Position numbers and translations under genes: made by a program
Shown here: positions 1-34,284 of the stretch, piece by piece
Position numbering within the stretch: position 1 is the first letter of the stretch
Layout: each line of letters opens with the position of its first letter
Origin: a virus
DNA: 34,284 nucleotides
IMG/VR virus record: IMGVR_UViG_3300041415_000072
Location: 1 to 34,284 of that record
Strand: one strand, 5' to 3'
Notes under the pieces: model-generated
What the model was told of the DNA's origin: nothing
What the model saw: only the letters and a program-made list of their open reading frames with translations
Databases searched by the model: none

Positions 1-1902
1 CTCAACAGGACGAAGTTTATAAATCACTTCACTTCTTTCTGAACTTATATCTTTAATATTATCTTTATATCGTTCAGAAGAAATAACAGTTCCAAGTTGA
101 TTTGTAGAAGTATTAACAAGAACAGCGGCCGTAGAAATAACAGTTACCCCTGCGATTGCCCCAATATAACAAGTAGTTGAAACATCCCCTCCGCCAGCGT
201 CGCCAATGTGGATTGCATGGTTTTCGCCTTGAATTCCTCCTACGTTCTGACCAATTAAAGTGTTGCTAGACTCAGAGCCTGTATAGCTAGTTCCAGTTCC
301 GTTTCCAAAAAAAACGTTCCTGCTTCCAGATACTCCCCCATACCCCGACTGATTGCCAAAAGCATTGTTATAGTTTCCGCTTGTGTAAGTATAAAGAGCT
401 TGATGGCCTACAGCCGTGTTGGCATATCCCGCTGAATTTTGAGAAAGGGCTAGCGAGCCAATAGCTGTATTAATTTCATTGTTTCCCCCAGCAAATAAAG
501 CTTGGTAACCTACGGCAACGTTATCGTGATATCCGCTGCCACCACCATTAAAAGCTTGGTAACCAATAGAGACATTATTTGTTCCAGAACTAGAAGAGGC
601 TGTTCCAACCCCAAGCGCCGTATTATAATCACTGGAGCCGTCTGTATAACCCGTCAAACTTGCAGGAACGGCTTGTGAACCTAGCTGTCCAGTACTTGTG
701 TTGATGGTAACCATATTCGTATTGGCGACACTTACTCCCTCAATCCCATTGATAAAACAAGCAGCAGCGGAGTTATTACCTATTCGAATGACGTTGCTTT
801 CAGAAGCTGTGCCATTAACATTATAGCCAAGGCAAATGTTGTTGCTTTCAGAGCTTGTATAAGCATTGCCTGCTGAGGTTCCAATTAAAACGTTTTGGCT
901 GCCTGTGGGCGTTGACCCAGAATATGCCGCATATCCAATTGCAATGTTGCTGGAACCACTTGTAAGCTTAGAATTTGCAAGCCCTATTCCAATATTATAA
1001 CTGCCACTTGTAATGCTGCTTAGGGTTCCCGTCCCAATCCCAATATTTCCTGCACCAGTTGTAAGGAGAGTTAGAGCCGCGGCTCCCATTGCAATATTGT
1101 CCGAAAGAGTAATAGAAGCGGCAAGAGCTAAATAGCCGACAGCAATGTTATGATTTCCCGAAGTGTTCGCATGAAGAGTATTGTAACCAAGAGCAACGTT
1201 TTGAACTCCTCCGCCACCAACCGTCGCAACTGCTGCCCCGACACCTAAAGCCGTATTATAATCACTTGAACCATCGGTAAAGCCTGTGAGGCTTGACGCT
1301 GCCGCTTGCCACGAAGGGGGCGCTCCGCTATTTGCAGTAAGCACATAGCCAGGAGTTGCGCTGTTGGCAAGTAAACTGGGAACCCCACTATTGCTTGTAA
1401 TGAGAACCCCATTATTAGCACCAGTTATCTCACCAATGACACTGGTCGAACTGGAATAGAGCAGTTGATTGGCCGTAGTGGTTGTCGGATAAGTAGCTGT
1501 TGTGGCAACCCAGTTTGTTCCATTTGCCCTTAAAATAGTTCCTGTACCTGTAGCAACAGCGGGATAGGTAGCTGTGCTATAAGCAGGGTTCGCAGAAGCC
1601 CCTCCGGATTGCAAGACTTGCCCCGCACTTCCAGGGCCAATTGAAGCTATAGCGCTTGAAGCTCCTCCAACTAAAACGTCATATTGAGTTACAGTTCCAA
1701 CGTTAGAAGGAGCTGCCCACGACGGAAGCGCGCTTGCCCCATTGCTTGTGAGGACATAGCCTGAATTAGAAATGCCTGTGCTTGCCGCCTGTAAGTTGCC
1801 TGTAGTAGTGGTTCCCCCGCATAGAGGTGCATAAGCCGTAGTGCTGGCGACCCCAGTGCCTCCAATGAAAACAGGAAGTGGCTCTTTACCGATATATGTC
1901 AT
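1..1902 (-). CDS. Tail fibre with YadA-head-like repeats and C-terminal peptidase S74 (partial)
   Basis: Partial: the frame is open to the window edge, giving 634 residues without a stop. The start is the ATG at 1902-1900, overlapping the upstream stop as TAATG. The N-terminal third is Ser/Thr/Gly-rich. From about residue 195 there are many short repeats of the NxAIGYxAL type, as in trimeric YadA head domains. Two larger modules each open with GSSDYNTALGVG (about residues 210 and 420) and end in a VNTSTNQLG-like segment. The last visible residues, SSERYKDNIK then YKLRPVE, match the beginning of the peptidase S74 intramolecular chaperone domain, which in phage fibres helps trimerisation and then cleaves itself off; the Ser near residue 609 would be the cleavage residue. 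Inferred role: host-contacting fibre. Family call is firm, receptor unknown. Confidence 0.85.
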   Translation of the reverse strand, partial: MTYIGKEPLPVFIGGTGVASTTAYAPLCGGTTTTGNLQAASTGISNSGYVLTSNGASALPSWAAPSNVGTVTQYDVLVGGASSAIASIGPGSAGQVLQSGGASANPAYSTATYPAVATGTGTILRANGTNWVATTATYPTTTTANQLLYSSSTSVIGEITGANNGVLITSNSGVPSLLANSATPGYVLTANSGAPPSWQAAASSLTGFTDGSSDYNTALGVGAAVATVGGGGVQNVALGYNTLHANTSGNHNIAVGYLALAASITLSDNIAMGAAALTLLTTGAGNIGIGTGTLSSITSGSYNIGIGLANSKLTSGSSNIAIGYAAYSGSTPTGSQNVLIGTSAGNAYTSSESNNICLGYNVNGTASESNVIRIGNNSAAACFINGIEGVSVANTNMVTINTSTGQLGSQAVPASLTGYTDGSSDYNTALGVGTASSSSGTNNVSIGYQAFNGGGSGYHDNVAVGYQALFAGGNNEINTAIGSLALSQNSAGYANTAVGHQALYTYTSGNYNNAFGNQSGYGGVSGSRNVFFGNGTGTSYTGSESSNTLIGQNVGGIQGENHAIHIGDAGGGDVSTTCYIGAIAGVTVISTAAVLVNTSTNQLGTVISSERYKDNIKDISSERSEVIYKLRPVE

Positions 1903-2423
1903 TATAAGACCTCATAAGATGTGCCATTAAAGACAAGACTTGCGGATTCGTAATTTAAGTCGATTAAATATGTTGTAGCTCCATCAATAAGCACAGCGCC
2001 ACCAACAGTAGTAATTGTGATATTATTCACGCTAGAATTGCCGCCTCTGTCTTTCACTACAAACATTCTGTAAGTAGTAGGGGCATTGGGAAGCTTTATT
2101 GTCATCGCGTGATTGGAGCCGCCAGCGCTAGTATCCCCAGTAATATAATAATCTGTAGCGACAGCTGTATAAACATTAGCAACAAGGGCAGCATTTGCAT
2201 TTGTGTAATTAGTAAGAAATTGTGCTTGTGTCTCTTGAATGGTTAAGGTATTTCCAGAGCCGCTAGTGAAAATGTTTCCAGCAGTAGAAAGCCCACTTCC
2301 CGACACCCCTGTGCCCAAGACATTAAGAGTATTTCCTACTGGTACCGCCGCTCCTGAATTAGCGTCAAACGTAGTAGGAATCGCAGGAGCACCCCCAGGT
2401 ACTGATAGGAAATACTGGCTCAT
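1902..2423 (-). CDS. Fibre-like structural protein, 173 aa
   Basis: Unrecognised family. It is Gly/Ser/Thr/Asn-rich with alternating hydrophobic residues, the texture of beta-structured fibre proteins, and no signal peptide. A C-terminal stretch (MTIKLPNA... YRMFVVKDRGG... ITITTVGG) resembles short fibre tip domains that pack as beta-strands. It starts ATGA-overlapped with the 117 aa gene; a GGAGGAG ribosome site lies inside the end of that gene. It is the third of four fibre genes on the minus strand and is followed by the S74 fibre. Inferred: fibre or fibre adaptor; not confirmed by any diagnostic motif. Confidence 0.6.
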   Translation of the reverse strand: MSQYFLSVPGGAPAIPTTFDANSGAAVPVGNTLNVLGTGVSGSGLSTAGNIFTSGSGNTLTIQETQAQFLTNYTNANAALVANVYTAVATDYYITGDTSAGGSNHAMTIKLPNAPTTYRMFVVKDRGGNSSVNNITITTVGGAVLIDGATTYLIDLNYESASLVFNGTSYEVL

Positions 2424-2773
2424 AGGGCAACTCCTCCAATAAATCCTCCCACATAGAGACTACCGGAAGTAGGGCTCCCAAGCGTCTTAACATAAGGGCC
2501 ATATTTTGCCGGGAGTACAATCTTATCGCTCTTGAGGTCGATAATAATCGTGGCGTCTGCAATCACTGGAAAGGCAGCATTTACCCCATCCCAGGACCAC
2601 TGCACAGAATCATTTAGAGTAGAAACAATAACTATAATAACCATGGGAGCAGCAAAAAGTGCGCCCCCAATTAATTGGTAACTTGAGGTGAGCGCGGAAT
2701 AAGCTATACTCACCTGTGTGAAAGGAACCGCAGTGTAAATATTATTAGAAAGGGCTCCTGAATAAACAGTCAT
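2420..2773 (-). CDS. Small fibre-associated protein, 117 aa
   Basis: Unrecognised. ATG preceded by AAGGAAATAAAT, a reasonable ribosome site. The sequence begins MTVYSGALSNN and contains a hydrophobic valine/isoleucine-rich segment (residues about 42-52) followed by SVQWSWDGVNAAFPVIADATI, a pattern seen in beta-rich virion proteins rather than a membrane span. It ends with GSLYVGGFIGGVAL. It lies between two fibre-like genes in one minus-strand operon and overlaps the next by four bases (ATGA). Probably a virion protein; function unknown. Confidence 0.55.
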   Translation of the reverse strand: MTVYSGALSNNIYTAVPFTQVSIAYSALTSSYQLIGGALFAAPMVIIVIVSTLNDSVQWSWDGVNAAFPVIADATIIIDLKSDKIVLPAKYGPYVKTLGSPTSGSLYVGGFIGGVAL

Positions 2774-2783
2774 ATTTATTTCC

Positions 2784-3671
2784 TTAGTTAATAATATGGT
2801 AGTTCACTGTACTTGTGTCTGAAGAACTGCTGGAAGTAATTACAAAACTGGTGCTAGGTGTAATTGAACCAGAGGGTGCTGAGAGAGTCCCTGGGGTTCC
2901 TCCAAGAGTATTTGCACTTAAGAAAATGATTGAGTTGGCTGTTACAGCAGTGGTGCTTACCGTAATCGTTCCGGCTGTCATTGCGGCTGTAATCCCAATA
3001 GCGTCAGAAGCGGCAGTCGAAGCATGTATAAGTAGCTTATTCCCAGTATGAGCTAAGCTGAGGTTCCCATTTGTTGCAGTGATGTTTCCAAGTGTTGCCG
3101 TAAGTGTGGTCGAAGCGGTTAAAGAGCCTGTAACAGCGGTATTTCCGGTAGCATTACCAATGTGAACAGCACCAGTACCTCCGACGCCAATAGTAGTTAC
3201 AGCTGCGCCTGTTGTGTTAATGTTGGTGGTGCCGGTAATTGAGGTCGTTCCAGCACTTACAGTGAACCCAGAGCCAGCAGTTAGACTTGTAGTTGTAGTT
3301 AGACTGCCAGGAGCGGTAATAGCCGAGGGAAGACTTAAGGTAAGTGTATGCGAGGCGCCGGAAGTGGTGATTTCATTAGCAGTACCCGCAACAGTTACAT
3401 TAGGGTTAGGCGTTGCAGTACCAGAGTTATCTCCAGTTAGCCCAGTAAAAGTGCCCATTGAAGCGCCTGCAAGTAAGTCCCAAGTAGCAGTTCCGCCAGA
3501 GATAGAGACGCAAGCATAGATATTGGCATTGGTGTTATCTACGGCAAGTGTACCCGGTGGCTGGAGGTTGTTGGTTCCGGGAGCGCCTGTGACGGCAATC
3601 ACATTTGCTGGATTAACGACTTGGCCCCCACCGTAGTAAGGGGTAGTGACTGGGGATAGTACAGGGGGCAT
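2784..3671 (-). CDS. Low-complexity fibre protein, 295 aa
   Basis: First gene of the fibre operon. ATG with an AAGGAG ribosome site nine bases upstream. After a Pro-rich start (MPPVLSPVTTPYYGGGQ) the protein is dominated by Thr, Ser, Gly, Ala and Asn in TGT/TTS/TGN steps, typical of a beta-helical or beta-sheet fibre shaft. No cysteine clusters, no transmembrane segment. The repeated motif described at 3695-3728 lies directly upstream and probably drives it together with the three downstream fibre genes. A role as fibre shaft or base is inferred from composition and position; no named domain is visible. Confidence 0.65.
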   Translation of the reverse strand: MPPVLSPVTTPYYGGGQVVNPANVIAVTGAPGTNNLQPPGTLAVDNTNANIYACVSISGGTATWDLLAGASMGTFTGLTGDNSGTATPNPNVTVAGTANEITTSGASHTLTLSLPSAITAPGSLTTTTSLTAGSGFTVSAGTTSITGTTNINTTGAAVTTIGVGGTGAVHIGNATGNTAVTGSLTASTTLTATLGNITATNGNLSLAHTGNKLLIHASTAASDAIGITAAMTAGTITVSTTAVTANSIIFLSANTLGGTPGTLSAPSGSITPSTSFVITSSSSSDTSTVNYHIIN

Positions 3672-3694
3672 AGAGGGAATCTCCTTATAAGTGT

Positions 3695-3728
3695 TGTAAA
3701 CTTTATTTTAGAACAAAGTAATGTTTAT
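3695..3728 (-). promoter_or_regulatory. Late promoter/operator candidate, site A
   Basis: Read on the minus strand this contains TAAAATAAAGTTTACA, 23 bases before the ATG of the 295 aa fibre gene. The same sequence, with small changes, occurs before the first gene of the other minus-strand structural blocks. On the plus strand a weaker inverted copy (GTTTATG, 3722-3728) faces the plus-strand cassette at 3782. Promoter function is inferred from position and recurrence. Confidence 0.5.
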
Positions 3729-3781
3729 GAATATACAAGAAAGAGATTGTTGCATAAAATAAGTGGCAAAAAGAGGAGACT

Positions 3782-4000
3782 ATGGGGATTTTAGAACTTA
3801 TTGTAGTCTTAATCACTATTGCAGGGTTATTTATCTGGAATAGGGCAGAAGGAAGGGCGGATATTAGACACATGGATAATAAATTAGATTCTATGAGAAA
3901 TCTTATTGATGCCATTCGAGAAGAAACCAAGGCCATTCACATGGAGATGAAAGACTTTCATAACAGACTTTGTGAAATTGAGGAGAGGAGAAGTAAATGA
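3782..4000 (+). CDS. Small membrane-anchored helical protein, 72 aa
   Basis: ATG with an AGAGGAG ribosome site. One N-terminal membrane span (about residues 3-18) is followed by a charged helix (NRAEGRADIRHMDNKLDSM... MEMKDFHNRLCEIEERR) that looks like a short coiled coil. It opens a plus-strand cassette of four overlapping tiny membrane ORFs inserted into the minus-strand structural genes. Small proteins with one span plus a charged helix occur in phage lysis cassettes and among membrane regulators. Lysis or moron function is inferred, not shown. Confidence 0.65.
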   Translation: MGILELIVVLITIAGLFIWNRAEGRADIRHMDNKLDSMRNLIDAIREETKAIHMEMKDFHNRLCEIEERRSK

Positions 4001-4071
4001 TTTGGCCTTGTATTTACACGATTCTTTTTTTAGCATGGGGAATTTATTGGAGTCTTCCTCATGGTAAATAA
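3997..4071 (+). CDS. Membrane micro-ORF, 24 aa
   Basis: ATGA overlap with the 72 aa gene. The peptide is nearly all hydrophobic (MIWPCIYTILFLAWGIYW) and ends SLPHGK, so it could span or coat the membrane once. It overlaps the following 53 aa gene by eleven bases. Its place in a tightly overlapped cassette is the main support for it being translated; the length alone would not be. Confidence 0.45.
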   Translation: MIWPCIYTILFLAWGIYWSLPHGK

Positions 4072-4222
4072 GAAACTTAAAGGAATAAATTTAGAAAAAA
4101 TTGGAGTTTATATAGCAGCAGCTATGGGGTTTTGGACAATTCTAAATTCAATAATAGACCTAAGAGAGAGAACCGCTAAGATTGAAATAAAATTAGAATG
4201 TTTAGAAAAGAGGAACAAATGA
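4061..4222 (+). CDS. Small membrane protein resembling XhlA/holin-accessory proteins, 53 aa
   Basis: ATG at 4061 inside the end of the 24 aa ORF. Layout: basic N-terminus (MVNKKLKGINLEKIG), hydrophobic centre (VYIAAAMGFWTILNSII), then a charged helix (DLRERTAKIEIKLECLEKRNK). A short membrane protein with a heptad-like charged helix recalls haemolysin XhlA-type lysis accessory proteins, although XhlA has the span at the C-terminus. No ribosome site is obvious, so translational coupling is likely. Function inferred only from shape and context. Confidence 0.5.
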   Translation: MVNKKLKGINLEKIGVYIAAAMGFWTILNSIIDLRERTAKIEIKLECLEKRNK

Positions 4223-4272
4223 GTTGGTTTTTTGCAGCAATTATCGCTTGGATTTTTTCAAAAATAGAATAG
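4219..4272 (+). CDS. Membrane micro-ORF, 17 aa
   Basis: ATGA overlap with the 53 aa gene. The peptide MSWFFAAIIAWIFSKIE is a single short hydrophobic segment. Its stop codon directly abuts the stop of the convergent 557 aa gene (4272/4273), so no base is left between the cassette and the structural genes. Too short to call on its own; overlap phasing is the support. Confidence 0.35.
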   Translation: MSWFFAAIIAWIFSKIE

Positions 4273-5946
4273 TTATTTTTCTTTTGAAATCTCATCTAAT
4301 TCTTTGAATTGCCTTTCTGCCTTTATAAAATTACCCATATTCAAATTCTCAAGAGCACTCTTCCATTTTACTGCGATTTGAGGCTTATCTAGCAGCATTT
4401 GGTAAAGTGTTTTTGCGGACTTACTAAGATGATGAACTCCAGCAACTTTAGGATGAATAGCATATTCAGCGCCAAGTTGAACTAAATCTTTATATCCATC
4501 TGCTCTTGCTTTTTTTAACATAGCATATGATTTTTCTGTTGAAAGCAAATCTTCCGTTAAGGTTTTAAAATTATTAAATCCCTCTTCTCCGAGAATTCTT
4601 TTAAATGGCCTTGAAACATATGCTTTATCTTTAGAAAAGATATCTTTCGCTTTTTTATAGTCAATTTTTCCTTCAAACAACTCATTTAGGAAATTTTCTA
4701 TAGATTCAATATCGTTTATTTCTTGCCATCGTTTATTGGTAAATTTAAATAACTTATTGAATTCAAAGTCTGGATATTCTTGTTCAATAGTATCTACGAT
4801 TGCTCTGTTATAATCTAAGAGAGCTTCTTTTTTCCCTTCATTAAAAGATTTTGACTTCCCAGGTTCATAAAACTTAGCTAAATCTTGGTTATTTTTTCGG
4901 AATTGTTCTACAAGTTGTGGAGCATAAATTTCTTCATGAGGAATATTCTTGTTAAGTCGTTTAATTTCTTTTCGATAAGCAGTTTCCGATTCCCCTGGAG
5001 AAAATCCCTTGGTTTCTCTGGAATTATATCTTCTTCGAAAGACATCTCTAACATCTTGCGTGTGAATAGGAGTTTTTATGTCTGCTGCAACTTCTTCAAC
5101 TTTTTCGAATAGCCCCCCTATTTTTTCTTTAAATAAGGAGTCTTCTTTCATTGCAGAATATGTTTTATTCTTTTTTAAAAGGTCTTCGGATAACGCCTTG
5201 AAGTCTGTTTCTATGGCTTGAGTAATTTTTTCGTATCTCTGTGGAGAAACTGTTGTAGGTTTTTTAAGAGTTTCAAATCTACGAGTGGTTAAACCAGAAG
5301 GTTTTGTCACTTTAGAAATATTTGGGGAAGGAGCTATTCCAGAAGCTACAAGTGCTGTTGTTTCTGCAATTCCTTCTGGGACCCCTCCTGCTTCTAATGC
5401 CTTAGCTGCTATTGGAGCTATGACAGCTGCTGTTCCCTTTTCTGGGAGAGTCCCTGGGCGTAAAGCAAATGCCGTTCCACCTAAACGCAATCCTTTTTGA
5501 AGCTCTGTTTTTGGTTGAAGAGGAACGCCAGTTTTTTCCTCAGTCCATCGTTCAACATTCTGTTGCGTAGGAAAAGACTTTCCAGCAGCTTCAACAGCTT
5601 GTAAGTATTTTTCTTCGTCTAATCCTTCAAAATTTTCCCAAGGAGCATCTGGAAACATCTCTTTTAATTTGGGAAGCCTTTCTTGCAATTCATCCCACTC
5701 AGCTAAAGCTTCTCCTTGCCCAACAAGAGTACTAATTGCTAGAGGCCAAGTCCATTTACTTGCGTAACCCAAGGGAAGTTGAGCTGTAGTTCTTGCGACA
5801 CTCTTACCAAATCCCTCAGAAGGTTTAATTCCCTGTAGGTCATTTGCAAAAATATTGTTTTCAGAAATTTGAGAAGGTTGAGCTTGTGAAGATTTTGCAC
5901 TCATTCCAACATCTGAGGCAAAAACATTTTCTTTAGATAAAACCAT
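4273..5946 (-). CDS. Ejection/internal virion-type protein, 557 aa
   Basis: Start is TAATG-overlapped with the upstream gene. The N-terminus carries two related short motifs (ENVFASDV near residue 6 and NNIFANDL near 30). Residues about 50-75 and 155-210 are Ala/Gly/Leu/Ile-rich and weakly amphipathic (for example AAVIAPIAAKALEAGG), then a long Lys/Glu-rich helical C-terminal two thirds with coiled-coil texture. Large helical proteins encoded between tail and fibre genes are commonly DNA-ejection proteins that enter the cell envelope during infection. No lytic transglycosylase motif is visible. The role is inferred from position and composition. Confidence 0.6.
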   Translation of the reverse strand: MVLSKENVFASDVGMSAKSSQAQPSQISENNIFANDLQGIKPSEGFGKSVARTTAQLPLGYASKWTWPLAISTLVGQGEALAEWDELQERLPKLKEMFPDAPWENFEGLDEEKYLQAVEAAGKSFPTQQNVERWTEEKTGVPLQPKTELQKGLRLGGTAFALRPGTLPEKGTAAVIAPIAAKALEAGGVPEGIAETTALVASGIAPSPNISKVTKPSGLTTRRFETLKKPTTVSPQRYEKITQAIETDFKALSEDLLKKNKTYSAMKEDSLFKEKIGGLFEKVEEVAADIKTPIHTQDVRDVFRRRYNSRETKGFSPGESETAYRKEIKRLNKNIPHEEIYAPQLVEQFRKNNQDLAKFYEPGKSKSFNEGKKEALLDYNRAIVDTIEQEYPDFEFNKLFKFTNKRWQEINDIESIENFLNELFEGKIDYKKAKDIFSKDKAYVSRPFKRILGEEGFNNFKTLTEDLLSTEKSYAMLKKARADGYKDLVQLGAEYAIHPKVAGVHHLSKSAKTLYQMLLDKPQIAVKWKSALENLNMGNFIKAERQFKELDEISKEK

Positions 5947-6815
5947 TATTTCTTAGGCCCTCTTAAATGGTTTATTGCTTCAAAATAATCGTCATGGAGT
6001 TTTTTTCTGTAAGACTCTAATTTTTTTTCTACAATAGCGGGAATTTTGGAACGAGAAACTCCTTGTTCTAACAATTCATCGTGTAGTCTGAGTCTTTCTT
6101 GTCTAAGTAACAACCCAGATTTTACAGATAAAGCAGCAGCTAAGTTGGCCTCTTGTCTAACTCCAATTTCTGCTTGCATTGATTGTGCAATTTTTAATTC
6201 ATTACCTGTAGTATTTCCCCTGAAAGTGTCTTTAATAGTATGTCCCATTAATTGCTTTAGTCCATTATTAAATTCTTTAGAGCCAGGAGTTTCAAGCATA
6301 TTTGTAATAGAGGCTGGGACACCTAAGTCTGTTGCGATATGTCCAATGTTTGACAAAGAAAGAGGGTCTACTTCTCCCGACTTTATAGCATCAATCATCT
6401 GTTCGCTTGATTGCATGTAATCATTTAAAGACTTTCTATCTGCTGCAATTTGCTCATAATAAGGAACTTGTTCTGTCTCTGCTAATTTTCGCTCTTCCCC
6501 ACGCTTTTCTTTTCTAATCTCAATTCCTTCTTTCTGTTCCATCTTTTGTTGCTGCAAAAGGGAATTCATAGCAACTTTAGCGCCTTCAGTTCCAAACGCC
6601 GTTTCAAAATCTTGGTATACCTGAGGCGCATTAATCGGGGAAATATTTGGTAATGGACTTGTTCCTTCTGCCCCTTGCTGTTGAGGAAAATAAGATTGTA
6701 GTCTTTTGAGTGCTGAGCCTTTCTGGTAACCTTGGAGCACATTCCCAGCAGCCTGTTGAATATGAGGCATTAATTGCTCTAGGGGTGTAGGGACGTATGG
6801 GAGAACCTGGACCAT
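5946..6815 (-). CDS. Helical ejection/internal virion-type protein, 289 aa
   Basis: TAATG overlap with both neighbours. The Gln-rich N-terminus (MVQVLPYVPTPLEQLMPHIQQAAG) is followed by a strongly charged central helix (KEGIEIRKEKRGEERKLAETEQ, about residues 95-117) and a mostly helical C-terminus ending in a basic segment (YRKKLHDDYFEAINHLRGPKK). It has no export signal or enzyme motif. Its position between the Gly/Gln-rich 169 aa protein and the 557 aa protein suggests one of a set of ejection proteins. Family not recognised. Confidence 0.55.
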   Translation of the reverse strand: MVQVLPYVPTPLEQLMPHIQQAAGNVLQGYQKGSALKRLQSYFPQQQGAEGTSPLPNISPINAPQVYQDFETAFGTEGAKVAMNSLLQQQKMEQKEGIEIRKEKRGEERKLAETEQVPYYEQIAADRKSLNDYMQSSEQMIDAIKSGEVDPLSLSNIGHIATDLGVPASITNMLETPGSKEFNNGLKQLMGHTIKDTFRGNTTGNELKIAQSMQAEIGVRQEANLAAALSVKSGLLLRQERLRLHDELLEQGVSRSKIPAIVEKKLESYRKKLHDDYFEAINHLRGPKK

Positions 6816-7018
6816 TATTTACCTCTCTTTTTTCTTTTAAAGTCCTGCATTCCGGCAAGACCCGGCCTTGCTTCTGCTGATTGCCCGAGTTGAAGGCTGT
6901 TGCGCTTCTTGGAAGGGGGATTAGGCTCTTTTTTATAAGAGCGGTTCCACTCATCTACAGGCTCGTCTGGGACATATCCTCCGCGGAATTGGCGTTGATT
7001 TACGGTGTTCTTGGGCAT
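6815..7018 (-). CDS. Small basic virion-region protein, 67 aa
   Basis: I chose the ATG at 7018, eight bases after a GGAG ribosome site and right after the upstream stop (TAATATG); a longer frame reaching 7069 would overlap the preceding gene. The peptide begins MPKNTVNQRQFRGGYVP and is basic and disordered, ending KRKKRGK. Unknown function. Its place between two probable ejection-protein genes suggests a DNA-contacting or virion packaging partner, but that is inference. Confidence 0.5.
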   Translation of the reverse strand: MPKNTVNQRQFRGGYVPDEPVDEWNRSYKKEPNPPSKKRNSLQLGQSAEARPGLAGMQDFKRKKRGK

Positions 7019-7019
7019 A

Positions 7020-7529
7020 TTACTTACTCCAAGGAAACTTAAAACCACCTTGCGCCCAACCACCGCCAAGCTGACCAGCAGCCCCTAAACCGCCCTGTAA
7101 GAGTGTTTGCCATAGAGGAGCTTGTCTTTGCATATAAGCGAATCCTGGGGTTGCTAGACCTGTCTGTGAACCTCCTAAGCCAAGACCTCCAAGGCCACTG
7201 GCCGCTTGCAATTGCATTTGAGCGAGCTGAGTAGCCAAGTCAGTATTGAGGTTGGCGGCACTTGAAGCGAGAGCTTGGTTAAGGCCAGAGGAGCCTTTTG
7301 AGCCGGAGAAAGCATTGAGAATAGAGGGAATGGTTTGCTGTTGATAGTCTTGCATCGCTTTTTGCTTGAAGATTTCTCCCCCTCCGCCACCTGGCAAAAA
7401 TTGCTGAAAGCCTTGCATGGCTTCTTGTAGTGCGGGACCCGAGAAGCCCAGAAGTTGATTGAGTGCGTTTGTTTGTTGTGGAAGAAGGGTGTCCTTTTTA
7501 ACGTAACCCCCGCCCTTGCTCTGGCCCAT
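7020..7529 (-). CDS. Gly/Gln-rich ejection-type protein, 169 aa
   Basis: First gene of the ejection block, with the repeated motif at 7538-7559 immediately upstream and only eight bases between it and the ATG. Sequence is low complexity: Gln-rich helices (PQQTNALNQLLGFSGPALQEA, DLATQLAQMQLQAA) alternate with Gly runs (PGGGGGE, GLGGLGLGG), ending in an aromatic/basic tail (GGFKFPWSK). Such short Gln/Gly-rich proteins recur in podovirus-type genomes beside ejection proteins. No catalytic motif. Virion role inferred. Confidence 0.55.
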   Translation of the reverse strand: MGQSKGGGYVKKDTLLPQQTNALNQLLGFSGPALQEAMQGFQQFLPGGGGGEIFKQKAMQDYQQQTIPSILNAFSGSKGSSGLNQALASSAANLNTDLATQLAQMQLQAASGLGGLGLGGSQTGLATPGFAYMQRQAPLWQTLLQGGLGAAGQLGGGWAQGGFKFPWSK

Positions 7530-7537
7530 ATTTCACC

Positions 7538-7559
7538 TGTAAACAGTTTATTTTAATTG
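7538..7559 (-). promoter_or_regulatory. Late promoter/operator candidate, site B
   Basis: Minus-strand reading contains TTAAAATAAACTGTTTACA, eight bases before the ATG of the 169 aa gene. It includes a short palindrome (TAAACAGTTTA) and lies at the divergent junction with the plus-strand gene at 7610. Close spacing to the ATG means any transcript starting here has a very short leader. Confidence 0.5.
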
Positions 7560-7609
7560 TAGCACTTAAAAAGTATGTGTAGCAATATGCTTCGGAAAAA
7601 GGGGTGAAT

Positions 7610-8029
7610 ATGTCTTTTAAAGAAAAAAGTGAAAAAGAAAAAAGTGAAATGGAAGATAAGGTTGTTAAACTGCTCAGAAAAACAAAGTTAATTTCTAAGC
7701 TTTTCTCTTATCAACATGAGATGTTAGACCATTTATACGATAATTCTGAAGAATACTCAATAGAATTATTAAACTTTGTGTACAGTTCCTTTTGTGAATT
7801 TCAACAGCGTATATTGAAAGATTACTCTGACTCTGACATGGAAAAAACAATATCAACGGAAGAAAAGTGGTCTCTTTCAGAAGCTACTCTTAAAGACCTT
7901 GACGATTATTATCTCAAATTTAAAAAAGGAAGAGAGAACTGTTCAAAAGGTTTTTTTGTTGAAAACGCTCTAAGATGTTTTTTTAAAAATTTAGATTTGC
8001 AAAGACAAGTATTTGACCTTAAGGAGTAA
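7610..8029 (+). CDS. Unknown charged helical protein, 139 aa
   Basis: ATG at 7610 preceded by AAAGGGGTG; an in-frame GTG six bases earlier falls inside the ribosome site. The N-terminus is a Lys/Glu repeat (MSFKEKSEKEKSEMEDK), followed by helical sequence rich in Tyr, Glu and Leu. No membrane span, no known motif. It is the first of two plus-strand genes inserted into the minus-strand structural block, only about 80 bases from the divergent 169 aa gene. More AT-rich than the structural genes, which fits a moron (a gene acquired by the phage with its own promoter). Function unknown. Confidence 0.6.
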   Translation: MSFKEKSEKEKSEMEDKVVKLLRKTKLISKLFSYQHEMLDHLYDNSEEYSIELLNFVYSSFCEFQQRILKDYSDSDMEKTISTEEKWSLSEATLKDLDDYYLKFKKGRENCSKGFFVENALRCFFKNLDLQRQVFDLKE

Positions 8030-8031
8030 AC

Positions 8032-8292
8032 ATGTTGAGTGAAGAAAAAATACGGGCCATTCTTGAACATGAAAATTTGAAAATAATCCTTCCTCTTCCA
8101 TTGCATATTTTAAAGGAATTAGTTGAAAAGGGAGTTTATAAAAAAGAATCTGACGAAGATGAAATAGAGATTAAAATGCCTAATTTATCCCCAGATGTAC
8201 TTAATATGTATAAGGTTTATATAAAAATGGCTGAGGAAGGACATCCTCTAATTAAGATTGATACTCAAGAAGAACTATCTTGGAACGTTTAA
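8032..8292 (+). CDS. Unknown acidic protein, 86 aa
   Basis: Starts two bases after the upstream stop with an excellent AAGGAG ribosome site. The protein is soluble and acidic (MLSEEKIRAILEHENLKIIL... KESDEDEIEIKMPNLSPDVLNMYKVYIKMAEEG). Its 3' end overlaps the end of the convergent GNAT-like gene by 41 bases, so the two transcripts are complementary there. Unrecognised; paired with the 139 aa gene as a small inserted operon. Confidence 0.6.
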   Translation: MLSEEKIRAILEHENLKIILPLPLHILKELVEKGVYKKESDEDEIEIKMPNLSPDVLNMYKVYIKMAEEGHPLIKIDTQEELSWNV

Positions 8293-8731
8293 ATCCATGT
8301 TTTAAGAAAAACTTCTCGTTAGTTGAACACCACAGCACTCGAGGCGCACTTGTCTTTTCCTTTAGCGTTCTAACAAATTCGACTGCGTTGTCAATGCCTT
8401 CACCCTTACCCCAATATTCCTTGGCGATAGAGAAGGTGTTAACAAACAGGGTATTATCCAGAATATTGAGTTCCGCCCACAAATACCCTTGTATCTTCTT
8501 TTCCTTATCAATAAGCACGTAGAGAAAATTAGCGGGGTTATCTACTTGCTGTTCTTGATAATCTATAAATTGCTGAGGAGAAAAGGTGCGCCCCTTTACT
8601 GCTTCGATTAATTCGACTGGGATAAGCCTTGGGATTTTAAGCCTAACGAATTCCAATTCTGAAACATCTTTAACTTTTTGCTCTGTGGAATTTTCAAAAT
8701 TCTGTGATTTTGTCGCTGAATTAATTGTCAT
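8252..8731 (-). CDS. GNAT-like acetyltransferase-fold protein, 159 aa
   Basis: Residues about 66-120 read as a GNAT core: beta-strands NFLYVLIDKEKKIQGYLWAEL and TLFVNTFSIAKEYWGKGEGI, where WGKGEG is in the place of the acetyl-CoA-binding Q/RxxGxG/A motif A, and a C-terminal CSTNEKFFLKHGFKRSK that fits motif B. GNAT-fold proteins encoded among tail genes are known in several podovirus groups, where many are virion proteins with unproven catalysis. It is the last gene of the long head-tail operon, ATGA-overlapped with the 146 aa gene, and overlaps the convergent plus-strand gene by 41 bases. Enzyme activity uncertain. Confidence 0.65.
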   Translation of the reverse strand: MTINSATKSQNFENSTEQKVKDVSELEFVRLKIPRLIPVELIEAVKGRTFSPQQFIDYQEQQVDNPANFLYVLIDKEKKIQGYLWAELNILDNTLFVNTFSIAKEYWGKGEGIDNAVEFVRTLKEKTSAPRVLWCSTNEKFFLKHGFKRSKIVLLEYQS

Positions 8732-9168
8732 TGCGTCCCAATAATTCTTATATTGAAATTACCCGTTGTTGCTGCCACTGAATGGGCTATTTGGAAGTTA
8801 GTGGCCGTCGAGCTAATGGTAAGTGTTGCTGCAACCCAAGGAGCAACAGTTCCAGCTTGGAAATTGAGTGGAAATACATCTCCTATAGCGGCAGAAGAAG
8901 CCTTGGATAAAGCAGCGGTAATACAAGGAAGTCCAGTTGTAGCCCCACTTACACATACGATAAAAGCCCCAAAGTTCGCAATATTAGGAATATTTACTGC
9001 GGTATTGGTAATGGGTATTTCGAAGTAACTGGCGTCCTTATTATTTACGGCAAAGGCAATATCCTCATAAAGCCTGTTGAAGTAAGAGATAAAGAGGCTG
9101 TCGTCTTGAGGCACAATTGTGTTAGGCGGCAATAAGGGTAGTTGGTAAGGATTCGGGTTCAGAGTCAT
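8728..9168 (-). CDS. Tail-module structural protein, 146 aa
   Basis: ATGA overlaps with both neighbours. Pro-rich N-terminus (MTLNPNPYQLPLLPPNTIVPQD) followed by a helix (SLFISYFNRLYEDIAFAVNNKD) and then beta-rich Thr/Ala/Ile sequence to the C-terminus (LTISSTATNFQIAHSVAATTGNFNIRIIG). This helix-then-beta layout is common in small proteins encoded after the tail stopper gene in podovirus-like genomes, often fibre attachment factors. No named domain is certain. Confidence 0.55.
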   Translation of the reverse strand: MTLNPNPYQLPLLPPNTIVPQDDSLFISYFNRLYEDIAFAVNNKDASYFEIPITNTAVNIPNIANFGAFIVCVSGATTGLPCITAALSKASSAAIGDVFPLNFQAGTVAPWVAATLTISSTATNFQIAHSVAATTGNFNIRIIGTQ

Positions 9169-10811
9169 GGAGGGGTAAGTCTCCCTGCTGGCCTAGCCCA
9201 CAGTACAAAGCCCACGAACTGCATAAAAGAGTTCACATTGGGGTCTATCTCCATTTGTATGAACTCGCCTATGAGATTCACATAAATACGCTTGAAGGCA
9301 TAAGAACTATTTGTAGGTCCATCTAGAGTTAGAGTCTTTGTTAATGCAGATTTACTGCTATTATCCACATAGAAGTCGAGAGTTACCCATATGGGTGTTG
9401 CTATTGTAGATACTATTTTATAATAAATATCTATGTAACCGAATTGGACTTTCTGTCCTGCTTGGATAATGGGATTCCAACGAGTAGTTACAATAGTTGG
9501 GACAATGGAAGTTCCGTTGTCAGTTACCTCATCTCCATCATCCATATAATAGACATTTCCAGAAGTATCTCCTGCTAGAAGAATTGGAGCTCTAGACTGG
9601 TTATAATAAGAATTCCAGGCGGTATCTGTGTTATCCCAATCATTATCCGGACTTACATTAAATGAAGCCCAAGTCCTTCCACTTTGAGCATAAAAAAGCC
9701 CAAGACATGTCATAGGCACTTGGAAAGTATAAGTAGCCCAACTTTTCTCAAGGAAGTTATAGACTAACGCTTGGTCTGAACCAGGAGCTACATCGCCGAT
9801 GACTGGAAAATCATTACCACTAGAAACATAAAGAGTCCAAGTCTGGTTGAGGTTATCGTAACGCTGAGAGAAGGCTTGAGCATAATAAGCCTCACTAAAA
9901 GAAGACTCATAATAATCGATAATGGGGATATCATAGCGTTGGACATTCGTGCCATCGCAAGCGATAAGTCCAGTTGCTCCAATTGAAGTAACTCTTTCGT
10001 CATATTCAACGGAGGCATAAGGAGTGTTAGTAGACTTACTGTCATTGACTTTATCCCAACGGAAAGGGTTAGTCTCGTTACCAGTATAGCGGAAAAGCCA
10101 AGTACTATGAGTAAAGAAGACCACAAGCACATCTCTTAAGAACTCTGCCGAGAGAATAACATCGCTTGTAGGGGCTTCTATAAAGCCTCCATTTCCTGCG
10201 ACATCAACAAGAAAATTAGAGGGATTTTGAAGCGCACTCCAATAGATGGCTTGGTTCTCTGGGAAAGAGGATGAACTTAACTTAGGACGAATAAGAAGCA
10301 GTCTATTCTTATACACCTTTACATCTAGAGCATAAGTAATGGTGACGCCAGTTCTAACGGTAATTGTAGGAGTAGCTGCTACAGTCCCATCATAAGTGGT
10401 GATATTGTCTTTATTATTGGTCATGTAGAGAAGATTGCCTACATTTGAGGTAGGCTGCCAATTAGTCCAATTGAAGAAGTTGGTGATATTTCCGGTAAAG
10501 GTGGCTAAAGAGGGGGTAAGGAAAGTGTTAGTTCCAACATCATAGAGATAGAGGTTTGCAGTAGTACCAGCTAGAAGAGATACAACTCCTGTAGAAGCAT
10601 TGATATACTGCATAAGTCCCATGACGGGATTTGTGTCTGCGAGTTGATTTCCATAGATGGAAGAACCAGCTCTTTTATTAACTGTTCCTCGATAGACATA
10701 AGCATTGACCAAGGGTTCGAAGGCATCAATCGGCCTTATCCAACTTTGTAAATAGTTATGAAGTCCAGTCTTGAATTCGGTAATTGGGAAGGGCTGATAA
10801 GCATTAGCCAT
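9165..10811 (-). CDS. Large tail (stopper/tubular-type) protein, 548 aa
   Basis: Begins MANAYQPFPITEFKTGLHNYLQSWIRPIDAFEPLVNAYVYRGTVNKRAGS, a start typical of phage proteins that line up receptor-binding or stopper components on the portal-adaptor ring. The body is beta-rich with many Trp/Tyr/Asn (repeated FNWTNWQ, VLYN... WATYTF), consistent with a beta-propeller-like fold, and lacks membrane segments. TAATG overlap with the 191 aa gene and ATGA overlap with the next. Position downstream of the adaptor gene supports a tail-hub or stopper role. The fold assignment is inference. Confidence 0.6.
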   Translation of the reverse strand: MANAYQPFPITEFKTGLHNYLQSWIRPIDAFEPLVNAYVYRGTVNKRAGSSIYGNQLADTNPVMGLMQYINASTGVVSLLAGTTANLYLYDVGTNTFLTPSLATFTGNITNFFNWTNWQPTSNVGNLLYMTNNKDNITTYDGTVAATPTITVRTGVTITYALDVKVYKNRLLLIRPKLSSSSFPENQAIYWSALQNPSNFLVDVAGNGGFIEAPTSDVILSAEFLRDVLVVFFTHSTWLFRYTGNETNPFRWDKVNDSKSTNTPYASVEYDERVTSIGATGLIACDGTNVQRYDIPIIDYYESSFSEAYYAQAFSQRYDNLNQTWTLYVSSGNDFPVIGDVAPGSDQALVYNFLEKSWATYTFQVPMTCLGLFYAQSGRTWASFNVSPDNDWDNTDTAWNSYYNQSRAPILLAGDTSGNVYYMDDGDEVTDNGTSIVPTIVTTRWNPIIQAGQKVQFGYIDIYYKIVSTIATPIWVTLDFYVDNSSKSALTKTLTLDGPTNSSYAFKRIYVNLIGEFIQMEIDPNVNSFMQFVGFVLWARPAGRLTPP

Positions 10812-11386
10812 TAATATCCTATTACAATGTATACAATACTTCCTGAGCCACCACCGTTATTGCATTTAACCTGGAAGTTGTTAAGCGCTGTTGTCCCAAT
10901 ATATTGAATTTGGTGGGTTAAATCAGCTGCATAGGGAATTGCAATAGCACCTAGAACAGCATTAGGAAAAGCAAGAGAAAATGTAACGGTAACTGTAGTA
11001 TTATTGAATGCAACGCCTCCTGTAGTCCCAAACCTTATCTGCAATCCTCCTGGCAACATCCCTTGTCCAGAAGAAGCCGTAAGAAGGCTGTTAGTTATCT
11101 GCATATCTGCGACGGCATTCTTATAAAAGAGCTCTGCGTTAGTTACAGTCTTTGGATAAGCCGAAGCAACAAAACCACTAATAGCAGGAGAAGCAACTAC
11201 TTGGTAATAGTCTACCCGGTTATGTAAGCCTCCATTAGTAGCATCTGTCATAGTGATGTGATTTCTGGAAAACCCAATTCCAGTACCCGTAGTACCAGAG
11301 TCAATCGCTGCAAAGTTACCAAGAATTTGCCCTTGGCTTGTTGAAATTAGGTCTGTGCTTAGTGGAATATTATTATTGTAAGCCAT
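10811..11386 (-). CDS. Fibre-type protein with gp53-like C-terminal domain, 191 aa
   Basis: The C-terminal half has the pattern of the gp53-like fibre C-terminal domain: LPGGLQIRFGTTGGVAF, then VTVTFSLAFPNAVLG, and a final strand SIVYIVIGY. In that family the motif GGLxIxxG begins a beta-sandwich at the fibre tip. The N-terminal half is Ser/Thr/Asn-rich. TAATG overlaps with both neighbours. It sits between the adaptor and the 548 aa tail gene, so it may be a short tail-associated fibre or decoration protein. Domain call moderate. Confidence 0.6.
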   Translation of the reverse strand: MAYNNNIPLSTDLISTSQGQILGNFAAIDSGTTGTGIGFSRNHITMTDATNGGLHNRVDYYQVVASPAISGFVASAYPKTVTNAELFYKNAVADMQITNSLLTASSGQGMLPGGLQIRFGTTGGVAFNNTTVTVTFSLAFPNAVLGAIAIPYAADLTHQIQYIGTTALNNFQVKCNNGGGSGSIVYIVIGY

Positions 11387-12282
11387 TAGAACCTCGGGAC
11401 TCCTTGTTGGTCTGTGTATTCTTGGATAGTGCGGCTGAGAGCCACGTTTTCATACCTCTTTAGCAGAGCATAATAGCGCTCGTAGTTCTCCATATCTCCT
11501 CTGTCGGAGAATATCTCTACAGCAGCTCCATAAGCGATTAGAGGCCCCCATTCGGGCTGTGCAGGCGTATCTGTAGCATTAATCAGCTCTGTAGGGTTAA
11601 TGAACCCTTGCATTTGTATTTGGTATACTTGGTCAGGCACCGGCATAAAAGTAAACTGGTTCTCGAAGAAGAGAACGCCTTGAGGACGGTTACCTTGGTA
11701 GGCTATGTACTTATCGTAGACGGTAAGTGTGGCTGCCGGGGCATTCTGGAAGGTCGCGCTGAAAGCACCCGTAATGTAATTAATTGTCCCAAAGCCAGTT
11801 CCCCCTGGAGCTTGGTCTACTAACACCCCACTTCCATTATCTTGCAGCACTTGGACGCTATCCGTAATGAAGTAACTGCCTGGGATAATGGGAAAGCCTT
11901 GAGTGTTGCCTGTGAAGGTGAATTGAGCCCCTGTGCCTGCTGCTACTGAATCTACGCTGTATTGCTGTGGCCAGTCTTGGTAAAAAATGTCTGGGTCTTC
12001 ATAAAAGATAAGTGGGAAGCCATCTGCATAAGCCCCGGGAGAGTCGGTTAGAAAGGTGCTTGAGGGGAATGGATAGACATTTATCCCTGGAGTTGTCTTA
12101 AAGGCCAAGAAGTTGTTTTGTATCTGGACTTTCAACTCAGAGGGCATTGTAAAGGCCAAGTATTGATTAATATAATCAACGACCGCTTGGTCCGAGAGTT
12201 GGTCGCCAGATGGCGTGCCAGTTACGGCACGTGTCTTGGCGATGATGTTTGTAAGAGTCCAGGTGGTAGTGGTATATACCAT
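11386..12282 (-). CDS. Head-tail adaptor-like protein, 298 aa
   Basis: N-terminal sequence TWTLTNIIAKTRAVTGTPSGDQLSDQAVVDYINQYLAFTMP (about residues 7-47) is the helix pair typical of phage adaptor proteins that plug onto the portal ring; the rest is beta-rich, and the C-terminus is a helix (AYGAAVEIFSDRGDMENYERYYALLKRYENVAL). Order in the operon, capsid then adaptor then tail, fits. It is longer than many adaptors, with an extra beta domain in the middle. TAATG overlap with the 191 aa gene. Function inferred from these features. Confidence 0.6.
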   Translation of the reverse strand: MVYTTTTWTLTNIIAKTRAVTGTPSGDQLSDQAVVDYINQYLAFTMPSELKVQIQNNFLAFKTTPGINVYPFPSSTFLTDSPGAYADGFPLIFYEDPDIFYQDWPQQYSVDSVAAGTGAQFTFTGNTQGFPIIPGSYFITDSVQVLQDNGSGVLVDQAPGGTGFGTINYITGAFSATFQNAPAATLTVYDKYIAYQGNRPQGVLFFENQFTFMPVPDQVYQIQMQGFINPTELINATDTPAQPEWGPLIAYGAAVEIFSDRGDMENYERYYALLKRYENVALSRTIQEYTDQQGVPRF

Positions 12283-12284
12283 TA

Positions 12285-12698
12285 TTAAGCCGCTTTTTTA
12301 TGTACTGTTCTGCATTGGAAGATGTACTTATATCCAGAGACGTAATGCTCTTGAAAACCAGCTAAGTTCTTTCTGTAGGCATACTGTGGTTCGCGACAGC
12401 CTTCTAAGTGCTCGATAATCTCAACAGGCAACTCATACTCTTGTCCATGTACCAGCTTATAAAGCTTTAAGGGATGAGTTTTGCTTGAGTAATGGAAGTC
12501 TAAGGGGTAGCCGGGGTCTCTATTATTAATGAAGATGACCTTGCGGTATTCCGGTATGCCCTTTGCTATAACGATTTGCTCTGGGTCTTTGCTGTCTGTA
12601 GGCTCGAACCCTTCTGGGTTCTCCTTCAGTATGTTCTCTTCAATAACTTCGGATTTAGCGTCGTTGAGTCTTGGATATTTTCTTCTTTGTTTTGCCAT
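12285..12698 (-). CDS. Head-region protein, 137 aa
   Basis: Starts MAKQRRKYPRLNDAKSEVIEENIL, then an acidic linker and a conserved-looking core: KVIFINNRDPGYPLDFHYSSKTHPLKLYKLVHGQEYELPVEIIEHLEGCREPQYAYR. Proteins with a NNRDPGxPL... LPLEVIEHL core recur between capsid and adaptor genes in N4-gp56-type phages, but I know no function. AGGAAA ribosome site 5-6 bases upstream. It ends three bases before the adaptor start. Structural role inferred from position. Confidence 0.55.
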   Translation of the reverse strand: MAKQRRKYPRLNDAKSEVIEENILKENPEGFEPTDSKDPEQIVIAKGIPEYRKVIFINNRDPGYPLDFHYSSKTHPLKLYKLVHGQEYELPVEIIEHLEGCREPQYAYRKNLAGFQEHYVSGYKYIFQCRTVHKKAA

Positions 12699-12710
12699 AT
12701 AAATTTTCCT

Positions 12711-13073
12711 TTATAAAACGTTTTGCCAAGGTGTGTTGAAAGTCTGGGTCCCCACCGTTTGTACGGGAGGTTCACCAGTATCTATGCAAATGACCCCGCC
12801 ACTTGTATAAGTAGGGAAATTTGTCGTATTAACATTCACCGTAAATTGTGTAGAACTCGGAACGCTTTCTATAAGTGCGGTTATCCCATTGATAGGGGTC
12901 ATGCCTTTCACTTGCTTGAAAGTTACGCTCGTAATTCCAATATCTTGGGTTGTAAATGGGTAAGCAGCGCAGGTAACTGTGGCTACTGAATCATTAGTTA
13001 TTCCCGTAATAGGATAAACAGTCTCCAGCCACTCATTCGGTGAAGGATAAGTAACTGAAGGAGGATTGCCCAT
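12711..13073 (-). CDS. FCCH-like beta-domain virion protein, 120 aa
   Basis: A single domain from about residue 17 to 108: it carries VTFKQVKGMTPINGITALIE, then FTVNVNTTNFPTYTSGG. This pattern (VxGMTxINGxxxxV... FTxDxxxTxFxxYTSGG) matches the phage proteins annotated with a ubiquitin-activating enzyme E1 FCCH-like domain; in phages it is a small beta-barrel with no link to ubiquitin. The same domain sits in the 240 aa protein just upstream, so the two are likely paralogous virion decoration or fibre proteins. The terminator-like hairpin at 13083 lies between them. Confidence 0.6.
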   Translation of the reverse strand: MGNPPSVTYPSPNEWLETVYPITGITNDSVATVTCAAYPFTTQDIGITSVTFKQVKGMTPINGITALIESVPSSTQFTVNVNTTNFPTYTSGGVICIDTGEPPVQTVGTQTFNTPWQNVL

Positions 13074-13082
13074 TTCTCACCT

Positions 13083-13108
13083 AAAAATAACCCCCGGTTT
13101 CCCAGGGG
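13083..13108 (-). terminator. Intrinsic terminator candidate, minus strand
   Basis: On the minus strand CCCCTGGGAAACCGGGGG forms a short GC-rich hairpin followed by TTATTTTT. It lies between the 240 aa decoration-like gene and the 120 aa gene, so it could partly stop transcription after the capsid genes and keep them more highly expressed than the tail genes. Confidence 0.55.
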
Positions 13109-13114
13109 CATGTA

Positions 13115-13837
13115 TTATGCGCTTGTCCAATCGGCATCTAAGTAAGCCGTGTATTGCCAAACGTCACTTGTTGTAACCATTACAGAAGTACCTAATGTAA
13201 GACCAATTGTCGCCTCGTTATAGAGGGGAGCATTGAGTACTTGAGAGGTATTTGTCTGTGCTGGAGGGAATCCCGGGGCATTGCCCGAAGTGATAAGTCC
13301 CCCTTGGAGAGCGGGTATCCCAGTGATAATGTTTGCAATACCACCACTTGTATAAGTAGAGAAGTTGGAAGTATTGATATTCACTGTAAAGCTCGTTCCG
13401 CCAGATGCACTCTGCACAACACCACTAAGTGTGTTGATTTGAGTCATCCCTTTAACACCGTGGAAGGTGACTACAGTTACTCCATAGTCAGCAGTTGTAA
13501 AGCTGTTGGCAGCAGTAATAACTGCATTGGCAGCATTTGAAATCCCTGTAACTGTTAAGTTAGAAGTAGGGAATAACGAAGCGTCTGCTGTTTGGTAAGG
13601 AGTTACGCCGTTGCTTGAGATATAGCTGATAACTGGAGCACCTGAAGTGGTTGTCCAGAGATAAGCCGACGCGTTAACCATGTCGTCCCACCACTCAACG
13701 ATTTGAACTCCGTTGGTGTTTCCTGTGATTTTGGTTTTATTTTCCATTCTGAAGTAGTTTGGAACGAAACCAAGTCCAAGGTTTTGAGCAGCTCCCCCAG
13801 TAGTTACTGTAAGAGTGCCTTTTCTAAAAATTGCCAT
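13115..13837 (-). CDS. Capsid-adjacent protein with FCCH-like domain, 240 aa
   Basis: Encoded directly after the major capsid gene. N-terminal part MAIFRKGTLTVTTGGAAQNLGLGFVPNYFRMEN is beta-rich; about residues 95-175 hold the FCCH-like domain (VTFHGVKGMTQINTLSGVV then FTVNINTSNFSTYTSGG), and the C-terminal part returns to a beta pattern ending in WQYTAYLDADWTSA. The outer parts resemble head fibre or decoration proteins with an inserted domain. The 120 aa downstream gene is mostly that same domain. Virion location inferred from position next to the capsid gene. Confidence 0.6.
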   Translation of the reverse strand: MAIFRKGTLTVTTGGAAQNLGLGFVPNYFRMENKTKITGNTNGVQIVEWWDDMVNASAYLWTTTSGAPVISYISSNGVTPYQTADASLFPTSNLTVTGISNAANAVITAANSFTTADYGVTVVTFHGVKGMTQINTLSGVVQSASGGTSFTVNINTSNFSTYTSGGIANIITGIPALQGGLITSGNAPGFPPAQTNTSQVLNAPLYNEATIGLTLGTSVMVTTSDVWQYTAYLDADWTSA

Positions 13838-13847
13838 AATTACATCC

Positions 13848-14786
13848 TTAAATTGTTGAGGTTAGTCTGGTTATCCAGTTGTCATTAAGGATGCGAGTTG
13901 TAAATGGGTATTTATAGCCCACAGTACCTCTCTGGTTGAGCGGGTCAGCAGTTCCGGAAGCCCCTAGAGGTTTCACAATAAACTCTGCTTCTTTCGCTCC
14001 AAGACGAACTACTCCATAAGCCTCTTGTCCTAATATGAACGAAGAGTAGACTGGAGTTGCTGCGCCGTTGTTATAACCGTTGGTGTTTAAGAGCCAGCGT
14101 ACGTTTCGAGTTGCGCCCCACTCTGCTTCCAATGCGTTCATTGGATTTGGGTAGTTTGCAGCTTGAATAAATGAGCTGACAGCTTCCAAGTCGGATTGCA
14201 AATCGACACTCATAAAGCCCCAATAGCTTGAACGTACTGGACTTGTGCCGAACTTGTTTTCGCCAGGGAGTGGGTTCGTGTGGAGGCGAGCATTGCCTTG
14301 ACGTAGAGCCACAATCGCAGTCTGGATGTCTGCGTCTGTAATCTCTGTTGGGGTATTTCCATTGAGACCATGAGAGCAGGCGATTGTAGAAGCCGTAGAG
14401 ACCATCATGTCGCGGATAAGCGTATCCAGCGTAAGTCCAAGTTGGAGCGATAGGACTTTCGTTGCCTCATTGAGAACACGGTCTTGCACGACGTAACTAA
14501 CTTGGTCTGTGATAGTTACGAATGAGCCGTAGAACTGAATTTGTGCTTTAAAGTCAGTTACTCCGAGTTGGTCTCCTGGAGGAGTTTGTCCATCCGTTAG
14601 GGGAACAGTCGCCGCGCTGAGAGTAGAATAACGTCTGAAAACCATTTGGTCCCCAGAGTTAAGCGGTATTTGCCTCTTTTGAGCGAACAAGTCATAGATA
14701 AAATAGGGGCGGGCGAGGGCCAGCAACAATCTATCAAAGTATGTTCTTACTTCTGGAGGCAATTGAGTAAGGGTTGTAATTGCCAT
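13848..14786 (-). CDS. Major capsid protein, N4-gp56 type, 312 aa
   Basis: Recognised by overall sequence texture and order: TQLPPEVRTYFDRLLLALARPYFIYDLFAQKRQIP at the N-terminus, GDQMVFRRYSTLSAATVPLTDGQTPPGDQLG, then an HK97-fold-like body with helical spine (LNEATKVLSLQLGLTLDTLIRDMMVSTAS) and the SFILGQEAYGVVRLGAKEAEFIVKPLGASG segment near the C-terminus. This matches the N4-gp56 family of HK97-fold capsid proteins. It follows the scaffold gene by about 25 bases with an AGGAAAT ribosome site. It forms the icosahedral shell. High confidence in family, moderate in details. Confidence 0.85.
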   Translation of the reverse strand: MAITTLTQLPPEVRTYFDRLLLALARPYFIYDLFAQKRQIPLNSGDQMVFRRYSTLSAATVPLTDGQTPPGDQLGVTDFKAQIQFYGSFVTITDQVSYVVQDRVLNEATKVLSLQLGLTLDTLIRDMMVSTASTIACSHGLNGNTPTEITDADIQTAIVALRQGNARLHTNPLPGENKFGTSPVRSSYWGFMSVDLQSDLEAVSSFIQAANYPNPMNALEAEWGATRNVRWLLNTNGYNNGAATPVYSSFILGQEAYGVVRLGAKEAEFIVKPLGASGTADPLNQRGTVGYKYPFTTRILNDNWITRLTSTI

Positions 14787-14811
14787 TTTTATTTCCTAAT
14801 ATTTAGCAGAC

Positions 14812-15627
14812 TCAGATGCTCTCCAAGTGCTTCGAGGCCATTTTCATAAAGTCCGCATCACTCATCGTCGCGTAGTAGTCGGCCTTGCTTAAGACGCTTT
14901 GGCCACCCGTCTGAGCCAGGGTTCCCGGCTTACGAGCGTTTTCGACCATTCTTTGAGCATCAATGCTCTTTTGCGATGGAGCTGTGGGCTGTTTCAATTG
15001 AGCCTCTAGTTCTTGAATTCTCTGGTTTTTCTCTTGGAGCTCTTGGTGTCTCTTGGCATACTGGTATGCGAAAAGAGCCTTGTTCTCGGCACCCTTGAGT
15101 CCTTGGAGGAAAACCGGGTCTGTCTCTGCTAATTGTTTCCCGTATTTTGTTAATACATCGGCATAGTCGGGATGGCTGCTAACTACTTGAAGCTCTTCGA
15201 TTTTCTCGTTATAAGCCTGTTCTCTAGCTTCCCAAGCCTTTCTGAGTTCTCCAACATTCGGGATTTCTCCATCCTCCATGCCGTCGAACATCTTTTTGGG
15301 CTGTTGTTCTTGAGGTCTTTGGCCTTGAGCTAAGTTCGCTCGCAACATGTCAAGCTGAAGCTGGTGCTCCCGCTTTTCTGCTTCCCTCTCTGCCTTTAAG
15401 CGTTCTACACTCTCAGTAAGGGCTTTGAAGTTGCGTTCTTGTGCTGACTCTTGAGCAGGGGCTTCAGGTACACTTTCTTTTGTACTTTCGGCCTCTACCG
15501 GAGGAGTTGGCATGGGGAACTCTTCACCTTGCACTTCTCTTTGAAAGGAGTTTTGCTCTACTTGTTGCTCCACGGCGGCTGGAGTCTCTACTTCGCCCGT
15601 ATCGTAAATCTCTGTAGCGGCTGACAT
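14812..15627 (-). CDS. Scaffolding protein, 271 aa
   Basis: Highly charged, Glu/Gln/Ala-rich and predicted helical almost throughout, with an acidic Pro-rich N-terminal 65 residues (TPPVEAES..., PEAPAQESAQER) and two coiled-coil blocks (about 68-100 and 190-210, KNQRIQELEAQLKQ). The C-terminus contains a basic and helical capsid-binding-like tail (SKADYYATMSDADFMKMASKHLESI). Composition, length and position immediately before the capsid gene are those of an assembly scaffold, which organises capsid subunits and leaves the mature head. Confidence 0.8.
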   Translation of the reverse strand: MSAATEIYDTGEVETPAAVEQQVEQNSFQREVQGEEFPMPTPPVEAESTKESVPEAPAQESAQERNFKALTESVERLKAEREAEKREHQLQLDMLRANLAQGQRPQEQQPKKMFDGMEDGEIPNVGELRKAWEAREQAYNEKIEELQVVSSHPDYADVLTKYGKQLAETDPVFLQGLKGAENKALFAYQYAKRHQELQEKNQRIQELEAQLKQPTAPSQKSIDAQRMVENARKPGTLAQTGGQSVLSKADYYATMSDADFMKMASKHLESI

Positions 15628-15657
15628 TGCATTCCTTTAAGGTGCATGTTCTAGTCT

Positions 15658-16026
15658 CTAAGACAGCAAGACTCCCATCTTGCGTCCTGTTTCCGCGAGT
15701 TCCGGAGAGAAGTCTTTAGAGTCGTCGGACAATAAAGACGGGTCTAAGGGAACGTCGGGAGGTATTGATAACTCTGGCTCAAAGCGGAATATGCCTTTAG
15801 AATTGTCTACGTACCAAACTAGAAGGCCGATAATCTTTGGAGGTTTTTGTCTATAGAAGCGAAACGACTGTCTAAATACGCCCGGACGAGCTTTGTCTTC
15901 TTTTGCGGCGAAGACAACATAAAAAGGCGCCTTATCTTGCTTGAGGTTATTCGCAAACTCTTCAGCCTTTGCCCAGACATCGCTCCCCCATTGTTCTCGT
16001 GCTTCGTGGATGGTTACTGCTGACAT
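15658..16026 (-). CDS. Head-region protein, 122 aa
   Basis: GGAGC ribosome site before ATG. Soluble alpha/beta sequence: MSAVTIHEAREQWGSDVW, then strands FYVVFAAKED, VFRQSFRFYRQKPPKIIGLLVWYVD, and a Pro/Asp-rich C-terminus. No enzyme motif seen. It lies between the His-rich 98 aa gene and the scaffold gene in the head operon. Function unknown. Confidence 0.55.
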   Translation of the reverse strand: MSAVTIHEAREQWGSDVWAKAEEFANNLKQDKAPFYVVFAAKEDKARPGVFRQSFRFYRQKPPKIIGLLVWYVDNSKGIFRFEPELSIPPDVPLDPSLLSDDSKDFSPELAETGRKMGVLLS

Positions 16027-16027
16027 T

Positions 16028-16324
16028 TCAATGCTCCGCTGAGCCTTCCCAATTGTAGTGTTTGAATTGTCCGTGAATCTTCTTCTCGTCGGACTTCATG
16101 CCTGCTGCACCTGCTTGACCCATGGCGATATTTGCTGCTTCGCCTTTAAAGTCACCCAGACCCATGCTCATTTCGCTCTCGCCATGACCGGGGAGAGGTT
16201 GATGAGGACGGTCTTCTTCATGCTTATAGAGCATGTGAGGTGAGTGAGCTTCGTGTTCCTTAGCAAGATGATACTTTAGACCGTGCTCAGCCATGACATC
16301 TGTGTGATGTGCTTTCTTTTTCAT
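16028..16324 (-). CDS. His-rich small protein, 98 aa
   Basis: ATGA overlap with the 62 aa gene. Very rich in His, Met, Gly and Glu (MKKKAHHTDVMAEHGLKYH, LYKHEEDRPHQPLPGHGE) and probably disordered, with a Gly/Ala segment (AANIAMGQAGAAGMKSD). No known domain. The His content suggests metal or nucleic-acid contact, but that is speculation. One of a run of five small genes at the front of the head operon. Confidence 0.5.
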   Translation of the reverse strand: MKKKAHHTDVMAEHGLKYHLAKEHEAHSPHMLYKHEEDRPHQPLPGHGESEMSMGLGDFKGEAANIAMGQAGAAGMKSDEKKIHGQFKHYNWEGSAEH

Positions 16325-16509
16325 TTTTTTCTCATTTTTTTGAGGGTTTCTGCTAATCTCGCACGCTTTGCCAAAGTGGGATTTTTCGAATGCTCAGCTT
16401 TTTTCAGCTTCGCTTCGGAAATCGGCTCGCCTTTCTTGGCGTGCAAGCTCTTACGCAATGCTCCCTTGTTAGCGGGGTTGATTGCCTTTTGAATCCATTT
16501 CTCTGCCAT
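16321..16509 (-). CDS. Small basic phage protein, 62 aa
   Basis: TAATG overlap with the upstream gene. MAEKWIQKAINPANKGALRKSLHAKKGEPI followed by LKKAEHSKNPTLAKRARLAETLKKM is a pattern seen in many phage genomes as a stand-alone basic protein of unknown function, probably nucleic-acid binding. The pI is clearly high (many Lys/Arg). Sits in the head operon two genes upstream of the scaffold. Family resemblance is from memory of the pattern; function unknown. Confidence 0.6.
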   Translation of the reverse strand: MAEKWIQKAINPANKGALRKSLHAKKGEPISEAKLKKAEHSKNPTLAKRARLAETLKKMRKK

Positions 16510-16709
16510 TACTTCCTCGGACGGTACTGTTTGTTGGTCTCTTCAGCCCTTTCGTCATGTTTTCCGGTATCAGCAGCGGGTTCTCCGTAAGAATACCCGT
16601 AGGGCATCTCCTGAGTTTGAACTCTTGAGTCGAGTTCTCTTGAATAAGACTGCGGAGGTGTGGGGTGTAAGTAGGCGTTGTCGTCAAAAATAAAAGGGTC
16701 TTTAAACAT
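16509..16709 (-). CDS. Small Pro/Tyr-rich protein, 66 aa
   Basis: GAGAGG ribosome site; overlaps the stop of the first operon gene by eight bases. MFKDPFIFDDNAYLHPTPPQSYSREL then a polar, probably disordered C-terminus ending NKQYRPRK. Nothing diagnostic. Translational coupling with neighbours is the main support for expression. Confidence 0.5.
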   Translation of the reverse strand: MFKDPFIFDDNAYLHPTPPQSYSRELDSRVQTQEMPYGYSYGEPAADTGKHDERAEETNKQYRPRK

Positions 16710-16902
16710 TGCAGCCTCTCTTTTTCATGCGTTGGTATTTTTCTATCATTGGGTCACGTACATCTCGGTCTTTCTTCACGAGCTTTTCGTTCTTCTTTTC
16801 TGCTTTCCTGAGCACTTTGACAGCCTGTTTCTCTTTACCTGCCTTCACATCGCGCTCTGCCGTCTTCATGCGCTTGGTGACCTGGTGCATGGCTTTGTCC
16901 AT
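16702..16902 (-). CDS. Small basic helical protein, 66 aa
   Basis: I chose the ATG at 16902 (AAAGGAA ribosome site) over a longer frame that runs through the promoter region to 17031. Product MDKAMHQVTKRMKTAERDVKAGKEKQAVK... is a continuous Lys/Arg/Glu-rich amphipathic helix, ending MKKRGCNV. It is the first gene of the head-tail operon, with the repeated motif at 16919-16926 just upstream. Could bind DNA or RNA; no evidence beyond charge. Confidence 0.5.
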   Translation of the reverse strand: MDKAMHQVTKRMKTAERDVKAGKEKQAVKVLRKAEKKNEKLVKKDRDVRDPMIEKYQRMKKRGCNV

Positions 16903-16918
16903 GTACGTGTTCCTTTGT

Positions 16919-16945
16919 TGTAAACTCTCTAATTCAAAGTTTACA
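16919..16945. promoter_or_regulatory. Divergent late promoter/operator candidate, site D
   Basis: Perfect inverted repeat: TGTAAACT (16919-16926), 11-base spacer, AGTTTACA (16938-16945). The minus copy is 16 bases before the head operon's first ATG. The plus copy reads TAATTCAAAGTTTACA and points toward the nuclease gene at 17211. It matches the motif at the other structural junctions in both directions. Confidence 0.5.
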
Positions 16946-17031
16946 GAGATAACAAAAAAATTTATATACAATTCAAAATAAGAGAAGCGAATGGGTGATT
17001 CGTAATTTGTCGAAAAGGTGGGAAATAACAA

Positions 17032-17062
17032 GTCCCTACATTGGCTCTAACCATGTAGGGAC
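17032..17062. other. Perfect 10-bp hairpin in divergent intergenic region
   Basis: GTCCCTACAT at 17032-17041 pairs with ATGTAGGGAC at 17053-17062, loop of 11 bases. No T-run follows on either strand, so it is not a standard terminator. It lies in the 308-base gap between the head operon and the nuclease gene; leader structure or end signal for antisense transcription from the portal gene are both possible. Confidence 0.5.
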
Positions 17063-17068
17063 GGAAAT

Positions 17069-17101
17069 CTAATTTGAAATAAGAAGATACTTTCAAATTA
17101 G
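17069..17101. other. Perfect 11-bp hairpin, second of a tandem pair
   Basis: CTAATTTGAAA at 17069-17079 pairs with TTTCAAATTAG at 17091-17101 around an 11-base loop, only seven bases after the first hairpin. AT-rich stem. Two perfect stems in a row with equal 11-base loops suggest a selected RNA or DNA structure rather than chance. Confidence 0.5.
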
Positions 17102-17210
17102 CCGTTCTTGCAATTTTTAGTAAAGAAATTTTTAATTATGGTAATTGCCGTTATCATGATGAACGGTCTTTTGCTTGACCTAAAAATAGATAACATTTAT
17201 TCCCCAAATA

Positions 17211-17744
17211 ATGACGTCATTTGTTGGGAATCTCTCTTTCGGGCATATTGCAGAGTGTCAAATCTCCCGTTTTCTAATAAAGAAAAATTGGGGAGTTATT
17301 CCTGCTTATGAGAAATTACTCAAAGACCAAAAAGGTCCTCGAATTTTTCCTTCTTTTCAAAAAGAACCCTATATTTCCCCAGACCTTCTCATTTACAAGG
17401 GGCAAGAAGTCTATTGGGCTGAGTGCAAAAACAAGACTGGGGTTCCCTATAATAGACATCGTAGCATCTTTACTACGGGCATAGACAAGGTTCACTTTGA
17501 GAATTACCTGAAGGTGGACAAGGAAACGCCTTGGAAGGTGTATGTATTTTTTCTTCATGGAGACGAGGTGCTTGAGGGGACTCCCGAGGGATGCGTGCCG
17601 CCTTCCGGGCTCTTTACTCAATGGATTGGGAACTTAAAATTAACGATAAATCACGAATGTGAGAAGAATGCCATGATTTATTGGGATTGTTCTGTTTTAA
17701 TTAAATTATGCAATTTAAAAGAATTTATGGAGAAAATATGTTGA
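17211..17744 (+). CDS. PD-(D/E)XK nuclease-like protein, 177 aa
   Basis: The visible active-site pattern is E15 (in GHIAECQISRFLIKKNWGV), D58 (ISPDLLIYKGQ), then E71-C-K73 (YWAECKNKTG), the order of a PD-(D/E)XK nuclease core related to Holliday-junction resolvase-type folds. Residues 107-118 (PWKVYVFFLHGD) fit the following core strand. No strong ribosome site is seen before this ATG. The gene is on the plus strand between portal and head operons, where no structural gene is expected, so it looks like an inserted cassette. Substrate unknown: branched DNA, host DNA or competing phage DNA are all possible. Confidence 0.65.
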   Translation: MTSFVGNLSFGHIAECQISRFLIKKNWGVIPAYEKLLKDQKGPRIFPSFQKEPYISPDLLIYKGQEVYWAECKNKTGVPYNRHRSIFTTGIDKVHFENYLKVDKETPWKVYVFFLHGDEVLEGTPEGCVPPSGLFTQWIGNLKLTINHECEKNAMIYWDCSVLIKLCNLKEFMEKIC

Positions 17745-17839
17745 AATATCTCGTACAAATGGCGCTTTTGATGACTATTCTATTTCCTCATCCAGAGCCT
17801 CAGGACCCAGAAGAAGCTCCAGCAGAGTGGTGCCCTTAG
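17738..17839 (+). CDS. Hydrophobic-Pro-rich micro-ORF, 33 aa
   Basis: Overlaps the nuclease stop by seven bases; GGAG lies just upstream of the ATG. MLKYLVQMALLMTILF is hydrophobic like a signal peptide or membrane anchor, followed by an acidic Pro-rich tail (PHPEPQDPEEAPAEWCP). Its stop overlaps the stop of the convergent portal gene. The 46 aa peptide at 20683-20823 has the same design. Function unknown. Confidence 0.5.
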   Translation: MLKYLVQMALLMTILFPHPEPQDPEEAPAEWCP

Positions 17840-19881
17840 GCCGCAGACTTAGGCAGAGGCTCTTTTCCCTCTAAAGCCTTTAGAAGTTCGACTTTCTCTC
17901 TCAGGTTCGTTAAATCCATCGTCTCGAGCTCTTTGAGAGCTTTAATGAGGTTGAGAGCCCCCGCAGTGCGTTCTTCCTCTGCCCGGGTCATTCTCTCCGC
18001 ATTAAGTGCAGCATCCAATCCTACTTTATTGAGACGCTCTGCTGCAAGAGAGCGGTCGGACTCGGCTTTTGCTTCCATAGACTTGGTGATGGTGGCTTGG
18101 TTTTCCATTTGAAGCTGAACGGCCACTTGCTGCTGTTGCTGTGCTGCCTGTGCTTGTGCTGCCAGAAGCTCTTCGAGCTCTTTTTTGCCATGGAGGTTTG
18201 AGTTCTTGATGATGAGAGAAGGGGGGATTTCTATACCCATGCCTTTGAGAGCCATTAGTTGAATAAATTGCGACTCGCGTTGAGTATCCGTAAGAATACC
18301 TTCTTCGACCACAACGTCATAACGAGAAAAAGCCTTTGAATAGAATTCATTGGTAGGCTCCTTTTTAGTGATGAGTTTAATCTTCTCGGGAGTGTAGTTC
18401 TCTTGAATGAGCTTCAGCACTTTCTTCCCAAGCAATTTCTGAGACTCCCTGAGTCCGTCAAACAGGTCTTGGAGATTGATGAGCCCCGCAGACTGGCGCA
18501 TTTTACTTAAGATGCCTGCCGTCTCAATCTTGTCGTTCTCTGCCATGCCAAAGAGCTCCGAGTTCACCCCTGCAATCTCCATGATGTCTTTTTCGAATTC
18601 TGCCTCTAATTGGAACATGCTGGCGGGGATTTCAGGAGCTTGGAGTCTCTGCACGTCTTGGATGTTAGATTCGGGCTTGAGCCAAACTACTTGCCCTTGA
18701 CCAGTCTTATAGAGTGATGCTGGATTGGATACCGAGTTTGTCTTTGCTACCCAGCCGGAGTTTAGTTGGTTGTCGATGATATCAACCATTTTTGAGCGGC
18801 GTTTGTTCAGCTCTGTCTGAGGGTCCCTGACTATCCGTACCAGCGATTGTATCTTCCATGTATAGAGGTCGTAAGAAGGCTCGAATATTGCGAAGAATGG
18901 CACAAACGGATAGTCATTGAGGCCGAAAGGGTCTTGCCCATAATAAAGAAGCTCACCTTCGACGATAATCCCTAATTCTACTGAACGGACAGGCTTTCGG
19001 ATGAGTTCGAGCTGAGGATAGAGCTGCTTGAACTGCTTGAGACGCTGCTTATCGCCTTTCCACTCATTTGTCTCCCCAGTGTCCATGTCTACGAGGACAT
19101 CCTTCGTCTCCCAACGCGTCCTCCAATATTCAGTGTAATTCAATAGCTTCTGCATTCCCCATTGACGAGCGTAGGGCATGTAAGTGAACTTGTCATCGCG
19201 ACTGCCCCAAGGAAGTCTCTCTATCACATCTACTTTCTCCGGGAGGAGAGAAGCTACCTCTGTCCTTGAGAGGAATTTGCGCCGAGCAACGAAAGAGCAG
19301 TCCGATAAGTCTTTCTTAGTGAGGAAAGGGTCGAGAATGACAGCGTTCCAGGCATCGTGATGAAAGCGTATGTCGCCAGAGACCGGGTCGCTTCTATAGT
19401 CGAGCCAGGGGGAAACGAATGACATACCTGTAGTGAGTGCTCCCTTAAAGGCCTCTGAGATGATTTCGTAGCCATCTCCATACTGCATGACGTATTGCAT
19501 TGCATCTGTCTGAATCTCGGCAGTGAGCTCAGATGAGTTCTCAATAGGAGTGACAACTGTTGAAAGTCTGTTTTTTCGCTGGTAACCTTGCACGAGGTTA
19601 ATAAGTCTTCGTATTTTGTTGTAAGTGAAAGAAGACCGTCTTTGGTTATTAAGGTATGATAATTCTTCCAGAGACCATTGATTTCCAAGGTAGTAGGATA
19701 AATCCTTATATGCCTCAGCATAATATGTATTCCACAGTGAGTAAGCTCGTTCGTAAGACTGCCCGAAATCTTGAATAATGTCTTGGTGAAACTCAAGTCT
19801 CGGGTCCGAAGCTATTTTCTTCTTGTAATCATGGACAAAATCTTTAGCATCTGAAGAGTAATCTGACATGGGGCTGGACAT
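17836..19881 (-). CDS. Portal protein, P22-like, 681 aa
   Basis: Recognised by the whole-length pattern of P22-type portals: YERAYSLWNTYYAEAYKDLSYYLGNQWS near the N-terminus, RRLINLVQGYQRKNRLSTVVTPIE, a core with FHHDAWNAVILDPFLTKKDLSDCSF, and the ring-forming segment with PQTELNKRRSKMVDIIDNQLNSG (about residue 340). The C-terminal 90 residues are Gln/Ala/Glu-rich and helical (LAAQAQAAQQQQQVAVQ, EELLAAQ), consistent with the barrel/tunnel crown of a podovirus portal. It forms the dodecameric ring through which terminase pumps DNA. An in-frame ATG four codons downstream is an alternative start. It has its own upstream motif at 19910. Confidence 0.85.
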   Translation of the reverse strand: MSSPMSDYSSDAKDFVHDYKKKIASDPRLEFHQDIIQDFGQSYERAYSLWNTYYAEAYKDLSYYLGNQWSLEELSYLNNQRRSSFTYNKIRRLINLVQGYQRKNRLSTVVTPIENSSELTAEIQTDAMQYVMQYGDGYEIISEAFKGALTTGMSFVSPWLDYRSDPVSGDIRFHHDAWNAVILDPFLTKKDLSDCSFVARRKFLSRTEVASLLPEKVDVIERLPWGSRDDKFTYMPYARQWGMQKLLNYTEYWRTRWETKDVLVDMDTGETNEWKGDKQRLKQFKQLYPQLELIRKPVRSVELGIIVEGELLYYGQDPFGLNDYPFVPFFAIFEPSYDLYTWKIQSLVRIVRDPQTELNKRRSKMVDIIDNQLNSGWVAKTNSVSNPASLYKTGQGQVVWLKPESNIQDVQRLQAPEIPASMFQLEAEFEKDIMEIAGVNSELFGMAENDKIETAGILSKMRQSAGLINLQDLFDGLRESQKLLGKKVLKLIQENYTPEKIKLITKKEPTNEFYSKAFSRYDVVVEEGILTDTQRESQFIQLMALKGMGIEIPPSLIIKNSNLHGKKELEELLAAQAQAAQQQQQVAVQLQMENQATITKSMEAKAESDRSLAAERLNKVGLDAALNAERMTRAEEERTAGALNLIKALKELETMDLTNLREKVELLKALEGKEPLPKSAA

Positions 19882-19909
19882 CTACTACCACTTTAGTGTT
19901 TTGCCCCAT

Positions 19910-19932
19910 TGTAAACATTTATTTAGAAACTG
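19910..19932 (-). promoter_or_regulatory. Late promoter/operator candidate, site C
   Basis: Minus-strand reading contains CTAAATAAATGTTTACA, 25 bases before the portal ATG, in the 93-base gap after the 124 aa gene. Closest sequence match to site A (3695). Probably gives the portal gene its own transcript. Confidence 0.5.
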
Positions 19933-19974
19933 AATAGAAATTAAATTTTAAGTGATTGTGCCTTTGAGAAGAAA

Positions 19975-20349
19975 TTAAAGCTTTTTCTTGTTCTTTAATT
20001 CGCTGTTTTCGAACTGAGCCCAGTCTGAATGCATTTGCGTTACTTGATTAATGGGAGTCTTTGGAAATAGTTTGTGCACTGCAGGTTCTGAAGAAGAACT
20101 TTCAAATGACTCCCTAGGCTCTTCTTCCCCCATAAAGGGCGACAAAGAATCCACGGTTTCTGCGCCTTTAGAGAGAAATTCGTCAAAAGATTGGTAAATG
20201 GTCGAATTTAGCTTAGGCGAAGGCAGTGAATTTTCGTGAAATTCCTCTTTAACGGGGGCTTGTTTGCTCTCAAGCATATCTTTGTCTTCTATAGCCTGAA
20301 TATCCTCTGCCATAGCAGATAGGTCATAAGCCTCATCGAAAGAATGCAA
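19975..20349 (-). CDS. Acidic, disordered protein, about 124-150 aa
   Basis: Unrecognised. The product is strongly acidic and Ser/Pro/Glu-rich (AEDIQAIEDKDMLESKQAPVKEEF, GEEEPRESFESSSSEPAVHK) and likely disordered, with a helical basic tail (FENSELKNKKKL). The first standard start is a TTG at 20349 with no ribosome site. An AAGGAG lies at 20437-20432, and the frame is open from there; the codons at correct spacing are ATA (20424-20422) and ATT (20421-20419). The true start may therefore be 75 bases upstream at a rare codon. It could be a portal or packaging cofactor, from position only. Confidence 0.5.
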   Translation of the reverse strand: MHSFDEAYDLSAMAEDIQAIEDKDMLESKQAPVKEEFHENSLPSPKLNSTIYQSFDEFLSKGAETVDSLSPFMGEEEPRESFESSSSEPAVHKLFPKTPINQVTQMHSDWAQFENSELKNKKKL

Positions 20350-20486
20350 GTCGGGAGTTTGTGTTTCTGTAAAAGAGGTTGTGTATTGCCCCGAGAGAAA
20401 ATTAGCTCTTGTTGTGTTAATTATGCTGAAGCTCCTTAAATGGTAAAGAAAATATTAAGAAAGCGTTTCTTATGAGTCAATAAAAA

Positions 20487-20666
20487 TTAGACGATGGAAA
20501 TTTCTGTAGCTTGCCTAATTCTATTTCCCGTGTGCCATATAGACTGGCCTACGAGATTGAGAAAGCAAAATCCTCCCATGCTCAGGGTAATGGCAAGGAG
20601 AGCCTTTAAAAGGATATTAGGGTAGCCTAATTTATCTGTTAAAGCTTCTTTAAGTGTTTTAGTCAT
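20487..20666 (-). CDS. Small single-span membrane protein, 59 aa
   Basis: ATG with a GGAGG ribosome site seven bases upstream. MTKTLKEALTDKLGYPNILL is followed by one membrane span (about residues 19-42: KALLAITLSMGGFCFLNLVG) and a polar tail (QSIWHTGNRIRQATEISIV). Part of a cluster of tiny ORFs between terminase and portal genes. Holin-like size but one span only; function unknown. Confidence 0.55.
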   Translation of the reverse strand: MTKTLKEALTDKLGYPNILLKALLAITLSMGGFCFLNLVGQSIWHTGNRIRQATEISIV

Positions 20667-20682
20667 AATTTCCTCCGTTAAT

Positions 20683-20823
20683 TTATACTAACTCTGGCTC
20701 ATTATGTGGATTTGGGTCTGGGGGGACTACAACGTGAGGGTGAGGTTCCATCCATGTTGGCGTTTCAATCGGTATATCAAAGACAAAAGCAAGTGGCATG
20801 ATGACAAGTAAAAAGTGAATCAT
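20683..20823 (-). CDS. Hydrophobic-Pro-rich micro-ORF, 46 aa
   Basis: AAGGAAAACTCAA before ATG is a usable ribosome site. MIHFLLVIMPLAFVFDI resembles a signal peptide or anchor, followed by TPTWMEPHPHVVVPPDPNPH and an acidic end. No lipobox cysteine. The same layout is seen in the 33 aa ORF at 17738. It may be exported or membrane-bound. Confidence 0.5.
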   Translation of the reverse strand: MIHFLLVIMPLAFVFDIPIETPTWMEPHPHVVVPPDPNPHNEPELV

Positions 20824-20902
20824 TTGAGTTTTCCTTTTTTAAGTAGAAACCATTCTCTAATTAACACAGATAAACAGCAATAAAAAGGAATTACTTGATA
20901 AA

Positions 20903-21040
20903 TTAATTACTGCCACCGGGTGGCGTTACCCCTGGAGGCACTGGAATGCGTGGAACTGGGCCTGTGATAAGAGGAGTGGGAGAAATAGGGCTCATTGGAG
21001 AGCGAGGAACTGGACTAGGGGGAATCTGCACCGGGACCAT
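20903..21040 (-). CDS. Pro-rich micro-ORF, 45 aa
   Basis: ATG after AAAGGAGAATTATC. About one third proline (MVPVQIPPSPVPRSPMSP ... PRIPVPPGVTPPGG), no cysteine and no hydrophobic segment. Its opening resembles residues 26-39 of the 91 aa Pro-rich protein (VSVQIPPRPRPFPWP), suggesting a duplicated element. Overlaps the upstream gene end by 26 bases. Unknown role. Confidence 0.45.
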   Translation of the reverse strand: MVPVQIPPSPVPRSPMSPISPTPLITGPVPRIPVPPGVTPPGGSN

Positions 21041-21254
21041 GATAATTCTCCTTTAGGTCATTAAAAACGGCAGCCATTTCAACAAGAGCATCTCTGAACT
21101 CCTCTTCGTCTAATTTAAGCACCGTGACAGCTAAAGCAATCGCCGAGTTTATGAGAGAGGCAAAAGCGATGGAAGAGGGGATTTCTTCTCTGTCCAGGAA
21201 GTTGATGAGCTCTCTTGCCGTATTGACGACTCTTTTTTCGTTTCTACTGGTCAT
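21015..21254 (-). CDS. Small helical protein, 79 aa
   Basis: Overlaps the stop of the 62 aa gene. Mostly helical (ARELINFLDREEIPSSIAFASL then IALAVTVLKLDEEEFRDALVEMA). The block LxxxxxxxPSxxxFxxLxNxxxxxVTxLKxD is shared with the 62 aa protein immediately upstream, so the two look like tandem paralogs. No membrane span strong enough to call. Function unknown. Confidence 0.55.
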   Translation of the reverse strand: MTSRNEKRVVNTARELINFLDREEIPSSIAFASLINSAIALAVTVLKLDEEEFRDALVEMAAVFNDLKENYHGPGADSP

Positions 21255-21432
21255 GCTTTTCCATAGATAATAAAGAGGGTCTTTTATCTACTTTTAATGC
21301 GGTTACAATGTAGAAATAATCATTTTCCAAACAAGAGAACACGTGTGAATAAGAGGGGAGTTTTTTATTTTCCATTACATTCACTAAAGAAAGGGCTTCT
21401 TTTTGTGCTTCAAGTGCATCTTCTTCAGACAT
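21244..21432 (-). CDS. Small helical protein, paralog of the 79 aa gene, 62 aa
   Basis: MSEEDALEAQKEALSLVNVME then KKLPSYSHVFSCLENDYFYIVTALKVDKR. Shares spacing and residues with the 79 aa product downstream (Pro-Ser, Phe, Leu-x-Asn, Val-Thr-x-Leu-Lys-x-Asp). Starts a few bases after the 91 aa gene stop and overlaps the next start. Unknown function; likely regulatory or virion accessory. Confidence 0.5.
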   Translation of the reverse strand: MSEEDALEAQKEALSLVNVMENKKLPSYSHVFSCLENDYFYIVTALKVDKRPSLLSMEKHDQ

Positions 21433-21433
21433 G

Positions 21434-21709
21434 TTAAGCTCGCACTATGGGGTTAGGAAGGCCATTGAGACGAGGAGCTTGGTATGGCCAGTACATGTTG
21501 TAAGGGCCATAATAAGGAGGGATAGAGACAGCTACCATTCCTTTGCCTCCTGCTCCGCCAACGGCGCCTTGTGTTGCACTAAACGGCAGTGGCCAGGGAA
21601 AGGGTCTTGGCCTTGGAGGAATCTGCACAGAGACACGTCCGGCTCCTGAGAATGGACTGCCGTTGCCTCCGGCACTGGTTATTTGGCTTGGGGGGTTGAC
21701 TGCTGGCAT
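21434..21709 (-). CDS. Gly/Pro-rich protein, 91 aa
   Basis: AGAAGGTGG before ATG. Gly/Ser/Pro-rich N-terminus, VSVQIPPRPRPFPWPLPF centre, and a Tyr/Pro-rich end (VSIPPYYGPYNMYWPYQAP). No signal peptide and no cysteine, so it is not an o-spanin lipoprotein despite lying partly inside the frame of a membrane protein gene (113 aa). Low complexity; probably disordered. Confidence 0.45.
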   Translation of the reverse strand: MPAVNPPSQITSAGGNGSPFSGAGRVSVQIPPRPRPFPWPLPFSATQGAVGGAGGKGMVAVSIPPYYGPYNMYWPYQAPRLNGLPNPIVRA

Positions 21710-21920
21710 GTTTTACCACCTTCTCTGCTTCAAGGATGGCCTTGATTTCTTTGTAATAGAGCTCTTTAACGAACTTTGCTCTTTTTCTTTCAAGTATCTC
21801 ATATAAACATTTTCCTGCATAACAAGTCCACGCCAGAATGACGCAGAGTAAGAGGAAAATACTAGCCACGAAGCCAGTAAAAATAACGTTGCAAAAATTA
21901 CCTTCCCCATTGCTATTCAT
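21579..21920 (-). CDS. Membrane-anchored helical protein, 113 aa
   Basis: Excellent AAAGGAG ribosome site; starts inside the stop of the 86 aa gene. One membrane span (about residues 11-34: NVIFTGFVASIFLLLCVILAW) followed by a long charged helix (ERKRAKFVKELYYKEIKAILEAEKVVK), a layout like an i-spanin or holin accessory protein. The last 40 or so codons overlap the 91 aa gene in another frame and look non-conserved (QSILRSRTCLCADSSKAK). Lysis role is a guess from layout. Confidence 0.5.
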   Translation of the reverse strand: MNSNGEGNFCNVIFTGFVASIFLLLCVILAWTCYAGKCLYEILERKRAKFVKELYYKEIKAILEAEKVVKHASSQPPKPNNQCRRQRQSILRSRTCLCADSSKAKTLSLATAV

Positions 21921-22173
21921 AAACTCCTTTAGTGGGCAGTTTTTCTTTCAAAAAAGAGGTTAAGTCCGAGCCGTCTTCGAATATTTCATCGCCGACGTGG
22001 TTGATTAGATTGCAGAGAGTGTCGAGGAAAATGTCCCTATGGCGAGGCTCCATCATGGAGTAGCAGCCGATAAACACCGTCAAGAGATAAGAAGAGGCAA
22101 AAGCGGGGTCTTTAGAGTAAATCTTCTGGAAGCATTCGGTAAAAGTGCGGGCGTTTTCGGTTTTATCGTTCAT
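21913..22173 (-). CDS. Small helical protein, 86 aa
   Basis: Soluble and helical: MNDKTENARTFTECFQKIY, ASSYLLTVFIGCYSMMEPRH, DIFLDTLCNLINHVGDEIF, ending LKEKLPTKGVYE. Weakly similar in layout to the 62 and 79 aa proteins downstream (helix, Pro/Ser, hydrophobic helix, acidic helix). The ribosome site (AAGGAA) is about 14 bases from the ATG and belongs to the 30-bp repeat at 22178. Function unknown. Confidence 0.5.
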   Translation of the reverse strand: MNDKTENARTFTECFQKIYSKDPAFASSYLLTVFIGCYSMMEPRHRDIFLDTLCNLINHVGDEIFEDGSDLTSFLKEKLPTKGVYE

Positions 22174-22177
22174 TTTT

Positions 22178-22207
22178 TATAGTTTTATTCCTTTCCATAC
22201 TCCTTAA
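22178..22207. repeat. 30-bp exact direct repeat, copy 1
   Basis: Identical to 22389-22418. On the minus strand it contains TTAAGGAGTATGGAAAGG and covers the last codons and stop of the 133 aa gene and the leader of the 86 aa gene. Confidence 0.85.
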
Positions 22208-22586
22208 GTTCCTTCAGCAATTCCTTTTCTGCTTTATCCATCATTTCCTTCAATTCTGGAAATCTTGGATTTCCGGTATAGATAACCAGTTTTTCATACG
22301 GAACACTTCCAGGAGGGTAAGTATTTACAAGATACAAAACGAAATCCCAAGTCTTTAAACAAGAAACATCACGAATTTTTATAAAAGGTATAGTTTTATT
22401 CCTTTCCATACTCCTTAAAGTTGACTGTCCTACTAGACCTGGATATCTCTCAATAAATTCTGATATAGAAAGGTGTTGTTGGTCAGCAAAAAGGCCTTTC
22501 TGCTCTATCGAAATTTTTTCATAAGAACCCGATAACAGGCGAATCATTTTTTGTTTTAACTTTTCTGAAATTCCGTTTATTTTCAC
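22185..22586 (-). CDS. Possible HTH DNA-binding protein, 133 aa
   Basis: ATGA overlap with the terminase gene. Central part SISEFIERYPGLVGQSTLRSMERNKTIPFIKI reads as a helix-turn-helix of the excisionase type, with charged flanking helices. It ends KELLKELKEYGKE. One copy of the 30-bp repeat falls inside the HTH region (TLRSMERNKTIP, read in a different frame from the other copy at the gene's end). Possible regulator or packaging partner; weak call. Confidence 0.5.
   Translation of the reverse strand: MKINGISEKLKQKMIRLLSGSYEKISIEQKGLFADQQHLSISEFIERYPGLVGQSTLRSMERNKTIPFIKIRDVSCLKTWDFVLYLVNTYPPGSVPYEKLVIYTGNPRFPELKEMMDKAEKELLKELKEYGKE
22389..22418. repeat. 30-bp exact direct repeat, copy 2
   Basis: Second copy, 211 bases from the first, inside the 133 aa gene but read in another frame there. 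The conserved DNA despite different reading frames suggests either recent recombination or a DNA/RNA-level role. Confidence 0.85.
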
Positions 22587-24130
22587 TCGAACCTCGGGTG
22601 GTATCTGTTATACAGGCGTTCTGCTTCCGCATCCGTTATCCCGCCTTTGTCTTCATCTATATGAGCCTTAATGGCTAATGCCATATAGCGGAATGAATCG
22701 GCCCCGTGCGAGTACTGGTCGTGGCAAGGTCTACTTTTATATATTTGGAAATCTACGTCAAACTCTTTTCTATAATTTTCAAGACACTTAACTAATCTTG
22801 AGCAGTTCTTGGTGTCAATCCAAACACGGTGGAAGATACTTCGGACAGCTTCAATGCCGTCTTCAAGCTTTGTTCTAAGTGTATTAAGAGTGATAAGGGG
22901 GATTCCGAGTTGGGCGGCCCGTTCTTTTGTTGAAAGTCCGACAGCAAATTGGTGAGATTCAATATCGTGCGGCCCGAAATACTTGTCGTAGACGTAGGGT
23001 TTTTTCTTGATGACATCGGCATAGTGCGCAAAACCTTCTCCGCTATGCTCATAGTAGTCGATAACATGGATTTCCTGGCCGATACATTGGAACCAAATGA
23101 CAGCACAGGCGTCCAAGATTCCCGGGTCGAAGACCACATTAACCCTACAGTCCTTATCCCAAGGAATAGCATGCTCCGCGCTGATTCTACCTTCAAAACG
23201 CGCTTCTCTAATCCACTTTGCATAAAAACTCCCATCAACTGAACTCTCAAAGGCTTCATCAGCGGTACTAGGGAATTCACGCATCATGTCGTCTTTTTGA
23301 GTCAGCAGTTTCTTGTAATACCAATTCTTTTGCTCTTGAGAAAGGTCAATCCCCTTTGCCTCTAAGTCAAGGAAATAGTTATCTATCTCTTGAGGAATAA
23401 CGATGTCCTCTTCTATTCTATACTCCGGACATTCAAACCAAGGAAAAAAATGGAACCTGTAGTCGAGAGGCGTGAGTTTCTTATTCGCTATCTTATCTGC
23501 CTCGGCCAGCTTGCAGAGGTCATAGAAGTGGCCCTCCTTCCCTTCGGCTGTGCTCTCGATGAAGACATATTGGCGGCTGCCGAGGGTATTCAGAGAGCCA
23601 GAGATAATCTCACGAGCCTTGTCGGGGAAGTGGGAGCAGATTTTTCCAAACTCACTGATGTGGAGATATTGCAGTGTGCTTCCTCTCATGGACGTGCCTA
23701 CTCTGAGGCTGGAATGGTTATTAAAGACAAGCTCTCGAGCGCTGTCGACAGTCGCTGTTCTGAGGGTCTTGATGCAATCCGGCAACTGGTCGTAAGCGAA
23801 CTTCACGCGCTTAAACATGTGCTCCGCGTCTTCTCTTGTATGTGCGATGATGCCGGCGGAGGTGTTAGCGTAGAAAAGGCAGCGGTCAAGAAAAAAAATG
23901 CCAACAAAGGTCGACATGCCCATTTGCCGAGCCTTGAGGACGATGTTTAGAAACCACATTTCCTTATAGAGTTTTTGCTGAGGCCAGTTAAAGCGAAAGT
24001 CCGTCTGGCGCCCCTCTTTATCCACGATTTTGTAAAGATTATTGAGCCTCCAAAGCGGGTCTTCGAGATGCTTGGCAATAAGCTCCATCTGCTTTTGCTT
24101 TTGCTTTTCAACCCAGCCTATCTTAGCCAT
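22583..24130 (-). CDS. Terminase large subunit, 515 aa
   Basis: ATPase part: Walker A-like KARQMGMST (residues 66-74) and Walker B LQYLHISEFG (153-162) with E160 as catalytic Glu. Nuclease part: VVFDPG (D335), IDYYEHSG (D358), and C-terminal HDQYSHGADSFRYM (D471/D478), the acidic triad layout of an RNase H-like terminase nuclease. Length is normal for the family. It packages DNA into the procapsid through the portal and cuts it. The start is the ATG preceded by TGAG of a tiny membrane ORF. No small terminase lies next to it; the likely one is at 26670. Confidence 0.93.
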   Translation of the reverse strand: MAKIGWVEKQKQKQMELIAKHLEDPLWRLNNLYKIVDKEGRQTDFRFNWPQQKLYKEMWFLNIVLKARQMGMSTFVGIFFLDRCLFYANTSAGIIAHTREDAEHMFKRVKFAYDQLPDCIKTLRTATVDSARELVFNNHSSLRVGTSMRGSTLQYLHISEFGKICSHFPDKAREIISGSLNTLGSRQYVFIESTAEGKEGHFYDLCKLAEADKIANKKLTPLDYRFHFFPWFECPEYRIEEDIVIPQEIDNYFLDLEAKGIDLSQEQKNWYYKKLLTQKDDMMREFPSTADEAFESSVDGSFYAKWIREARFEGRISAEHAIPWDKDCRVNVVFDPGILDACAVIWFQCIGQEIHVIDYYEHSGEGFAHYADVIKKKPYVYDKYFGPHDIESHQFAVGLSTKERAAQLGIPLITLNTLRTKLEDGIEAVRSIFHRVWIDTKNCSRLVKCLENYRKEFDVDFQIYKSRPCHDQYSHGADSFRYMALAIKAHIDEDKGGITDAEAERLYNRYHPRFE

Positions 24131-24131
24131 C

Positions 24132-24236
24132 TCACTTCCAACGATTTAAGAGAATCATCACTCCACCAACCAGGGCTGCGGAAAGGGCTATTGAGATAAG
24201 CGAACTGACGACTAAAAAAGTAGCGCTAGTCTCCAC
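24132..24236 (-). CDS. Membrane micro-ORF before terminase, 34 aa
   Basis: GTG start overlapping the end of the 47 aa zinc-binding gene by 11 bases. The peptide is hydrophobic in the middle (SATFLVVSSLISIALSAALVGG) and ends VMILLNRWK. Its stop (TGAGATG) is one base from the terminase ATG, so its translation could couple to terminase. Ribosome site weak. Confidence 0.4.
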   Translation of the reverse strand: METSATFLVVSSLISIALSAALVGGVMILLNRWK

Positions 24237-24369
24237 AGTCACCAGCCTCACCAATTTCGAAGATTTGGGCGTCTTTTTGCTCTTGAGGAGGGCAAGTACA
24301 TTGCTGCTCTATCTCCCTGAATTCGGGGTAGTAACTCTTGTAGGGAGTGCCGCAAATTTCACATTTCAC
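24226..24369 (-). CDS. Small Cys-rich zinc-binding protein, 47 aa
   Basis: I chose the GTG at 24369 with AAGGCGG upstream. Contains C3-x2-C6 (KCEICG) and C24-x-C26 (QQCTCPP), consistent with one zinc site. The upstream gene at 24371 is also Cys-rich. Role unknown; small zinc proteins beside terminases may bind DNA, as with HNH or zinc partners of packaging motors, but no HNH motif is present. Confidence 0.5.
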   Translation of the reverse strand: MKCEICGTPYKSYYPEFREIEQQCTCPPQEQKDAQIFEIGEAGDCGD

Positions 24370-24370
24370 T

Positions 24371-24574
24371 TTAAACCGCCTTTTCCGGCCTCCATTGGCA
24401 AGCAGGACACTCCCCGTCCAAACAAGCTCCCTGGAGCCACTCTCCACACGTCTCGCAGTAATAAGCCTCAAATCGCCTGTTGAGCCTCTGTCTCGAAGAG
24501 AGGTCGCAATTTACACACCTACGGAAGAAACTCATGGGTGTTTGCCAGGGCTTATGAAATTGAAGTGGAATCAT
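24371..24574 (-). CDS. Zinc-ribbon-like protein, 67 aa
   Basis: ATGA overlap with the 72 aa gene and AGGAGT six bases before the ATG at 24574 decide the start; a longer frame to 24622 has a poor site. Three Cys pairs: C20-C23 (RRCVNCD), C40-C43 (YYCETCGEW), C56-C59 (GECPACQW), plus C51. Looks like a zinc ribbon or rubredoxin-like fold. Function unknown; nucleic-acid binding likely. Confidence 0.6.
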   Translation of the reverse strand: MIPLQFHKPWQTPMSFFRRCVNCDLSSRQRLNRRFEAYYCETCGEWLQGACLDGECPACQWRPEKAV

Positions 24575-24789
24575 CTTCCACTCCTGAAAGACTTTCTGTA
24601 TTCGTTTCTGAAAAAGAGGCATAAGTCCCCGAGCCTCCCGATTGCTTCGGACTCAAGAGGGCCTTGCATTTGCACCACAATGCTGCACATCTTGTCGATA
24701 CACCGGTCCAGCTTTTTTAACTTCGTAAAAAAGTCCCGGTCCAGCTGCTTTATCACCTTCTCGTACATGATTTCTTCTGCGTCCAGCAT
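24571..24789 (-). CDS. Small helical protein, 72 aa
   Basis: First gene of the terminase operon, with a TTGGAG ribosome site and the repeated motif at 24801 upstream. Charged helix (MLDAEEIMYEKVIKQLDRDFFTKLKKLDRCIDKM) then LGDLCLFFRNEYRKSFRSGR. Unrecognised. Confidence 0.55.
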   Translation of the reverse strand: MLDAEEIMYEKVIKQLDRDFFTKLKKLDRCIDKMCSIVVQMQGPLESEAIGRLGDLCLFFRNEYRKSFRSGR

Positions 24790-24800
24790 TCAGGCTCCAA

Positions 24801-24822
24801 AGTAAACTCTTTCTTAGAAATA
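24801..24822 (-). promoter_or_regulatory. Late promoter/operator candidate, site E
   Basis: Minus-strand reading contains TTCTAAGAAAGAGTTTACT, 11 bases before the first ATG of the terminase operon. Differs from the other sites mainly in the A/T-rich half. Faces the plus-strand promoter at 24830-24859. Confidence 0.45.
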
Positions 24823-24829
24823 TACCCCC

Positions 24830-24859
24830 TTGCATTTTCTGTCCATGGTTAAGTATACT
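24830..24859 (+). promoter_or_regulatory. Sigma70-type promoter for the phosphoesterase gene
   Basis: TTGCAT at 24830-24835, 18-base spacer, TATACT at 24854-24859. The -10 box ends only seven bases before the ATG at 24867, so transcription would start at or next to the start codon, giving a leaderless message. No ribosome site is present before the ATG, in agreement. Confidence 0.5.
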
Positions 24860-24866
24860 CTTTGGC

Positions 24867-25523
24867 ATGATTGTGGATATAATTTCGGACCCACATGGGT
24901 TTTACCCAGCTCTTGAGGGAGGAGACTTACTCATTATCGCTGGAGACTTGACGGCGAGAGACGATTTTCAGGAATGGAAAACATTTTTTAAATGGATTGC
25001 CACTTTGACTTATAAAAAAAAGATTGTAATTTGCGGCAATCACGATAGATTCATGGAATATAATCCTGGTTTCATGTTTGATGAAAAGGATTCGTTTGAA
25101 TATCTCTGCGATTCGGGTACTGAGTTTCAGGGACTTAAGATATACGGTTCACCGTGGACGAAGTCCTTTGCGGGGGAAAACCCGAAATGCTTGGCGTTTA
25201 CTTGCGAGACTGAAGAGGAACTGGCTGACCATTGGAAGTGTATCCCAGAGGATACAGATATTCTAGTGACGCATTCGCCGCCATTTACCATTAGAGATGG
25301 AAGAAATCCAAATCAAAATCTGGGTTCAAGATCTTTAATGAAAAGGATTTCCAGAATTAATTTGAAATTACACGTTTTTGGCCATATACATGAAGGCTAT
25401 GGCATAATGGATCTGCAATGGTTAAAATTGAAAAATGGACTTAAAGGGGGCTTGTATGTCAACGCCTCCCACGTCAATGAGTACTACGAGCCGGTTAACC
25501 CCCCAATACGGGTGGTCTTGTGA
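24867..25523 (+). CDS. Calcineurin-like metallophosphoesterase, 218 aa
   Basis: All five metal-binding motifs are visible: SDPHG (D8, H10), GDLTA (D27), GNHDR (N58, H59), THSPPF (H136), and FGHIH (H173, H175). Full length for a stand-alone enzyme of the MPPED/YfcE-like type; soluble with no export signal. It would hydrolyse a phosphate mono- or diester, perhaps a nucleotide or nucleic-acid end, but the substrate cannot be read from the sequence. Plus-strand gene divergent from the terminase operon, with its own sigma70-type promoter and apparently no leader. The 66 aa gene follows with an overlap. Confidence 0.85.
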   Translation: MIVDIISDPHGFYPALEGGDLLIIAGDLTARDDFQEWKTFFKWIATLTYKKKIVICGNHDRFMEYNPGFMFDEKDSFEYLCDSGTEFQGLKIYGSPWTKSFAGENPKCLAFTCETEEELADHWKCIPEDTDILVTHSPPFTIRDGRNPNQNLGSRSLMKRISRINLKLHVFGHIHEGYGIMDLQWLKLKNGLKGGLYVNASHVNEYYEPVNPPIRVVL

Positions 25524-25720
25524 CGGAGTCGGATGACCTCGAACTTTTTCCGTGGGAGCTTGTAAAAGAAATCACCTTCAAGAAGGAGAAGTTTGCTCTT
25601 GAGGTTATACTCAAGTCTGGAGATAGCCTAACAGCCAAAGCCAAAAGCCAAGAGGGTCAAGACGAGTTCATCCGCGAAGTCATGCTCCATTTAGACCACG
25701 ACCGAGTCCACTTCGAGTGA
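25520..25720 (+). CDS. Small acidic protein, 66 aa
   Basis: GTG start overlapping the phosphoesterase stop (GTGA). Alpha/beta-type sequence MTESDDLELFPWELVKEITFKKEKFALEVILKSGDS... EEFIREVMLHLDHD. No motif recognised. Translational coupling suggests it works with the phosphoesterase, perhaps as a partner or inhibitor; this is inference. Confidence 0.55.
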   Translation: MTESDDLELFPWELVKEITFKKEKFALEVILKSGDSLTAKAKSQEGQDEFIREVMLHLDHDRVHFE

Positions 25721-25743
25721 CCCCCTCTCTTCCCTTCGGGGGT
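25720..25743 (+). terminator. GC-rich hairpin after the phosphoesterase operon
   Basis: ACCCCC at 25720-25725 pairs with GGGGGT at 25738-25743 immediately after the stop codon. No clear T-run follows, so it may stabilise the 3' end or act as a weak terminator. Confidence 0.45.
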
Positions 25744-25744
25744 A

Positions 25745-25826
25745 CTAATAAGACTAGAGTATAGTACTTATAAGCTTATAGTTATATATCTAGCTAAGTA
25801 TATATAATATTATATTAATATATATA
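25745..25826. other. AT-rich block, possible DNA-unwinding element
   Basis: About 80 bases of nearly pure A/T with TATAAGCTTATA and TA-repeat palindromes, bordered by C-runs and a G-run. Compositionally unlike both flanks. Typical of easily melted DNA at origins; role inferred. Confidence 0.4.
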
Positions 25827-26218
25827 GCCCCCCTACCCCCCAAACTCCTGAAAAAGGGGGTCCGAGCCCGAGTCCTTGTTCCCTATTTTTCCCCCTATTA
25901 GATATCATTACCCCCATTTATCTTTACCCATTAATTCTACGTTTGCTGTTCTTTGGCGCCTTCTGGCGCAGTGCTGTCCTCGGCATCGCAGCCTCGGCAC
26001 CACTCTCGCTCGCTCTACTCGCTTTTACCAAGGCCATGGCTCTAACCGCCACCAAGCACCCCTCGTTTTTGGTCAAAACTCGGAGTTACTTGCGGCAACC
26101 CCTAACGCTGAAGGGCTTAGGAGAGAGAAATTGCCCAGCAGTGTAGGAGAGGTGTATCCCTGAGATTAGGTAAAAGACAGAGGCTCAAGGACTTACGGTA
26201 ACAGAAGAAGGGAAAGGT

Positions 26219-26261
26219 GCTCTTGAGGAGTATGTGCCCCCTCAGTGTACTAAGGAAGAGC
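26219..26261 (+). other. Nested stem structure in the non-coding region
   Basis: GCTCTT (26219-26224) pairs with AAGAGC (26256-26261); directly inside, GAGG (26225-26228) pairs with CCTC (26240-26243). The two stacked stems would close a bulged hairpin. Weak support for a structured RNA. Confidence 0.25.
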
Positions 26262-26669
26262 CAGTCTTTGTATGGTGTTTAGTATTAAAGGCTTGCAGAG
26301 GAATTGGCAAGAAGAGCCACAGGTAAGGGTTGTACTCCCTTAAGCTATGTTACTGAGAGAGAGGGGGTTGCGATTTTACGGAAAAAATAAAAAATATTTT
26401 TGGGGAGGGGGGCCTGCTCTATAAAACACACCCCACTCTTCTCCCACCAGGACCCTGCCCCCCTCGAACCGCACCCACCCTAAATATTTTACTTGATAGC
26501 ACAGCCATTCCCCTTCTCTTCCCTCTATGCTCTACACTATAGCTATACTTACTATAACATTAGTACTCAACTACTTACACTATTCACATATCTCTATTAC
26601 ATTCATGCTTAGTTATTTAGAGGTTAGACGTAAAGCAGCTCGCTTGTCTGCACAGCTCACCGCTTCACT

Positions 26670-27185
26670 CTAACGCTTCTTGCTCTTGATAGGCTCGACT
26701 TCTATAGGCTGGTTGTCTAGACTAAGAGGTTCTTGCTTGGTGTCGTTAATCTTGCCTAGAATGACGGCGAGGGGGTTGGCGTTGTCGCCTGCTACTTCGC
26801 TTTTTTCCTTCCAGCCGTGTTTATTTGAGAGGACAAACTTAATGAAATTGCCGTCGCCTTTACGGGTGGTTGCTAGATGAACAAGGCGGTTTTCTTGCAA
26901 TAATTTAGCTCGTGCGTAAACCTTTTCAAAGAAAGGGAGCCTGTCACACCACTCCAAAACAGTCGCCGGGCCAATTCTTCTCTCTGCTAACCAATTCCCA
27001 ATATAGTAGTTATCTTCGTTCTTAAGCCATTTCTCAAGGCTCTCTGCTTCCTTAGCAATTTTCTCTACGGTCCAATATTTAGGCTTCCCCCCGTAGTCCG
27101 CTGGTTCAACTGTGATTGCGCTGTTTTCTTCCCCGTCTTCGTTAGTTTTAGTTAGTTCGCTTTCGGTGTTCGTTAATTCACTCAC
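26670..27185 (-). CDS. Probable terminase small subunit, 171 aa
   Basis: GTG start with a GGGGAG ribosome site five bases away. Disordered acidic N-terminus, then a helical core VEKIAKEAESLEKWLKNEDNYY ... ERRIGPATVLEWCDRLPFFEKVYARAKLLQENRLVH, and NFIKFVLSNKHGWKEKSEV near residue 125, the pattern (helical DNA-binding core, then FxLKNxxxWxxK) of small terminase proteins such as the P22 gp3/Gp1-type. C-terminus is basic. It would recognise the packaging site and pass DNA to the large subunit. It is about 2.5 kb from the large subunit gene, separated by a plus-strand operon and the non-coding region. Confidence 0.6.
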   Translation of the reverse strand: MSELTNTESELTKTNEDGEENSAITVEPADYGGKPKYWTVEKIAKEAESLEKWLKNEDNYYIGNWLAERRIGPATVLEWCDRLPFFEKVYARAKLLQENRLVHLATTRKGDGNFIKFVLSNKHGWKEKSEVAGDNANPLAVILGKINDTKQEPLSLDNQPIEVEPIKSKKR

Positions 27186-27195
27186 AATATCTCCC

Positions 27196-27218
27196 CATAA
27201 ACTCTTTGTTTTATCTCT
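27196..27218 (-). promoter_or_regulatory. Late promoter/operator candidate, site F (weak)
   Basis: Minus-strand reading contains ATAAAACAAAGAGTTTATG, 10-11 bases before the GTG start of the small terminase gene. It keeps AAAGAGTTTA but lacks the final CA. Weaker than the other sites. Confidence 0.35.
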
Positions 27219-27330
27219 ACAGGCTCAGGGTATTAGAAGAAAAGAATCTTTACTACTTGTTTTATTCGGTACATTTTTGTATTATGGTTCTCATTAATCA
27301 ACAACATAACCAAAAACAATGAGGATTGCC

Positions 27331-27903
27331 ATGAACACAACAACAAAGAAACAATATTCGCCTTGGGGAAGAGTACAGAGCAAAGAAGTTATAACGCCTT
27401 GGCTCTACAGCGTAGCAACCTCCTCACATGGAGGTCTTAAACTAAACCGCGAATACAACGCAAAGATACCTGCAATTTTTAGAAAGAAGGGCGGATGGTA
27501 CGAAGAAGATTGCGCCCTTGAGATAGTAGTTTTATTTTTACACGCTCAAATTGAAAAAGACGGTTGCGGTTCAGTTTGGTTTACCAACGACCTAGAAAGA
27601 GCTAAACAAACCGTTAAAGAATATTATCCATACGAATACGAAGAACACTTCAATGTTGTTTTGCAAAGGGGCGAGTCGCGTATAAAAGATGAAGACGCTT
27701 TCAAGGAAGCCAACAAACATAATTTCTTCGCATTTTGCAACCAGGGTATGCAAAACAATGTAAAATCTCATCTTCGTTGCTCGGCAACCGGGGAAGAGAT
27801 TTGCGTAATGTTTGCTAATCACATCCACGAAGCGCACGAAACTCCATATGGAGCCGTTTATACTCAAGAAGAAGTTTTGAACCTAAGAAAAGCAACCATT
27901 TAA
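27331..27903 (+). CDS. DUF7007-like protein, 190 aa
   Basis: The ATG at 27331 follows GAGGATTGCC; an upstream in-frame ATG at 27319 lacks a ribosome site. Residues 9-55 (YSPWGRVQSKEVITPWLYSV, TSSHGGLKLNREYNAKIPAIF) and GGWYEEDCALEIVVLFL match the DUF7007 pattern found in phage and plasmid proteins (SPWG...V.T.SHGG.KL...GWYEEDC). Function of that family is unknown. The C-terminus holds an unrelated helical part (NFFAFCNQGMQNNVK, CVMFANHIHEAHE). First gene of a plus-strand operon. Family assignment from memory of motif order. Confidence 0.65.
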   Translation: MNTTTKKQYSPWGRVQSKEVITPWLYSVATSSHGGLKLNREYNAKIPAIFRKKGGWYEEDCALEIVVLFLHAQIEKDGCGSVWFTNDLERAKQTVKEYYPYEYEEHFNVVLQRGESRIKDEDAFKEANKHNFFAFCNQGMQNNVKSHLRCSATGEEICVMFANHIHEAHETPYGAVYTQEEVLNLRKATI

Positions 27904-27914
27904 CCCTTCTATTT

Positions 27915-27934
27915 GCCGGCGCTTCACTCGCCGG
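27915..27934 (+). other. Intercistronic hairpin
   Basis: CCGGCG at 27916-27921 pairs with CGCCGG at 27929-27934, between the DUF7007-like gene and the next. No T-run. Probably a message-stabilising or processing structure. Confidence 0.4.
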
Positions 27935-27976
27935 TATCTACAAGAGTTAAACAAACACAAAACAAGGATGAAAATT

Positions 27977-28411
27977 ATGAGCTCACACATGTTAACAGAC
28001 GAACAATACCAAGAGATTGCCGATTGGTTATTTACCGAATCTGTTTTAAAAAACGGAGACCATTGGAGAAGTATTCGAAACTTTTTAGGCTATGAATACA
28101 CCGATGAAAAACACTATTCAGCAAGTGAAGGCGAGATAAAAGAGGCCGTAAAATTTACGGTAAGAAACTACTACAACTTGAACCGTCTTGCTCAATGTAC
28201 GAGATACGGCGAAATATACGACCGAAACGACAAAACAGAGTTTACGCCGAAATCTTTATTTCAAAATAAGGAAAACGCTGTTATACGCCTTCTAAAATCG
28301 CTTCATTACCAGTGCGCAGAATACCTTACCAGCGATACCGCTTTGCATAAGACTCTTAAAGTGTTCATCGGCGAGCTATGTGAGAATCTTTTTAAGAGAA
28401 ACGAGGTATAG
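27977..28411 (+). CDS. Unknown phage/mobile-element protein, 144 aa
   Basis: The ATG at 27977 follows AAGGATGAAAATT; an ATG nine bases earlier sits on the ribosome site. MSSHMLTDEQYQEIADWLF at the N-terminus and HWRSIRNFLGYEY are reminiscent of small proteins found with DUF7007-type genes in mobile elements. Helical, soluble, no metal or nuclease motif. Function unknown. Confidence 0.6.
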   Translation: MSSHMLTDEQYQEIADWLFTESVLKNGDHWRSIRNFLGYEYTDEKHYSASEGEIKEAVKFTVRNYYNLNRLAQCTRYGEIYDRNDKTEFTPKSLFQNKENAVIRLLKSLHYQCAEYLTSDTALHKTLKVFIGELCENLFKRNEV

Positions 28412-28412
28412 C

Positions 28413-28469
28413 ATGTTTATCCCCGTTTGGATTATCATAGCATTTTTTCTAATCTCCGTGGTTGAATAG
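28413..28469 (+). CDS. Membrane micro-ORF, 18 aa
   Basis: ATG one base after the upstream stop with GAGG seven bases before. MFIPVWIIIAFFLISVVE is one short hydrophobic span. Similar in kind to the 17 and 24 aa ORFs at 3997-4272. It ends the plus-strand operon. Confidence 0.4.
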   Translation: MFIPVWIIIAFFLISVVE

Positions 28470-28529
28470 CCTGAAACCCAAAACCGTTTGAAAATTGCTT
28501 TTTAAAATCCCCGCCAAGGCCATTTAAAG

Positions 28530-28553
28530 CCCCTAGAATCGTTTATCCAGGGG
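28530..28553. terminator. Hairpin between convergent operons
   Basis: CCCCT (28530-28534) pairs with AGGGG (28549-28553) in the 103-base gap between a plus-strand micro-ORF and the convergent minus-strand 66 aa gene. No clear T-run; possible shared end signal. Confidence 0.3.
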
Positions 28554-28572
28554 TAACTAATACCAACGTAGC

Positions 28573-28773
28573 CTAGAAGGGTATCTCGCTACTACGGGGC
28601 AAATTAGAGGCCTCCTTGGTCATTTGCATAGACGATAGTAGCTGTGTAATTGAGGCTAATTCCTTGGCGATTGCCTTGAGGTTGAAGCTAATCCAGTGGA
28701 GCGACTCTGCCGGTTCTTGGAAATTGCGAGGGTTGTTGCCTCCTTGAAAGGGGCGGTTGTAGTCTTGGCTCAT
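28573..28773 (-). CDS. Small protein, 66 aa
   Basis: ATGA overlap with the 80 aa gene. Polar Pro/Asn-rich N-terminus (MSQDYNRPFQGGNNPRNFQEP), helical centre (SLHWISFNLKAIAKELASITQLLSSM). Last gene of the RusA operon. Unknown function. Confidence 0.5.
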   Translation of the reverse strand: MSQDYNRPFQGGNNPRNFQEPAESLHWISFNLKAIAKELASITQLLSSMQMTKEASNLPRSSEIPF

Positions 28774-29012
28774 GCAGCTCCTTCGTCGGGTGTCGTCGGC
28801 GTAGCCGTTTGTGGTTGAGGCGATTGCTCGCGGATGGTCGCAAGGACTTGAGCGAGGTTAACATAGACTTCTCGGTTTTGCGAGTCTGTAACCATCACTA
28901 CGGGGGCCTCTCTAGAGTATTGCACGGCTTGTTTGAGGCGGGTGTCTTGTTCGTCGTCCATTAAGTCTACCGTAACGGTTTTTTCATTGGCGAAAATGAA
29001 TATATAGCGCAT
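28770..29012 (-). CDS. Small protein, 80 aa
   Basis: GGAG ribosome site nine bases before ATG. Beta-type N-terminus (MRYIFIFANEKTVTVDLMDD), helical middle, and a Pro/Thr-rich tail (SPQPQTATPTTPDEGAA). Unrecognised. Confidence 0.5.
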   Translation of the reverse strand: MRYIFIFANEKTVTVDLMDDEQDTRLKQAVQYSREAPVVMVTDSQNREVYVNLAQVLATIREQSPQPQTATPTTPDEGAA

Positions 29013-29015
29013 GGT

Positions 29016-29339
29016 TTAAGCTCCTTTTTTCTTTTTAGGGATTTTAGCGCCGGATTTGCGGGCGGTATTGAGGGCGATTGCAACGGCTTGTTTTTGAGGC
29101 TTGCCGGCCTCAATTTCTGTCTTAATGTTTTCGCTTATTGCTTGTTGGCTTTTTCCTTTAACTAGAGGCATAAATATATTTTCCTTTCTTATAAACACGT
29201 TAATACTTCGAATTGGAGGCTCTACCCACTTAAAAGAGTCTGAAATACCGTCACAGGCTTCAAAAAAACGGAGGTCGTTGTCTGTCAGTATAATCTCGAA
29301 AAAGAGCTCATCGTCGAGCGATTCATAAATTATGCGCAT
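29016..29339 (-). CDS. Possible two-part protein with a DUF6496-like tail, 107 aa
   Basis: Overlaps the RusA stop by 10 bases. Residues 57-107 ([37 protein letters not shown]) match a small stand-alone phage family (DUF6496-like), and that part has its own ATG at 29171 preceded by AAGGAA. Residues 1-56 ([20 protein letters not shown]) resemble another small beta-type phage protein. Either the two are fused or two products are made from one frame. Function unknown in both. Confidence 0.55.
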
Positions 29340-29764
29340 TCTGGGCCGCCTATTGGCTGGAGCTGCTCGAGGGGGATAATTTTAATTACTGTTCGGGGGC
29401 GGTCGTCGTAGCGCTTACGGATTATGCAGTCTGTCACTTGTGAATCGTCGTAGTACACTAACTTCTTGAGTGCGTTTGTAACGAGATAGGCGAGATTGTC
29501 GAAGTCAGGCTTTTTGGTCGGCAAAATCACGCCGTTGAGCATTTGAGTGCGCTTGGCCTTGGAAGTGCTTTCGGGAATGGGCATATAGAAAAAAAGGTGC
29601 ATCTCTATAGCGCAAGTGAGAGGGGTTGCCGGGGCGTAAGGCTTTATTTGCCAAATGAGGGTGTCAGCGTCTTTTTTGGAGGGGTTGTAGGCAATCCCCG
29701 TTTTGCGGATGAATTTTGTTTGCTTTTGGGGGATTGGAGGGCCGAAAATCTCGTATAATAACAT
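29330..29764 (-). CDS. rusA: RusA-type Holliday junction resolvase, 144 aa
   Basis: The family signature is present: [27 protein letters not shown] (residues 84-110) with D87, D89 and D106/D107 matching the RusA acidic triad and K101/K102 nearby. The N-terminus ([15 protein letters not shown]) fits the first strand (IxGxPxPKxR). It cleaves four-way junctions symmetrically as a dimer, here presumably resolving recombination or replication intermediates before packaging, together with the RecT-like protein and exonuclease on the other strand. A 7-bp hairpin just upstream could cover its ribosome site. Confidence 0.88.
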
Positions 29765-29768
29765 GCAT

Positions 29769-29794
29769 CTCTGAAGTAATGGGCTTTTTCAGAG
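29769..29794 (-). promoter_or_regulatory. Leader hairpin before the resolvase gene
   Basis: CTCTGAA (29769-29775) pairs with TTCAGAG (29788-29794). On the minus strand the stem ends four bases before the resolvase ATG and includes the only ribosome-site-like bases, so it may hold translation down. Confidence 0.4.
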
Positions 29795-29831
29795 ACATAA
29801 ATTCTTTTGCATTAATTTAAAAGTAATTTAT

Positions 29832-30269
29832 TTACACCACTCCAAATTTAACTAATTTCTCTTTTTCTTCTTCATATAAAGAGACTAGCGCCTCTCGGGC
29901 AATAACCCATGCTCTACCATATTTCATGGCTCGGAGCTTGCCTATCCTTAAGAGGTAATAGACGTGGTGAACCGGGTAGGGGATTTTGAGCATTTCGCTC
30001 AAGACTTTTGAGGCCTGGACAACGCTCCAGCGGTTTTGCTCTATGTCAAAGAGCCTGAGTCCATTGACTACGCGCTTTTCCCGGCTGTATTTGTTCTTGC
30101 GATATTCGTCGATGTCGGCCGCGGTGATTTTCCAGCACCATTTACCTTTCACAAGCACCTTCTCCGCTTTGAGTTGCCCCAATTTAATCGCCTTGTAAAT
30201 CGCTTGCCTGCCCGTTCTCGCATATTTAGCCGCCTCTTTGAGAGAAACGAAGCTTTCTTTCTCGTGCAT
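29832..30269 (-). CDS. Double helix-turn-helix regulator, 145 aa
   Basis: Two excisionase/MerR-type modules: residues 6-57 (FVSLKEAAKYARTGRQAIYK... GKWCWKITAADIDEYRKN) and 80-133 (RWSVVQASKVLSEMLKIPYP... YYLLRIGKLRAMKYGRAWVIAREALV), each an HTH with a wing that ends in W(K)ITxxDIxEY or WVIxREAL. The tandem pair may bind two half sites or bend DNA. Start is ATG at 30269; the GTG six bases earlier is possible. Overlaps the 76 aa HTH gene by 44 bases. Regulator of early genes, inferred. Confidence 0.65.
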   Translation of the reverse strand: MHEKESFVSLKEAAKYARTGRQAIYKAIKLGQLKAEKVLVKGKWCWKITAADIDEYRKNKYSREKRVVNGLRLFDIEQNRWSVVQASKVLSEMLKIPYPVHHVYYLLRIGKLRAMKYGRAWVIAREALVSLYEEEKEKLVKFGVV

Positions 30270-30456
30270 CTTCACCCCGTAAGTCTTTTACCGTAACATC
30301 TCCGCTTGTCAAGCGTTCTATCATCTCCGCTTTTTTTTGAGTAGGTCTCCGAGTTCCCATAATGTATTTATCAAGACCGGAACGACAAATGCCAAGAAAA
30401 TCGGCAAGTTTCTGCCGACTCATTCCCGTTTTCTCTAAATAAGCAAATAAATCCAT
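30226..30456 (-). CDS. Cro/CI-type helix-turn-helix protein, 76 aa
   Basis: Clear HTH at residues 11-35 (GMSRQKLADFLGICRSGLDKYI) followed by RRPTQKKAEMIERL, the Cro/CI-XRE fold. C-terminus basic (RGEDARERKLRFSQRGG). Divergent from the exonuclease operon, with the promoter for that operon in the 79-base gap between them, as in lambdoid switch regions. Probably represses one or both directions. No ribosome site is obvious before the ATG. Confidence 0.7.
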   Translation of the reverse strand: MDLFAYLEKTGMSRQKLADFLGICRSGLDKYIMGTRRPTQKKAEMIERLTSGDVTVKDLRGEDARERKLRFSQRGG

Positions 30457-30475
30457 AAGATTCTACTTTTTTGTC

Positions 30476-30503
30476 TTGAGTTTAATCTAACCTGTGATAT
30501 AAG
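30476..30503 (+). promoter_or_regulatory. Sigma70-type promoter for the recombination operon
   Basis: TTGAGT at 30476-30481, 16-base spacer, TATAAG at 30498-30503. It lies between the divergent HTH gene and the exonuclease start, so the HTH protein is the obvious regulator. Confidence 0.5.
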
Positions 30504-30535
30504 ATAAAGAGAAAAAATAAAGAAAAAGGTGAAAG

Positions 30536-31093
30536 TTGATAGAACATAACGGGAAAATGTACGCTAGAGTGTCAGAGGTTCTCCAACCATTGGTCGATTT
30601 CGGAGGTGCAGACCCTGAAGTTGTAGCTAAAAAAGCTACAGTGGGCACTAATGTTCATGAGGCTATCAACGAGGAGCTCGGAGGTGGTTTTCCAGTTCTC
30701 GGAGCTAAGGAGCGCGGCTATTTCAAGAGCTGGCAGAAGTGGAACAGCATATTGAAGCCGGCATTTCTTGAAACGGAAATGCGTTATTACGACGACAAGC
30801 TCAGACTCACTGGCTGTATCGATGGGCTCATCCAGCTGCAAGGTGAAAAAGAAGCTACTCTCATCGATTATAAAACCAGCGTCCAAGAATCTCCAATTGT
30901 GTGGCCAATGCAAGCTCACCTCTATCACCATTTGTTGATAAATGCGGGCAAAGAGATAGCCCCCAAGTTCATCTTTCTAAAGCTGGATAGGTATAGTGAA
31001 CTTCCAAAGGCGTTTGTCTATAAGTTCGACGTTAATTTAATGGGGAAATGTCTTCAAGCGGTAAAAGAGTTCTGGAGAAAACAAAAACAATAA
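30536..31093 (+). CDS. PD-(D/E)XK exonuclease (RecB/Cas4-like), 185 aa
   Basis: TTG start, five bases after AAGGTG; an ATG seven codons later is an alternative. Motifs in order: GTNVHEAI (H41), LETEM (E79), GCIDG (D96), IDYKT (D111-x-K113) and QAHLY (Q126/Y130), the set of the RecB-like/Cas4 PD-(D/E)XK nucleases. In this setting it should resect DNA ends so that the RecT-like protein downstream can anneal single strands. Length short for a phage exonuclease, so a partner may be needed. The operon continues with three small genes and RecT. Confidence 0.8.
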   Translation: MIEHNGKMYARVSEVLQPLVDFGGADPEVVAKKATVGTNVHEAINEELGGGFPVLGAKERGYFKSWQKWNSILKPAFLETEMRYYDDKLRLTGCIDGLIQLQGEKEATLIDYKTSVQESPIVWPMQAHLYHHLLINAGKEIAPKFIFLKLDRYSELPKAFVYKFDVNLMGKCLQAVKEFWRKQKQ

Positions 31094-31097
31094 AAAA

Positions 31098-31123
31098 CCC
31101 CGGGAAATTTACAAAACCCGGGG
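31098..31123 (+). other. GC-rich intercistronic hairpin
   Basis: CCCCGGG (31098-31104) pairs with CCCGGGG (31117-31123), four bases after the exonuclease stop. Loop A/T-rich (contains TTTACA). Not followed by a T-run; perhaps partial termination or message protection. Confidence 0.45.
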
Positions 31124-31166
31124 CAAACAATGAACGAATAAAAATTAACCAAAAATAGGTGCAAAA

Positions 31167-31361
31167 ATGAATGCTAGTACTAACAATTTCAACATAACCG
31201 AATTGCAAAAATATTTAAACAATATTTTCGAGATAGAGAGTAAAATGCGGGTAAAAGACCTCAGAATTTCTCTGCTTGAGTTTGAAGTGGCTTTGCAAAA
31301 ACAGCTGCTCGCTTCTTTTAAAAAACATGTAAACTTCTCATTAGAAAAGGTGAAACTATGA
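31167..31361 (+). CDS. Small helical protein, 64 aa
   Basis: Soluble, helical (NITELQKYLNNIFEIESKMRV, LRISLLEFEVALQKQLLASFKK). ATGA overlap with the 200 aa gene. Lies between exonuclease and annealing protein genes. Unknown function. Confidence 0.55.
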   Translation: MNASTNNFNITELQKYLNNIFEIESKMRVKDLRISLLEFEVALQKQLLASFKKHVNFSLEKVKL

Positions 31362-31960
31362 GCATCCAAACACAAGAAAAAGAGCTCACTTTAGAACAAG
31401 CTGCTGTGGATTTGAAAGGGCGGCTTGGGGAAATCGTCTTGATAGCTAATAATTTGGTGGTAAAAGACGAGGTTTCTTTCAAGAAGATAACGGCGCTTTA
31501 CTCGGAGTCTAAAGATTGGGAAAAGCAAATTGAGTTTATCCGCAAACAGGCCAACCAGCCAGACCAAGAGCGTATAAACGCAAGAAATGACAAGGCAAAA
31601 GAGCTGCTTACCCCTCTTAAGCAAATTCAAGAAATCGCAAAGAAAAAGACTGCTGGCTACCAAGAGATGCTTGAGGAAGTGAAGAGGCAAGAGGAAGCCA
31701 AGATAAAAGAGGCGGTTGACCTTCTTGGCCTCGAGGATATGCCCTATTTGCCGCCCATGATTCAAACTCAGAGGTCGGCATCTGCTGTAGCGTATACCAA
31801 ACAAGTGAAGCGCTTTAAAGTCGAGGACTTGAGCAAAGTGCCGCTGCAATTCCTTCAATTGAACGAAGAGGCTGTAGAGCAGGCGATTAAGCTGGGACAA
31901 ACAGAGATTCCCGGAGTTTTAATTTGGGAAGAGAAGGTAACGCAACTGAGGACGAGATGA
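31358..31960 (+). CDS. Recombination-cluster coiled-coil protein, 200 aa
   Basis: N-terminal coiled coil (residues about 5-120, KKITALYSESKDWEKQIEFIRKQ, QIQEIAKKKTAGYQEMLEEV). C-terminal VKRFKVEDLSKVPLQFLQLNEEAVEQAIKLGQTEIPGVLIWEEK matches a domain (VxDLxxVPxxYLxxDExAVxxAIxxGxxEIPGVxI) often encoded beside phage annealing proteins and exonucleases. Function of that family is not established; a nuclease or annealing accessory role is inferred from gene context. Confidence 0.6.
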   Translation: MSIQTQEKELTLEQAAVDLKGRLGEIVLIANNLVVKDEVSFKKITALYSESKDWEKQIEFIRKQANQPDQERINARNDKAKELLTPLKQIQEIAKKKTAGYQEMLEEVKRQEEAKIKEAVDLLGLEDMPYLPPMIQTQRSASAVAYTKQVKRFKVEDLSKVPLQFLQLNEEAVEQAIKLGQTEIPGVLIWEEKVTQLRTR

Positions 31961-32151
31961 AAAACTATAATGAAAGCTTTATTAAGCATTTTTTAACATT
32001 AGTGACCTTTATAATTTGCACTGTAATTATTTCAAATTCAATCCCAACTATTCCTGAAAAAATAGAATTCAGAATTGGTGGTAAACATGATTCAAATATC
32101 TACATACAACATAAACATAAAGGAGGAATTGGACAGCATGATGGCTTTTAA
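31957..32151 (+). CDS. Small membrane-anchored protein, 64 aa
   Basis: ATGA overlap. One membrane span (residues about 12-29, FLTLVTFIICTVIISNSI) followed by a His/Lys/Gly-rich polar end (GGKHDSNIYIQHKHKGG). It is out of character in a recombination operon and belongs with the window's other small membrane ORFs. Function unknown. Confidence 0.5.
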   Translation: MKNYNESFIKHFLTLVTFIICTVIISNSIPTIPEKIEFRIGGKHDSNIYIQHKHKGGIGQHDGF

Positions 32152-32155
32152 AAAC

Positions 32156-32183
32156 CCCTCCGTAAACTGGAGTAAACGGAGGG
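32156..32183 (+). other. Hairpin with two GTAAAC repeats before RecT
   Basis: CCCTCCGT (32156-32163) pairs with ACGGAGGG (32176-32183); GTAAAC occurs twice inside (32162-32167, 32172-32177). Lies between the 64 aa gene and the annealing-protein gene. Confidence 0.45.
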
Positions 32184-32284
32184 TAGAGGAATAACTATGA
32201 ATTTAGCAAAAAGTGGCTGAAATCTTAGGAATTAAAGCCAACTTAAAAATAAGATTTACCAACAATAACAACAAGGAAAATAAC

Positions 32285-33103
32285 ATGAGTAACTTAACAA
32301 AGTATCAACAACAAGAAGAGGATATTAAGGTTTTGAGAACAATGGCGGCTATCGCCCTTCGTTCTGAGAAATATAAAGACTTCAACGAGTCGACTATCCT
32401 CAACATTTTCATGACTGCAAGAGCTCTTGGAGTCAATCCGATGCACGCCTTAAATGGTGGCTTCAACATCATCAATGGCAAGATAAACATGTCGGCGCAT
32501 TTTATGAGCGCCTTGGCAAGACGTGCCGGCCATAGCCTGAAGATAATTGAGAACACCGAAGCGAAATGCGTGATTATCGGCAAACGCAAAGACAATGAGG
32601 ACTCTCTAAAGTACGAAATGACTTGGGAAGAGGCTCAACGGGCAGGGCTCACTGGCAAGCAGACCTGGAAAAACAACCCGAAGCAAATGCTTTACTGCGC
32701 TTGCCTTCGGAATGTCTTCAGAATGCTGTTTTCAGACATCGCAATCCCTTATGACGCCGATGAGATGAATGTCGAGGATGACGTGACCTCATTAGAAGGC
32801 TCAGAATTGACTGAAGCGGTACCAAACCACATATGTATCGCCTCAGAGGAGAAAAACGATTGTAGGGCAAATAAAGAGCCTTCTGAGGGATTTGAGGACT
32901 TGCAGCCCATTGACAGGCTCCGGAAATGTCTTGAGGACGAGGAAATCTCGTCTGAAAGGCTTGAAGAGTGGATTGATTTACGCTCGAGTCTAAAAAACAT
33001 GGCTCCGGAAAAAACAATGGAGCTGTGTTTAAAAGTGTTGCCGTCCTTTAAGAACTCTTACTTATCATGGCTTGAGTCAGAACGGCAACCCCTGGAGGTA
33101 TAG
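32285..33103 (+). CDS. recT: RecT-like single-strand annealing protein, 272 aa
   Basis: I chose the ATG at 32285 with AAGGA before it; a longer frame begins at a GTG. Core pattern of the RecT family: FMTARALGVNPMHALNGGFNIINGKINMSAHFMSALARRAGHSLKIIE (43-90), MTWEEAQRAGLTGKQTW (112-128), NNPKQMLYCACLRNVFRMLFSDIAIPYDADEM (130-161). It binds and anneals single-stranded DNA made by the exonuclease. The acidic C-terminal tail from about 165 on is long and non-conserved, suggesting a protein-interaction tail. An intrinsic terminator follows. Confidence 0.8.
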   Translation: MSNLTKYQQQEEDIKVLRTMAAIALRSEKYKDFNESTILNIFMTARALGVNPMHALNGGFNIINGKINMSAHFMSALARRAGHSLKIIENTEAKCVIIGKRKDNEDSLKYEMTWEEAQRAGLTGKQTWKNNPKQMLYCACLRNVFRMLFSDIAIPYDADEMNVEDDVTSLEGSELTEAVPNHICIASEEKNDCRANKEPSEGFEDLQPIDRLRKCLEDEEISSERLEEWIDLRSSLKNMAPEKTMELCLKVLPSFKNSYLSWLESERQPLEV

Positions 33104-33106
33104 TTT

Positions 33107-33358
33107 TTAGTCTCTCTCTTTTAAGGCCTCGAGGAAGGGATTCTCCGAGGCCTTTTTCTTTGCCCACCACTCTTTTCGCTTTTGAGACATCTTCACTCTT
33201 TGAGCTTCTGTCGGCGCTTTAGGCTTGTGGGGAAGTAATTTTATCTCTTCTTTGGGTTTTTCTGGAACAGTCGGAGGCGGAACAGCCAACTTCTTCAGCA
33301 TTTTCTCAATCTTCAGCACTCTCCAAAGAACAATGGCGGAAAATATAGCTCCCAGCAT
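33107..33358 (-). CDS. Membrane-anchored Pro/Lys-rich protein, 83 aa
   Basis: One N-terminal membrane span (residues about 2-16, LGAIFSAIVLWRVLK), then Pro-rich (VPPPTVPEKPKEE, PHKPKAPTEAQRVK) and basic. TAATG-type overlap with the 134 aa gene. The operon terminator of the plus strand lies inside its 3' coding part. A spanin-like layout, but no diagnostic feature. Confidence 0.55.
   Translation of the reverse strand: MLGAIFSAIVLWRVLKIEKMLKKLAVPPPTVPEKPKEEIKLLPHKPKAPTEAQRVKMSQKRKEWWAKKKASENPFLEALKERD
33125..33157 (+). terminator. Intrinsic terminator of the recombination operon
   Basis: GGCCTCG (33125-33131) pairs with CGAGGCC (33146-33152), followed by TTTTTCTTT. Classic form. It lies inside the reverse-strand coding sequence of the 83 aa gene. 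Confidence 0.75.
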
Positions 33359-33762
33359 TAGGCTTGCCTTGCCAATTGAGGGTTTTGAAGCGGGATGAGC
33401 TTTTGAGGGATGGTGAGCGGCACGGTCTTAACTTCGAAATTGAAGAAAGACTGTACGGCTTTAGGAGTTTTGGAGATTTGCCTTTGTTCTTTCATGCGCT
33501 CTTTGAGCCATTTGGTCTTGTGAGCCCAGTCGAGGTAATTCACTTTATATCTCTCAAGCATGTAAGTGAGGAATTCGGCCTCTTTTTCTCCTAAGAAACC
33601 TTCTTTCATGCAGTGTTTTACGAGCTCGAGGTAATAGCGATGATGGAAAAGCCCCCCGTAAGAAAAATTCTCGAGGGCTTTTATTTGCTTGTGATGTTGA
33701 AAGAAGCAGGAAAACTTCTCTTTGAGTTCTGCCAGCCTGTCGAAAAGGTATGTTTGCTCCAT
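33358..33762 (-). CDS. Unknown protein, 134 aa
   Basis: The ATG at 33762 follows AAGGAGG; the frame is open further upstream but lacks a site. Helical, aromatic-rich (FSCFFQHHKQIKALENFSYGGLFHHRYYLEL, YMLERYKVNYLDWAHKTKWLKERM). No motif recognised. First gene of a two-gene minus-strand unit convergent with the recombination operon. Confidence 0.6.
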   Translation of the reverse strand: MEQTYLFDRLAELKEKFSCFFQHHKQIKALENFSYGGLFHHRYYLELVKHCMKEGFLGEKEAEFLTYMLERYKVNYLDWAHKTKWLKERMKEQRQISKTPKAVQSFFNFEVKTVPLTIPQKLIPLQNPQLARQA

Positions 33763-33904
33763 TCTGAAGCCTCCTTGTAGGGCAAACAACTTTACGCTAA
33801 GGGGTTTTTTGAGACAAGCTCTTAAACATTTCTTTAAAAAGCAAATACTTAAGACAAAGAAGCGATAGACTTAAAAAAATCTTAGCATTAGAGTCTTTGA
33901 AAAG
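33763..33904. other. AT-rich intergenic sequence
   Basis: Gap between the 134 aa gene and the hairpin array. Contains CTTAAACATTTCTTTAAAAA (33821-33840), a partial match to the repeated motif, but 60 bases from the nearest start. No gene seen. Confidence 0.4.
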
Positions 33905-33908
33905 TGCG

Positions 33909-34064
33909 AACGCCCCGGAGTTAACGAGGCGTTCACGGAATCGGTGTTAGGAGCACCAATATCAGATATTCACGTCTGGTATCTTATCCACGAAGGATAA
34001 TTTCTAGCAAGAAATCCTGCAAGAAATGAGTCGCTCCCCGGTTCCGATAACAACAAAAGGAACC
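33909..34064 (+). promoter_or_regulatory. Chain of six hairpins before the replication-type gene
   Basis: In order: GAACGCC/GGCGTTC (33909, 33929), GGTG/CACC (33944, 33955), ATCAGA/TCTGGT (33961, 33975; one wobble), TTATCC/GGATAA (33984, 33995), TTTCT/AGAAA with tetraloop AGCA (34001, 34010), GGTTCC/GGAACC (34040, 34059). TTATCCACG at 33984 is one base from the DnaA box TTATCCACA. The last hairpin holds AGGA, the ribosome site of the following GTG. Function: origin-like DNA or regulatory leader. Confidence 0.6.
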
Positions 34065-34068
34065 ATAA

Positions 34069-34284
34069 GTGACTAATCCCGAAAATTTTCAAACAAGCCT
34101 TTATTACGTTATCCCCTCACAAGTTTTTGATGATGAATCATTAAAAGCCGAGTCGTGCATGCTTTATGCACTTATTTCCGGACTATCCTCTGGAGAGGGT
34201 TATTGCTATGCGAGCAATGAATACCTTGCAAAAAGAATGAAATTGTCTAGCAGAAGAATCCAGGTATGGATGGTTGCTCTTGAA
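34069..34284 (+). CDS. HTH_36-like replication-type protein (partial)
   Basis: GTG start eight bases after AGGA. 72 residues are visible and the frame runs to the edge. FQTSLYYVIPSQVFDDESLKAESCMLYALISGLSSGEGYCYASNEYLAKRMKLSSRRIQVWMVALE is the classic N-terminal winged-helix pattern (YxVIP, LLYALI, GYCxASN, YLAxxxxxSxRxxxxWxxxLE) of HTH_36 proteins, common replication initiator or replisome-recruiting proteins in phages and plasmids. The C-terminal part lies outside the window. Hairpins upstream fit an origin or translational control. Confidence 0.75.
   Translation, partial: MTNPENFQTSLYYVIPSQVFDDESLKAESCMLYALISGLSSGEGYCYASNEYLAKRMKLSSRRIQVWMVALE

Follow-up and report, generated by a model that had tools for sequence, protein, structure and literature searches.

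We propose that the 34,284-nucleotide stretch of viral DNA analyzed here (the window) carries, just 5' of its replication-initiator gene (rep), a cis-acting 5' leader RNA that would adopt two alternative states, either in a riboswitch-like or in a kinetic manner, and thereby govern translation of Rep. We consider this account probable, and governing the timing of replication-protein synthesis is the most likely role of the leader. Its conserved place, its paired structure, two mutually exclusive helices of near-equal predicted energies and a promoter-like motif upstream all emerge from sequence comparison with related phages.

The contig encodes a P22-like portal protein (PF16510, 2e-87) and a RecT-type annealing protein, along with terminase and exonuclease matches, and is a fragment of a P22-like phage whose host probably belongs to the Chlamydiia. 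Portal relatives, 28 to 78% identical across the greater part of the protein, and in addition one short fragment, were present in 10 of 232 Chlamydiia genomes. The nearest one (78% identity) was found in a Chlamydiia MAG, against about 23% identity for known phages, and a chlamydial host is suggested because the relatives in Chlamydiia genomes are closer than known phages, with the reservation that binning errors could affect single MAGs. No near DNA matches to the window were found among named phages and plasmids. At the right end of the contig, the GTG-started gene that the initial annotation had called replication-type does match phage replication-initiator families (phrog_270 and HTH_36), its frame ending with the contig after 72 amino acids. 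The small ORF that diverges from it contains an LDWxHKTxWLK motif and is conserved in at least 17 contigs of phages, where it almost always points away from rep. Elsewhere, the contig encodes a DUF7007 protein (27319-27903, + strand; 3e-30) and a phage-borne calcineurin-like phosphoesterase (24867-25523, + strand).

From the letters alone, the initial annotation had described a chain of six hairpins upstream of rep, with a DnaA-like sequence in the fourth and the ribosome site hidden by the sixth, and this observation was confirmed at 33908-34074 (Table 1). RNA folding of 33900-34090 gave exactly six consecutive stems with a predicted energy of -63.0 kcal/mol (z -6.5), and none of 200 shuffled sequences folded as well. 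When 806 windows of 170 nt were compared over both strands of the contig, the lowest z was that of 33908-34074 on the + strand (-5.43, 20 shuffles). The sequence TTATCCACG at 33984-33992 supplies the 5' arm of H4 as well as some of its loop, and the Shine-Dalgarno (SD) sequence and the GTG start codon are located within the loop and 3' arm of H6. The second strongest fold of the contig, at 14026-14195 on the + strand (z -5.2, 20 shuffles), lies antisense to an open frame at 13848-14786.

Table 1. Positions in the window of the leader elements, the competing stem P1, the promoter-like motif and the flanking genes.
Feature	Position	Strand	Evidence or remark
Small divergent ORF (about 130 aa)	33358..33762	-	matches neither Pfam nor PHROG families
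-35-like motif ATAGAC (family consensus CTRGAA)	33865..33870	+	precedes the -10-like hexamer by about 18 nt in most aligned relatives
-10-like hexamer TAGAGT	33889..33894	+	TANNNT at -16 to -25 of H1 in 14/15 leaders
H1, 5'-terminal hairpin	33908..33934	+	two-sided changes in 9/10 pairs (5 leaders)
P1 5' strand	33936..33954 (CGGAATCGG 33936-33944, GGAGC 33950-33954)	+	two-sided changes in 6/11 aligned pairs
H2, hairpin competing with P1, OFF state	33943..33957	+	two-sided changes in 2/5 pairs
H3, 5'-most hairpin in the four-way junction	33959..33982	+	two-sided changes in 3/10 pairs
H4, hairpin with TTATCCACG	33984..34000	+	stem retained, DnaA box not
H5, hairpin with GC-loop-GC apex	34001..34026	+	CAAGC-N6-GCAAG motif in the four relatives
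H6, SD/start-codon hairpin	34029..34074	+	local SD-sequestration ddG -8.9 kcal/mol, p 0.005
H6 outer pairing	AGTCGCT 34029-34035 / AGTGACT 34068-34074	+	
P1 3' strand, GCTCC CCGGTTCCG	34033..34046	+	overlaps the H6 5' arm
H6 inner pairing	GGTTCC 34040-34045 / GGAACC 34059-34064	+	
SD AAGGA	34057..34061	+	
rep, GTG start, winged-helix replication initiator	34069..34284	+	phrog_270 8e-10, HTH_36 2e-7

To find relatives, the small divergent ORF was used as an anchor. Beyond the window, 14 phage contigs whose divergent region is complete, and one truncated contig (G021), had it pointing away from a replication-initiator gene, while L045 and L046, which have the anchor in a different layout, were excluded. 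In the 14 relatives, a structured leader of about 140 to 215 nt separates the divergent ORF from rep. All of the complete regions fold strongly, and the rep-sense fold had a z of -4.2 to -6.0 in the seven complete regions tested, the window included. Since the Rep proteins of these phages are of several types, the leader structure outlives exchange of the gene downstream. The leaders of the window and G017 are identical in about 78% of columns, yet their Rep types differ.

Comparison of the leaders also brought out a long-range stem, P1, that was absent from the initial annotation and encloses H3 to H5 as a four-way junction. In P1, bases 33936-33944 and 33950-33954 pair with 34033-34046, which is incompatible with both H2 and H6; the GGAGC/GCTCC portion is specific to the window phage and was left out of the counted pairs. 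We aligned five leaders (window, G017, L063, L064, and L068) by hand, guided by the structure. For the structure containing P1 (ON: H1, P1, H3, H4, and H5), two-sided changes were seen in 20 of 44 pairs and 93.2% of the cells held standard pairs, and for the six-hairpin structure (OFF) in 20 of 46 pairs with 90.9% of the cells paired, although these figures rest on five sequences and are inflated by the fitting of the alignment to the structure. Sliding the partners of the ON structure by 1 to 3 columns lowered the paired cells to 36 to 51%. Covariation of the stems in relatives, which the initial annotation had named as a check, was thus found for both folds. As a partly independent check on the hand-fitted alignment, a covariance model built from the five leaders retrieved the leader of L061, which was outside the training set, at the homologous place (E 0.0013). 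Covariance-model searches also gave matches in Chlamydiia genomes, of which two were rejected because they overlap genes, L055 running antisense to one for a membrane protein and L073 lying within one for a transporter, and L056 was short and partial. Searching viral contigs for the pattern TCTTATCCACN{1,3}AGGRTAATTT returned one match beyond G017, which fell within a protein-coding gene in an unrelated phage and was attributed to chance.

The predicted energies of the two structures in the window are -58.8 kcal/mol for OFF (SD hidden) and -56.7 kcal/mol for ON (SD free), and the gap is about 1 to 6.5 kcal/mol in most leaders. Thus, comparison points to two incompatible helices, each with covariation and of near-equal predicted energies. 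Over 15 leaders, SD sequestration was stronger than in shuffled sequences (combined p 1e-7). The -8.9 kcal/mol at rep compares with a mean of -2.0 kcal/mol for 17 other genes of the window, and G014 and L063 have almost no local sequestration. We also applied a strict rule for a switch, by which sequestration of the SD amounts to 3 kcal/mol or more and, when the SD is free, the long-range stem takes in two or more anti-SD bases. Seven of the 15 leaders are switch-like by this rule, against 1.1 expected, among them the window with 3 nt; the remaining eight are not, and the rule does not hold throughout the family.

Within the group of leaders to which the window belongs, some unpaired or apical motifs are near-invariant, namely CAAGC-N6-GCAAG in H5 (4 of 5 leaders) and an A-rich H4 loop, and this suggests a binding partner. 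These motifs were not recognized in the other phage groups. The junction hairpins of G010, G019, G014/G020, L066, and L071 could not be aligned in sequence with those of the window group, making a single ligand common to all the phages unlikely, and L004 and other relatives outside the group have only position and strong folding in common with it. Different but strong folds were seen at L004 6300-6650 and in the rep leaders of L059, L060, L069, L070, L066, and L071, and a long closing stem with three hairpins is common to G014 and G020 (GGTATCTT..GATGCC).

With respect to function, the initial annotation had offered an origin, a primase-loading region or a self-regulating leader. It is extremely unlikely that the leader acts as DNA, as a replication origin or a primase-loading site with a DnaA box. 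The site does adjoin rep, it also folds as DNA (z -4.0), and the DnaA box TTATCCAC is present in the window and in G017 (in the forms TTATCCACG / TTATCCACA). However, these are the only two leaders that keep the box: in the other three aligned ones (L063, L064, and L068), H4 reads TTACTCAAA, TTACCCACA or TTATCCAGA, while the H4 stem is retained in all five (with two end pairs lost in L068), which ruled out the DnaA box as a conserved element. Moreover, origin signals in the form of iterons were not found at the leader site, and repeats were instead found inside the rep genes of relatives. Iteron-like repeats of 22 to 24 nt, in three copies, are present in the rep frames of L063, L066, G014 (L070), and L067, about 300 to 400 nt into the frame (620 nt in L067), and the L071 rep gene has a shorter, 22-nt repeat. 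These direct repeats are probably the phage origins; the rep gene of the window is truncated, and for the window this argument is extended from its relatives. The loss of the box from a hairpin that is kept, together with the iterons inside rep, makes an origin or DnaA site in the leader unlikely. Primase loading found no support, as the covarying structure includes RNA-type G.U pairs, which would be T.G mismatches in DNA, and a conserved site for single-strand initiation was not observed. The third proposal held in part. The leader is conserved in the rep sense, with alternative folds that would hide or free the SD, but Rep is less likely to be its own regulator because the window and G017 have similar leaders and different Rep types.

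If the leader acts as RNA, the strand has to be assigned, and this choice rests on G.U counts and on the promoter-like motif. On the rep-sense strand, 19 G.U compared to 11 A.C pairings were counted. A TANNNT hexamer (mostly TAGRNT), about 20 nt before H1, was present in 14 of 15 leaders, whereas 2,000 shuffles gave a mean of 4.5 and a maximum of 10; the motif at 33865-33894 would place the start of the rep-sense transcript at about 33901. Both lines of evidence favor a rightward RNA. A generic sigma-70-type scan detected no leftward promoter at the rep side, and it misses the rightward promoter-like motif upstream of H1 too. These observations bear on the quite unlikely possibility that the locus is a gene for a leftward small RNA resembling lambda OOP, with H1 as the intrinsic terminator of a minus-strand RNA that is antisense to the rep leader or involved in replication control. 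In most relatives, a T-rich tail follows H1 or the closing stem when the minus strand is read (6 to 11 T in 12; mean 7.3, background 4.4), this strand folds about as well as the rep-sense strand in several phages, and lambda has such an RNA beside gene O and its iterons (PMC3349717). Yet the window, G017, and L061 have a weak T-run, G.U outnumbers A.C on the rep-sense strand, the promoter-like motif faces rightward, and the placement of the SD within H6 is meaningful on the rep-sense strand only. H1 may nevertheless serve as a stop for leftward transcription too.

Among rightward RNAs, a static repressing leader is unlikely but deserves more weight than an OOP-like gene. Here, the hairpin chain with H6 would lower Rep translation or protect the 5' end of the mRNA, and P1 would be a by-product with no switch. 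In the window, folding predicts the six-hairpin chain as the most stable structure, OFF is favored by about 2 to 5 kcal/mol in the window group except in L068, and SD sequestration is common across the family. Against this, P1 shows two-sided changes in 6 of 11 pairs and forms 13 perfect pairs in L068, whereas a static chain needs none of these. Very unlikely, in our judgment, is an RNA that modifies RNA polymerase so that terminators in the early operon are read through. The put RNAs of phage HK022 are multi-hairpin RNAs with which an early transcript begins, and a multi-hairpin RNA opening an early transcript here would resemble them; however, a second copy was not recognized at the divergent leftward operon, and the arrangement of SD and anti-SD would be left unexplained.

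In the two-state leader that we favor, transcription would begin just 5' of H1. In the ON state, P1 would close H3, H4, and H5 into the four-way junction and sequester bases that otherwise pair near the SD, so that SD and start codon are open. In the OFF state, P1 would be open and H2 and H6 would form, H6 burying the SD and the start codon. The balance between the two states would then set the timing and the amount of replication initiator made. We infer from the sequences that the leader is transcribed, folds in the cell and affects Rep translation. As triggers, the sequence of folding events while the RNA is being transcribed and a partner that binds the junction are most likely. In the kinetic case, the polymerase would reach the 3' strand of P1 ahead of the SD, and fresh transcripts would be translated while older ones refold into the slightly more stable closed form; alternatively, binding of a protein or small molecule to the junction would shift the balance. 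A further proposal, which is conceivable but rather unlikely, is that the leader is a ligand- or protein-sensing switch that lets phages of obligate intracellular chlamydiae monitor their host cell's state and gate the replication initiator accordingly, the device being kept while initiator types and RNA sequences exchange around it.

The leader resembles translational riboswitches in its conserved, covarying structure in the 5' UTR of the controlled gene and in its P1-closed junction, and the 3' P1 strand would likewise vie with the hairpin that sequesters the SD. Riboswitches, however, bind metabolites and belong to described families, whereas no Rfam family reached its gathering score for the leader and no plausible weak match was found in the region; in addition, the junction hairpins vary between phage groups and the target is a phage replication initiator. 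We file it as a putative two-state translational leader RNA rather than a riboswitch proper. The leader of the MS2 maturation gene forms a cloverleaf with a competing pairing, and translation is limited to transient folds (discussed in PMC6733600). This is likewise a phage 5' leader with a cloverleaf and kinetic control, but the final MS2 cloverleaf shuts translation, whereas here the phage is a DNA phage and the SD is expected to be accessible in the cloverleaf state. In lambda, OOP is a 77-nt leftward antisense RNA and iterons form the origin near gene O (PMC3349717). The tO-pO region is thus similar in being a structured, terminator-bearing RNA region just 5' of a replication initiator with iterons nearby, and the lambda origin within gene O parallels the iteron-like repeats within the rep genes of the relatives, although OOP is leftward and antisense while the evidence here favors the rep-sense strand. 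Finally, manA, wcaG, and PhotoRC-II are structured RNAs in the 5' UTRs of phage genes that were also found by comparison only (PMC2864571), but they precede cyanophage metabolic genes, and their Rfam models had no match here.

In the open-access literature searched, we found neither a comparable rep leader nor a paper on tailed phages of chlamydiae, a group that is barely studied. If our reading is true, a conserved two-state leader RNA on phage replication initiators would be a new place for such a switch. Should the leader respond to a signal from the host, it would indicate a replication cue in hosts that alternate between dormant and dividing forms.
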